A stretch of DNA of 54,833 nt from Ilumatobacteraceae bacterium (GTDB lineage Bacteria > Actinomycetota > Acidimicrobiia > Acidimicrobiales > Ilumatobacteraceae): NCBI GenBank assembly GCA_030726975.1, contig JANRCO010000100.1, forward strand, positions 1 to 54,833, given 5' to 3'. Under the pieces are notes generated by a model. The model had not been told where the DNA came from. It was given only the letters and a program-made list of their open reading frames with translations, and did no database searches. Position 1 is the stretch's first letter; each line of letters starts with the position of its first letter. Positions 1 through 54,833 of the stretch are shown piece after piece. The translations under genes were made by a program, and so were the position numbers.

Positions 1-545
1 CGGCAACTGCTTTTGTACGCACACTCGACAACTTGTTTACCTGGCTCGAAAAGCATCCTGAAGACAGCGAACTTGTGCACACCAACCGCGAGTTTGTTCA
101 ACACGCTGTTTATGAAACCATCCGCCTCAACCCATCGAGCCCTATTGCAATGCGCAGAGCTCTTGAAGACGTCACCCTGCGTAGTGGTCTCGTTATTAAA
201 GAGGGCGCCACTGTTGTCATTGATCTCATGGCAGTAAACCGCGATGTCGCCATGTACGGGGCCGATGCAGCAGAGTTCAACCCGCACCGCCAACCAGCCG
301 ACTCCACTGTGAGTCGCTGGGGGCTTTCGTTTGGCTCGGGTATGCATGCATGTATTGGACAAGAACTCGCTGCTGGCCTCAATGAGCGCTCGCAAGAAAC
401 AGCCGACTACGAATACGGCTTGTCAACAGTTGCCGTGCAATCGATGTTTGACCGTGGTGTTCGACCCGACCCAAGCAATCCACCACAAATGGACACCGCA
501 ACGAGCCGCCCCTATTGGGGTTCTTATTCCGTTCTGCTCGGTTAA
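1..545 (+). CDS. Cytochrome P450, C-terminal part (truncated by window edge)
   Basis: ExxR-type YETIRLNPSSP and heme-ligand loop FGSGMHACIGQELA; frame open to the window start. Confidence 0.85.
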   Translation, partial: ATAFVRTLDNLFTWLEKHPEDSELVHTNREFVQHAVYETIRLNPSSPIAMRRALEDVTLRSGLVIKEGATVVIDLMAVNRDVAMYGADAAEFNPHRQPADSTVSRWGLSFGSGMHACIGQELAAGLNERSQETADYEYGLSTVAVQSMFDRGVRPDPSNPPQMDTATSRPYWGSYSVLLG

Positions 546-549
546 CAAC

Positions 550-1749
550 ATGCAGCAACCTGTAGTGCGCCTCTCCACTTGGAACGAGGCTCGAGACGCC
601 CTACGTCATCGCGATTTGCGTCAAGGGCTGTATGACGAAGGTAGTGCGCTCATGGAAGGCGTCATTGTGAACCTTCATGGCAGTGATCATCTTGCTCGTC
701 GGCGTTTAGAAAACCGACTTTTCCGGCGAGACACTTTCCTGCAGTGGGAACAACAACTCATTCCTCAACTCATCGATAATGTTTTTAGCCAGCTCGATGA
801 CCCAACAGAAGGAGACATGGTGCAAATTGCGCGTCGCACCATGATGCGTCTGTCGTCACTCGTTGCAGGCATCGACCTTGGTGCCGACCTTGCAAGCTTC
901 GAGAAAATGAGTGGCCTCATGGCAAAGCTTGCCGCAGCATCAACTGTTGTGCACGCAACCGGCAATAAACAAGACATCATTGACGAAGGAAATACGGCCT
1001 TAAACACATTCCTTACCGAGTACTTTGCTGGATCGCGACAACGCCGAGAAAGTCTCGTTGCGCAAGCAACACAAGGCGATTTGGAGTGGAGCGACCTCCC
1101 CGCAGACGTACTGACGGTGTTGCTCACAAACCAAGACAACCTCGAGCTACCCGACAATATTATTGCGCGCGAGATTGCATATTTTCCTTGGGTTGGTTCT
1201 CATTCCACTTCTGCGGCGCTCGTGCATGCGCTACATCACTGTTTTACCTGGGAGTCTGAGCACAACGGAACTTTGTCTGAGTTAGCAACCAACTCCGCAT
1301 TACTGCAACGCTTTGTTCACGAGTCACTTCGGCTTCATCCGGCGAGCCCCGAAGCGACGCGCATAGCCACAGCCGATGTTCAACTGCCTTGCGGAGTACA
1401 CATTTCTCATGGTTCCACTGTTGTTGTCAACATGGTGAGTGCGAATCGTGACCCTGAAGTATTTGGGTCAACCGCCGACGCATTCGACCCGTACCGCAGT
1501 ACACCCCTACACGCACCACGTTGGGGGCTCACCTTTGGCACAGGGTTTCATGCTTGTTTAGGCCAAGAACTCGCGGGAGGCCTTGGCGAAGACCAGCAAC
1601 AAGAAATGCCCTTGTACGGCGCAATTGTGGTGATATTGCAATCTGTTTTGCAACGCGGTGGAATACCTCACCGCACACATCAACCGGAGTTAGACGTTGC
1701 CACTCGACGCCCTGTGTGGAAGAACTACCCAGTAAGTTTTGTTTCATGA
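550..1749 (+). CDS. Cytochrome P450 (paralogue of the upstream P450)
   Basis: ESLRLHPASPEATR (ExxR), FGTGFHACLGQELA heme loop; likely start ATG at 550, five bases after the previous stop; ORF track extends upstream to 331 through the previous gene. Confidence 0.85.
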   Translation: MQQPVVRLSTWNEARDALRHRDLRQGLYDEGSALMEGVIVNLHGSDHLARRRLENRLFRRDTFLQWEQQLIPQLIDNVFSQLDDPTEGDMVQIARRTMMRLSSLVAGIDLGADLASFEKMSGLMAKLAAASTVVHATGNKQDIIDEGNTALNTFLTEYFAGSRQRRESLVAQATQGDLEWSDLPADVLTVLLTNQDNLELPDNIIAREIAYFPWVGSHSTSAALVHALHHCFTWESEHNGTLSELATNSALLQRFVHESLRLHPASPEATRIATADVQLPCGVHISHGSTVVVNMVSANRDPEVFGSTADAFDPYRSTPLHAPRWGLTFGTGFHACLGQELAGGLGEDQQQEMPLYGAIVVILQSVLQRGGIPHRTHQPELDVATRRPVWKNYPVSFVS

Positions 1750-2765
1750 CTCGTGCAAACGCCCATCATGAAGTGGTCGACGTACATGCCCACATCCTTC
1801 TAGAAGGAGTGATGAACACGTGCGGGCACGCTGGCCCTGAAATGGGAGTTCGCGAAGACGGAACTCAGTTCTTTCGCGCAGCAGACTACGTTCTTGAAAA
1901 TGTGAAGTTTGTGAACAGTGCTTTCTCTAATGCGCAGATGCGCATTGAGCAGATGGATGCACTAGGTCTCGACAAACAACTTGTTTCGCCGAACCCCATC
2001 ACGTACTTCTACCATCAGCCCATTGCCGATGCGCTGAGTTTCCACCAGCGCACGAACGATGAAATTGCTCTCACGGGCGATCGTCACCCGCGTCTTCTTG
2101 GTGCAGCCACTCTCCCCATGCAAAGCCCAGAAGAGGCGTGCAAAGAACTCAACCGGGTAGTGAGTGAACTTGGGCTCTTGTGCTCATACATCGGAACCGA
2201 CATCAACGGCATTCCCCTGTCGCATCCTCAATTTGAAGAGCTCTGGGCTGAACATGAACGCCTCGGTGTTCCGGTTGTCTTACACCCTGAGCCACGCACC
2301 GGTTACGGGGGCTCCGACCCTTTCTTTGACCCCTGGGATCTCGACATCATCTTTGGCTTTGCCATGGACGAGGGCTTGGCTGTGGCTCATTTCCTCTTTG
2401 GTGGCATTCTCGACCGCCACCCCGGTTTGCACGTCCATGTGGCCCACGGAGGGGGTTTTGCGGCCTTCCAAAAGGGACGTCTTGAGCAAGCCCTTGAGCG
2501 CCGCCCGTGGGGCAAGGGTCTTCTCACGCGCCCCTTTGCCGACCAATGGGCTCAGATCTCTTTCGATACCGCCGTCCACCGCCAAGATGCCTTGGCCTTT
2601 TTGGTGGAAACCGAAGGCCCCGACAAGGTGCTGTTAGGGAGCAACTTTGCGGGCTGGGACCTTGAAGATAAATACATGGAAAAAATCGAGGCGCTGCAAT
2701 TGTCGGCGAGCGATACTGCAAAAATTCTTGGCGGAAACGCCAAACGCATTTTCAAAATTGACTAG
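1746..2765 (+). CDS. Amidohydrolase family 2 (ACMSD-like metal-dependent hydrolase)
   Basis: VDVHAHILLEG N-terminal motif, HPEPRTGYGG, HVAHGGGF, LLGSNFAGWD C-terminal motif; ATGA overlap with the P450 stop. Confidence 0.8.
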   Translation: MTRANAHHEVVDVHAHILLEGVMNTCGHAGPEMGVREDGTQFFRAADYVLENVKFVNSAFSNAQMRIEQMDALGLDKQLVSPNPITYFYHQPIADALSFHQRTNDEIALTGDRHPRLLGAATLPMQSPEEACKELNRVVSELGLLCSYIGTDINGIPLSHPQFEELWAEHERLGVPVVLHPEPRTGYGGSDPFFDPWDLDIIFGFAMDEGLAVAHFLFGGILDRHPGLHVHVAHGGGFAAFQKGRLEQALERRPWGKGLLTRPFADQWAQISFDTAVHRQDALAFLVETEGPDKVLLGSNFAGWDLEDKYMEKIEALQLSASDTAKILGGNAKRIFKID

Positions 2766-2983
2766 TGCAGTTCAATCACTTCGTTGTTGTCGTCGTACAA
2801 CACAATCGCTTCACCCGGGCAATCACGCGCAATACGAATGAGCCTTTGCTCACTCATCGTTGTCACCCCGTCGAGTAACTCCACTAATTCATCGGCATCG
2901 AAACGAAAAGCACTTGGTTCGTCGCCAACACAGCGCCCAGAGCTAATACAACGATCTTTCAGAACCTCAGCACGAATGGGCAT
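2762..2983 (-). CDS. Small single-cluster ferredoxin (P450-type 3Fe-4S/4Fe-4S)
   Basis: CISSGRC ... CPGEAI motif (CxxXxxC...CP), 73 aa. Confidence 0.75.
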   Translation of the reverse strand: MPIRAEVLKDRCISSGRCVGDEPSAFRFDADELVELLDGVTTMSEQRLIRIARDCPGEAIVLYDDNNEVIELH

Positions 2984-2985
2984 AA

Positions 2986-3807
2986 CTATTTTGAAGCAGT
3001 TGCAAATGCGCGTTGCGTCAGCACGCGTGCAAGATGTTCACGGTATTCCACAGTGGCATTGAGGTCTTCAGGTGGGTTGGTGTTGTCGTTGATGACGGCA
3101 AGAACATCGGCAATTGCCGCACCCTTACTGATTGCCTGTGATGCAGACTGAGCAAGATGAGGTTTGTTCGACATATTGACAAGCGCAACGCCCGGTTTTG
3201 CACCTAGTTGCAGCGCTACACCAACAATGGCGTAGTCCATTGCGCGGCGCACAAACTTTTCATATGCCCAACCAGCATCGGTGTGCTTAGGAAACTCAAT
3301 TGCGGTGAGAATTTCACCAGGCTGAACATCGGTTTCTAAAAAGTCAATAAAGAATTCTTGCGCTGAAACACGACGCTCGCCATTTTGACCAGCGATGACC
3401 ATAGTTGCGCCAGTAGCCAATGCCGCTGCGGGTAGATCTGCTGCTGGGTCGCCGTGCACCAATGAACCACCGAGTGTTCCGCGATTACGCACTTGCGGGT
3501 CGCCTACTTCACCAGCAACATGTGCAACGAGTGGAAGGTGCTTCTTTACTAGTTCAGACTGTTCAATATCGCGGTGGCGCGTGAGAGCACCAATGACGAT
3601 GTTGTTGCCGTCTTCTTTAATGTACGACAACTCTTTGATGTGCGTTACGTCAATCAGTGTTGCTGGAGTCACCAAACGCAACTTCATGAGTGGGATGAGT
3701 GAATGCCCTCCAGCAAGAAGCTTTGCTTCATCGCCGTGTTCTGCAAGCAAACGAATTGCATCGGCGACCGACGTCGCTTCAACGTAATCAAATTGTGCAG
3801 GTATCAC
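2986..3807 (-). CDS. coxM: CO dehydrogenase/xanthine dehydrogenase family FAD-binding medium subunit
   Basis: [14 protein letters not shown] and [25 protein letters not shown] motifs; GTG start at 3807 overlaps the coxS stop by GTGA. Confidence 0.85.
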
Positions 3808-4295
3808 TTGGCACCTCCTGATGTGAAGTTTGGGTGTTCCGCAGCCCAACGGACTGCATTAACAATCATTTCGTAGCCCGTGCAGCGGCAAAGGTTGCCT
3901 TCGAGCGCCTGGCGAATTTCTTCTTCCGATGGATTGGGGTTCTCTGACAACAAAGCAGTGGAAGCCATGATCATGCCTGGCGTGCAATAGCCACATTGCA
4001 GGCCGTGCTCTTGGCGGAATCCTTCTTGCACTGGGCTAAAGGACCCGTCAGCCTGAGCGGCACCTTCAATGGTGGTGACATTGCAGTCGTGAACTTGTGC
4101 TGCAAGGAGGGTGCACGACTTCACTGCTTCCCCGTCGAGCAAAACAGTACATGCTCCACAGTTTGAAGTATCGCAGCCAACATGTGTGCCGGTGAGGCTG
4201 AGCTCTTCACGTAGATAGTGAACGAGAAGCGTGCGAGCTTCTACTTCGCGTGAAGTTTCTTTGCCATTAACAGTGATTGAAGTACGAATTGTCAT
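3804..4295 (-). CDS. coxS: CO dehydrogenase/xanthine dehydrogenase family 2Fe-2S small subunit
   Basis: [29 protein letters not shown]; start MTIRTS at 4295. Confidence 0.9.
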
Positions 4296-6607
4296 CACTT
4301 TGCCCCTTCTAAAATGTTCCAAACTTTGATTGGTGTAACTGGCATATCGATGTGCTTCACGCCGAGGTGGCTGAGCGCATCGACAACCGCATTGACCACT
4401 GCTGGCGGTGCGCCAACTGAACCCGACTCACCGACGCCCTTAGCGCCCAGCGTGTTACTGGGGTTGGGAGTATTGGTGCGCCCGGTGACGTACCCAGGCA
4501 GGTCTGATGCTGCAGGGACGAGATAGTCCATGAGCGTTGACGTGCGTGGCACACCACTGGGGTCGTAGAGCATGTGTTCAAACAGTGCTTGTGCGATGCC
4601 TTGCGCTACGCCACCATGCACTTGGCCTTCTACCAAGAGTGGGTTAATAACTGTTCCGCAGTCGTCAACGAGGTACATATTGACAATATTGACTCCGCCA
4701 GTTTCACGATCAATTTCTACAACACAGCAATATGCGCCAGAAGGGAAACTGAAGTTCGGAACTTGCTGAAACACTGTGGAGTCGAGTCCGCCGGGTTCCA
4801 TGCCACCTGGAAGTTCCAGTGGTTGGAAACTCTTCCAAGCAACCTCACTCCACGGAACACTGCGAGCAGGCGTGCCCTTCACAAAGAATTTTTCGTCTTC
4901 AATGACGATGTCTTCAGCGCTTGCTTCCAACAAATGTGCGGCAATACGTTTTGCATTTTCATACACACGACCACTTGCCGTTTTTACGCCTTCGCCGCCA
5001 ACTGCAACCGCACGTGAACCCATGGTTCCAATACCTTGTGGAACAACTGCCGTATCGCCGTGCTTCACACTGATGCGATCGAAATCGATACCGAGTTCGT
5101 CGGCCGCAATTTGGGCATAAGTGGTAACTGTTCCTTGCCCGTGGGGCGATGCACCAGTGAAAATAATGGCGCTACCGTCGGGTTGAATGCGCACTTGGGC
5201 CGATTCCCACGACGCAAGATGGCCGAAGGCTTCAAGTGAGCCTGGAGGGCCGAACCCAGCAATTTCCAGCCACGAAGCAAAACCAATACCGAGAAGTTTT
5301 GCAGCAGGATCTTGACGACGCTTTTCTTGTTCTTTTTTCAATTCGTCGTACTTCACGTGCTTCAGCAACTCATCGAGTGCTCCTGCGAAGTTACCGCTGT
5401 CGTACATCGCAAGTGGGCTATGCGTTGCATAGGGAAATGCGTCAACTGGAATGAAGTTGCGACGACGCACTTCTACTGGGTCAACACCTGTTTCATCGGC
5501 TATGAGATCGATGAGGCGCTCGATGGTGTACGACGCTTCTGGGCGACCAGCACCACGGTATGCAGCAACTGGGGTGGTGTTGGTAACAACGTTTCGCCAC
5601 GAAATAGCAACAGCGGGGATGCGATAGCAACCAGCAGCCATTGCGGTGGTGAGAACAGGAAGACCCATGCCGGTGCCGTTGGGGTACGCACCTTGATCTT
5701 GAGTCACCGACAACTTCAAGGCCAAAATGCGCCCATCGTTGTCGAATGCAACACTTGCATCGTGCTCTTGAGCACGGCCATGCAACATTGCTACCAAACA
5801 CTCGCTACGTGTTTGCGTGTACTTCACTGGCCTGCCAATTTCTTTCGACAACAATGCCGTTAAGAAAAATTCAGGCACGAAGTTGATTTTGGCACCAAAG
5901 CCGCCACCGACATCGGGAGCAACAACGCGAGTGGAGTCTTGTGGAATACCAAAGTACTGAGCAATAGTGTTGCGCAAGTGGTGTGGTGCTTGAAACGCTG
6001 CCCACAGCGTGAGGCCACTGCGTCCCCAATCGGCAAGACACACATTGGGCTCAATGGGTGTAGGTGCACAACGGTTGTTCACAATGTGGAGTGATGCAGT
6101 GCGAGGTGCTGCTGCAAAAACATCATCGAGGGGATTCTCAAAATCTTGGAAGTGCACAGTGTTTCCACCAAGAGCTTCGTGGAGCACCACAGCACCTGGA
6201 GCCATTGCTGCACTCAAACTTGCCACAGCGGGAAGTGGTTCGTAGTCGACCACAATGAGTTCGGCTGCGTCGGCGGCGATATAACGATCGGTTGCCACAA
6301 CTACAGCAACACCTTCACCAACAAAACGAACAACATCTTTTGCGAGCAACGGTTGGTCGAGGCCTGGCAGCCCACCTGGGCAGTTTGCGAGTTGCGCGAT
6401 ATTTGCTGAGGTCCACACGGCAAGGACACCTGGCAAGACCAGTGCCTCAGCCGTATCTATTGAGCGAATTTTTGCATGGGCTTCGGTTGAGCGAACAAAC
6501 ACCATCGATGTGCAACCTGCGGGTTGCAGGTCGTCGACATATTGCCCATTTCCGGTAATGAGATTTGGATCTTCTTTACGAAGTACACGTGCTCCAACTA
6601 ACGACAT
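4295..6607 (-). CDS. coxL: Xanthine dehydrogenase family molybdopterin-binding large subunit, form II CoxL-like
   Basis: 770 aa; active-site loop AYRGAGR (form II signature rather than form I AYxCSFR); [16 protein letters not shown]. Confidence 0.88.
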
Positions 6608-6648
6608 TCAATTCCCCCTGTTGTAACAGACGTCTGAATGGTAGTTGC

Positions 6649-7383
6649 TTATTGCACCTCTCGTACAACGGTGTCGGGAAGTTGCCCTACCCATGCGAGG
6701 CTGCGGCGCAGGAGCCGACCGTGCTGCAGATTATTGAGCGACCGGTGGTCGTGCCCGAGCGAGCTAAAAACGGCGCGTGTAGCACCGTGTTCATGCGTCC
6801 ACATGGAGGGTTGAACACCCTCTGGCCCGTCAGACTCGAGGAGTACCTGCGCTTGTGGGCCAACGCCCAGCTCGCAGTACCGCTCGTCTTCCACCACAAT
6901 TTCGCCAAGGTCGCACACAATGGGGTGCTCTTGTGGTGCGCGCAATGAACTTGCCCAACGCGCGGCAAATACTTCGACTGCAGGGTGCCACGACGAGCCC
7001 CAGTTCCAGCTGCCACCAAGGTATTGCGGCCACTCTGGCCAGTCGGTGAAGCAAATGATGCCCGTGTGCAGCACCAATAACCCACCGCCCCTCTTCACGT
7101 GTGCCGCAATAGCGTCGCGCAGTTCTATCGGGGTGGTACGCGCCCATTGTGCGCGCTGTTCTGGCGTATAACGCTCGTCGGTCATGGTGAACCAACACGC
7201 ATACACAGTGACCACGTCAAAGTGATCTTTTTGCAATGCGTGAATTGCGTTATCGATGCCATCGACAATCGTGGAATCAACCACTTCGCTATTAACAGGC
7301 TGCGCTGCTAAAACCTTGCCCAGAACGACAGCGCTGTCGGAGAACTCGTGTGCCCAGCCACCAGTCATGATGAGGTTCTTCAT
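6649..7383 (-). CDS. ThuA-like domain protein (type 1 glutamine amidotransferase-like fold)
   Basis: MKNLIMTGGWAHEF..., HVKRGGGLLVLHTG, LGGSWNWGSSWHP; likely start at 7383. Confidence 0.65.
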   Translation of the reverse strand: MKNLIMTGGWAHEFSDSAVVLGKVLAAQPVNSEVVDSTIVDGIDNAIHALQKDHFDVVTVYACWFTMTDERYTPEQRAQWARTTPIELRDAIAAHVKRGGGLLVLHTGIICFTDWPEWPQYLGGSWNWGSSWHPAVEVFAARWASSLRAPQEHPIVCDLGEIVVEDERYCELGVGPQAQVLLESDGPEGVQPSMWTHEHGATRAVFSSLGHDHRSLNNLQHGRLLRRSLAWVGQLPDTVVREVQ

Positions 7384-7399
7384 GCAATGAACCGACTGC

Positions 7400-8839
7400 T
7401 CATGCTTTAGCTCGGTAGGTCGCCCGTACTCCTGAAGCATCTTTGTTTAATCGCTTCGAGAGATGCAGACCCTCAAGCACAAACTCCACGCCACTCGCTT
7501 GAACTGCTGGAGTTGCATTAGTGCCTACAAAAACTTCCACCACCGACTTCAATGCAGGAATGTCGGAAAGAAGCTGCACAAGTTGCGCCGAGGTGATGTC
7601 TTCGCCGGCATGAGCAAGCGTGCCCGATTCAAATGCAGCAAGAATTTCATTCACTTTGTCGATGTGCACAGTTGCTGGTGTGGCAAGACGTTTGTAGACC
7701 TGCAAAACCGCCGCCTTGACGATTTGCTCAAGAATTGCGCCTTCACGACCTTCTTCAAGTGACTCGATTTCCACTTTGCCAGATGTAGATGCAGCAAGTG
7801 CTTCTAAGTCGCTCACGCGTGGCGCAACATTTGTTTCGCCAGCTCGCAATGCGCGGCGTACAGCATTGGCACACATGATTTCGTAGTTGCTCACCGATAA
7901 ACGAACGCTCACACCGCTGCGTTGACTGATGTGATTGCTTTGTCGCGCAAGATGGCTGAAAGTTGCGATGACTTCCTTCATGAAGTCGGGAACCACTACC
8001 TCTACGTCGCCAATACTGGCGGGCCGAGACTCTTGCTCGATGATGGCAACTTCCGTTGCTACTTCAAGCGGGTAGTGCGTGCGTATTTGGCTTCCAAAAC
8101 GATCTTTCAATGGGGTAATAATGCGGCCGCGGTTTGTATAGTCATCGGGGTTTGCCGATGCCACCAACATCACATCGAGTGGAAGGCGAATTTTATAACC
8201 ACGAATTTGCACATCACGTTCTTCCAATACGTTCAACAAGCCCACTTGAATACGCTCAGCAAGGTCTGGCAATTCGTTGATAGCGAAAATTCCACGATTC
8301 GTACGCGGTACCAAGCCGTAATGCAAAGTGAGTTCGTCACTCAAGTAACGACCTTCAGCAACTTTGATGGGATCAACTTCTCCAATGAGGTCAGCAATTG
8401 ACGTATCGGGTGTGGCAAGTTTTTCGCCGAAACGTTCTGAGTGGTGCACCCATGCAATAGGAGTTGATTCACCGAGTTCTTCTACGAGGTCACGTGCATG
8501 ACGCGAGACGGGAGCATAAGGGTCGTCGTTAATTTCACTGCCTTCAATGATGGGCATCCATTCATCGAGCAAACCAGTGAGCGAACGAATGATGCGCGAC
8601 TTTGCTTGCCCACGCTCACCAAGAAACACCACATCGTGACCAGCAAGAAGTGCGTTCTCTAACTGCGGCATGACGGTGTTTTCATAACCCATTACGCCGG
8701 CAAACAAAGGTTCACCTGCTGCAATTTTTGCAATGGCATTACGCCGCAGTTCTTCTTTGACTGGACGCGAGATCCAGCCCGATGCACGAAGCCCACCGAG
8801 CGTGGTGGGCAAATGAGCAGGCGCAACATTGAGGGTCAT
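7400..8839 (-). CDS. AAA+ ATPase of the MoxR/magnesium-chelatase subunit I group
   Basis: Walker-A-like GERGQAKS, FAINELPDLAERIQVGLLNVLEERDVQIRGY, LVASANPDDYTNRGRIITPLKDRFGSQIRTHYP. Confidence 0.8.
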   Translation of the reverse strand: MTLNVAPAHLPTTLGGLRASGWISRPVKEELRRNAIAKIAAGEPLFAGVMGYENTVMPQLENALLAGHDVVFLGERGQAKSRIIRSLTGLLDEWMPIIEGSEINDDPYAPVSRHARDLVEELGESTPIAWVHHSERFGEKLATPDTSIADLIGEVDPIKVAEGRYLSDELTLHYGLVPRTNRGIFAINELPDLAERIQVGLLNVLEERDVQIRGYKIRLPLDVMLVASANPDDYTNRGRIITPLKDRFGSQIRTHYPLEVATEVAIIEQESRPASIGDVEVVVPDFMKEVIATFSHLARQSNHISQRSGVSVRLSVSNYEIMCANAVRRALRAGETNVAPRVSDLEALAASTSGKVEIESLEEGREGAILEQIVKAAVLQVYKRLATPATVHIDKVNEILAAFESGTLAHAGEDITSAQLVQLLSDIPALKSVVEVFVGTNATPAVQASGVEFVLEGLHLSKRLNKDASGVRATYRAKA

Positions 8840-8856
8840 AGCCTCACGTTAGCCCA

Positions 8857-9633
8857 CTATATTCGGCTAATGAATTTCCTGTTCTTAAGTTTTGCCTTGC
8901 GATAATCGGCATTTGCCAGAGCAATGACGTCGATGGAAATTTCCTTCGGACATGCAGCTTCACATTCACCGTGGTTTGTGCATGAACCGAAATATTCATC
9001 CATTTTTTCAATCATCGACTCTGCGCGCTTGTAACGCTCAGCCTGGCCTTGTGGAAGCAGGTTGAGGTGTGCAATTTTCGCCGAAGTGAACAAGTTTGCT
9101 GCACCGTTGGGGCACGCGGCTACACAGGCTCCGCAACCAATGCACGCCGCTGAGTCCATTGCGGAGTCGGCTACAGGCTTTGGAATGGGAATGAGGTTTG
9201 CATCGGGAGCGCCACCGGTGACGGAAGTGATGAAGCCGCCCGACTCAATGATGCGGTCGAACGCAGAACGGTCGACCATGAGGTCTTTGATGATGGGGAA
9301 TGCTGCTGCGCGCCATGGCTCAATAACAATTTCCGCACCGCTCGAGAACTTACGCATATGCAACTGGCATGTGGCAGTGCTGCGCTCTGGGCCGTGGGCT
9401 TGACCATTGATCATGAGTGAACATGTGCCACAAATGCCTTCACGACAGTCGTGGTCGAAAACAATGGCTTCTTTGCCATCGGTAATGAGTTGCTCATTTA
9501 AGTAGTCGAGCATTTCAAGAAACGATGCTTCGTCACTGATTTCGTCAACTTTGTATGTTTCGAAATGACCTGAGTCTTTCGGACCATTTTGACGCCAAAT
9601 TTTAAGGATGATGTCCTTGAGATGATTACTCAC
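8857..9633 (-). CDS. sdhB: Succinate dehydrogenase/fumarate reductase iron-sulfur subunit
   Basis: [44 protein letters not shown]; overlaps sdhA. Confidence 0.93.
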
Positions 9634-11552
9634 TTGTAGCTCCGTGTTGCGAGGTGGACATTTTCAAATTCGAGTTCTTCAACATTGCGTTTTGCGGTCA
9701 TTGGATCGCCCGACCACTCCCAGGCAGCTACGTGACAGAACTTGTCGTCGTCACGCAATGCTTCGCCTTCTTCTGTTTGGTATTCCGAACGGAAGTGACC
9801 GCCACAACTTTCTTGACGCTCAAGTGCATCGCGGCACATCAACATTCCAAGCTGGAAGAAGTCGTCGACACGACCGGCTTTTTCTAGTGTCTGGTTGAGG
9901 CTTTCGCCACTGCCTGTAACACGAAGATCTTTTTTGAACTCGTCGTACAACGCAGGAAGTTCTGAGAGGGCTTTTTCCAAACCTTGCTCGGTGCGCTCCA
10001 TGCCGCAGTAGTCCCAAATGATTTTTCCTACTTCACGATGGAACCAATCGGGTGAACGTGTTCCGCCGATATTGAGGTAACCGTTGAATCGTTCGCGTGC
10101 TGCAAGTTCAGCAGCCTTGAACTCAGGGTGATCAACACTAGGGATTGCCTTGTTCAACATTGGAGCCAAGTAGTTGCCAATGGTGTACGGCAACACGAAG
10201 TAACCGTCAGAGAGTCCTTGCATTAATGCAGATGCACCTAGTCGGTTTGCACCGTGGTCGGAGAAGTTTGCTTCGCCCGCTGCATACAAGCCAGGGATGC
10301 TGGTCATGAGTTCATAGTCGACCCACAGGCCGCCCATGGTGTAGTGCGATGCAGGATAAATACGCATTGGCATGTCGTACGGGTTCTCGCCGGCAATGCG
10401 CTCGTACATTTCAAAAAGGTTGCCGTAGCGCTCTTGAACAACATCTTTTCCTAAGCGCGCAATTGCATCGGCGAAGTCGAGGTATACGCCATTTTTTAGC
10501 GGCCCAACACCTTGACCTTTATCGACCAAACGTTTTGCGGCACGTGAAGAAATATCTCGCGGTGCCAAGTTTCCAAACGATGGGTAGAGGCGCTCGAGGT
10601 AATAGTCGCGATCTTCTTCTGGAATATCGGCAACCCTGCGACTTTCATCGGGACTCTTCGGCACCCATACGCGACCATCGTTACGTAGTGACTCTGACAT
10701 GAGTGTGAGCTTCGACTGGAACTCATCGCTTTGCGGAATACATGTTGGGTGAATTTGCGTGTAGCAAGGGTTCGCAAAATATGCGCCCTTGCGATGTGCG
10801 CGCCAGGCCGCGGTGACGTTGCACGACATTGCATTTGTTGACAAGAAGAATGCATTTCCGTATCCACCAGTTGCCATGACCACAGCGTGTGCTGCATGCG
10901 AAGTGACTTCGCCCGTCATGAGGTCGCGTACAACAATTCCTGCTGCACGACCTTCTACCGTGACCACATCAACTAATTCAGTGCGGTTGAACAAACGCAC
11001 GCCACCCAAACCAATTTGTCGAGCAAGTTGCTGATACGCACCCAACAACAATTGCTGACCGGTTTGACCGCGGGCGTAAAAAGTTCTACTTACTTGTGCG
11101 CCACCAAAAGAACGGTTATCGAGGAGACCACCGTATTCACGGGCAAAGGGCACGCCTTGGGCCACCATCTGGTCGATGATGTTGACAGATACTTCTGCCA
11201 AACGATGGACGTTTGCTTCGCGCGAACGGAAGTCGCCACCCTTGATGGTGTCGTAAAATAAACGGTGCACGCTGTCGCCGTCGCCCTGGTAGTTCTTTGC
11301 GGCGTTAATGCCACCTTGTGCAGCAATGGAGTGCGCACGGCGAGGTGAGTCATGAAAAGTGAACGCATCTACTTGGTAACCAAGTTCCGCAAGTGTCGCA
11401 GCAGCAGATGCGCCAGCAAGGCCGGTACCCACCACAATCACTTTGAATTTGCGCTTGTTATTGGGGTTCACCAACTTCACATCTTCTTTGTACGAGGACC
11501 ACTTGTCACCAAGTGGGCCAGCAGGGATTTTTGAGTTCAATTGTGTGCTCAT
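9630..11552 (-). CDS. sdhA: Succinate dehydrogenase/fumarate reductase flavoprotein subunit
   Basis: [65 protein letters not shown]. Confidence 0.94.
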
Positions 11553-11576
11553 GATTTTTCCTTATGTCCTGCTCTC

Positions 11577-12341
11577 TCAGCCGCCCACGATGCCAGCAAG
11601 CACCGCGACCGGGAATGAAACATTTCCTACAACAACGATTGTTGCAACTCCTGCTGCAATAGAACGTCGCCATTCATTGAAGCGCGGCCGATTCCAGCCC
11701 ATCGATTGAAAAAGGCTCCACACGCCGTGAAAGAGGTGGATACCCAACATGATGTTGGCCAAAATGTAAAACAAGGCAACCGGCCAACGCTCAAAACTGC
11801 GCACCACATTGTCGTAGACATTGGCTCGAATAAATTCTCCATCGGCTCCGACGGTATTGACGACGCCAAAGGTGAGATCGAGTAAGTGCCAAATGACAAA
11901 CAGCAAAACAGTGACACCGGTGTAGCGCATTGATCGACTTGCAAAACTTGCCACTTGATAGTCGCGCTCACTTTGGTACTTCACTGGGCGCGCCTTGCGA
12001 TTCAACTGTGTCAATGAGTACGCAGCGTGGATATGCAACACCACCATGGCGAGGAGTCCGCCGCGCAATAGCCACAACACCACACCCTTTGGAGCGATGG
12101 GGTACAGCAATTCCTTCAGGAACTCTGCGTAATGGTCGAGATCTGACTGACCGAAATACATCTTTAAGTTTCCGATCATGTGGAACACCACAAACCCAAT
12201 GAGAGCAATTCCGGTGATTGCCATCACGTACTTTTTGCCTACGGCGGTGCTGTAGAGATCGAGCAAAAACGGACGACGCTTCTTTTTCGCTACCGCGGTG
12301 CCCGTCACGGGTCCACGCTGTGATTCCAGTACTTGTGCCAT
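11577..12341 (-). CDS. sdhC: Succinate dehydrogenase cytochrome b558-type membrane subunit
   Basis: Hydrophobic protein AVGKKYVMAITGIALIGFVVFHMIGNLKMYFG, HLFHGVWSLFQSMG; likely start MAQVLES at 12341; directly upstream of sdhA. Confidence 0.88.
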   Translation of the reverse strand: MAQVLESQRGPVTGTAVAKKKRRPFLLDLYSTAVGKKYVMAITGIALIGFVVFHMIGNLKMYFGQSDLDHYAEFLKELLYPIAPKGVVLWLLRGGLLAMVVLHIHAAYSLTQLNRKARPVKYQSERDYQVASFASRSMRYTGVTVLLFVIWHLLDLTFGVVNTVGADGEFIRANVYDNVVRSFERWPVALFYILANIMLGIHLFHGVWSLFQSMGWNRPRFNEWRRSIAAGVATIVVVGNVSFPVAVLAGIVGG

Positions 12342-12500
12342 CGAGGGGTGCCTTTCAAAAAAACTCACTCGGAAAGCCGAGAAGAGCCTGCGCGTTGAAA
12401 ACGGTACTCCCCGCGACGCGCACAAGTGAACTTCTTCAAAAAGGGCGACAAAATTCACGCCCCTTTTATTACCGGTTGGTAACAAGAAGGGCTGTGGATA
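12282..12500 (-). promoter_or_regulatory. Candidate sdhC leader with two terminator-like hairpins and a TetR-like dyad
   Basis: On the minus strand: TTACC-4nt-GGTAA dyad (12469-12482), hairpin AAAAGGGGCG...CGCCCTTTTT (12438-12467), hairpin CTCGG-CTTT-CCGAG followed by a T-run (12357-12381), then sdhC ATG at 12341. Confidence 0.35.
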
Positions 12501-12719
12501 CGGGACCAGGTTCGCCCTCAGGCGAGTGAGTTACCTACACTCTCGAGGTCGCACACAATCCTCGGGGAAGGTTCGTCTTTCCCGTCCATATGAAAGGTCA
12601 CCTCACGTGGCAGGACTTCTCGGATCTGAAGAAGGCAACGTCCTCTCCCTCCTCCCCGTTGCTCCAATATCGCGCGCCATTGCCCCCTTTGATCCCGGTA
12701 ACGCAAAGAGGCAAGACGC

Positions 12720-13118
12720 ATGACAACTGTTCGTTACCTCAGCCTCGACTGGATTGAGGCAATTGGCACACGTGCCGCAGAAAATGCGGTGTTGCAAGCC
12801 CTCGGTTCGACTTTGGAAATCGGCATCACTCAAATGGTGAGCGACGGCCCCGAAGACACCGTCTTGTATCACCTTCAAGTAAAAGACAACGCCGTCACGT
12901 TTGGTGCAGGCCCTGCCGACCCAGAACACGTGCGCCTTGAACAAGAATGGGAAACTGCCGTCGCTGTAGCCACAGGCGAAATGGCTGCAGAAGATGCATT
13001 CATCACCGGAGCAATACGCATTGGTGGTGACGCACAAATGCTTCTGCAGAGCCAAGAAATTTTTGCTGCGCTCGACCCCATCTTCGATGAAGTAGCGCAC
13101 ATCACCGTTTACAAATAA
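12720..13118 (+). CDS. SCP-2 sterol-transfer-like domain protein
   Basis: 132 aa; WETAVAVATGEMAAEDAFITGAIRIGGDAQMLLQSQEIFAALDPIFDEV resembles the SCP2 domain. Confidence 0.55.
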   Translation: MTTVRYLSLDWIEAIGTRAAENAVLQALGSTLEIGITQMVSDGPEDTVLYHLQVKDNAVTFGAGPADPEHVRLEQEWETAVAVATGEMAAEDAFITGAIRIGGDAQMLLQSQEIFAALDPIFDEVAHITVYK

Positions 13119-13543
13119 TTGCCCGACTTCAACGCAAGATACGTCGCCTCGGCATTATTTTCTTCCACTTGTACAGCATCATCTGCGAGCGGATTCACCC
13201 AGACCGCCACGATGAGCGCGAGTTCATGTACGTCATTTGCACCAAAAACTCCATTGTCGCGAGCTCTTTGTACTCCACGCGCTACCCCGTGCTGAGCTGC
13301 GCCCCAGGTGAGAGCACCGTGGTGTTCCGTTTCAATAGTTGCCTTGTTCACAAAAAGCGTCATTGGCTGCAGTGGCTGATTTGGCGCAGCAACCGCTACA
13401 AAACGCGTGTGCCCAACACTTGGTGTTGCTAGACCCGTTGCCCATGCAGTTCCTACGGCCCCTTCTCTGTTGCCTAGCACAGTGTTGATGTGTGCTGCGT
13501 TCACACCCTCTCCAACGAATGATTCTCCGTATTCAGATTTCAT
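13109..13543 (-). CDS. fae: Formaldehyde-activating enzyme (Fae) homologue
   Basis: GESFVGEGVNAAHINTVLG, AVAAPNQPLQPMTLFVNKATI, GAAQHGVARGV, NNAEATYLALKSG align by eye with Fae motifs; catalytic-type His retained in AAHIN. Confidence 0.82.
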   Translation of the reverse strand: MKSEYGESFVGEGVNAAHINTVLGNREGAVGTAWATGLATPSVGHTRFVAVAAPNQPLQPMTLFVNKATIETEHHGALTWGAAQHGVARGVQRARDNGVFGANDVHELALIVAVWVNPLADDAVQVEENNAEATYLALKSGNYL

Positions 13544-14226
13544 TGGGGCAACCTTCCGTAACGCGAGAGCTTCAATTCATCAGACGAGTCGGTTCCACTC
13601 TTAGTGTCGTATGCCAACAGCGCAACGATGCGCAACGTATGGCCCTCAATTGGAGTCACCTTGTGCAAAGAGGTACGGCCGTTAAAGATCATCAAAGATC
13701 CGGCGTGCATTGGCTCGACGCGGATTCGGTCACGCGCATTGCCAGACAAGACACTTTGTACATCGTCATAGTTTTCATCGGTTGCCGTGCGAAGTTTTTG
13801 TGCATTTTCAAACTCGCCACCGGCCTGCGAAGGCTGCAATGCAAGTGACACCACAAAGTCGGTCATGTCGAAATGCCAGCCCAATTGGTCGCCCTCACGC
13901 ATGACCGCAAGGTTCAATGCACCAAATGGGTCTGCGTATCGGTAGAGCTTTTCTTGTCCAAGAACGCCAGCAACAAAAGTCATGAGCTCATCGGACTCAT
14001 AAAGTTCGCGCACCGCGTGATGTGCGGGAATGTGGTCGTAAGCAATTACTTCCACTGCAGACGACTGCATAGTTCGACGGGGATGCCCCTCAGGAAAAGA
14101 TTCATCGGGGCTGCTCAAATATGCAGTTTTCTGTGACTCCGAACGGTGTGCAAGAGCCACAAGTTCTTTGGTTTCCACAACCATTCGCTGCACAACTTCG
14201 CACGGGATGAACTCTGGCAACACCAC
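13540..14226 (-). CDS. Fe(II)/2-oxoglutarate-dependent oxygenase
   Basis: GWHFDMTDFVVSLALQ (HxD), LHKVTPIEGHTLRIVALLAYD (distal His and Arg); GTG start; ATGA overlap with the fae homologue. Confidence 0.78.
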   Translation of the reverse strand: MVLPEFIPCEVVQRMVVETKELVALAHRSESQKTAYLSSPDESFPEGHPRRTMQSSAVEVIAYDHIPAHHAVRELYESDELMTFVAGVLGQEKLYRYADPFGALNLAVMREGDQLGWHFDMTDFVVSLALQPSQAGGEFENAQKLRTATDENYDDVQSVLSGNARDRIRVEPMHAGSLMIFNGRTSLHKVTPIEGHTLRIVALLAYDTKSGTDSSDELKLSRYGRLPQ

Positions 14227-14281
14227 TACCCCGTCACGCTGGAATACCTAGCGTAAGTGAGCAGTGGTCTGAAAATCAGAA

Positions 14282-14314
14282 AGCGGCCACTCGTTCGTAT
14301 TCACGAGGGCCGCT
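14282..14314 (-). terminator. Intrinsic terminator hairpin downstream of mdh
   Basis: Inverted repeat AGCGGCC-A-CTCG / CGAG-GGCCGCT with one bulge, T-rich sequence on the minus-strand 3' side. Confidence 0.65.
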
Positions 14315-14342
14315 ACTGACATTTTAAATATTTTCGTTGGTG

Positions 14343-15329
14343 TTAGATCAGACCAAGTTCACGCACTGCGTCGCGCTCTTCAACAAGTTCTGCAACCGAT
14401 GCATCAATTTTTCCACGGCTGTATGCGTCAATGTCAAGACCTTGAACAATCTTGTATTCACCGTTTTTGCATACACATGGGAAAGATGAAATGAGTCCTT
14501 CAGGCACTCCGTATGAACCATCGGAAGGAACTGCCATTGAAACCCAATCGCCTTCGGGCGTATCGGTTGCCCATGAACGAATGTGATCGATTGCAGCATT
14601 TGCTGCCGAAGCTGCCGACGACAAACCGCGAGCCTTAATGATGGCTGCACCACGCTTAGCAACAGTGGGGATGAAAGTTTCATCGAGCCATTGCTGATCG
14701 TTCACTGCTGCAGCTGCATTTTTGCCATCTACTTCGCAATGGAAAAGATCGGGGTACTGCGTTGTGGAATGGTTGCCCCAAATAGTCATCTTCTTAATAG
14801 ACGACACTGGCTTATTGAGCTTTGTTGCCAACTGTGAAATGGCACGGTTGTGGTCGAGGCGGGTCATTGCTGTGAACTGACCAGGGTTCATTCCCTTTGC
14901 GTTGTTCATTGCGATGAGAGCGTTGGTGTTTGCTGGGTTGCCCACCACAAGCACCTTGATGTTCTTTTTTGCATTCGCAGCAATTGCTTGACCTTGTGGT
15001 TTGAAGATGCCACCGTTTGCCGACAACAAGTCGGCACGCTCCATGCCATCTTTGCGCGGCATTGCACCAACAAGAAGTGCCACATCGGCATCACCGAATG
15101 CAACGTCACCAGAATCAGTGCACACCACTTGCGAAAGAAGCGGGAATGCGCAATCTTCAAGTTCCATCTTGACGCCCTCAAGGGCTCCAAGTGCTGGAGT
15201 GACTTCAAGCAACTGCAAAATGATGGGAGTGTTTGGACCCAACATTGCTCCAGATGCGATACGGAATAAAAGGCTGTAGCCAATTTGGCCTGCTGCGCCG
15301 GTAACGGCGACTCGTACGGGGGTTGTCAT
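14343..15329 (-). CDS. mdh: Malate dehydrogenase
   Basis: [61 protein letters not shown]. Confidence 0.95.
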
Positions 15330-15382
15330 AGACCCCCATCGTAGGTCGCACGACCCCGCCCCCCAAGCCGGAGCGATACGAC

Positions 15383-17491
15383 CTATTTCACGGAGGTGGT
15401 GGTTGCCTGAACAGTGGTACTCGAGGTTGAAGTTGACGTGCTCGCTACCGTTGAACTCGTTGTAGTAGCGGCTTGCGTTGGTGCCGACAAGACTGCGTCT
15501 TCAAATTGGGGCCCCGGGCGCCCCAAAGCCTCCATAACGAGCGCGGTGTACTTGCGCTGACCCAAGGGGCGCAAGTGCGTGAGGTCGTCATAGAGCCACT
15601 TAGGGTGCTCTGTGGCGTACTTCTTCCAGTCGATGATCTGGACGTTGGGGAAACGCTCGGGAAGTGCTCGAATGAGGCGGTTATTCGACTCTTCCCAGTT
15701 CTTTCCGGGTACTGAGTTGGTGAGCACCAGCACCAGGGGAACATCGGCCAACACGCTCACAATGCTGTCGATGGTTTCTTGCGAAGTACCGCTATTGGTG
15801 CCCAAGTGAATAACCACGGCACTGCCCAGAGCATTGATGGACTTCACATAGTTCACAATTGGCAAAGCAGCTTTAAATGGGCGGCTCTTTTGGGCATCGA
15901 CTGTTACCCCATATTTCGTCATTTCAGGTGCAGCACCCAACATGACTGAGTCGCCAATTGCCAAAATATCGATCCGCTCAGCCGGCACTGTTGTTGGCGC
16001 AACTGTTGAAGTTGTTACTTCACCGGCAACAGAACTTGTAGGAATCGTCGACGGCACAGTGGTGGGCATGAGGTTGGTAATGAATGCATCAGCATCGACC
16101 AAGCTTTGACTAATTGCATCGAGTTCAACTTTTGCCGTCGACAAATTTGCAATAGCGAAAACTGGAGCAAGACTCAGGGCGACTGCGATGCCCACCATTT
16201 TGCGTCGGTGCAACTTCCGCTCCGCAGTAGGCGCGCCGCGCCACGTGCGCAGCCAAACACCCAACTTCCCTTTTCTAATGGGGGTCTCGATGTATCGATA
16301 CGACGCTTCGGTGACGAGCAACGTACATGCCATGAGAAATGCAAAGCGGCCCCAGCTCAGCGCGTTGCCGGCAATATTCCGAGAAATTTGAAAAATAGGC
16401 CAGTGGTAGAGATACAAACCGTACGAACGCACGCCCACCCATACAAAAACCTTGTTGCCTAAAACAACTCGTCCGAGCACAGCTGATGGATGCGTTACTG
16501 CAGCAATCACTGCAACCGTTGCCAGCCCCACCAGGAAGAAGCCACCGCGATACAAAAGGTCATAACCATGGCTTCCCGTTTCTGCTCCGGTGACCACATT
16601 GGTGAAGCGCCACGCCATGAACGCAAGCGACAACAGCCCAAGAACCCCAACGACATCTACCAAAAATGACCGTTGGGCAATGCGTGCCTGAGCGATGTAC
16701 CACGGACGCCACCACACACCAAGTGCGGCGCCGAGAAACAGTCCACTTGCTCGAGTAATGGTGGAGAGATACACAAAATCAATACGCGCTACTTCGCGAC
16801 CAAGAAATGAGAAGTACTGATTTGCTGTATCGGTCGGGTTGGAAATTGGCCCGGTGCGATACATCACTGCAGTCAAGACTGCAATTCCCACAGCAGAAAG
16901 AAAAAAACATAAACCAATAACTGGCAAACGGCGTCGCGACAATTTCAACAGCGCAAACATCAGAAGTGGCCAGATCAGATAAAACTGTTCTTCCACCGCG
17001 AGCGACCACAGATGGCGCAGTGGTGCAAAAGCAAAAGCACTGAAATACGAACTGCCCGTATGGATTTGGAACCAGTTTGAAATGTAGAAAAAACCTGCAA
17101 GCACGTCACCGCGCAATGTTCCTAGTTCACTGCGCTTGAACAACGAGACATAAATAGTGATTCCTACAAGCAAGGTCCATAGCGCTGGCAAAAGCCGACG
17201 TGCACGTCGTATCCAAAATTCACGCAAGTTCACGGTTCCAGTGCGCTGCGACTCGGCGACCAAAAGAAGAGTGATGAGATAACCGCTGATGACGAAAAAT
17301 ACTTCAACGCCTAAAAATCCACCCTCGAGCCAAGAGTGGTTTGCGTGATAGAAAATCACTGCAACAACGGCTAACGCGCGCAGACCATCGAGGCCGGGTA
17401 GATAGGGCACTACTGCTGGTATGCGCAAGCCGCCCGAGGAATCAGGTGGCAGATGAGACAACCGGGAGCCCCAAGTTTGCATAGATCTCAC
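15383..17491 (-). CDS. OafA/YrhL-type membrane acyltransferase with C-terminal SGNH-like domain and Ser/Thr-rich tail
   Basis: [54 protein letters not shown]; later [12 protein letters not shown] and [11 protein letters not shown]; start may be internal (e.g. 17482) because the ORF overlaps metF. Confidence 0.85.
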
Positions 17492-18314
17492 GCGTAGCGC
17501 TCGACCGATTCAACGTATAAAAATGCAACCCTGGCGCACCAGCATCGAGCAATTGCGCACATAACTCAGTTGCCGCTTCTACGCCAATACGTCGCACATC
17601 TTCTGGGTCATCTACTTTGGCGAGTCGTTCCGCTAAATCTTGTGGGAATACCGCTCCCGACATTTCGGCCATGCGCTGCACTTGACTTTTGTTTGTTACT
17701 GGCATGATGCCCGGAATGATTGGCTTGTTGATACCGAGTGCCGCAAGTTCTTCAACTAGACGCACATAATGTTCTGCGTCAAAGAAAAACTGGGTAATGG
17801 CAAAATCGGCCAGACGCAGTTTTTGAGCGAGAAATTCACGGTCTTCAGTGCGTGATGAACTGCGCGGATGCACCTCTGGGTGTGCGGCAACACCAATGCT
17901 GAATTTCCCTGCATCTTGCAACTCATGCACAAGGTCAGAGGCAAAGCGATAGTCACTTGGGCGAACATCGGCAGGGTCTGTAGGTGGGTCGCCACCCAGA
18001 GCCAGAATGTTTTCCACTCCGGCATCTACATAGGCCTGAAGGATTTCTTCAATATCGCCGCGCGTGTGACCCACACAGGTGAGATGCGCCATCGGGGAAA
18101 TTGTTGTTTCGCGGCGCATCCATGTCACAAGATCGCGAGTGCGTTCACGGGTGCTGCCACCAGCACCGTAAGTAACCGACACAAAACTGGGATGCAAAGT
18201 TTCCAATTCTGCAATTGTTCGACCTAAAGACAATTGGGCAGCATCGGTCTTTGGCGGAAAGAACTCAAAGGAAAAAGTACGCCCACTAGCGAGAAGTTCC
18301 GTAATGCGGGCCAT
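17442..18314 (-). CDS. metF: Methylenetetrahydrofolate reductase
   Basis: FSFEFFPPKTDAA, VSVTYGAGGSTRERT, LALGGDPPTD, TQFFFDAEHY. Confidence 0.93.
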   Translation of the reverse strand: MARITELLASGRTFSFEFFPPKTDAAQLSLGRTIAELETLHPSFVSVTYGAGGSTRERTRDLVTWMRRETTISPMAHLTCVGHTRGDIEEILQAYVDAGVENILALGGDPPTDPADVRPSDYRFASDLVHELQDAGKFSIGVAAHPEVHPRSSSRTEDREFLAQKLRLADFAITQFFFDAEHYVRLVEELAALGINKPIIPGIMPVTNKSQVQRMAEMSGAVFPQDLAERLAKVDDPEDVRRIGVEAATELCAQLLDAGAPGLHFYTLNRSSATREIYANLGLPVVSSAT

Positions 18315-18323
18315 GTGAATAGT

Positions 18324-19808
18324 TTAGTGACGGAAGTGGCGTGCGCCAGTGAAGATGAGCACAATGCCATGCTCATTTGCTGCGGCAATGACTTCCTCGT
18401 CACGCACACTGCCCCCTGGTTCGACAACAACATGCACTCCAGCTGTTGCCAACATGTCGAGCCCGTCGCGGAAGGGGAAAAATGCGTCGCTTGCCGCTAC
18501 CCCGCCAATGGCTCGGGTCCCTGCACGTTCACATGCCAACCGAGCTGCATCGAGACGGTTTTGCTGACCACCACCGATGCCCACTGCTTCATTGTTTTGT
18601 GTCACCACAATGGCATTCGAGCTCACCGCAGCACACACCTTCCAAGCAAAGCCGGCCTGCTGTAGCTGCTCTGGTGTTGGCTGAGCGCTACTTGCCACAG
18701 TCCATGTTGCAGGGTCATCATTCACGGCATCGGGGCTTTGCACCAGCACTCCACCACTCACACTGCGTAACTCATACTCAGGAAGCTCAGAGGCGCTAGC
18801 ACGCACGATGCGGAGATTTTTCTTACTTTGCAGAATGTGCAGCGCCGACTCTGAAAACGCCGGAGCAACAACAACCTCAGTAAACACGTTGCAGATTTCT
18901 TGAGCAGTTGCTTCGTCTACCTCTCGGTTAAGAGCAATAATTCCACCGAATGCGCTCACTGGGTCACACGCATGAGCGCGTTGATATGCATCGAGAAGCG
19001 ACAAACCAGTTGCAACACCACACGGGTTGGCATGTTTTACAACAACCGCTGCGGCTTCAGAAAATTGGTGCACCAGTTTCCAAGCGGCGTCGGCGTCGAA
19101 AACATTGAGGTACGACATCTCTTTGCCACCGAGTTGTTCAGCAGTGTTCCACCAACTATGGCTTCCTTCAAGACGGTACAAAGTACCTGTTTGATGAGGG
19201 TTCTCTCCGTAGCGCAAATCTGAAACATGCTCTAACTGCAAGGACAACGCAGACTTTTCGTTTCCACTCATCCATTGCTCAATTGCTGCGTCGTAATTGC
19301 GTGTCGTTGCAAATGCGCGTGCCGAGAGCTGGCGACGTGTTTCCAAACTCAATGCACCATTTGCCGAGATTTCAGCAAGCACCGGTGTGTATTGAGATGG
19401 TTCCACCACTACACCTACTCGTGCAAAGTTTTTGGCAGCTGCACGAATCATCGCTGGGCCACCAACATCGATGAGATCAACACTGGGGTTGTCGGCAAAC
19501 GGATACAGGTTCACCACCACTAAGTCAATTGCTTCAATGCCATACTCGGCCATGTCGGATACATGATGTGGCAACGCAGTGTCGGCAAGTATTCCACCGT
19601 GCACTTTGGGGTGCAGTGTGACCACACGATGATCGAGAATTGCGGGAACACCAGTGAGGTCGGCAACATCGGTCACGCTGATGCCTGCAGCAACAAGCGC
19701 CTTCGCTGTTCCGCCACTCGAGATGATGCTCCATCCAGACGCAACAAGGCCCCGCGCTAATTCCTCAACGCCTGTTTTGTTATAGACACTGAGAAGGGCG
19801 CGGGGCAC
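18324..19808 (-). CDS. purH: Bifunctional AICAR formyltransferase/IMP cyclohydrolase
   Basis: RALLSVYNKTGVEELA, SSGGTAKAL, LHPKVHGGIL, NPCGVA, FGGIIALNREVD, FFPFRDGLDMLA. Confidence 0.95.
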   Translation of the reverse strand: MPRALLSVYNKTGVEELARGLVASGWSIISSGGTAKALVAAGISVTDVADLTGVPAILDHRVVTLHPKVHGGILADTALPHHVSDMAEYGIEAIDLVVVNLYPFADNPSVDLIDVGGPAMIRAAAKNFARVGVVVEPSQYTPVLAEISANGALSLETRRQLSARAFATTRNYDAAIEQWMSGNEKSALSLQLEHVSDLRYGENPHQTGTLYRLEGSHSWWNTAEQLGGKEMSYLNVFDADAAWKLVHQFSEAAAVVVKHANPCGVATGLSLLDAYQRAHACDPVSAFGGIIALNREVDEATAQEICNVFTEVVVAPAFSESALHILQSKKNLRIVRASASELPEYELRSVSGGVLVQSPDAVNDDPATWTVASSAQPTPEQLQQAGFAWKVCAAVSSNAIVVTQNNEAVGIGGGQQNRLDAARLACERAGTRAIGGVAASDAFFPFRDGLDMLATAGVHVVVEPGGSVRDEEVIAAANEHGIVLIFTGARHFRH

Positions 19809-19838
19809 TGTTCAAACTCTCTGAATTACTTTGGTGAC

Positions 19839-20738
19839 TTACTTTAAGCCCTTGACAATTTCTGCCATGAGCGAGCCGGCTTCGGTTGGGTTCAAACCAA
19901 TTTGTACGCCTGCTTCGCGCAATGCGTCCATCTTGCCTTGTGCCGTTCCTTTGCCGCCAGAAACAATTGCTCCGGCGTGGCCCATTTTCTTGCCTGCTGG
20001 TGCAGTAACACCTGCGATGTATGCGCTCATTGGCTTTGTGACATTGGCTTTAATGAACTCTGCAGCTTCTTCCTCTGCAGAACCACCAATTTCACCGATC
20101 ATGATAATTGCGTGTGTCTCTGGGTCGTTTTGGAACTCAGCAAGACAATCGACAAATGAAGTTCCAGGTACTGGGTCGCCACCAATTCCTACACAGGTGC
20201 TGACGCCAATTCCTTGCTGCTTCAATTCATAGAGTGCCTGATACGTGAGGGTTCCTGAACGCGAAACGATGCCGACGTTTGGACCTTTTGCTGAAGGCAA
20301 CTCTGCAATTTCACCGGCAGTAATACCGATGTTGCATTTCCCTGGGCTAATGATTCCTGGACAGTTCGGGCCAAGCAGTCGTACTTTTGGATAATCGCGA
20401 ACAAGTGTGTTGAACACCTTTGCTTCGTCTTGAGCTGGAATCCCTTCGGTAATGCACACGATGAAAGTGATTCCGGCTTTTGCTGCTTCCAAAATGGCGG
20501 CAGCTGCAGCCTTTGGTGGAACTGCGATAAATGAAGCGTCTGCACCTGTTGCTTTTACTGCGTCGGCAACTGAATCGAAAACAGGAATGCCTTCAACGTC
20601 TTGCCCACCCTTACCTGGCGTGACACCACCAACAACATTTGTTCCGTAGGCACGGTTACGCAGACCGTGAAACTTGCCTTGACCTCCGGTGAGTCCTTGG
20701 ACAATCACCTTGGTGTTCTCGTTTACAAAAATGGCCAT
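19839..20738 (-). CDS. sucD: Succinyl-CoA synthetase alpha subunit
   Basis: VIVQGLTGGQGKFHG, GPNCPGIISPGKCNIGI, VSRSGTLTYQ, GHAGAIVSGGKGTAQ. Confidence 0.95.
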   Translation of the reverse strand: MAIFVNENTKVIVQGLTGGQGKFHGLRNRAYGTNVVGGVTPGKGGQDVEGIPVFDSVADAVKATGADASFIAVPPKAAAAAILEAAKAGITFIVCITEGIPAQDEAKVFNTLVRDYPKVRLLGPNCPGIISPGKCNIGITAGEIAELPSAKGPNVGIVSRSGTLTYQALYELKQQGIGVSTCVGIGGDPVPGTSFVDCLAEFQNDPETHAIIMIGEIGGSAEEEAAEFIKANVTKPMSAYIAGVTAPAGKKMGHAGAIVSGGKGTAQGKMDALREAGVQIGLNPTEAGSLMAEIVKGLK

Positions 20739-20746
20739 GGTGTTTT

Positions 20747-21898
20747 CTACTTTCCGTTCGCAAGTGCTACTGCAGCACGGGCCGCTTCAAGCATTGTTGG
20801 CTTACTCAATAATTTGGATTCGGGAATTCCAGCTGATGCCAGAATCTCTCGTCCTTCTTCGGCGTTGGTTCCATCGAGTCGAATAACGATGGGCGCGCGC
20901 AAGTCGACACGCTTCATTGCTTCAACAATTCCCTTGGCAACTTCTTCGCCTCGTGTAATTCCACCAAAGATGTTGATGAAAATGCTCTTCACTTCTTTGT
21001 CGAAGTTGATTACTTCAAGTGCTGCTGCCATTTGGTCGGCATTTGCACCGCCACCAATGTCGAGGAAGTTTGCTGCAGTGCCGCCTACTTGGTTCACCAC
21101 ATCGAGCGTGCTCATTGCCAAACCAGCACCGTTGGCAATGATGCCAACAGTTCCCGAGAGGCCAATGTATTGCAAACCCTTTTCGCGAGCGAGTTGCTCA
21201 CGGTCGTCGAGTTCTTCAGTTGCGCTGTATTCGGCCCATTCTGGGTGACGATATTCAGCGTTTCCGTCAAGGCTTACTTTTGCGTCGAGCGCATGTACTT
21301 CGCCGGTTGGCTTCAAAATGAGTGGGTTGATTTCGGCGAGGTCACAGTCGCCTGCGGTGAAGCAGTCGTACAACTGAACCAAAATCTTTGCCACACCATC
21401 GAGTGCCTTGGCGGGGATCTTCGCATCGACTGCTGCTTGGCGAGCAACTTTTTCGCTGAGTCCATCAACAGGGTTGATATGCAACTTCACAATTGCATCG
21501 GGGTCTTTTTCAGCTACTTCTTCAATTTCTACGCCGCCTTGAGCAGACAACATCAAGAGATGCTTCTTCGCTGCACGATCGAGTGTGAATGATGCGTAAT
21601 ACTCTTCGTCAATATCGGACGCATGCTCTACCCAAATGCGCTTGACCACGTGACCTTTAATATCCATTCCCAGAATATTTCCAGCATGCAAACGCACTTC
21701 GTCGGCGTTGTTGGCCAACTTAATTCCACCAGCTTTTCCACGACCGCCTACCTGCACTTGAGCTTTCACAACAACGGGGTACTGCGATGCGTCGGCAACT
21801 TTCACTGCTTCATCAACAGTGACTGCTACGCCACCCGCTGATACAGGAATACCGAACTTGGCAAAATACTGTTTGCCTTGATATTCAAAGAGGTCCAC
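20747..21898 (-). CDS. sucC: Succinyl-CoA synthetase beta subunit
   Basis: MDLFEYQGKQYFAKFGIPVSAGG, KAQVQVGGRGKAGGIK, LAEINPLILKPTGEV, ANFLDIGGGA, INIFGGITR. Confidence 0.95.
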   Translation of the reverse strand: MDLFEYQGKQYFAKFGIPVSAGGVAVTVDEAVKVADASQYPVVVKAQVQVGGRGKAGGIKLANNADEVRLHAGNILGMDIKGHVVKRIWVEHASDIDEEYYASFTLDRAAKKHLLMLSAQGGVEIEEVAEKDPDAIVKLHINPVDGLSEKVARQAAVDAKIPAKALDGVAKILVQLYDCFTAGDCDLAEINPLILKPTGEVHALDAKVSLDGNAEYRHPEWAEYSATEELDDREQLAREKGLQYIGLSGTVGIIANGAGLAMSTLDVVNQVGGTAANFLDIGGGANADQMAAALEVINFDKEVKSIFINIFGGITRGEEVAKGIVEAMKRVDLRAPIVIRLDGTNAEEGREILASAGIPESKLLSKPTMLEAARAAVALANGK

Positions 21899-21961
21899 TC
21901 TTACTCCTTATTAATAATTGAGATCTTGATTGTAAAAATATTGTGTAACTACTTCAGAAAA

Positions 21962-22363
21962 TTACTGAGCTGCGTCGAGCGTTTCTTCAAGCCAAGCACA
22001 AATAGCTTTTAACGACGAGCCTGGTCCGAACACTTGTCCAACACCTTGCTCTTTCAACGTTCTTGCATCGGCATCGGGAATGACTCCACCACCAAAGATG
22101 AGAATGTCTCCCAGGTCACGAGCACGGAGTTCTTCCATGACGCGAGGGAACAGCGTGAGATGAGCACCCGACAACAGCGAGAGTCCGACTGCATCGACAT
22201 CTTCTTGCAGTGCAGTCTCTGCAATTTGCTCGGGGGTTTGGTGTAAACCCGTATAAATGACTTCGAATCCATGATCTCGAAGGGCACGCGTAATGGTTTT
22301 TGCACCACGGTCGTGACCGTCAAGCCCTGGTTTAGCTACGACAACTCGGTAAGGCCTCTTCAC
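21962..22363 (-). CDS. Standalone B12-binding subunit of methylmalonyl-CoA mutase type
   Basis: VVVAKPGLDGHDRGAKTITRALRDHGFEVIYTGLHQTPEQI (DxHxxG), FGGGVIPDAD. Confidence 0.88.
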   Translation of the reverse strand: MKRPYRVVVAKPGLDGHDRGAKTITRALRDHGFEVIYTGLHQTPEQIAETALQEDVDAVGLSLLSGAHLTLFPRVMEELRARDLGDILIFGGGVIPDADARTLKEQGVGQVFGPGSSLKAICAWLEETLDAAQ

Positions 22364-22414
22364 AAGAAAGAAACCCTACGCCGTTGTGGCATCTTCCTTC
22401 TAACCCGCCACACT

Positions 22415-22903
22415 ATGGGGGTGGCATCTTCTCGACTCAAGTCCCCGCTCGCCAGAGCTTTCGCCCCTGTTGGGGCAGGAATTGTCTTCTTTGCACTGCT
22501 GTTTTTGGCCTTATGGGGCGCAGCGTCCCTCATTTCGCGAAATCCAGAGAGCATCACCAACTTGGGCGCCCAAACCTTTCGCGTGGGCTCCGTGAGCCAA
22601 ATTGCGAAAACTGTCACAGAGTCTGGCCCCGTTCTCTACCCCGACCTGCGTGACCCCGATGGCAAGCGCAGCATTGTTCTCGACCACCAAGGCTCTGACC
22701 CTGCGAAAGGCTGGCGGGTGTTCTACGCCTACCCAGCAGACCGCGACGAAACATGTCTTGCCAAGCAAGTCAAAGAGACACGCACCTTCACCGATTGTTC
22801 AGGTCGCAATATACCGATGGAAGATTTGGCAAAGCCAACCGATGTTCGGCCTCTTGTAGAGAACCGCACCACTTTGTATATCGACTTACGCGTTACGAAG
22901 TAG
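22415..22903 (+). CDS. Membrane-anchored protein of unknown function (single N-terminal TM segment; possible DUF4245-like)
   Basis: N-terminal hydrophobic VGAGIVFFALLFLALWGAASLI; likely start at 22415; no catalytic motif recognised. Confidence 0.5.
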   Translation: MGVASSRLKSPLARAFAPVGAGIVFFALLFLALWGAASLISRNPESITNLGAQTFRVGSVSQIAKTVTESGPVLYPDLRDPDGKRSIVLDHQGSDPAKGWRVFYAYPADRDETCLAKQVKETRTFTDCSGRNIPMEDLAKPTDVRPLVENRTTLYIDLRVTK

Positions 22904-23321
22904 CAAGCGCCGACACTAAACGGTCGGCAAAAATTTCTGTGTGCTCGCCCAATTTGCCACGGTGAAGCGCAAGGCCACCCACTACCTCTGCGCCACGTGA
23001 TTCCAAAATGCGTGTCATGGTGTCGAGAGTTTTTGCAGGGTTCAATGCAAAGGTGCAAAACGCAGCGACTTTTTTGTCGCGCATTGCAGGGAGTTTTGCT
23101 AGTGCACCTGCACCCCATGGTGCTTGCCCGACAACAAAAAGTCCGTGAACCCAAGTGCCCACCAACACGATGTCGGCATTTTGGATTGAAGCATGATCTG
23201 GTTTACGCACTGGCGATAAACCCGTGATGCTCCAGCCCGCCTGTTGCAAATTGGTGCCAATCATTTCAGCGGCCTTCCAGGTGTTTCCCGTCAAACTCTC
23301 TACAAGTAGTGCTGCCTTCAT
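22893..23321 (-). CDS. Flavodoxin-like protein
   Basis: MKAALLVESLTGNTWKAAEMI phosphate-loop-like start; VLVGTWVHGLFVVGQAPWG; 142 aa. Confidence 0.6.
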   Translation of the reverse strand: MKAALLVESLTGNTWKAAEMIGTNLQQAGWSITGLSPVRKPDHASIQNADIVLVGTWVHGLFVVGQAPWGAGALAKLPAMRDKKVAAFCTFALNPAKTLDTMTRILESRGAEVVGGLALHRGKLGEHTEIFADRLVSALATS

Positions 23322-23376
23322 GCCTTCACTCTACTTCTGAAGTACCACCAGGGAAGACACCACTAGGCCATAAAAC

Positions 23377-25605
23377 CTAGAGCCTTTTCAATGGCGCCCA
23401 GGCAAGCGACAGTATTTTTGTGCCCTTGTCGCGGAAGCGAATCGTCACTTCTGCTTTTTCACCAGCGCCTTTAATATCGATCACCACACCTTCGCCAAAG
23501 GTGGGGTGCACGATGTCTTCACCCACCTTGATATCGGACAAAACATTGGCATTTACTACTGGTGCTACGGTACGACCAGCAGCAATGGCCGCATCTACAA
23601 CGCGGTTCGTGTGTTCCTCTGAGAATGAATTGCCATACGTGCGCTCGCGGCGGCTTGAACCTCCGGACCCAAATGAAGATGCGCCACCAGAAAAACTCTG
23701 AGCATTCGCATTGCCTTCAATGCGGAAAAGTTCATGTGGAATTTCTTCCAAGAAGCGTGATGGCGGGTTGTACTGGGTATTTCCATACAAGCTTCTGCTC
23801 CATGCATGTGAAACATTGAGCAGTTCACGCGCACGCGTAATACCTACGTATGCAAGGCGACGCTCTTCTTCCATTTCTTCGGGCTCTGCGAGGCTTCGGC
23901 TATGCGGGAATACACCTTCTTCAAAGCCTGCAAGAAACACCACAGGGAATTCCAAGCCTTTTGCAGCATGCAGGGTCATGAGCATGACGCGATTTTCACC
24001 ATCTATTTGGTCGGTATCGGCAACAAGCGCAACTTGTTCAAGGAAGTCATCGACGGAATCGAACTCTTCTGCAAATCCAATAAGTTCTGCAAGGTTCTCT
24101 AGGCGACCTGCCGACTCGACTGTGTCTTCGTTTTCCAATTCAGTCATATAGCCCGAGCTCTTCAGCACTAAGCGCAGTACTTCTGCCGGGCCTTCACTTT
24201 GATGGTTCCCTGCTTCATCGAGTGATGCAAGAAATGCGGTAATACCTTTTAATGCTGCTCCGCCCACCGAAGCCGCAGCCGCGTTGTGGAGCGCAAATGA
24301 AAAACCCTGGCCGTGATTGCGCGCATACGTATCGAGTTTGTCGACGCTGGTGTCGCCAATGCCACGCTTGGGAACATTGAGCACACGCTTTACATTGACT
24401 TCATCGGCTTCGTTAATGGCAGCCCGCAAATACGCAAGCGCATCTTTTACTTCACGGCGCTCATAGAAACGAGTGCCTCCAATAATTTTGTAGGGAACTC
24501 CAAAGCGCATCAGCGACTCTTCAAGAATACGGCTCTGCGCATTCGCGCGATAAAACACGGCCATTTCGCCCCATTGGCGGGCATCGGTTTCATGTGCGTC
24601 ACGAATTTGTTGTGCAATCCAGCGAGCTTCATCGTGCTCATCATCGGCGTAATAACGCACGATGGGGTCACCAGTTCCTGAGTCACTCCACAGGTTCTTC
24701 GGCTTGCGCTCAATGTTGTTAGAAATAACAGCATTGGCGGCATTCAAAATGTTTTGTGTGCTGCGATAGTTCTGCGCCAACACCACGGTGGTGACATCGG
24801 GGAAAGCTTCTTCGAACTGCATGATGTTACGAAAATCTGCCCCGCGAAAGCGATAAACCGATTGGTCGGTATCGCCTACAACGCAAACGTTGTGATGCTT
24901 TGCCCCCAGCATGAGAACAATTTCGTTTTGCGACACGTTGGTGTCTTGATATTCATCAATCAAAATGTGTTCAAAACGCTCTTGGTACATTGCAAGGACA
25001 TCGGGGTGTTGCTTAAACAACTGCACCGTGTGCATGAGTAAGTCGTCGAAGTCCATTGCGCCTGCGCGCTCTAGACGCAACTGATACTCAATGTAAACAT
25101 CAGCATGCTTCGATTCGAGCATTCCTGTTGCGCGGTCTTTTGCCTTGCCAGGCGTGAGTAATTCGTTCTTCCACAAACTGATGCGTGCCTGAACACCGCG
25201 CGCTGGGAAACGCTTTACATCGAGGCCAAGATCACGAATGACATAGCTCACCAAACGCTGTGCGTCGGACTGATCGTAAATAGAAAATGTCTTAGGGAAA
25301 CCTAAAAGATCGGCATGGGCACGCAATATGCGAACACACGCTGCGTGAAACGTGCTCACCCACATTTGACGCGCAACAGGGCCAACCAAGGCTTCCACGC
25401 GGTCGCGCATCTCGCCAGCAGCTTTGTTGGTGAAGGTAATAGCGAGAACGCGCATAGGGTGCACACCGCCCTCAATGAGCCATGCAATGCGCTGAGTTAA
25501 AACTCGCGTTTTACCTGAACCTGCACCCGCAACCACCAACAGCGGCCCACCTTGGTGCACCACCGCATCGTATTGATCGGGGTTGAGAGTATCGAGGTCG
25601 AGCAC
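23377..25605 (-). CDS. pcrA: UvrD/PcrA-family ATP-dependent DNA helicase
   Basis: LNPDQYDAVVHQGGPLLVVAGAGSGKTRVL, DEYQDTN, GDTDQSVYRFRGAD, TLHAAKGLEFPVVFLAGFEEG. Confidence 0.94.
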   Translation of the reverse strand: MLDLDTLNPDQYDAVVHQGGPLLVVAGAGSGKTRVLTQRIAWLIEGGVHPMRVLAITFTNKAAGEMRDRVEALVGPVARQMWVSTFHAACVRILRAHADLLGFPKTFSIYDQSDAQRLVSYVIRDLGLDVKRFPARGVQARISLWKNELLTPGKAKDRATGMLESKHADVYIEYQLRLERAGAMDFDDLLMHTVQLFKQHPDVLAMYQERFEHILIDEYQDTNVSQNEIVLMLGAKHHNVCVVGDTDQSVYRFRGADFRNIMQFEEAFPDVTTVVLAQNYRSTQNILNAANAVISNNIERKPKNLWSDSGTGDPIVRYYADDEHDEARWIAQQIRDAHETDARQWGEMAVFYRANAQSRILEESLMRFGVPYKIIGGTRFYERREVKDALAYLRAAINEADEVNVKRVLNVPKRGIGDTSVDKLDTYARNHGQGFSFALHNAAAASVGGAALKGITAFLASLDEAGNHQSEGPAEVLRLVLKSSGYMTELENEDTVESAGRLENLAELIGFAEEFDSVDDFLEQVALVADTDQIDGENRVMLMTLHAAKGLEFPVVFLAGFEEGVFPHSRSLAEPEEMEEERRLAYVGITRARELLNVSHAWSRSLYGNTQYNPPSRFLEEIPHELFRIEGNANAQSFSGGASSFGSGGSSRRERTYGNSFSEEHTNRVVDAAIAAGRTVAPVVNANVLSDIKVGEDIVHPTFGEGVVIDIKGAGEKAEVTIRFRDKGTKILSLAWAPLKRL

Positions 25606-25607
25606 TC

Positions 25608-26849
25608 CTAGAGGGTACGGGCGTTAATGCGAACTGGCAATTCACGTGGACCGCGAATTTGACCAACGCTCCATTTCACTACTTCATCGGGTGCAAGTTC
25701 GAAATCGGGAAAAGCCGCAAGGAACTCTTCAACTGCAACACGCAGCTCAAGTCGTGCCAAGTTTGAACCCAAGCAACGATGAATACCAAGCCCAAATGCA
25801 GCGTGACGATTCACTTCGCGGTCGATGAGTACCTGGTCGGCATTCTCGAATTCTTTTGGATCACGATTCGCAGCAGGGAATGGCAAAAGCACCCAGTCGT
25901 TCTGCTTCATTTCATTTCCATGGAAGTTGTAGTCGTCTTTCACAACACGTGCCATGGTGACCGGGGCATATGCGCGAAGAAACTCTTCAATGGCTGTTGG
26001 CATGAGTGCAGGGTTGTCGACCAAACGACGACGATCGACAGGGTTTGTTGCTAAGTGCCACAAGCTTGAGCCAATTGCACTCCAGGTGGTGTCGATACCA
26101 GCAATGAGCAGCAAGATGATGCTGCCGCCAACATGTTGAAGGCTGAGTGGCTGATCATAAATTTTTGCATTCAGCAAAAAATTCGTCAGGTCGTCACGAG
26201 GGTTGTCGATGTGGTCTTGCACTTGCTTTGCAATATAAGCATCGAGCGCCATGAAAGCTTCTGCACGTTTCCCAGGCTCCAAGTTGATGGCCTCTAAAAC
26301 ATCGTGCACGAAACCACGGAATTTCTCACCGTCTTCTGGTGGGAAACCCAACATACGAGCAATGACGTTGACTGGAATGTGCTGTGCAAATTGCGTTGCA
26401 GCATCGACCACATCGGCTGCTTTCATGTCGGCAATGAGTTCGCGACACAACAGACGAATTTCTGGTTCCCATAGATCGATTGTTTTTGGAGAAAATGCCG
26501 GCAACAAAATGCGGCGCGCATCTTGATGGAATGGGGGGTCTGACGTAATTGGGGGTGCGCCGCCAATAGGAGCGGGAATGGCATCGGGGAGGTCGCTTGG
26601 CTTGACGGTGGCGACTACTACACCCCGACTAGAAAAGTGCTCCGTGTCGTAGGCAATTTCATGCACAAGGTCGTGTGTCACCGGCAGCCATGTGCCCCCA
26701 TAGCGCTCGGTGTGAGCGACTGGGCAAGCACCGCGCAATTCGCTCCAAATAGCATGAGCGTTTTCGTTGTACGACGGGTCGGCATGATCGAAGTCGGTTT
26801 GCCAGCTAGTGACAGGACCATAAATAGATTTTTCATCAAGTGTTGTCAT
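25608..26849 (-). CDS. Cytochrome P450
   Basis: I-helix LLLIAGIDTTWSA, FLRAYAPVTMARVV, heme loop FGLGIHRCLGSNLARLEL. Confidence 0.92.
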   Translation of the reverse strand: MTTLDEKSIYGPVTSWQTDFDHADPSYNENAHAIWSELRGACPVAHTERYGGTWLPVTHDLVHEIAYDTEHFSSRGVVVATVKPSDLPDAIPAPIGGAPPITSDPPFHQDARRILLPAFSPKTIDLWEPEIRLLCRELIADMKAADVVDAATQFAQHIPVNVIARMLGFPPEDGEKFRGFVHDVLEAINLEPGKRAEAFMALDAYIAKQVQDHIDNPRDDLTNFLLNAKIYDQPLSLQHVGGSIILLLIAGIDTTWSAIGSSLWHLATNPVDRRRLVDNPALMPTAIEEFLRAYAPVTMARVVKDDYNFHGNEMKQNDWVLLPFPAANRDPKEFENADQVLIDREVNRHAAFGLGIHRCLGSNLARLELRVAVEEFLAAFPDFELAPDEVVKWSVGQIRGPRELPVRINARTL

Positions 26850-26857
26850 AAATCTCT

Positions 26858-27055
26858 CTACTCCTCAACGATGCTGATGGCGTACTCGGGACAGTTTGCA
26901 ACGGCGAGTCGCGCTTTTTCTGCAAGGTGTGGCCCAACAACCCCATCGCCAATTGCAAAAGCATTGCCCAAGTCGTCAACATCAAAAAGCTCGGGGGCGA
27001 TGGCATAGCATCGGTTGTGCCCTTGGCACTTCGATTGATCTACCTGAACTTTCAC
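26858..27055 (-). CDS. P450-associated single-cluster ferredoxin
   Basis: VDQSKCQGHNRCYAIAPELFDVDDLG...NCPEYAI (CxxHxxC...CP), 65 aa, directly upstream of the P450. Confidence 0.87.
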   Translation of the reverse strand: MKVQVDQSKCQGHNRCYAIAPELFDVDDLGNAFAIGDGVVGPHLAEKARLAVANCPEYAISIVEE

Positions 27056-27146
27056 AACATGTCTCCTACCGTTGAATCTATCTCCATCGTATTACCCCAC
27101 GGTAGGCAAGTCACATTCCTTGCCACAAACGAGAGCAAAACGTTAT

Positions 27147-27914
27147 ATGCCCACACAAATCAACATGTTTGTCCTCCTTCCCCCGTCAGAAGGCAAGGAA
27201 GATGGCGGCCAACCTCGAACCAAATGGTCGCCCACTCAGGGGGTGTTCGGCAAGGCACTTGGGGCACACCGCAAAACAATTGCAGCTGCTCTTCGCGATG
27301 CAGGCGGTGGCTCAGCGACACTTCTCGGAGTATCGGGCAAACACCTTGCACGCGCCCAGGCGGCGAACTCATCTCTTGTTGGCTCACCCACCCTTGTTGC
27401 CTGCGAGCGTTACTCCGGGGTGGTGTGGAGCCATCTCGACCTCCCCACGCTGACACCCGCGCAACACAGTTATGCTCGTGATCACATCGTGGTCGTGAGC
27501 GGTCTTCTCGGCGCCGTCCTTGGTAGCGACCCCACCCCCGACTACAAATTAAAAATGAGTGCGCGTTTTGGCATTGAAAATGCGCCCGTTCAGACCCTGT
27601 CCAAGCTGTGGCGAGAGCCCGTTTCAACGGCAATTAACAACTTCTGTGCCGGCCACATTGTTGTTGACGTGTTGCCACAAGACCATCGCGGCATATTTCT
27701 TCCCGACTCTTCACAGCTCAAGGGTTACGTTGCGGTCGATCTCGTTACAAAATTGAACGGGAAAGCAGGTGGGCACGATGCAAAAGCGGCCAAAGGACTC
27801 CTGGTGCGTCATTTGTTTTCTACAACAAAAGAACTCCGCACCATGGACCACATTCTTGAACGCATCAAGAGTTTTTCCCACCCGCAATTTAAGGTTGTGA
27901 CAAAAGTCAACTAG
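27147..27914 (+). CDS. YaaA/DUF328 family protein (peroxide-stress protein family)
   Basis: MFVLLPPSEGKE, YSGVVWSHLDLPTL, SARFGIENAP; start at 27147 or 27165 rather than 27072. Confidence 0.7.
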   Translation: MPTQINMFVLLPPSEGKEDGGQPRTKWSPTQGVFGKALGAHRKTIAAALRDAGGGSATLLGVSGKHLARAQAANSSLVGSPTLVACERYSGVVWSHLDLPTLTPAQHSYARDHIVVVSGLLGAVLGSDPTPDYKLKMSARFGIENAPVQTLSKLWREPVSTAINNFCAGHIVVDVLPQDHRGIFLPDSSQLKGYVAVDLVTKLNGKAGGHDAKAAKGLLVRHLFSTTKELRTMDHILERIKSFSHPQFKVVTKVN

Positions 27915-27923
27915 ATTCCTGTT

Positions 27924-29549
27924 ATGGAAAAACAGTTTGCAACCATCTGGGAATCTATTGCCGACTCCATTGGAGACTCGCCTGCCGTCACCCAAGGAAC
28001 AGTGACGCGCACCTGGACTGAATACGAACAACGCGCCTCACGACTCGCAAGCGCTCTCGTTGATGCTGGGCTCCAGCCACAGAGCAAAGTCGGTCTGTAC
28101 CTCTACAACTCGAACGAATACTTAGAGGCACAATTTGCCACATTTAAATTTCGGGGCGTGCCTGTCAATGTGAACTATCGCTACCTCGATGAAGAGTTGC
28201 TCTACCTCCTCGATAACAGCGACGCAGAAGCACTCTTTTTCCACTCTTCACTCGGAGATCGCGTAGCCCGCGTTGTTGATCGACTTCCCAAATTGAAATT
28301 ACTGGTAGAAGTAAGCGACGACGGCGAGCACCACGTTGTCACAGCAATTCCTTATACCACTCTTCTTGCCGATTACGACCCCATGCCACGGATTACACGT
28401 GATGAAGACGACATCTACATGCTCTACACAGGTGGAACCACCGGCATGCCCAAAGGCGTGATGTACCAAATGGGTTCTTTGGTTGACGGATTCGTGAATG
28501 GTGGTTTGGCGTTCATTGGCATGACCCCACCTGCAGAAATTTCTCAATTGGGTACAACTGTTCGCGATGCGCACGCAAGCGGCATTCGTCCCATCACTAT
28601 TCCGGGCTGCCCCATCATGCACGGCACGGGAATGTGGATTGGTGCGATGATGCCGCAATCCGGTGGAGCGCACGTTGTGACTCTGCAAAAGCGCAGCTTC
28701 GACGCACACGAACTGTTTCAGGTTGTGCAGGAGAAAAAAGCAACTCTTGCCGTAGTTGTTGGTGACTCATTTGTAAAACCGATGATTCGTGCACTCGATG
28801 AAGCAATTGCAAAAGGTACGCCTTACGACGCGAGCAGTTTGAAGATGATTGCCTCATCTGGCGTCATGTGGACTTCGGAAGTGAAAGAAGCTCTTCTTGA
28901 TCGCATTGAACACGTCGTGCTTCTCGATGCCATGGGTTCAAGTGAAGGTTCTATGGGAACTTCCATCAGCATGAAAGGTCTCCCACCGAAAACTGCAAAG
29001 TTTGCCGTTGCTCCCACTACAAAGGTGTTCACCGACGACGACCGCGAAGTGGTGCCAGGCTCTGGAGAGATCGGAAAAGTTGCAGCAGGTGGCGCAGTGC
29101 CTCTTGGCTATTACAAAGACCCAGAAAAATCAAGCAAGACATTTCGCACAATCAATGGTGTGCGCTATTCGTTTCCAGGCGACATGGCAACAGTTGAAGC
29201 CGACGGTTCTCTTACCCTTCTTGGCCGTGGAAGCCAGGTCATTAACTCTGGTGGCGAAAAGATCTTCCCAGAAGAGGTTGAAGAAGCCGTTAAGCGCGTT
29301 GAGGGAGTTCTCGACTGTCTCGTTGTAGGTATCGACGACGAAAAATTTGGTCAGGCTGTCACTGCCGTTGCTTCACTTTCACCTGGAGCCAAGGTCGAAG
29401 AAGCAGCCGTCATTGCCAATGTGAAAACTCAACTGGCAGGCTACAAGGCACCGAAGCGAGTGATATTTGTAACGCAGATCCCACGGGCACCAAATGGCAA
29501 GGCTGACTATAAAACTGCCCGCGACATGGCTATTGCTGGGCTTGCTTAA
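27924..29549 (+). CDS. Acyl-CoA synthetase (AMP-dependent ligase)
   Basis: YTGGTTGMPKGVMYQ, GYYKDPEKSSKTFRTINGVRYSFPGDMATVEADG, INSGGEKIFPEEVEEA, PNGKADYK. Confidence 0.93.
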   Translation: MEKQFATIWESIADSIGDSPAVTQGTVTRTWTEYEQRASRLASALVDAGLQPQSKVGLYLYNSNEYLEAQFATFKFRGVPVNVNYRYLDEELLYLLDNSDAEALFFHSSLGDRVARVVDRLPKLKLLVEVSDDGEHHVVTAIPYTTLLADYDPMPRITRDEDDIYMLYTGGTTGMPKGVMYQMGSLVDGFVNGGLAFIGMTPPAEISQLGTTVRDAHASGIRPITIPGCPIMHGTGMWIGAMMPQSGGAHVVTLQKRSFDAHELFQVVQEKKATLAVVVGDSFVKPMIRALDEAIAKGTPYDASSLKMIASSGVMWTSEVKEALLDRIEHVVLLDAMGSSEGSMGTSISMKGLPPKTAKFAVAPTTKVFTDDDREVVPGSGEIGKVAAGGAVPLGYYKDPEKSSKTFRTINGVRYSFPGDMATVEADGSLTLLGRGSQVINSGGEKIFPEEVEEAVKRVEGVLDCLVVGIDDEKFGQAVTAVASLSPGAKVEEAAVIANVKTQLAGYKAPKRVIFVTQIPRAPNGKADYKTARDMAIAGLA

Positions 29550-30297
29550 GAAGTTTCTCTTGTAAAAACGCAACCACGCGTTCTACACCTTCGTCAACGC
29601 GTTGCTCTGTCAGCACAGAGTGATCTTTTTTTGACGCTGAGGGAAATTCAATACCAATAAATGCGTCGCCCAGCAAAGTGCGTAGCGCAGTAAACCGGTC
29701 GCCCACCAATTTGTCATCGCTGAACTTCAAGCCCAACACCTCACAACCTGCCGCTGCTCGATTGGCAATAACAACCGCATCGTCTGCAGACAAGTTGAGG
29801 TCGCTCGATTTCTTTTTGCCGATGGCAAAAGGAAGTGACGGCTGCGCAAGCACGGGGGCAATCATCCGTTCATCGAGCATCATTCCTAATGCGAAACCAC
29901 CACTGAAGCACATACCAATTGCGCCAACACCAGGCCCGCCCACCTCTTCATGAAGTTGTCGAGCAAGTGCACGCAACCATGAAATGACTGGCGATGTTTG
30001 TTGAACAGCCAACGTGGTGAACTCTCGCGACACGCAAATTTTCGACATCGACGATGCAATGTATTTGCCACCTACCTCACGGCCGGCTTCACCAACAAGC
30101 AATGGCATCACCACGGTGAAACCTGCTTGCACAACTTCTTCGGCAAAGCGTAAAACAGCTGGTGTGATACCAGGGATTTCGTGTACAACCACAACTCCCG
30201 GGCCACTACCTTTGCGATACGTGACGTGAGTGATGTTGGCAGACGAAAACGAGCTACGCTCCCAGCCCACTAGTTGCTGTGCGTTTCTATTGCTCAT
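29530..30297 (-). CDS. Dienelactone hydrolase family protein
   Basis: VVVHEIPGITPAVLRFAEEVVQAGFTVVMPLLVGEAG; GVGAIGMCFSGGFAL nucleophile elbow with Cys. Confidence 0.82.
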   Translation of the reverse strand: MSNRNAQQLVGWERSSFSSANITHVTYRKGSGPGVVVVHEIPGITPAVLRFAEEVVQAGFTVVMPLLVGEAGREVGGKYIASSMSKICVSREFTTLAVQQTSPVISWLRALARQLHEEVGGPGVGAIGMCFSGGFALGMMLDERMIAPVLAQPSLPFAIGKKKSSDLNLSADDAVVIANRAAAGCEVLGLKFSDDKLVGDRFTALRTLLGDAFIGIEFPSASKKDHSVLTEQRVDEGVERVVAFLQEKLLKQAQQ

Positions 30298-31309
30298 TTT
30301 TTCCTCCTTGTAAAGCATGAAGTGCTGACTCCACCATCATTTCCACTGAACGCTGCAGTGGTGTTGGGTCGTAGTCAGACTTCCCCATAGCCCCATGCAC
30401 ATAGCGCGCGTACACCCCTTCAGAAATGACCGCGAGTCGCCACGAGGAAAATGCAACGTAGTAACCGATGTTGCTCACATCGCGACCAGACTTTTGTCCG
30501 TACATCGCCACCATTTCTTTATACGTCGGAAAGCCTTCTAGCCCAGAAGGATCATTTTCCTTTCGCGCAAGAGCACCAGGGTCACTCCAGTACACACCCA
30601 AATAACCAATGTCGGCAAGCGGGTCTCCTAACGTGCACAATTCCCAGTCGAGCACACCCGTAATTTCGCCCGTCGTTGTATTGGTGAGGCAATTACCAAA
30701 CCGGTAATCGCCGTGCGCAATTGTTGCACCAAGTTGTTGTGGCATCCCCTTGCGCAACAACCGCTCAACTTCTTCCATTTCGGGAAGTTCGCGTTGTTTT
30801 GAATTTTCCCACTGTGCGCTCCAGCGTTTGATTTGTCTTTCGATGTATCCATCGCGACGGGCGAGATCGCCTAGACCTACTGCGTCTATATCGACGTCGT
30901 GCAATGCAACCATCACATCAATCAGGTTCTCACTTGCAGTTCGACGCACCTCGGGAGTCATCACGCGTGCTTTGATCTGCGAATCGAGAACTTCGCCCTC
31001 CACATAACTCATGACATAAAAAGGCGAACCATTCACTTCTAAATCTGTACACACACCGAGTGTTTTGGGGACGGGCACCGCAGTTTTCCCCACAGCAGAA
31101 ATAATGCGATACTCGCGGGCCATATCGTGCGCGGTCGCCAACACATGACCAGTTGGGGGTCTGCGCAAGACCACTTGTTTGCCTGCAGAATCGACAACGC
31201 GATACGTAATGTTGGAGCGGCCACCAGCAATCATGTTGAACTCAAATGGGCCGCGCAGGCCTTCAATATGAGTTTCTAGCCATTGCGAAACTCGATTGAC
31301 CTCAATCAT
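30287..31309 (-). CDS. APH/ACAD10-like phosphotransferase family protein
   Basis: GGRSNITYRVVDSAGKQVVLRRPP, AHGDYRFGNCL, VLDWELCTLGDPLADIGYL. Confidence 0.88.
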   Translation of the reverse strand: MIEVNRVSQWLETHIEGLRGPFEFNMIAGGRSNITYRVVDSAGKQVVLRRPPTGHVLATAHDMAREYRIISAVGKTAVPVPKTLGVCTDLEVNGSPFYVMSYVEGEVLDSQIKARVMTPEVRRTASENLIDVMVALHDVDIDAVGLGDLARRDGYIERQIKRWSAQWENSKQRELPEMEEVERLLRKGMPQQLGATIAHGDYRFGNCLTNTTTGEITGVLDWELCTLGDPLADIGYLGVYWSDPGALARKENDPSGLEGFPTYKEMVAMYGQKSGRDVSNIGYYVAFSSWRLAVISEGVYARYVHGAMGKSDYDPTPLQRSVEMMVESALHALQGGKNEQ

Positions 31310-31354
31310 GATGACCACCTTGCATCACCACAGATTACTTCAGTGCAACGCAAC

Positions 31355-32425
31355 TTAACCCGGACGCGTAACTCCAACAACTCGGCCCCAGTCGACTGGA
31401 GCAATGCGCACCACATCGCCTCGACGCGGGGCGTGTACCATGCGTCCGCCTCCGATATAAAGGCTCACGTGTCCAATAGGTGTTCGGCTAAAGATGAGGT
31501 CACCTGGCTGAGCAGCAGAAATGGGAATCTTTGGCCCACGCTGAAACTGTGCACGCGAATAATGTGGCAGGCTCACTCCTGCTTGCCCCCATGCATACAA
31601 AGTGAGCCCCGAACAATCGAATGCAACACCAGGCGTACTTCGAGCAAACTGATAAGGCGTTCCAATTTGTGCCAGCGCTGCTTGTACAGCAACTCCTGCT
31701 CGCGACGAGGGCGACTTCACTTTGATATTGATTGCTTGCGACTGATACTTCGCCGATATCGCACGAGACTGCTCTAATGCCAATGCATCACGGCGATTGC
31801 GTTCTGCCTGCAATGCTTCACCCAGGTCGGCCTGAGCACGACCCAACTTCGACTGATACGCATTCGCTAGGTTTTCTGCTGCATTGAAGCGACTCGTTGC
31901 CACCTGGGCTTGCTTTTCTGCATCGGTCTTTTTCTTCTCCAACTTTTTGCGCTCTAGGTTGAGGTCTTCCACGAGAGCGTCGAGTTCGTCGCTGGAGTTT
32001 GCGCCGGCGTTCACTGCGACCGACAAATAATGTTCGCGTTGCACCATGGCATTGAGGCCACCCGTGTCGGTGAGGAGTGAAGTCAAACTATTTGCACGGC
32101 CACCGCTCATAAATGCCTGCTTAGCAACACCAAAGAGGTCTTTGCGCATTCCTGCTAACTGGGCTTCTTTGAGGGCAACACTCGCTTTGGACGATTCAAT
32201 TTCCACAACGAGGTCATCTTGTAACGACAACGCTGCTGCATAATCTTCGGAAATAGCGTCCATCTGCCCTTCGAGCTGGTCGAGCTCGTCCAAGATGGCG
32301 TTCACCTGGTTTTGGATATTGTTCGATGAAGCCGACGCTGGGGCCGAGGCCAACAACGAAGGCCCAGCAAAACTGCTGAGAGCGACCACCAAGGCGATCA
32401 GTCGGGCGCGGGGGCGTACGAACAT
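31355..32425 (-). CDS. Secreted coiled-coil NlpC/P60 peptidoglycan endopeptidase (RipA-like)
   Basis: Signal peptide; coiled-coil region; FDCSGLTLYAWGQAGVSLPHYSRAQ, PGDLIFSRTPIGHVSLYIGGGRMVHAP. Confidence 0.9.
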   Translation of the reverse strand: MFVRPRARLIALVVALSSFAGPSLLASAPASASSNNIQNQVNAILDELDQLEGQMDAISEDYAAALSLQDDLVVEIESSKASVALKEAQLAGMRKDLFGVAKQAFMSGGRANSLTSLLTDTGGLNAMVQREHYLSVAVNAGANSSDELDALVEDLNLERKKLEKKKTDAEKQAQVATSRFNAAENLANAYQSKLGRAQADLGEALQAERNRRDALALEQSRAISAKYQSQAINIKVKSPSSRAGVAVQAALAQIGTPYQFARSTPGVAFDCSGLTLYAWGQAGVSLPHYSRAQFQRGPKIPISAAQPGDLIFSRTPIGHVSLYIGGGRMVHAPRRGDVVRIAPVDWGRVVGVTRPG

Positions 32426-32524
32426 GACTCTTGGAGCCTACGAGCCACTTCCCCTGAGGTGTGATTTCAGGTCGAAATTTCCCATTTTTCACTCAAAATT
32501 GGCGATAAAACGAGGAAAATTGTC

Positions 32525-34072
32525 TTATTCCCACTCAATTGTGCCGGGCGGCTTCGAGGTCACGTCGTACACCACGCGGTTAATGCCGGCGACTTCATTA
32601 ATGATGCGGTTCGACATTTTCTCTAAGAGGTCATAGGGCAAACGTGCCCAGTCGGCGGTCATGGCATCGTCGCTCGTGACGGCACGAATGATGATGGGGT
32701 GCCCATAGGTACGTTCGTCGCCCATCACGCCCACCGAGCGGATATCGGCAAGAACGGCAAAGGCCTGCCAGATCTCTCGCTCGAGACCCGCGAGGCGTAC
32801 CTCTTCACGCACGATGGCATCGGCTTCTTGCAAAGTTGCCACACGCTCTGGAGTGACTTCCCCAATGATGCGCACGCCAAGACCGGGGCCCGGGAACGGT
32901 TGACGCCACACCATTTCATCGGGCAGACCAAGTTCACTGCCCAACTTACGCACTTCATCTTTGAAAAGGGTGCGCAGTGGCTCAACCAATTTCAAGGTCA
33001 TATCTTCTGGCAGGCCACCAACGTTGTGATGACTTTTAATAACGGAAGCAGTGCCATCGCTTCCGCCGCTTTCAATGACGTCGGGGTACAAAGTTCCTTG
33101 CACCAGAAATTCTGCATCGGTTACTCCACCAGTATTTTCTTCAAAAATACGCACGAAGAGTTCACCAATTGCTTTACGTTTTGCTTCTGGTTCAACAACG
33201 CCTGCGAGCTTGTCGAAAAACTTTTCACCTGCGCGCACATGAATGAGTTCTATACCCATATTGCGCTGGAACATTTCGACAACTTGTTCACTTTCACCTT
33301 TGCGCATGAGCCCAGTGTCAACGTAAACGCACGTGAGTTGAGCACCAATTGCTTTATGAACAAGTGCAGCAGCAACTGATGAGTCGACACCGCCAGACAA
33401 ACCACAAATTGCACGAGCATTTCCTACTTGCGCACGAATTGCGACTACCTGAGTGTCGATAATGGAATCCATTGTCCAGTTGGGGGTGCAACCAGCAAGC
33501 TCCACAAGAAAACGCTCAAGAACTTTTTGTCCGTACTCGGAATGCACCACTTCTGGATGGAACTGCACTGCCCACACTTTGCGTTGAGCATTTTCCATGA
33601 CCGCAATTGGCGCATCGGGAGTAGACGCCGATGAAACAAAACCTTCTGGCATGCGCGCAACAAAATCGAAATGGCTCATCCACACCGAATACTCAGATGG
33701 CAGGTCGTGCAGCAGCGTTGACTTCTCACTATTTCGAGTGAGCAGCGCCCGACCATATTCACCACGGCCACCTCGCGACACTTCGCCACCGAGTTGCTGA
33801 GCAATCAGTTGGTGCCCATAGCAAATACCAAAAATAGGAATGCCGAGGTCGTAGATGGCAGGGTCAAGTACTGGGGCACCGTCGACGTGCACACTTTTAG
33901 GACCACCCGACAAAATGATGGCTCGCGGATTTTTCTTCTGCACTTCGCTCGCCGTGATGCGGTGCGGCACGATTTCTGAGTACACATGGGCCTCGCGCAC
34001 GCGGCGCGCAATGAGTTGGGCGTATTGAGCCCCAAAATCGACCACTAAGACGGTGTCATAAGTACCAGACAT
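32525..34072 (-). CDS. guaA: GMP synthase (glutamine-hydrolysing)
   Basis: [56 protein letters not shown]-terminal [10 protein letters not shown]. Confidence 0.95.
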
Positions 34073-34093
34073 CGCTATGACCATAGTTCCCGT

Positions 34094-34480
34094 TTGGCAT
34101 CAGCACCCGTGCCGTGTGACGATGGCGGAGTGCCATCTGTCGCTCTACCCCCATCAGTATCTGCCACCACCTCTTACACACTGCGCTTTCCGCACAGCCA
34201 CCCCGCCAACTCAGAGACACCCACCTCAGATCCGCTCTATACCTACGACATGGAGCGTGACCCGAGCGACTGTATTGGGCTGTATCCCAAGCCCGGATGC
34301 GGAAAAGCTCCGACTCAAGCTGGTGACCGTGGCGGGAATTTACAGTACGCCACTTTCGGGCTCATCATTATTGGCCTTGCCATTGTCTTTACCGTCATCT
34401 TTCGCAATGTGATCCGAGCAGATAAACGCAAAGCAATCGAGGTCTTTGACCCGAACCAAAAATGGTCACCTCGCGACTAG
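34094..34480 (+). CDS. Small membrane protein of unknown function
   Basis: ORF with TTG start; [30 protein letters not shown] segment; start uncertain. Confidence 0.5.
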
Positions 34481-34545
34481 TCGACAGTGCCTCAGCCCAC
34501 GATCGCCTATAACGTAGGTAACGCAATACGAATACAACTACAAAC

Positions 34546-34678
34546 AACTCCTTGCGGGGTACGGGTGCAAGTCCCAACCGGCAGTCATAGTCTGCGAACC
34601 CTTTCACTTCGGTGATTGGGCCGAATTGGTGGAACTCCAATACCGACGGTCATAGTCCGGATGGGAGCAAGGTGGAGG
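34546..34678 (+). promoter_or_regulatory. FMN riboswitch (RFN element)
   Basis: cttgcggggtacgggtgcaagtcccaaccggcagtcatagtctgcgaac ... gaattggtggaactccaataccgacggtcatagtccggatgggagcaagg, directly before ribD. Confidence 0.92.
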
Positions 34679-34679
34679 C

Positions 34680-35693
34680 ATGACAAATACTGCGAGCACG
34701 CCCAGCGTGCGCGACGAACAATTCATGCGCCGTGCACTTGGCACGGCGTTGCAGGCGCGTCTCATTGCGCGTCCTAACCCATGGGTGGGTGCAGTTGTCG
34801 TTGCCGCCGATGGTTCCACATATGAAGGTTGCACTTCTGCTGTGGGCGGGCCACACGCAGAAATTCATGCCTTGCGCCGTGCCGGCGAAGCTGCTCGTGC
34901 ATCAACTCTTTACACCACACTTGAACCTTGCTCACATACTGGCCGCACTGGGCCCTGCACCCAAGCCATCATTGATGCTGGTGTACAGCGCGTCGTTGTA
35001 GGAATAGTTGACCCCGACCCGAAAGTTGCTGGCACGGGCCTCAATGCTTTGCGTGCAGCTGGCATTGAAGTTGAACTGGGAGTTCTTGCGGGCCAAGTGC
35101 ACTCACAACTTCTCCCCTACATTCATCACCGCACGACAGGGATGCCGTTTGTTGTTCTCAAAATGGCAAGCACACTCGATGGTAAAACTGCAGCAGCAAA
35201 TGGCACCAGCCAGTGGATTACTGGTGCATCGGCTCGACAACGCGTTCACGAACTACGTGCAGAAAGCGACGCCGTGCTTGTAGGTGCAGGAACCATTCGC
35301 GCAGACAACCCCGAACTCACTGTTCGCGATGCAGAGGGAACTTCACCACGGCGTATTGTTCTTGGCAGTGCACCAACAGATGCAAAAGTGCACCCCTGCA
35401 CCGAATACAGCGGAGACCTCACCGCACTGTTGCACAAGCTTGGCAGTGAAGATGTCCTGCAATTGCTCGTTGAAGGTGGTCAGCATGTAGCTGGTGCATT
35501 CCATCGTGCTGGCTTAGTTAATCGATACGTATTTCACTTTGCCCCGGCCATTGCCGGTGGCGACAATGCTCCCGGAATATTCAGCGGCGATGCAGTTGGC
35601 GATATCGCCGACTTGTGGCGCGGCACTATTTCATCAGTTCAACAACTCGATACCGACATTGAAGTCGTTGTTGAGGTGCGAAAGGAAAAATAA
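34680..35693 (+). CDS. ribD: Bifunctional riboflavin-specific deaminase/reductase
   Basis: RPNPWVGAVVV, GGPHAEIHAL, TLEPCSHTGRTGPC, KMASTLDGKTAAANGTSQWITG. Confidence 0.93.
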   Translation: MTNTASTPSVRDEQFMRRALGTALQARLIARPNPWVGAVVVAADGSTYEGCTSAVGGPHAEIHALRRAGEAARASTLYTTLEPCSHTGRTGPCTQAIIDAGVQRVVVGIVDPDPKVAGTGLNALRAAGIEVELGVLAGQVHSQLLPYIHHRTTGMPFVVLKMASTLDGKTAAANGTSQWITGASARQRVHELRAESDAVLVGAGTIRADNPELTVRDAEGTSPRRIVLGSAPTDAKVHPCTEYSGDLTALLHKLGSEDVLQLLVEGGQHVAGAFHRAGLVNRYVFHFAPAIAGGDNAPGIFSGDAVGDIADLWRGTISSVQQLDTDIEVVVEVRKEK

Positions 35694-36931
35694 TGAACAG
35701 CGCTGCATTACAACCCAAAGACAATGGGTTTGCTTCTATTCCTGAAGTGCTCGCAGCAATTGCGCGCGGCGAAATAGTGGTCATCGTTGACGATGAAGAT
35801 CGCGAGAACGAAGGCGACTTCATCATGGCTGCAGAGTTTGCCACACAGGAAAAACTTGCTTTTATTGTGCGCCACTCCACGGGCGTTGTGTGTGCACCAC
35901 TCACCGGTGAGCGTTGTGATGAACTTCGCCTTCCCGCCATGGTCGACCAAAATACAGAAAGCCACCGCACAGCCTTCACCGTGTCGGTTGACCTGATGGA
36001 AGGAATCGCCACAGGAATATCTGCAGCCGACCGCGCAGCAACATTGCGAGCACTCTCTGACCCCACGGCCAACTTTGCGGCTTTTGCCCGGCCCGGGCAC
36101 ATCTTTCCTCTTCGTGCCCGTGAAGGCGGCGTGCTGAAAAGAGCTGGTCATACCGAAGCTGCAGTAGACCTTGCCAAACTTGCTGGCTGCGAGCCCGCCG
36201 GTGTGATTTGTGAAATTCAAAATGACGATGGCACCATGGCCCGCCTCGATGACTTACGCATCTTTTGTGCCAAGAACAACTTGTTGCTGTCTTCAATTGC
36301 CCTGCTCATTGAACACCGACGCCGCCACGAGCGGCTCGTGGAATTCATCAGTTCAGCACCTGTGCCGACTGAATGGGGCATCTTCACATGCCATGCCTAT
36401 CGCAACACTGTTGATGGCATCGAACACCTTGCTTTTACCCAAGGCGATATTTCTGCGCCAGGTGCGATACTCACACGCGTACACAGCGAATGTCTGACGG
36501 GCGATGTGTTTGGCAGTCTCCGCTGTGATTGCGGACCACAATTGGCTGCGGCCATGCAGAAAATTTCCGAAGAAGGCCGCGGCGTTGTTGTGTATTTGCG
36601 CGGACATGAAGGCCGAGGCATTGGAATAGGTCATAAAATTCGCGCGTACTCATTGCAAGACGAAGGCTTCGATACGGTTGATGCAAACACAGAACTTGGT
36701 TTGCCTGTTGACAGTCGCGAATACGGTATTGGGGCACAAATACTTGCCGACCTCGGAGCATCTGAGTTGCGACTCATGACCAACAACCCTGCCAAATACG
36801 GTGGGCTTGAGGGTTACGGGCTTGCAGTAGTTGAACGAGTATCAATTGAAATTGCATCAACACCTGAAAATGAGAAGTACCTGCGCACAAAAAAAGAGCG
36901 CATGGGTCACCTCATTGATATGGACAAATAA
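35693..36931 (+). CDS. ribBA: DHBP synthase / GTP cyclohydrolase II
   Basis: VDDEDRENEGDFIMAAE, RHSTGVVCAPL, GHIFPLRAREGGVLKRAGHTEAAVDL; HSECLTGDVFGSLRCDCGPQL, RGHEGRGIGIGHKI. Confidence 0.95.
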   Translation: MNSAALQPKDNGFASIPEVLAAIARGEIVVIVDDEDRENEGDFIMAAEFATQEKLAFIVRHSTGVVCAPLTGERCDELRLPAMVDQNTESHRTAFTVSVDLMEGIATGISAADRAATLRALSDPTANFAAFARPGHIFPLRAREGGVLKRAGHTEAAVDLAKLAGCEPAGVICEIQNDDGTMARLDDLRIFCAKNNLLLSSIALLIEHRRRHERLVEFISSAPVPTEWGIFTCHAYRNTVDGIEHLAFTQGDISAPGAILTRVHSECLTGDVFGSLRCDCGPQLAAAMQKISEEGRGVVVYLRGHEGRGIGIGHKIRAYSLQDEGFDTVDANTELGLPVDSREYGIGAQILADLGASELRLMTNNPAKYGGLEGYGLAVVERVSIEIASTPENEKYLRTKKERMGHLIDMDK

Positions 36932-36955
36932 TTCACCTGAAGAACGGAGTAAAAA

Positions 36956-37438
36956 ATGCACGGACCAAATGACGGCCTCAGCAATGTAAAAGTAGATGGC
37001 AGTGGTATGCGCTTTGGCATCCTCTGTGCAACTTTCAACTTCGGCATCGTCGATGCATTGCGCATTGGCGCTGTTCAAGGGTTCTCCAACCATGGAGTTG
37101 CGGCAAAAGACATCCATACCATTTGGGTACCAGGAGCATTTGAGTTACCTGTTGCGGCGTTGGCGCTCGCAAAGTCTGGAAAAGTAGATGCAGTTGTTGC
37201 ACTGGGTGCAGTAATACGCGGCGATACCCCACACTTTGAATACGTCTCAGGAGAAGCGGCATCTGGTTTGCAGCAAGCCGCATTGCAGTCGGGCATACAC
37301 GTTGCCTTTGGCGTCCTCACCGTTAACACCCTTCAACAAGCACTCGATCGGTGCGGTACAGAAGGCAATAAAGGCGAAGAGGCAGCAATTGGGGCAATTA
37401 TGACCGTGCAGGCCTTGAAAGAAATCGCGGCACTCTAG
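36956..37438 (+). CDS. ribH: 6,7-dimethyl-8-ribityllumazine synthase
   Basis: WVPGAFELPVAALALAKSGKVDAVVALGAVIRGDTPHFEYVSGEAASGLQQAAL, FGVLTVNTLQQALDRCG. Confidence 0.95.
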   Translation: MHGPNDGLSNVKVDGSGMRFGILCATFNFGIVDALRIGAVQGFSNHGVAAKDIHTIWVPGAFELPVAALALAKSGKVDAVVALGAVIRGDTPHFEYVSGEAASGLQQAALQSGIHVAFGVLTVNTLQQALDRCGTEGNKGEEAAIGAIMTVQALKEIAAL

Positions 37439-37480
37439 GGCTGCCTATTGCACACATATACGTATCTGGAAGGAGCGTAT

Positions 37481-37930
37481 ATGGGTGCCATTTTCGCACA
37501 CGTATTAGTTGCCGCAACTCTTGTTGCCCCCTCGCCACATCGCTTGGCCCAAACGGTTTCCGTCATCGAACGCGGAGCATTTGCCACTTCGCTGTCGGCG
37601 TTCCCTCGTTTTGAAAGAACTTACCGCCGGCAATTCCGAGAGCTCGACTGGACTACTGATTATTGCAGTAGCCCGTTGGTAGGAAGTACAGGGCGTTCAT
37701 TCAATTTCACAGCGCCATGTCGTCGTCATGATTTTGGCTACCGTAACTTCAAACTACTGAGCAAAATGACGGGCATTCCTTTTTGGAATGCTGAACTACG
37801 CCTCAAAGTAGACGACCAGTTCTACAACGACATGCTCTCCACTTGCAAACCAAGAGGAATTTCACAGCGATTCAACTGCAGGGCTTGGGCGCGCACTTTT
37901 TATCAATTGGTCAGAACACTAGGCAGCTGA
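37481..37930 (+). CDS. Secreted prokaryotic phospholipase A2-like protein
   Basis: Hydrophobic N-terminus; DYCSSPLVGSTGRSFNFTAPCRRHDFGYRNF with HD dyad; DDQFYNDML downstream Asp; several Cys. Confidence 0.8.
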   Translation: MGAIFAHVLVAATLVAPSPHRLAQTVSVIERGAFATSLSAFPRFERTYRRQFRELDWTTDYCSSPLVGSTGRSFNFTAPCRRHDFGYRNFKLLSKMTGIPFWNAELRLKVDDQFYNDMLSTCKPRGISQRFNCRAWARTFYQLVRTLGS

Positions 37931-37931
37931 A

Positions 37932-38594
37932 CTAGACACTCAGGGAAATATGCAACAACTGTGTGAGTACTCGAGCAGTAGCGCCCCAAATGGTTTCATC
38001 GTCAAGGTGGTACATGTAGATATTGCGTGACCCCATTGGTGTTTCCCACACTTCCGAGGCATACGTGTCGCTGCGCACCAGTTCATGCAGAGGAACGTGT
38101 AGCACACGATCTACTTCATCTGCCGATGCAATAAGTGTTGGCTTATACGGCATCATTCCAACGATGGGGACGATGTAACTGTTGCTCACGATGGTCAGTA
38201 GGTGATCAAGTTCGCCAACCAAAGTGACGTCATGTGCAGGTAACGCCACTTCTTCCACTGCTTCTCGCAATGCGGCTGCATGGACCTGCTCATCGGGTTC
38301 CACTCGCCCACCAGGAAAGGCAATCTCGCCCTTATGGTTTTTCAAGTGTGATGCACGTTTCGTGAGAACCACTTCAACGCCACTTTCCCCCTGGTACAAG
38401 TTCACCAACACCGCACTTGCCCGAGCTTCTGGCATGAACTCAGTTTCCGCAACTTGTGGTGTATGCGCGGCTATTCGCGCAACAACGTGCTCAAGTGATT
38501 GGAGTGGGGCGAAGTCGCGCCCGGTCCACGGTGCCACACTTCCTTTTTCCCATTGCGATGGACGCGGAATCTTCTGCTGTCCACCTGTGCGCAT
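37932..38594 (-). CDS. NUDIX hydrolase, CoA-pyrophosphatase-like
   Basis: GEIAFPGGRVEPDEQVHAAALREAVEEVAL Nudix box. Confidence 0.85.
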   Translation of the reverse strand: MRTGGQQKIPRPSQWEKGSVAPWTGRDFAPLQSLEHVVARIAAHTPQVAETEFMPEARASAVLVNLYQGESGVEVVLTKRASHLKNHKGEIAFPGGRVEPDEQVHAAALREAVEEVALPAHDVTLVGELDHLLTIVSNSYIVPIVGMMPYKPTLIASADEVDRVLHVPLHELVRSDTYASEVWETPMGSRNIYMYHLDDETIWGATARVLTQLLHISLSV

Positions 38595-38603
38595 GAAGGC
38601 GGC

Positions 38604-38771
38604 CTAGGCCGAAGGCACCCAGCCTGAGGTCTGCAGTTGGCGCAAGATGTCGGCAAGGCCAGCAGTTTTTAAATTGGCAAGCACGCGACCTGGAGCTTCT
38701 TCGCCTTTTTCCCACGATTCCCATGCAGTAATAAGTTTGTCAAGATCGGGAAGTGGTCGTTCAAATGCCAT
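38604..38771 (-). CDS. Small conserved-looking protein, 55 aa (below the ORF-track cutoff)
   Basis: Manual translation MAFERPLPDLDKLITAWESWEKGEEAPGRVLANLKTAGLADILRQLQTSGWVPSA*; sits in an otherwise empty gap between two same-strand genes. Confidence 0.6.
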   Translation of the reverse strand: MAFERPLPDLDKLITAWESWEKGEEAPGRVLANLKTAGLADILRQLQTSGWVPSA

Positions 38772-38784
38772 AGGGAGAGGTTAC

Positions 38785-39144
38785 CTACAAGCGAGCGTGC
38801 TTCGTCACTCGTGCGAGGTAGATGATGGACCCCTGGATGAGGGCTAAAGCAAAAAGAGAGAAACGATTCCCCGTCGATTGACTTCCAATGGAACCAGCCA
38901 CCACGGCTCCAAGCACTAACGCTATATCTATTGCATTATGGATTTTCCGCGGCATCAACCGATAAGCAGCGAGTGGCCCTTGTGTGCTCGCTGCATTCAA
39001 TAAAGCAACAAGACCGAGTATGGCCAACAGCAATGGGTATACAGCCCGAGTAATGAGAATAAGAAAACCCAATGCCACTGCGTAGTCAGACACTTGATGA
39101 AAAAGCCCTAAACGCTGTCCACGAGATGCCTTTGGTTGTGTCAC
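38785..39144 (-). CDS. Small multi-TM membrane protein of unknown function
   Basis: 119 aa, hydrophobic segments YAVALGFLILITRAVYPLLLAILGLVALL and IDIALVLGAVVAGSIG. Confidence 0.6.
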   Translation of the reverse strand: MTQPKASRGQRLGLFHQVSDYAVALGFLILITRAVYPLLLAILGLVALLNAASTQGPLAAYRLMPRKIHNAIDIALVLGAVVAGSIGSQSTGNRFSLFALALIQGSIIYLARVTKHARL

Positions 39145-39161
39145 TTTCTCAGCGTAGATAA

Positions 39162-39194
39162 AAAAGATCCCGGGTCAATGACCCGGGATCTTTT
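39162..39194. terminator. Perfect bidirectional-type intrinsic terminator after groEL
   Basis: AAAAGATCCCGGGT-CAATG-ACCCGGGATCTTTT, 14-bp perfect arms including the A/T tracts. Confidence 0.92.
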
Positions 39195-39219
39195 AGTTCT
39201 CCAAAAGGAAAAGAACGAC

Positions 39220-40866
<1,647 letters not shown>

Positions 40867-41160
40867 TTACTTCGCCACAATGGCGAGAACATCACGGCTG
40901 GTGAGAATGAGGAGATCGTCTCCACCAAAAGTCACTTCAGTACCGCCGTACTTGCTATACAAAACTGTGTCGCCGACTTTGATGTCGAGCGCTGTGTGCT
41001 TGCCCGCATCGTCGCTCCAGCGGCCTGGGCCAACGGCGAGTACGGTGCCCTGCTGGGGCTTTTCTTTGGCTGTGTCGGGGATGACGAGACCCGAGGCAGT
41101 GGTCTGCTCGGCTTCGTTTGGCTTCACGACAATTCGGTCGTCCAACGGCTTAAGGTTCAT
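40867..41160 (-). CDS. groES: Co-chaperonin GroES (Hsp10)
   Basis: [64 protein letters not shown] upstream. Confidence 0.95.
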
Positions 41161-41230
41161 GTCGCAGGCCTCCAATGGCGCTGATGTATATGGATAACGG
41201 TTTACTCTTTACGTACTGACGCCAAAGGCG

Positions 41231-41257
41231 TTAGCACTCGCAAGGAGTGAGTGCCAA
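41231..41257. promoter_or_regulatory. CIRCE (HrcA operator), groES-proximal
   Basis: TTAGCACTC-N9(GCAAGGAGT)-GAGTGCCAA, one deviation from the consensus dyad. Confidence 0.9.
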
Positions 41258-41279
41258 TGATACGACCAGTTTTGGTCGG

Positions 41280-41306
41280 TTAGCAACCGCAACCCCCGAG
41301 TGCTAA
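41280..41306. promoter_or_regulatory. Second CIRCE-like dyad, overlapping the 3' end of maf
   Basis: TTAGCAACC-N9(GCAACCCCC)-GAGTGCTAA, two deviations in one arm. Confidence 0.6.
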
Positions 41307-41866
41307 GCGAGAACCCTCAAAAGATGGGCGGTGGGGGCTAAAGGCAGCCCGATGACGGTCGACATTGAGCCCTGGACCCGTTCCACGAGCACTCCCCCGA
41401 ACCCCTGCATGCCATAGGCCCCGGCTTTCCCGAAAGACTCCCCCGTATCGAGATACCACTCCATGAGATGGGTAGAGATGGGCACCATGGTGACCCGTGC
41501 AGTGTCGATGATGGTGGTGCGCCCCTTTTCCGACAGGCAGGTGACGGCTGTATGCACATGGTGAGTGCGGCCCGACAAGATGCTCAATGTGCGTCGCGCA
41601 GCTTCTCGATCGGCGGGTTGGTCGTGCACCACGCCATCGAGCTCGACACATGTGTCGGCACCGAGAAAGACGACACCGCCCACGACACCCAACTCATCTG
41701 CAATTTTTTGCACTTTTTCTTGAGAGAGGCGTTGCACATACTTTGTTGCAGGTTCATGCGCGTGTTGTGTCTCATCAATATTTGCTGGCATCACCTCGGG
41801 AAATATTCCGATGCGCTCTAACAATTCGAGTCGGCGCGGTGAACGCGAAGCAAGGACTACACGCAT
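41303..41866 (-). CDS. maf: Maf-family nucleoside triphosphate pyrophosphatase
   Basis: MRVVLASRSPRRLELLERIGI, FLGADTCVELDG, LSGRTHHVHTAV, GAYGMQGFGGVLVERVQGSMSTVIGLPL. Confidence 0.93.
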   Translation of the reverse strand: MRVVLASRSPRRLELLERIGIFPEVMPANIDETQHAHEPATKYVQRLSQEKVQKIADELGVVGGVVFLGADTCVELDGVVHDQPADREAARRTLSILSGRTHHVHTAVTCLSEKGRTTIIDTARVTMVPISTHLMEWYLDTGESFGKAGAYGMQGFGGVLVERVQGSMSTVIGLPLAPTAHLLRVLA

Positions 41867-41871
41867 ACTTC

Positions 41872-43014
41872 TTATCCGCCGCTGAGTTGCATCTCATTGT
41901 TGTCGTCGGGGACGACCATGTCGTCGAGACTCTCGAGATACCCAGGAGGCAATGCAACTTTGATAGGCCCATTGGTGTGGCCTCGTGTAAAGCGTTCGCC
42001 ACCTTCAACAATGGCGATACTTCGGTCAACGTCTGCGAAGAGTTCTTCTAACTCTTGAACGGTTGAACAATTCGATGCTCTTCTACGAACTTCCCCGCCA
42101 ACGGGGTAACCCGTGAGATACCAGCCGGCATGTTTACGGAATTCTTTCGCACCACGAATATTTTCTCCAGGCAATGCAGTTGTGGCGTGCGCATCGAGCA
42201 TGCGTGCATGTTGCAACATGACATCTACTACTTCACCCAATAGTGGGGTGGGTTGATTGGCGCGCCCTTCAAATACATCAACAAGATCACGAAACAACCA
42301 TGGTCGCCCGAGACACCCACGGCCAACAACCACGCCGTCACATCCTGTTTGTTCCATCATTTTCACTGCATCATGTGCATCCCAAATATCGCCATTGCCG
42401 AGAACTTGCAGGTCAGGAAAGTGTGACTTCAAAGTAGCAATAGCTGGCCAACGTGCTTGCCCTGCATAATGCTGTTCAACAGTGCGAGCATGCAAAGCAA
42501 CCCACGCAACACCTTCTTCACCAGCAATTTCTGCCGTGTGCAAATACGTCAATAGGTCGTCGGTGATTCCCATACGGAATTTACAGGTGACTGGAATACC
42601 ACCTTTTTTACCTTCGCTTACTGCAGCACGAATGATGGCACGCAATAAATTTTTCTTGAGTGGTACTGCTGCTCCGCCACCCTTGCGCGTCACCTTGGCT
42701 GCAGGGCAACCAAAATTGAGGTCTATATGGTCAACCGCATTGTTGGCAACTAGTTGCGAAACTGCTCGCCCCATAATTTCTGGGTCAGAGCCGTACAGTT
42801 GCACACTGCGCAGATCTTCATCGGGGCTAAAAGTAATGAGACGCTGTGATTTGGGGCTGAAACGCACTAAGCCAGTAGCCATCACCATTTCATTGACGTA
42901 TACAAGTCCTGGACCAAATTGTCGACACAGCGAACGAAATGGAGCATTAGTAACGCCCGCCATTGGAGCTAAAACCACGGGTGTTTGAAGTGTGTGCGAG
43001 CCAAGTTTCAACAT
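41872..43014 (-). CDS. dusB: tRNA-dihydrouridine synthase
   Basis: VVLAPMAGVTNAPFRSLCRQFG, DLNFGCPAAKVTRKGGGAAVP, ALHARTVEQHYAGQARWPAI, GDIWDAHDA; likely start at 43014. Confidence 0.93.
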   Translation of the reverse strand: MLKLGSHTLQTPVVLAPMAGVTNAPFRSLCRQFGPGLVYVNEMVMATGLVRFSPKSQRLITFSPDEDLRSVQLYGSDPEIMGRAVSQLVANNAVDHIDLNFGCPAAKVTRKGGGAAVPLKKNLLRAIIRAAVSEGKKGGIPVTCKFRMGITDDLLTYLHTAEIAGEEGVAWVALHARTVEQHYAGQARWPAIATLKSHFPDLQVLGNGDIWDAHDAVKMMEQTGCDGVVVGRGCLGRPWLFRDLVDVFEGRANQPTPLLGEVVDVMLQHARMLDAHATTALPGENIRGAKEFRKHAGWYLTGYPVGGEVRRRASNCSTVQELEELFADVDRSIAIVEGGERFTRGHTNGPIKVALPPGYLESLDDMVVPDDNNEMQLSGG

Positions 43015-43024
43015 GAGGTTGTTT

Positions 43025-44068
43025 TCACTTTCTCCCCACGCGGTTACCACGCACAGTGGAACCGGTGAGCGAGAGATGCGGAATAGCGCCAACATCGAGC
43101 CCCGATGGCCCATAATCGCGAAGTCGATACCAACCAGCTGATGCAATCATTGCAGCATTGTCGGTACACATTGCCTTGCTCGGCAAAGCAACATGAAAAC
43201 CAGCCCCACTGCCTACTCGCTGCATTTCGCTGCGCAATAGTGAGTTTGCGGCAACTCCTCCACCGAGCACAATGCTTTTGGCATCAACTTGCTGTGCTGC
43301 TCTTAATGTCTTTGCCACGAGAACATCAACCACTGCGGATTGAAACGAAGCGGCAACGTCGTGGGAAGCGACACCAGGATTTTTGCGGACATAGTTAATG
43401 ACCGAGGTCTTCAGACCACTGAAAGAAAAATCGAGCCCGTCGTGCAACATTGCTCGAGGGAATTCAATGCTCTGTGGGTTGCCCTGTTGTGCCGCGGCAT
43501 CGATAGCTGGGCCACCCGGGTAACCGATATCGAGGAAACGAGCGATTTTGTCGAATGCTTCACCGGCTGCATCGTCAATTGTGGCTCCTAATAGCGAATA
43601 CTCACCAGGAGCAGTCATGTGAATGAGCAAGGTGTTGCCACCCGATACCAAAAGCACCACCGCAGGGAATGGCAGTTGTGGTTCTTCAAGAAGCGCTGCA
43701 TAAAGATGCGCTTCAAGATGATTTACTCCAATAAAGGGAACATCTAATCCGTAGGCCATTGCCTTACCCGCAGAGACACCTACTAGGAGTGCGCCAATGA
43801 GGCCGGGGCCAATAGTGGTAGCAACTGCATTAATGCGCTCCGCACCAATGCCAGCAAGTTGAATTGCCTCGTTAATGACGGGTTGCATGAGTTCAAGATG
43901 CGCACGGCTTGCAACCTCAGGAACTACTCCACCAAATTTTGCATGGATATCAATTTGGCTAGAAACAACCGAGGAGAGAACATCGTTTCCCCCCATCACA
44001 ATTGCCGCTGCAGTTTCATCGCAGCTACTTTCAATACCAAGCACGACCGTTGAGTTATTGATGTGCAT
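43025..44068 (-). CDS. tsaD: tRNA t6A threonylcarbamoyltransferase subunit TsaD
   Basis: VLGIESSCDETAAAIV, GVVPEVASRAHLE, GVNHLEAHLYAAL, VLLVSGGNTLLI; start MHINNST at 44068. Confidence 0.95.
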   Translation of the reverse strand: MHINNSTVVLGIESSCDETAAAIVMGGNDVLSSVVSSQIDIHAKFGGVVPEVASRAHLELMQPVINEAIQLAGIGAERINAVATTIGPGLIGALLVGVSAGKAMAYGLDVPFIGVNHLEAHLYAALLEEPQLPFPAVVLLVSGGNTLLIHMTAPGEYSLLGATIDDAAGEAFDKIARFLDIGYPGGPAIDAAAQQGNPQSIEFPRAMLHDGLDFSFSGLKTSVINYVRKNPGVASHDVAASFQSAVVDVLVAKTLRAAQQVDAKSIVLGGGVAANSLLRSEMQRVGSGAGFHVALPSKAMCTDNAAMIASAGWYRLRDYGPSGLDVGAIPHLSLTGSTVRGNRVGRK

Positions 44069-44615
44069 TGGCGCGTTCCGTTTCAATTTCGCGCAACCGC
44101 GCACCGTACTCGGGGCTGCTCACCTCATGGCACCACATCACCATGGCATCTTCAACATTTTCGTAATACTTCTTGCGCACCCCTGCCGGAGCAAAGCCAA
44201 AACGCCGATACAGCTCTTGTGCTGGAGTGTTACTCATACGCACTTCTAGCGTGAGTGCTTGACATTCGCGTTCACGGGCTTTCCAAGCCAGTTCCAATAA
44301 AAGATCTGTGGCAATTCCACGTCGTTGCCACTCAGGGTGAACAGCAATGTTGGTGACATGAGCATCATCGGGGGTAAACAACAAACCGCCGTACCCCACT
44401 ACCTCTTCGCCAATTTGACCAACGATGTAAAAGCGCTGCTCTTTACGCACTAATTCGATTTCGGCATGAAACACTCCGAGCGTCCATGGCCGGGGATACA
44501 CCACTTCTTCTATTGGCATAATTGCCTTCAAGTGCTTACGGCGCATCGGAATGATGTCGAGTACGGGCGTGCTCAGTTCATCTGGCTTTCTCATGATGCT
44601 CACCGTGTTAACCAC
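44055..44615 (-). CDS. rimI: Ribosomal-protein-alanine N-acetyltransferase
   Basis: GNAT motif NIAVHPEWQRRGIATDLLLELA, LEVRMSNTPAQELYRRFGF; within the tsa cluster. Confidence 0.88.
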   Translation of the reverse strand: MVNTVSIMRKPDELSTPVLDIIPMRRKHLKAIMPIEEVVYPRPWTLGVFHAEIELVRKEQRFYIVGQIGEEVVGYGGLLFTPDDAHVTNIAVHPEWQRRGIATDLLLELAWKARERECQALTLEVRMSNTPAQELYRRFGFAPAGVRKKYYENVEDAMVMWCHEVSSPEYGARLREIETERANAHQ

Positions 44616-45343
44616 TGAATTTCCGCATCGGGGGCCCGCAGGTAAATGGGGGCAATAGGGCTTCCCTCTAAACGCCCAGCTGCATATTTCTTGGCCGCAA
44701 GCGACACCAAAGTGGACGCGTGAGGAAGATGCGCATTGAACGCAAAATTGCGCGCTCCACTGCGCTCACCAAGAAGTGCAAGGTCGGGAATTTCAATGAG
44801 CGACTCGATGTATTTCACTGCACCAGTTCCGAGCACCACTGACCTTTGTGATCTGTCGAGGAGATCTTCAATGAGTTCCTCAACCTCTCCAACCCGCGGC
44901 TCTCGTATTTCTTCTAATGCCCCACCTGAGGAGTGATCTATACGATGCATCGACCAGTACACCTGGTTGCGTCGAGCATCAAGAATTGGCACAACAATTT
45001 CTGCATCATCTAATTCTTGTAGCGCAACACGCTCAACACCATGAGCAAGCACTTGCAAACTATCTAGTCCGATGAGCGGAAGTTCTGCAATGTCTGCCAA
45101 TGTCAATGCAGTAGTAATTCCTACTCGCATCCCAGTGAAAAGTCCTGGCCCCAGATCTACCGCAATGGCACTTAGCTCATGAATGCTGATGCCGATATTT
45201 CGCAAGAGAAGTTCAATTGCAGGAATGAGTGACTCCACATGGCGCCGATCGCTCGCCAGCTGAAAACTTGCAGAGATACTCTCGTCATCTCCAACGGCAA
45301 CACTCACTTGTTCGCTCGATGTATCGATACCTAGAATTTTCAT
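44600..45343 (-). CDS. tsaB: tRNA t6A biosynthesis protein TsaB
   Basis: MKILGIDTSSEQVSVAVGD, AVDLGPGLFTGMRVGITTA. Confidence 0.93.
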   Translation of the reverse strand: MKILGIDTSSEQVSVAVGDDESISASFQLASDRRHVESLIPAIELLLRNIGISIHELSAIAVDLGPGLFTGMRVGITTALTLADIAELPLIGLDSLQVLAHGVERVALQELDDAEIVVPILDARRNQVYWSMHRIDHSSGGALEEIREPRVGEVEELIEDLLDRSQRSVVLGTGAVKYIESLIEIPDLALLGERSGARNFAFNAHLPHASTLVSLAAKKYAAGRLEGSPIAPIYLRAPDAEIQWLTR

Positions 45344-45840
45344 AGGTCATCCCACTCTGCATCGGTACTTGCGTACATCTTGGTAGCAGCTACCAAGCGT
45401 GGCCAGCGAAGATCCCAACGCTTTCCCACAGCACGTACAGAAATATCGCGTGATTCATCTTCTTTGCCAAGCGAAATACGTATTTCAAGATGCTCACCAA
45501 TGATGTCATCTCCAACATCGCCCCATTCAATGAGAACGATGCCACCTTGTTGAGAGAACTCTTCAAGTGCAAGGTCAGCAATTTCATCTCTATTTTTTAG
45601 GCGGTAGAGGTCGGCGTGGTACACCGTTGCATCGTTACCCGCATATGAGTGCACCAAGTTGAACGTCGGCGAAGTAACTGGGTCGGTCACTCCCAGTGCT
45701 GTACACATTCCTTGTACGAGCAGTGTTTTTCCGGCTCCCATTTCACCTGCAAGTACTACGGTGTCGCCAAGGCGCAAGTAGGAAGCAACCACTGCAGCAA
45801 TTTCGCGCGTCACAATGGGAGAAGGTGCAAATAGATTCAT
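45340..45840 (-). CDS. tsaE: tRNA t6A biosynthesis ATPase TsaE
   Basis: VVLAGEMGAGKTLLVQGMCTALG, VTSPTFNLVHSYAG, LIEWGDVGDD. Confidence 0.93.
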   Translation of the reverse strand: MNLFAPSPIVTREIAAVVASYLRLGDTVVLAGEMGAGKTLLVQGMCTALGVTDPVTSPTFNLVHSYAGNDATVYHADLYRLKNRDEIADLALEEFSQQGGIVLIEWGDVGDDIIGEHLEIRISLGKEDESRDISVRAVGKRWDLRWPRLVAATKMYASTDAEWDDL

Positions 45841-45858
45841 AAAAAGATGTAACCGATG

Positions 45859-47010
45859 CTAGTGAGGCACTTCAACATATTGGCGTTCAATGCGAGCACC
45901 AATGCCACAAGTAACTTCATAAGCAATGGTGCCCAGTGCTTCGGCCCAGTCGGCAGCAGTAATCACTTCAGATCCTTGTTTGCCGATGAGAACCACTTCG
46001 TCGCCTACTTCCACGTGGCAGTTCTCTACTGGTCCACAATTCACCATCAGTTGGTCCATGGTGATGACTCCCATCATGGGAAAACGTTTTCCACCAATGA
46101 GCACCTGACCACCTTCACTCCACAACTTGCGCGGCACTCCATCGGCGTATCCCAAGGGGACGGTGGCAATAACACATTCCTCTATGGTGATTGCCCGGTG
46201 TCCGTATGACACACCTTGGCCAGGCTGCACCACATGAACATGTGACACTCGGGCCTTCAGCGACATCACTGGTTCTAACTCATTGCAGTTGTCGTTGAGT
46301 TGAGGGCCAGGGCTCATGCCATAACTAGAAATACCTACACGGACCAATGAGCGTCTTTCGTGTGGGAGGGTAATTGCCGCCGCAGAGTTGCAACTATGGA
46401 TTTTTAGGCCGTCGGTGAGATGACCCATCTGGCGCAGAGACTCTGCGAATAAAAGACTTTGTTCATTGTTCGCCGGATGCTCTGGCTCATCGGCATTAGC
46501 AAAGTGTGTATAGATTCCTTCCAACACAATGAGCGGAGAAAGTTTTTGCACATGGTGTACAAGTTCCATCAGCAACTGCGGCGCAACTCCAACACGATTC
46601 ATTCCAGTATCAACTTTGATATGCACGGAAACTTGAGAGATTCCCGACGCTGTTGCACACTTCACCAACTCATTGACGTACTCAATGGAATACACGGTAT
46701 GTGTTGCCGATTGCTGCAACAGCGCAGGTAGTGATTCATAGGGTTGTTGACTCAACACAAGTATTGGGGCCTGCACGCCAGCATTTCTCAGTTCTACAAC
46801 TTCGCCAGCTAATGCAACACACAAACCCGAGGCGCCTGCATGAAGCGCAGATTTTGCGATGGCCACTGCACCGTGTCCGTAAGCGTTTGCTTTCACAACA
46901 GCCCATACTTCAGCCGGCTCTACAAGAGATTTCAAATACTCAATGTTGTGTGCATAAGCAGTGAGGTTTACTTCGGCCCATGCCCAGCGCTCTACATTTA
47001 CTTCACTCAT
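45859..47010 (-). CDS. alr: Alanine racemase
   Basis: AVVKANAYGHGAVAIAKSAL PLP-lysine motif, VHIKVDTGMNRVGV, GYADGVPRKL, TMDQLMV; start at 47010. Confidence 0.94.
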   Translation of the reverse strand: MSEVNVERWAWAEVNLTAYAHNIEYLKSLVEPAEVWAVVKANAYGHGAVAIAKSALHAGASGLCVALAGEVVELRNAGVQAPILVLSQQPYESLPALLQQSATHTVYSIEYVNELVKCATASGISQVSVHIKVDTGMNRVGVAPQLLMELVHHVQKLSPLIVLEGIYTHFANADEPEHPANNEQSLLFAESLRQMGHLTDGLKIHSCNSAAAITLPHERRSLVRVGISSYGMSPGPQLNDNCNELEPVMSLKARVSHVHVVQPGQGVSYGHRAITIEECVIATVPLGYADGVPRKLWSEGGQVLIGGKRFPMMGVITMDQLMVNCGPVENCHVEVGDEVVLIGKQGSEVITAADWAEALGTIAYEVTCGIGARIERQYVEVPH

Positions 47011-48385
47011 GGCCACCAACTTGAATTTCTCGAACAATGTCTGATGCAACTACACCACATTGAGGAAGCCGCTCTAAGGCATTTCCATGAATAAATGCCC
47101 CAACAGCTGCCGCATGGAAGGCGTCAAGCCCCACAGCGAGTAGCGCTGCAATGACCCCAGTTAACACGTCGCCCGACCCTGCTGTTGCCAAACGCGCATC
47201 TCCATTTGTGATGCAAAGGACGTTTCCACCTGGTTCTGCCACCACCGTCGTGGAACCCTTCAAAAGAACCACTGCTTGCAGGGCTGCTGCAGCCTTACGC
47301 GTGTCTGCAATACGGTCGGCGCTCGGGCGCTCACCAGTGAGAGCACTGAATTCGCCATCGTGGGGAGTGAGTACCGTTTCTGCTGTGCGCTGCGCAAAGA
47401 AGTTTGCCATGTTTCGCCGTTGACCATCACGCGAAGAAGCAAGTAATTGTAAACCATCTCCGTCAATCACTAAGGGCACAGGACAACGCGAGACAAATTG
47501 GAAAACTTCTTCCACCAGCTCATCACCACGACCCAATCCTGGGCCAATGAGCGCAGAAGCAAAGCGTTCAATATCGGACAAGCACTGGTCGGCCCAATGG
47601 GTTTCTGAAACCAATCGGTACACCACTTCGAGCGGAGCAATGATTTGCGGCGTATCGCCAATAGATGACAAGTGCACAATGCCAGCACCTGCTCTATACG
47701 CAGCAGCGCAACTCAGCTGAGCAGCGCCCATCATTGTCTTGCTCCCTGCAATTGCACGCACTCCCGATTTCCATTTGTGAGTTGTTGGAGCACGTGGCGG
47801 AACCCACTGCTCAACATCGTTGCGTGTCACCACGTTGATTGTTTTCTCATCTACTTGCACACCTAGGTGCACTGGTAAATCTAAAGACACAACGGTGATC
47901 TCACCTGCATAGGTTCGCCCCGGTTGCAAAACAATTCCCGGCTTCAACCCGCCAAATGTGATGGTCTCATTTGCTCGAAGTGGGGCGCCACGACACTCGC
48001 CAGTTGTCGCATCAATCCCGCTGGGAATGTCAACTGCAAGAACCAGAGCATTGGTTATTGGTGCAACAAAATCGCTACGTAGCCCTGTGCCATAAACAGC
48101 ATCAATCACTAAATCACATTCTGGAAGTTGTGTGGGCATCTCACTTGATGAGAACACCGACACCTTTACTCCTCGTGCGCGGAGAAAATCGCTGGCTACT
48201 CGTCCATCTTCACCATTGTTGCCTTTGCCCGCAAGCACAATGACGTGTTTGCCGTACGACCCGCCCAACATCTGCAATGCTGTTTGCGCAACCGCATAAC
48301 CAGCTCGACGAATGAGCACAGCAACATCTACCCCGCTGTGAGCATCGATGTAATGCATCTGCTCTGGGGTATAGACGGCCTCCAT
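47003..48385 (-). CDS. nnrDE: Bifunctional NAD(P)H-hydrate epimerase / ADP-dependent dehydratase
   Basis: VIVLAGKGNNGEDGRVASDFLRARG, VDIPSGIDATTGE, VLTPHDGEFSALTG, GDARLATAGSGDVLTGVIAALLA. Confidence 0.92.
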   Translation of the reverse strand: MEAVYTPEQMHYIDAHSGVDVAVLIRRAGYAVAQTALQMLGGSYGKHVIVLAGKGNNGEDGRVASDFLRARGVKVSVFSSSEMPTQLPECDLVIDAVYGTGLRSDFVAPITNALVLAVDIPSGIDATTGECRGAPLRANETITFGGLKPGIVLQPGRTYAGEITVVSLDLPVHLGVQVDEKTINVVTRNDVEQWVPPRAPTTHKWKSGVRAIAGSKTMMGAAQLSCAAAYRAGAGIVHLSSIGDTPQIIAPLEVVYRLVSETHWADQCLSDIERFASALIGPGLGRGDELVEEVFQFVSRCPVPLVIDGDGLQLLASSRDGQRRNMANFFAQRTAETVLTPHDGEFSALTGERPSADRIADTRKAAAALQAVVLLKGSTTVVAEPGGNVLCITNGDARLATAGSGDVLTGVIAALLAVGLDAFHAAAVGAFIHGNALERLPQCGVVASDIVREIQVGGHE

Positions 48386-48405
48386 GGCTTTAGCGTACGG
48401 CGCGA

Positions 48406-48771
48406 TTAAGAAGCGGCAACAACTGCCACTGCAACAATGTATGTATGGCTGAGAGATACCCGCCACTGCGTAATACCAAGTTGTTCAGCTAGTTCTTGAG
48501 CACGACCAGAAACAATGAGTTCGGGAGCGCCCGAAGCGGCTTTACGTACGGAAACGTCATGAAAGTCGAATGCCCCCAAGCCCACACCGAGTGCTTTCAT
48601 GGTTGCCTCACGCACAGCGAATCGTGCCGCTAACGCTCCAGTTGCATCTTTGCGTGTGCCTGCTAGTTCAAGCTCTGCACTGGTAAACACTCGAGTCTTG
48701 AGCGATGGAGTACGGCTCAATACGTCGCGAAAGCGTTCAATATCTACAGCATCTACCCCAAGCCCAATCAT
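48406..48771 (-). CDS. acpS: Holo-[acyl-carrier-protein] synthase
   Basis: MIGLGVDAVDIERFRDVL, ALAARFAVREATMKALGVG, VSLSHTYIVAVAVV. Confidence 0.92.
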   Translation of the reverse strand: MIGLGVDAVDIERFRDVLSRTPSLKTRVFTSAELELAGTRKDATGALAARFAVREATMKALGVGLGAFDFHDVSVRKAASGAPELIVSGRAQELAEQLGITQWRVSLSHTYIVAVAVVAAS

Positions 48772-51700
48772 GATTGCTGGGTCTGCCATCTGTTTGCAGT
48801 ATCGGAGATCGGCAAGATGAGAGCATCGACAACATCGATGTCGGCAAGAAGATCGTCGCGGAACTCGCTTTCCGTTTCTTTCACCCAGTCGACGAGCCGG
48901 TTGTAGCGGTCGTCATAACCTTGCAGAACCGATTTCATCACGCTTGCACTGAGTCGTTGCGCAAAGGTGACGTGCAGCAATGTGATTCCTGTTGTTTCAC
49001 CAGACTTCAATTCAGGTATGAAAATAACAGTGCGATGATCGGATCTTCCGCGGGCAACCAATACTTCTTGGTTACTAGCGACACGGTGTTTTGTTCCGAC
49101 CAGGCGAGCAACTCCATCTACACGTGATTTCAAATCGAGTGAAATACCACCGCGCTCAATAATGGAAATATTGGCTTCATCTATTTCGCTGCCATCTATG
49201 CCGTAGCGCGTGAACCCGTTCACGGAAAGAACGGCAGCATCGAGATCGGCCAAAATTTTGAGGGTGCGATACGCGAGGCGATCTCGCGAGACACCTGCGG
49301 CCAAGACTGCTTGTACCAAGGCTCGGTCCATCAGGCCCTCGTCGTTACGCGAGATACCTACTGTTACGGTTTTTGCTTGATGCTTAATGGCATCAATGGG
49401 TCGAGTGAGTTCATCAATTGCCTTCGTTAAAGCATTAATGAGATCATCGAGCAAGACGGCGGGAGTAACTACTTTTCCAGAGTGACGCTGATAAGCATCA
49501 ATTGGATCTTTCGATAAAACATCGTAGAGTATCGATGTTAAACGCACTGCTGTTGAAGCCTCGAGCGTTCCGTCGTATTGCCCTATCGAAAGGGCGTCGA
49601 AGAATCGCCCTGCAGGTTGTACAGCATGGCGGCGAATGTGTGTAACCACCTGCGTTGACTCTGTGTAAGTACCCGCAATTTCTTTGATGGACTCGCGGAT
49701 TTCGCGCAAGGGTCGAGCTGTTGCATCGATAGCGAGGGCTGCTTCGTACCCGAAGAGATGCCCCACCATGGCCGAAAGTATGAAAGCAACCGATGGGTCG
49801 ACTTCTGGAACCATTAAGACAGCCGACGCGGCATCGAAACGTTGGTCGCCACGTGTAGCCACAACGATTGGAGTTGCCTTATGCGCCTTGTAGATGGCGA
49901 TTTCTTTTGCCACGTCTGCAGCTGTACCACCAACAAGCCCAGCAGCACAGACCAAAATCATTGGCTCACAAGAAAGGTCAATATGCTTTTTGTCTTCTGT
50001 GATGTCACAAGAAATTGATTTGTAACACAATTCAGAAAGTTTGATACGTACTTCGTTCGCAGAGACAGCATTGGGGCCATTGCCTACGACGGCCCAATAT
50101 CTTTTCGCCGGAGCGAATCGATGCGCTGCTTCGGCAATTTGTGGTCGCTCACGAATCACTTCGCGCATCGCATCGGGAATTGACTTCAGAGAATTCAATA
50201 CACGATGACGCGCTTGGTTGCTTCCTACACCTGCTGCAGCAGAAATGGCACAAGAAAGTAGAACCCCAGCTGCCACTTGTGCATAAAAGGCCTTTGTACT
50301 TGCCACGCTCATTTCAAGATCGCGCCCGTCTGATGTGTACAACACGCCATCGGCTCGCATTGCGAGGTCTGAATTACGACGATTCACAATTGCAATAACG
50401 TGAGCTCCACGGCCACGCGCAAGATCGACTGTTCTATTGGTGTCGGTTGTGGTTCCACTTTGGCTTACTGCAATCACCAACGTGTCGCTCATATCGGGCA
50501 AAAGACCAAACCCGGAAAATTCAGTTGCGGTTAATGCATCGACATCGAAGGCGTCTTCAGACAAAGAATTGAGGAGCGCCACCATGCTGCTTCCCGCAAC
50601 TGCAGCAGTGCCTTGGCCAATGACACGAATGCGACGAATTTTGCGTGAAACCAATAACGTGACTACGTCTTTCGGTAAAACATCTTCGTCAAGGTCTGCA
50701 GCACAAACACCATTGATTTTGTGAATGCGACCACGCAATGTTTTGCGGAAGCTTTCAGGTGCTTCAAGAATTTCTTTCAATAAGAAGTGCGGCGATGTTC
50801 CGCGGTCGATATCGCGCGTTGTTACTCCAGCATCGACAACGTCATTACTTGTTACTGGCAGTGAGGATCCGTCGTAACTCACACGTTCCATGCCTGTGAT
50901 ATTTCCGGCATTACTTGCTAGCAGTTGAATAACCTGCCCACGGCTTGCAGGTTGGTCGGGTGACACCAACGACTCACCATCCATGCGCACGATGTTTACT
51001 GTGTCTTCGACTGTTCCATAAGGCTCGCTCGCGACAATGAACCGATCTTCGGCGAGGCCAATACACATACCTTGGCCGCTCCCGCGCAAGGCAAGCATCA
51101 CACTGTCGGGGTGATCGACACTCAATGCAGCAATGGCTACTGAACCGTCGAATTGTGTCACCGCATTGAGGAAGCTTTGTTGCAGTGGTTGGCCTGCTTG
51201 TAAACCACGGGCAACCAAACTGGGGATGACTTTGGCATCGGTGGTGATGGAAGCTGCTACAGAAATATCGTGTTCCACTTTGAGATCTGCATAATTGTCG
51301 ACATCGCCATTTAAAACCGCCAAAACCAGAGGCTGTTTTTTGTTGACTTCTTCGCCAGTCACAGGGTGAGCATTGGGCTCAGAAATGATTCCGACACTTG
51401 CCCAGCGCGTATGCCCGATGACACTGACCTTGGCATTTTTTGCTGAGACAACACGTCGCAATAAAGCATCTTGCAAAATATGTTGCCGCATGGTTTTTGT
51501 GTTGTCGCCTAGTTCACCAATTTCTGCTGCTGCCTTGTATACAAACACCCAGGCATCGCCTTCCACACGCACAGAACGCGAGGTAAAGAGAGCGTCTTCG
51601 TGACGTGGCACAAATGCATTTCGTAATGCAGGGTCGCCCAACACCACATCTTCGGTGAGACCATGACCCCATACCACTACACCGATGCCGGCGGAATCTC

Positions 51701-52193
51701 TGCCACGAACTTCCATCCGGTCGATAGCAGAGAGAGCTTGTTGGATGGAGAGATAGCCATGTAATGATTCTTCAGATGCGTGCATTCCGGCAAGCAAAGA
51801 AACTTCCCGAGCGGTACGCAGGCGATCATCAGATATAGACCACAGCGCATCTTTGATTGCAGAAACAGTGTGTGACGCATTCTCAATGAGATGTGCATCT
51901 TGGCTTGCCTCTAAAGCAGCTTCGTACTTCTCTACTTGAGGAGCCAATTTCGCCAGTGCAGCGCGAACACCATCGACCAACTCTGGGCTGCCCACCAGGG
52001 CACGAACCCCAGCGTCACCTTTAAGCAACGTATTGACTGCTTCGAGCGCCTCGGCAGCACGTTCTGCGCTCGTGAAGTCGGTTGAAGCATGCTCCATCAG
52101 AGTTTGAGCTTCAAGAAACTGATGAAAAATGTCGTCGTGTGTGGGGGTGGCGCGGTCGCCTTTACGGCTGAGGACACAGATAATTCCACACAT
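48768..52193 (-). CDS. Giant GlmS-like protein (glutaminase plus two SIS domains, insertion and C-terminal extension), 1141 aa
   Basis: MCGIICV Ntn-Cys start, RGRDSAGIG, GHTRWASVG, SQSGTTTDT, DLEMSVASTKAFYAQ; next to glmM. Confidence 0.87.
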   Translation of the reverse strand: MCGIICVLSRKGDRATPTHDDIFHQFLEAQTLMEHASTDFTSAERAAEALEAVNTLLKGDAGVRALVGSPELVDGVRAALAKLAPQVEKYEAALEASQDAHLIENASHTVSAIKDALWSISDDRLRTAREVSLLAGMHASEESLHGYLSIQQALSAIDRMEVRGRDSAGIGVVVWGHGLTEDVVLGDPALRNAFVPRHEDALFTSRSVRVEGDAWVFVYKAAAEIGELGDNTKTMRQHILQDALLRRVVSAKNAKVSVIGHTRWASVGIISEPNAHPVTGEEVNKKQPLVLAVLNGDVDNYADLKVEHDISVAASITTDAKVIPSLVARGLQAGQPLQQSFLNAVTQFDGSVAIAALSVDHPDSVMLALRGSGQGMCIGLAEDRFIVASEPYGTVEDTVNIVRMDGESLVSPDQPASRGQVIQLLASNAGNITGMERVSYDGSSLPVTSNDVVDAGVTTRDIDRGTSPHFLLKEILEAPESFRKTLRGRIHKINGVCAADLDEDVLPKDVVTLLVSRKIRRIRVIGQGTAAVAGSSMVALLNSLSEDAFDVDALTATEFSGFGLLPDMSDTLVIAVSQSGTTTDTNRTVDLARGRGAHVIAIVNRRNSDLAMRADGVLYTSDGRDLEMSVASTKAFYAQVAAGVLLSCAISAAAGVGSNQARHRVLNSLKSIPDAMREVIRERPQIAEAAHRFAPAKRYWAVVGNGPNAVSANEVRIKLSELCYKSISCDITEDKKHIDLSCEPMILVCAAGLVGGTAADVAKEIAIYKAHKATPIVVATRGDQRFDAASAVLMVPEVDPSVAFILSAMVGHLFGYEAALAIDATARPLREIRESIKEIAGTYTESTQVVTHIRRHAVQPAGRFFDALSIGQYDGTLEASTAVRLTSILYDVLSKDPIDAYQRHSGKVVTPAVLLDDLINALTKAIDELTRPIDAIKHQAKTVTVGISRNDEGLMDRALVQAVLAAGVSRDRLAYRTLKILADLDAAVLSVNGFTRYGIDGSEIDEANISIIERGGISLDLKSRVDGVARLVGTKHRVASNQEVLVARGRSDHRTVIFIPELKSGETTGITLLHVTFAQRLSASVMKSVLQGYDDRYNRLVDWVKETESEFRDDLLADIDVVDALILPISDTANRWQTQQS

Positions 52194-52202
52194 AGGAGTA
52201 CT

Positions 52203-53537
52203 TTACCTGTCTTGCCCAGAGGCAGGGTGGCTCAACATTTGGGCAATGCGTTCGGCATATTCCTGGGCTTCTGTCGATGTTTGGGCTTCAACCATGACAC
52301 GCACAAGTGGCTCGGTTCCGCTCGCCCGCACCAACACTCGCCCTTTGCCATCTAGTAACTGTTCTATTTCAGAAATAGCTGCACGATTCTTGAGCAACAG
52401 ATCTTGCGGTGCGATGCCCCCCTGTATGGGCACATTAATGAGCACTTGCGGAAGTGATGTCATTACCTCTTTTGCTGCTGCTCGCAAATTTTGTTGCCGA
52501 GAATGAAGCACGGAAAGAAGTTGCACAGCAGCAAGCAAGCCGTCGCCAGTGGTTGCATGTTGTGTAAAAACAATGTGGCCACTTTGTTCGCCACCCAAGC
52601 AAGCTTGTGCTTCTTGCAAGGCCAGCAGTATTGATCGATCACCAACGGGAGTGACAAGTACATCAATGCCGGCATTTTTCATGGCAATATGAAAACCCAT
52701 GTTGGTCATCACCGTTACCGCAACGGCATTGTTTGCGAGGGCATTACGCGCCTTGAGTTGCAACGCAAAAAGTGCGATGAGTTGATCGCCGTTCACCACT
52801 TCGCCATTTCCATCGACGGCAATGATCCGATCGCCATCGCCATCAAATGCAATTCCGAGATCTGCCTTACTGCGTATTACTTCTTGCATTAACAACTCAG
52901 GGTGGGCTGCACCACAAGCTTCATTAATGTTTTTTCCATCGGGCGAGCAGTGAATAAAACTCGGGCTCATCCCCAGTTTCTTAAAAACTCGTGGCGCAAC
53001 TTCGCTCATGGCTCCGTTGGCACAATCAATAACTAGTTTGACTTCTGTTGCAACTTCCGTGACCGATGCGCAAACATGTGCGCAATATGCATCGAGATCT
53101 AATGCGCCTTCCTCGGCACCCGCATTGACGACCTCAGTTGTTTCACTTTGTACAAGCGCTTCATAAGTGTTTTGGATACGCGATTCTTGGTCGTTGGTGA
53201 GTTTGATTCCACCCTCACCAAAGAACTTCAATCCATTATCTGTATAGGGGTTATGCGAGGCGGTAATGACCGCAGCACCTGCCAGGCAATGTTCGGCATA
53301 GAAGGCAACCGCAGGTGTGGGGCACATTCCGGCCCACAAGACCTCTACACCTTCGGCAATAAAGCCAGCTTCTACTGCGCGTGCAAGTGGGGCGCTTGAT
53401 TCACGGGTGTCAAAGCCAATAACAAAGAGCGAACAACGCAGTTCACGCGCAGCTGCGCGGGCGTATAACTGAACGGCATGAGTGGTGATGTCGCGAAGTG
53501 CAACGCCACGAACTCCGTCGGTGCCGAACCGTAGCAA
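52203..53537 (-). CDS. glmM: Phosphoglucosamine mutase
   Basis: MLRFGTDGVRGVAL, VITASHNPYTDNGLKFF, GIAFDGDGDRIIAVD, GEQSGHIVF, RASGTEPLVRVMVEA. Confidence 0.95.
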   Translation of the reverse strand: MLRFGTDGVRGVALRDITTHAVQLYARAAARELRCSLFVIGFDTRESSAPLARAVEAGFIAEGVEVLWAGMCPTPAVAFYAEHCLAGAAVITASHNPYTDNGLKFFGEGGIKLTNDQESRIQNTYEALVQSETTEVVNAGAEEGALDLDAYCAHVCASVTEVATEVKLVIDCANGAMSEVAPRVFKKLGMSPSFIHCSPDGKNINEACGAAHPELLMQEVIRSKADLGIAFDGDGDRIIAVDGNGEVVNGDQLIALFALQLKARNALANNAVAVTVMTNMGFHIAMKNAGIDVLVTPVGDRSILLALQEAQACLGGEQSGHIVFTQHATTGDGLLAAVQLLSVLHSRQQNLRAAAKEVMTSLPQVLINVPIQGGIAPQDLLLKNRAAISEIEQLLDGKGRVLVRASGTEPLVRVMVEAQTSTEAQEYAERIAQMLSHPASGQDR

Positions 53538-53543
53538 GGCTCT

Positions 53544-53939
53544 TTAGCGCTTGGTGAACTGAGGGGCTTTACGTGCCTTCTTGAGGCCGTACTTCTTGCT
53601 TTCCTTACGGCGTGAGTCACGCGTGAGGAGCCCTGCTTTTTTCAGTGCTGGGCGAAGTTCTTCATCAAGTTCAATGAGCGAACGGGCAATTGCCATGCGC
53701 AACGCACCGGCTTGACCATTGACGCCACCGCCGTGCATTGTTGCATCGACGTCGTAGGTTGTTTCAGAGTTGGTGACACGAAGAGCTTCAACAACCACCA
53801 TGCGCTGAGTTGCCATGGGGAAATAGTCTTCGAATGCACGGCCATTCACTGTTACTACACCGGTACCGGAACGCAAACGCGCGCGTGCAACAGCTTCTTT
53901 ACGACGACCAGTTGTTTGGGTGAGAGGCTTTGTTGCCAC
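53544..53939 (-). CDS. rpsI: 30S ribosomal protein S9
   Basis: TGRRKEAVARARLRSGTGVVTVNGR, GGGVNGQAGALRMAIARSL, ESKKYGLKKARKAPQFTKR. Confidence 0.97.
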   Translation of the reverse strand: MATKPLTQTTGRRKEAVARARLRSGTGVVTVNGRAFEDYFPMATQRMVVVEALRVTNSETTYDVDATMHGGGVNGQAGALRMAIARSLIELDEELRPALKKAGLLTRDSRRKESKKYGLKKARKAPQFTKR

Positions 53940-53981
53940 GGTGATTCCTTTGATACGAGTGCGAGTGAGACGGACGAAAAA

Positions 53982-54428
53982 TTAACGTGCTTTTGCGTGA
54001 GCAAAAACAATGGGAGTAGGAGCCTGTGCAGTATGTGGATGTTCTGCACCTGCATAGATTTTGAGCTTGGTCATTTGCTGACGGCCAAGTGGGCCTTTGG
54101 GCAACATACCTTTGACAGACAAACGAACTGCTTCTGCAGGCTTACGACCCAACAACTGTGCATAGCTTTCGCTCTTGAGACCACCTGGGTAGCCGCTGTA
54201 GCGATAGAACATCTCTTTATCGGCTTTACCCGAAGTAAGAACTACCTTGTCGACATTGATGATGATGACGTGATCGCCAGTGTCGATGTGTGGAGCGAAA
54301 GTTGTTTTGTGCTTTCCGCGCAATAAGCGAGCAGCTTCAGTGCAAATACGACCAAGGACCATGCCTTCAGCGTCGATGACGTGCCAAGCGCGAGTGATTT
54401 CAGATGCTTTGGGAGAATATGTACGCAT
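53982..54428 (-). CDS. rplM: 50S ribosomal protein L13
   Basis: [79 protein letters not shown]. Confidence 0.97.
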
Positions 54429-54544
54429 TGTTGTACTTCGTTTTTCTTTCTGAGCCTCGAAGAAGCCTTGTCGATGGCCACCGAACCTGACAGATCGGGG
54501 CTGTTAAAGGATAGGGGCGTTCAGCCCAATTCGGCAATCTGCCT

Positions 54545-54833
54545 TCATGAAACCGCATGAAACTGCCGTACGGCCTCCCGCAACCACATTTCACTGCGCA
54601 CCGCGAAAGCCTTGGTGGAAAACTCCGTTTCCACATGGGTTCGGCACTTCTGGCGCGACAGGGCGGACACCCCTGCGAGCGCTGCCACCATCCCCGCGAT
54701 GTCGTCTGGTTCCACCAGAAATCCGGTTTCCCCGTGGAGGATGACCTCACTTGGCCCACCCCTGCGATACGAGACCACAGGCACCCCGCAGGCCATTGCT
54801 TCAATGGCCACATTGCCAAAGGCCTCGACCCAT
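54545..54833 (-). CDS. GT-B (family 4-like) glycosyltransferase, C-terminal part (truncated by window edge)
   Basis: WVEAFGNVAIEAMACGVPVVSYRRGGPSEVILHGETGFLVEPDD. Confidence 0.85.
   Translation of the reverse strand, partial: WVEAFGNVAIEAMACGVPVVSYRRGGPSEVILHGETGFLVEPDDIAGMVAALAGVSALSRQKCRTHVETEFSTKAFAVRSEMWLREAVRQFHAVS

Follow-up and report, generated by a model that had tools for sequence, protein, structure and literature searches.

Canonical Fae, the formaldehyde-activating enzyme, both forms and cleaves an N-CH2OH bond at a nitrogen of a pterin, and it is used as a metagenomic marker of H4MPT-linked formaldehyde oxidation. The BesD/HalA/HalB/HalD family of 2OG-Fe(II) oxygenases acts on free amino acids, its solved members carrying out hydroxylation or halogenation at C-H bonds of lysine or ornithine; we know of no solved or characterised demethylase in the BesD/HalD family. 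Numerous Fae homologues lie outside the H4MPT pathway, and their role is a standing question, which the gene pair described here makes testable. Among these homologues, the Fae2 and Fae3 proteins of methylotrophs have been investigated, and no clear role has emerged (PMC5023235).

The window, by which we mean the whole stretch of DNA analysed, comprises 54,833 nt from an Ilumatobacteraceae bacterium (GCA_030726975.1, contig JANRCO010000100.1). It contains a member of the BesD/HalD family and a Fae homologue as overlapping genes:

12720..13118, plus strand: SCP2-like gene (PF02036, 2.4e-5), convergent, with a 10-base overlap with the 3' end of fae
13109..13543, minus strand: Fae homologue of a putatively H4MPT-independent subfamily, 144 aa, C-terminally short (PF08714, TIGR03126)
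13540..13543, minus strand: ATGA stop/start overlap of oxygenase and fae, seen in the sequence, with predicted translational coupling
13540..14226, minus strand: 2OG-Fe(II) oxygenase, HalD/BesD family, 228 aa, GTG start, match to PF23169

Both open reading frames and their overlap had been proposed in the sequence-only reading of this DNA, and we confirmed the coordinates and the strand: TCAT at 13540-13543 of the plus strand is ATGA on the minus strand, with the fae ATG at 13543-13541 and the oxygenase TGA at 13542-13540. The convergent SCP2-like gene has homologues only in L029/L068 and L031, i.e. this neighbour is kept in just two near relatives, and we did not consider it a member of the module. 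The neighbourhood of the pair, conserved within the window's family, has sdh on one side and mdh-metF-purH-sucCD on the other; these are housekeeping surroundings, and the hint of folate C1 metabolism that they give is only loosely suggestive. A three-gene molybdenum hydroxylase of the CO/xanthine dehydrogenase type, for which aldehyde oxidation is possible, is encoded on the strand of the pair about 6.5 kb away (2986-6607).

The assignment of 13109-13543 to the Fae family, made earlier by eye, is borne out by profile searches, in which the protein exceeds the cut-offs both of PF08714 (5.5e-41, 140.7 bits, cut-off 27) and of NCBIfam TIGR03126 (124 bits, cut-off 118). Its closest solved relative is the Fae of M. 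extorquens (1y5y, 3.9e-24), onto which the AF2 model (pLDDT 92.7) is superimposed by Foldseek with a TM score of 0.95 and an rmsd of 1.0 A. The catalytic-type His of the GVNAAHIN motif (residue 18) is invariant in our alignment, being present in 81/81 oxygenase-linked sequences including that of the window, in 12/12 canonical Fae and in 5/5 Fae linked to mandelate-racemase (MR) genes, and it is replaced by E or M in Fae2 and Fae3 as sampled. The His of GAAQHGVA, a motif also named in the earlier reading, is not conserved, being A in 79% of relatives, and we dropped it as a catalytic argument. Compared with its relatives of 165-170 aa, the protein lacks about 22 aa at the C terminus; the same shortening is common to the window's eight closest relatives, so we regard it as genuine and not as an assembly slip.

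We use the term window-type Fae for the subfamily of the window's homologue, which includes the oxygenase-linked members and other Actinomycetota Fae. Its members differ from canonical Fae at positions that are invariant in the latter (D24N, L25T, F38W, Q79H, M83T, F84W, W122P and Y135R), and the canonical HPF at the C terminus has become N-P-Y/F. The numbering follows the M. extorquens sequence, of which residues 5-142 come from a database alignment and the ends are provisional; the canonical genomes in our alignment agree with it. The altered positions make even the binding of formaldehyde uncertain; judging from the alignment, the chemistry may have been kept while the pterin site changed. 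In a tree of 75 sequences, with canonical Fae represented by bacterial sequences, a 100/95 branch sets the window-type and other Actinomycetota Fae apart from Fae2/Fae3 and from the bacterial canonical Fae, and the window protein and its closest relatives occupy a long branch. By profile, modelled fold and active-site His the window protein is a member of the Fae family, and it appears to fail as a member of the H4MPT-dependent Fae.

The sequence-only reading had remarked that no H4MPT enzymes are visible in the window, and the remark holds at the scale of genomes. Our set comprised 39 genomes of the class Acidimicrobiia, namely 38 with Fae and G202, a congener of the window's genome; 29 of them are at least 90% complete, and the window's own genome is 79% complete. 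Profile searches found Mch (PF02289) in none of the 39 and Ftr over its cut-off in none of the 39. Mch was likewise missing from 12 further genomes with window-type Fae only (0/12, and 0/50 over all genomes with this Fae only). As a positive control, 11 alphaproteobacterial genomes that carry canonical Fae were searched, and Mch was present in 9 of them (p 3e-9 against the 0/12). The search for MtdB (PF09176) gave no match in the genomes and none in the controls either. The earlier suggestion that the protein uses an unusual carrier or has a different role gains support from the lack of Mch in every tested genome that has window-type Fae only; no gene for a novel carrier came to light. One Rhodospirillales genome, HOG25, has two types of Fae, canonical and window-type, yet no Mch was found in it (L160/L191, L148/L192). 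A mycothiol-dependent formaldehyde dehydrogenase exceeds the cut-off in 19 of the 39 class genomes, and the other 20, the window's among them, would need some other route for formaldehyde. By this test about half of the 39 organisms appear to have neither of the usual formaldehyde routes.

It could be argued that the Fae homologue is not an enzyme at all and that it acts as a formaldehyde-binding sensor or buffer, co-expressed with an oxygenase that produces formaldehyde. No downstream C1 pathway was found adjoining Fae, the fold and the His would permit reversible binding of formaldehyde, and in methylotrophs the single deletions of fae2 and fae3 had no phenotype and no catalytic role is known for these proteins (PMC5023235). 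However, Fae2 and Fae3 as sampled have lost the His that the oxygenase-linked Fae have kept, and we regard the sensor or buffer as improbable.

The oxygenase matches the HalD profile PF23169 with 53.8 bits (cut-off 26) and stays under the cut-off of the generic 2OG-FeII_Oxy_3 model. H118, D120, H188 and R199 are invariant across 20 relatives in the alignment; the first three are the predicted Fe ligands and R199 the predicted 2OG-binding Arg. D120 is aligned to G of the halogenase HalB and to D of the lysine hydroxylase, so the protein should be a hydroxylase and not a halogenase. We accordingly rejected a halogenase of the BesD type, in which HxG or HxA leaves a site for halide on the Fe. The AF2 model (pLDDT 95.8) has BesD, HalA, HalB, HalD and the lysine hydroxylase 'Hydrox' (7jsd) as its best Foldseek matches, and from sequence and model together we assign the protein to the BesD/HalA/HalB/HalD amino-acid oxygenase family.

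The two genes travel together far beyond the neighbourhood of the window. The earlier reading had named a failure to match Fae and a lack of conservation of the pair in relatives as grounds for refuting it, and it survives on both counts. In a survey of 296 genomes of the class Acidimicrobiia, Fae exceeds the cut-off in 38 and the oxygenase gives a strong match in 36, of which 34 also have Fae. The association is highly significant by Fisher tests that ignore the shape of the tree (p 9e-38 by genome and 1e-20 by genus, with strong and weak matches separated by a 220-bit line set post hoc after the scores were seen), and it persists without that line, when all 48 oxygenase matches are used (p 6e-29 by genome, 9e-15 by genus). 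Oxygenase matches that cover nearly the full model score at least 302 bits in one group and at most 210 in the other, and the few between are partial. Three genomes, G202, G295 and G067, lack both genes, and congeners in each of the three genera have both. The distance matrices of the two proteins are correlated (Mantel r 0.57, 0/2000 permutations as high).

At the level of loci, the oxygenase lies directly upstream of Fae on the same strand at 23 of the 39 Fae genes of the class, 13 of these with the 4-base overlap, and one further Fae has a divergent oxygenase neighbour. Of the 80 named oxygenase loci that we took from GTDB species, 68 continue directly into Fae, and in one more Fae belongs to the same operon but lies 3.9 kb downstream; the remaining 11 lack Fae, one of them being cut by a contig end. 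The 4-base overlap recurs in 41 of the 80, in keeping with the translational coupling deemed probable in the sequence-only reading, which is itself predicted. MAG records titled 'Bifidobacterium breve' (L103, L104, L116, L143, L152, L167) also carry an acidimicrobial-type pair, whose oxygenase is up to 89% identical to that of the window, and their taxon label therefore looks wrong.

Chance synteny in a streamlined genome has in its favour that, in the window's family, the genes sit within the conserved sdh-mdh-metF-purH-sucCD neighbourhood. It is refuted by the recurrence of the pair in different gene surroundings and outside the phylum, and by its co-occurrence when unlinked, and we give it practically no weight. 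Nine genomes of the class have both genes at separate places, about 276 kb apart in the single-contig genome G003. This retention of both genes when unlinked is the strongest sign of shared function and makes a functional link near certain; the linkage shows that the oxygenase and Fae act in one pathway.

Outside Acidimicrobiia the genes associated with the pair, or with Fae in the absence of the oxygenase, point to the nature of that pathway. In the Rhodospirillales HOG25 the operon order is SBP5, oxygenase, permease, permease, ATPase, Fae, and this genome has the SBP5-oxygenase-permease-ATPase set in two copies. In S. clavuligerus Fae has a 4-base overlap with the substrate-binding protein of an OsmF-type glycine-betaine ABC importer, a reductase and then an SSADH-like dehydrogenase coming after it, and on megaplasmids of Burkholderia and Caballeronia Fae is accompanied by an aldo/keto reductase (AKR), SSADH and an MFS transporter. 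Elsewhere an aspartase-like lyase comes directly after the oxygenase:

L241 7976-12775; L245 11980-16454; L246 11980-16438; L247 9980-14454: S. clavuligerus betaine-ABC/Fae/SSADH and Burkholderia/Caballeronia Fae-AKR-SSADH-MFS loci
L127 4735-6811; L129 5659-7915; L131 639-2735; L137 5821-7930: oxygenase, then aspartase/fumarase-like lyase, in Binatia and one deltaproteobacterial genome

The loci of the second line belong to a group of six genomes, reached through the named loci, that have the oxygenase and in which no Fae was found; in four of the six the aspartase-like lyase comes next. Two related genomes (L121, L124) lack this lyase and have Fae elsewhere in the genome. Further searches for the oxygenase, across the order to which HOG25 belongs and across the phylum of a Binatia genome, recovered only the known genomes, so the alternation of aspartase and Fae rests on six genomes. 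Two more loci, from Rhodospirillales or other Alphaproteobacteria, have a DDAH-like hydrolase nearby. In six other Actinomycetota Fae either adjoins a gene of the mandelate-racemase/enolase superfamily (5/6), several having Zn-ADH and SBP5-type ABC genes as well, or clusters with SSADH, GABA aminotransferase and an agmatinase. ABC importers of the betaine or peptide type thus recur beside this Fae, and the common thread of these contexts is that small compounds resembling amino acids or betaines are taken up and broken down.

The adjacency of Fae and the mandelate-racemase/enolase-superfamily gene (L230, L232, L233, L234, L235) constitutes a second recurrent Fae pair. About 70 Pantoea plasmids carry a 38% identical oxygenase, sometimes named ArpA; in Pantoea vagans pVag1 (L244 7908-8681) this ArpA-type oxygenase occurs without Fae, and its neighbours are a DUF2817 gene and a gene for an amino-acid binding protein. 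An LLM (F420-type) oxidoreductase was considered as a general Mer-like partner and rejected: its orthologues stand divergently beside Fae only in families f27 and f43, and the LLM genes of L140, L127 and L052 are not orthologous.

We propose that the pair is a two-gene catabolic module for oxidative demethylation, in which an H4MPT-independent Fae handles the C1 unit, a reading that we consider to have about an even chance of being correct. The substrate, taken up by an importer or of internal origin, would be a small N-methylated, amino-acid- or betaine-like compound. The oxygenase, with Fe(II), 2OG and O2, would hydroxylate the methyl group to yield an N-hydroxymethyl (carbinolamine) product, and the co-translated Fae homologue would condense the released formaldehyde with an acceptor other than H4MPT, tetrahydrofolate being the obvious candidate, or else would act directly on the carbinolamine. 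A small amino-acid-like substrate is supported by the oxygenase family and the gene context. The methyl group and formaldehyde as the chemistry we infer from the identity of Fae; the N-methyl nature of the substrate, the release of formaldehyde and the acceptor are likewise putative, demethylation with formaldehyde capture being suggested by the partner and the context. It is quite a long shot that the substrates include compounds resembling N-methylaspartate or N-methyl-GABA, a guess prompted by the aspartase-like and SSADH/GABA genes that replace or accompany Fae in other lineages. Against the demethylation module, window-type Fae occurs elsewhere without the oxygenase and with enolase-superfamily, aldehyde dehydrogenase or reductase partners, which do not obviously fit the release of formaldehyde from N-methyl groups, and the six genomes with the oxygenase in which no Fae was found count against it as well.

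These partners lead to a different scenario, in which the oxygenase is an ordinary C-hydroxylase of free amino acids and the Fae homologue acts, as a lyase or condensing enzyme, on some other small aldehyde of that catabolic route, with no formaldehyde involved. It would agree with the BesD/HalD family of the oxygenase, with the aldehyde dehydrogenases, aldehyde reductases and enolase-superfamily enzymes that accompany Fae elsewhere, and with the replacement of Fae by the aspartase-like lyase in four non-actinobacterial genomes. However, the window Fae is still above the equivalog cut-off of TIGR03126, its His is invariant and its fold unchanged, and formaldehyde is, to our knowledge, the only substrate aldehyde of the Fae family. 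We consider this scenario unlikely, if worth serious attention.

Within the demethylation module, a special form of the reaction deserves separate mention. The oxygenase could stop at a fairly stable N-CH2OH compound, which the Fae homologue would cleave to the amine and formaldehyde as a carbinolamine lyase. Such a lyase would explain the persistence of Fae without H4MPT, the retained His and the tight coupling of the genes, and, as canonical Fae already handles N-CH2OH, the model changes only the amine partner. Some 2OG-dependent N-methyl hydroxylases do yield a slowly fragmenting hemiaminal: human FTO acting on m6A releases N6-hydroxymethyladenosine, whose breakdown is slow and non-enzymatic, which provides a precedent on the oxygenase side for direct action on a carbinolamine (PMC12392094). 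On the other hand, general chemistry has carbinolamines of aliphatic amines decaying fast unaided, so the lyase needs an amide-, guanidine- or aryl-type nitrogen, and we rate this form of the reaction as rather unlikely. Taken more broadly, that an H4MPT-independent branch of Fae serves oxidative demethylation, either by charging another C1 carrier such as folate or as a carbinolamine lyase that completes the oxygenase reaction, seems to us somewhat short of an even chance.

The component families are already known. A literature search of incomplete coverage returned no description of the oxygenase-Fae pair, of Fae from Acidimicrobiia beyond environmental surveys, or of an H4MPT-less branch of Fae with a fixed oxygenase partner. 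The use of fae as a marker is affected directly, as every tested genome with window-type Fae only lacks Mch and such fae matches need another reading; actinobacterial fae matches should not be counted as H4MPT-linked formaldehyde oxidation. In a study of Lac Pavin, Actinobacteria are named first among the lineages that dominate the potential for formaldehyde oxidation at the lake interface, as discussed via fae (PMC9875498), and the window's closest named relatives include genomes from Lac Pavin (L101). Should N-methylated osmolytes or amino acids be demethylated by the pair, freshwater Acidimicrobiia would have a route of methyl-carbon turnover that has gone unrecognised. If the H4MPT-independent demethylation reading is true, the Fae fold would have a new catalytic role, and the two enzymes together would be a new demethylase.

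Among known systems, M. extorquens Fae (1y5y/1y60; TIGR03126) is the nearest to the window's homologue, with which it shares the fold, a score above the equivalog cut-off, the catalytic-type His and the motifs GE..VG.G...AH and P.TL..NK; it differs from the window-type proteins in the separate branch of the latter, their altered invariant positions, the lack of Mch and Ftr in their genomes and their oxygenase partner. Fae2 and Fae3 resemble the window-type Fae in being distant Fae homologues of unsettled function, and differ in the loss of the His and in their position on another branch. BesD, HalA, HalB, HalD and 'Hydrox' (7jsd) are the best matches of the oxygenase in both sequence and fold and share its predicted Fe- and 2OG-binding residues, whereas the window oxygenase has HxD in place of HxG, as expected of a hydroxylase, and the identity in structural alignment is 15-18%; we know of no Fae partner in the BesD/HalD family. 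The routes that demethylate N-methylglutamate and N-methyl-GABA and pass the C1 unit to folate are comparable to the proposed reaction in converting an N-methyl amino acid to an amino acid and a C1 unit, but they use flavin dehydrogenases or oxidases and not a 2OG oxygenase with Fae. Finally, the lyase form of the module has an analogy in PHM/PAL, in which a hydroxylase is followed by an enzyme that acts on the carbinolamide; there PAL completes the reaction of PHM, although those proteins are unrelated to the window pair and their product is glyoxylate and not formaldehyde.

Follow-up and report, generated by a model that had tools for sequence, protein, structure and literature searches.

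The locus described here raises the question of whether a GlmS-like protein of 1141 residues can do the work of the canonical glucosamine-6-phosphate (GlcN-6-P) synthase. Cell-wall and amino-sugar synthesis begins with GlmS, which serves both as an antibacterial target and as a model for feedback control; in model bacteria it is regulated by a ribozyme or by proteins. The window, that is, the whole stretch of DNA analyzed, is a contig of 54,833 nucleotides from an Ilumatobacteraceae bacterium, and its initial annotation had proposed that a giant GlmS takes the place of the normal one. We asked whether the gene is intact, which features of GlmS it retains, what its additional segments might do, and how it is distributed relative to canonical glmS.

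The long gene and its locus

The gene is a single uninterrupted ORF of 1141 codons on the minus strand (ATG at 52193, stop at 48768), and glmM and acpS flank it on the same strand (Table 1), in the arrangement given by the initial annotation, which had specified no strand. Other elements of that annotation also hold: the translation begins with the Ntn cysteine in MCGIICV, the glutaminase and SIS motifs correspond to Pfam matches to GATase_6 (residues 257-390) and SIS (518-646), and the protein is indeed nearly twice the canonical length, exceeding canonical GlmS by about 530 residues. Against the NCBIfam glmS model, TIGR01135, it scores 238 bits, far below the cut-off of 418 bits, and it falls outside the equivalog definition of that family (at least 418 bits, about 607 residues).

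A frameshift fusion or an assembly artefact can be ruled out. Full-length homologues of similar size (61 proteins of 1067 to 1172 residues) recur in many independent assemblies, including that of the isolate Desertimonas flava, and comparison with five close relatives revealed mainly synonymous codon changes (for example, 384 synonymous versus 54 non-synonymous) and no indels; the gene is therefore real over its full length. One homologue with 99% identity (L033:5992-9423) is broken by a single in-frame stop, probably an assembly error. A record titled Acidobacteria (L038) encodes a long form 70% identical to ours in the same synteny, and its label is probably wrong.

Table 1. Genes of the locus and segments of the long GlmS-like protein, with positions in the window
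Feature	Positions	Strand	Evidence
Long-form glmS, 1141 aa, whole gene	48768..52193	-	ORF, homologues of similar length, codon comparison
glmM, next pathway step, directly upstream of long-form glmS	52203..53537	-	ORF, conserved synteny
acpS, directly downstream of long-form glmS, 22-nt overlap	48406..48789	-	ORF, conserved synteny
Glutaminase (GATase-II) part, residues ~1-450, nucleophile Cys2	50844..52193	-	Pfam, profile and sequence alignments
Helical insertion in the glutaminase fold, residues ~13-140, after strand 1 and before the RGRDSAG helix	51774..52157	-	Predicted helices
SIS1, residues ~466-660, phosphate loop SQSGTT (577-582), VASTK (630-634)	50214..50798	-	Pfam, alignments
SIS2, residues ~661-824, with Lys718, Glu721 (E. 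coli Glu488) and Lys736-His737 (His504)	49722..50213	-	Alignments
Helical insertion of ~105 aa (825-930), between SIS2 and catalytic tail	49404..49721	-	Models, alignment
Catalytic tail RPIDAIKHQAKTVTVGISR (931-949), Lys941 = E. coli Lys603	49347..49403	-	Alignment to canonical tail
C-terminal domain (950-1141), alpha-beta, weakly GAF/PAS-like fold	48771..49346	-	Model, fold search

Active-site residues, phylogeny and predicted fold

Our main conclusion, which we hold with high confidence, is that the long forms make up a distinct and deeply divergent class of GlmS, and that the 1141-residue protein is a predicted working GlcN-6-P synthase of this class; we infer its activity from conserved residues and fold. 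In an unrooted tree of the core, all long forms fall into a single group, separated from the sampled canonical GlmS by a very long branch with full support.

Residues were compared in an alignment of 33 long forms and 14 canonical GlmS sequences. Cys2 is kept in every aligned long form with a full N-terminus, and Arg163, Arg263, Trp264, Asn295, Gly296 and Asp319 are conserved in all long forms aligned (33/33), as are Lys736, His737, Ala940 and Lys941. Counterparts of E. coli Arg26, Arg73, Trp74, Asn98, Gly99 and Asp123, which we take to be the residues of the glutamine site, are all present. Profile to profile, the long form matches canonical GlmS with an E-value of 2e-53, and Glu721 and Lys718, both invariant in long forms, were placed by this type of alignment. 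The catalytic residues of the E. coli enzyme are Cys1, Glu488, His504 and Lys603 (PMC9272926). All three that serve the isomerase are retained, as Glu721 (Glu488), His737 (His504) and Lys941 (Lys603). The last of these is displaced to mid-sequence by an insertion. Canonical GlmS ends with the tail PRNLAK[ST]VTVE, whereas its long-form match, RPIDAIKHQAKTVTVGISR at residues 931-949, is followed by about 190 more residues. This tail match, on which the assignment of Lys941 rests, exceeds nearly all shuffles: tested one sequence at a time, 9 to 84 of 20,000 reached its score.

Its score below the equivalog cut-off and the change of some active-site positions in all aligned long forms speak against reading the protein as a GlmS, as does the low model confidence of its catalytic tail described below. 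The consistent changes are (E. coli residue first) Ser303 to Ala530, Glu351 to Thr581 and Thr76 to Ser266; in addition, E. coli His77 is mostly replaced by Val267.

In 11 of the 15 sampled Desulfobacterota long forms (L144, L145, L146, L148, L149, L150, L152, L153, L155, L156 and L157), a conserved leader of about 45 residues or more (..YIG...VP...IVIFP...) precedes the invariant Cys, and there is no start codon ahead of this Cys, which suggests a cleaved propeptide. In GltB and PurF, a leader is cut off to free the Cys nucleophile.

Structure prediction, proposed as a check in the initial annotation, returned the GlmS fold. The AlphaFold2 model of the whole protein (mean pLDDT 83.9, pTM 0.64) comprises a glutaminase and two SIS domains as in GlmS; its best PDB match is E. 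coli GlmS (2j6h, TM 0.76 by target length), and human GFAT-1 was also matched. The model is weak at residues 459-466, 623-631, 725-742 and 940-952, the last three being active-site segments by alignment, and the catalytic tail has a very low pLDDT of about 31, so that the model does not show Lys941 positioned at the active site.

The long form thus has in common with canonical bacterial GlmS (TIGR01135; E. coli 2j6h and 1jxa) the glutaminase and two SIS domains, the catalytic residues and the place by glmM, but differs in its greater length, its internal lysine tail, its score under the family cut-off and its separation in the core tree. Eukaryotic GFAT-1 (PDB 6r4e and others) has the same fold and domain order and also exceeds bacterial GlmS in size, but at about 690 residues it lacks both the large N-terminal insertion and the C-terminal domain of the long form. 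Proteins of the NagB-II and AgaS type likewise carry SIS domains acting on sugar phosphates, but they have no glutaminase domain, and the long form scores 61 bits for NagB-II versus 258 for GlmS.

Glutamine hydrolysis, ammonia transfer, and amination and isomerisation of Fru-6-P are established for E. coli GlmS. In the long form, Cys2 would hydrolyse glutamine and the ammonia would pass to the SIS isomerase site, where Glu721, His737 and Lys941 would convert Fru-6-P to GlcN-6-P, a product that the neighbouring GlmM would take up.

The added segments and their possible role

The extra residues, about 530 in all, consist of the helical insertion in the glutaminase domain, the insertion ahead of the catalytic tail and the C-terminal domain of about 190 residues. 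The first of these is absent from canonical GlmS in the alignments, has predicted helices at residues 19-34, 40-56, 59-68, 70-95 and 100-135, and gave no family match. The C-terminal domain is also absent from canonical GlmS and has no Pfam family match. The C-terminal region, modelled separately (residues 836-1141) and compared with the PDB by Foldseek, gave no match at E <= 0.001 (best 0.008); the top-ranked matches, none of them significant, include many PAS, GAF and Cache domains as well as a large glutamate dehydrogenase. Profile matches of the C-terminal domain to designed repeat proteins in the PDB look spurious, as no stretch passes alone, and were discarded.

One reading, to which we give slightly less than an even chance, is that the protein works as a GlmS and that its extra segments are purely structural, serving for instance in oligomerisation, and have no regulatory role. 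It is compatible with our main conclusion and competes only with the idea of gating presented below. The C-terminal domain is without a significant fold match and its ligand binding is hypothetical, which suits a structural role; on the other hand, it contains positions conserved across two phyla, which suggests more than filler, although scaffolding would still be compatible with such conservation.

Alternatively, the added segments may control the enzyme. The lysine tail has an added segment on each side, and a shift of one or the other might, hypothetically, open up or shut the isomerase site. From its model, the C-terminal domain may sense a ligand, and it could conceivably regulate the enzyme through the tethered tail. 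We put forward, tentatively, that the catalytic-lysine tail is tethered between the helical insertion and the GAF/PAS-like domain, and that ligand binding could thereby gate the active site. Other GlmS enzymes are known to have UDP-GlcNAc and GlcN-6-P as feedback signals (PMC6171935). The most inclusive proposal, a second and ancient class of GlcN-6-P synthase that would combine a tethered tail, control by a GAF-like sensor and, in part of the Desulfobacterota, a cleaved leader, is rather unlikely in its entirety.

Distribution of long and canonical forms and pathway context

The initial annotation had seen no canonical glmS in the window and had considered that one elsewhere in the genome, together with a lack of GlcN-6-P synthase activity, would make the protein a different enzyme. 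None came to light: the genome itself (78.6% complete) contains no GlmS-family match besides the long gene, and all 20 family members covered by the class search, this one included, carry the long gene while lacking canonical GlmS, the other 19 being at least 94% complete and three of them in a single contig. We then considered the class Acidimicrobiia, where 112 of 197 genomes have a canonical GlmS above the cut-off, 78 have the long form and none has both (the two lists were compared by eye), keeping in mind that such counts cluster by relatedness and do not represent independent events. The other seven have neither by these criteria, and two of them (G135 and G149) hold canonical fragments. 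Our survey of the long form covered Actinomycetota and Desulfobacterota. Among 297 sampled Desulfobacterota genomes, 37 carry the long form, 36 of these without canonical GlmS, which is present in 18 of 20 genomes of this phylum without the long form. Both forms occur together in one other actinobacterial genome (G223, with 5% contamination) and in one Desulfobacterota genome (G563). As for plasmids, all of the matches listed in our search stop near residue 820-856, which is also where canonical GlmS ends.

In many genomes of the class, canonical glmS lies in the order glmM-glmS-acpS-nnr, which is the very place of the long gene. Canonical GlmS is replaced by the long form at the same locus, and since both occupy that locus, in-place replacement or very strong divergence is the natural reading. 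The initially proposed substitution of the normal GlmS by a giant one is thus supported by residues, locus, exclusion in two phyla and predicted fold, its activity being a prediction from sequence and model.

Could the long form instead be a GlmS-like amidotransferase making another amino sugar phosphate, with GlcN-6-P coming from elsewhere? The deep divergence from canonical GlmS, the altered active-site residues and the low score would fit, but we find this very unlikely: nearly all carrier genomes are devoid of canonical GlmS, the locus next to glmM matches that of canonical glmS, and every isomerase catalytic residue is retained. NagB is disfavoured as the other source of GlcN-6-P, as it was not found in 35 of the 41 family genomes. 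A bifunctional enzyme, in which a C-terminal acetyltransferase would replace a missing half of GlmU, is extremely improbable and can be dismissed on the GlmU distribution and the C-terminal fold: GlmU is indeed shortened to about 360 residues or unrecognisable in the family, but class-wide this shortening follows the order and not the GlmS type (canonical-GlmS families f2, f4 and f13 of the order have it too), full-length GlmU occurs in the majority of long-GlmS genomes from other orders, and no acetyltransferase is among the top fold matches, so that we reject a link between the two. GlmU has about 360 residues, without the acetyltransferase half, in most of the order; the genus to which the window belongs (G000, G144 and G686) has no recognisable GlmU (best E ~1e-15), and of 41 genomes a single one yielded a eukaryote-type UDPGP.

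We found no description of the long-form GlmS in the open-access papers searched; it is apparently a widespread and undescribed variant within a known enzyme family. The long class scores under the curated glmS cut-off, and genomes that carry it can appear to be without glmS. With its added domains around the catalytic tail, it offers a testable case of built-in control of GlmS in bacteria. Many environmental bacteria, the present one among them, would make their first cell-wall amino sugar with what appears to be a double-length GlmS in place of the normal-length enzyme, whose extra parts may regulate the enzyme.
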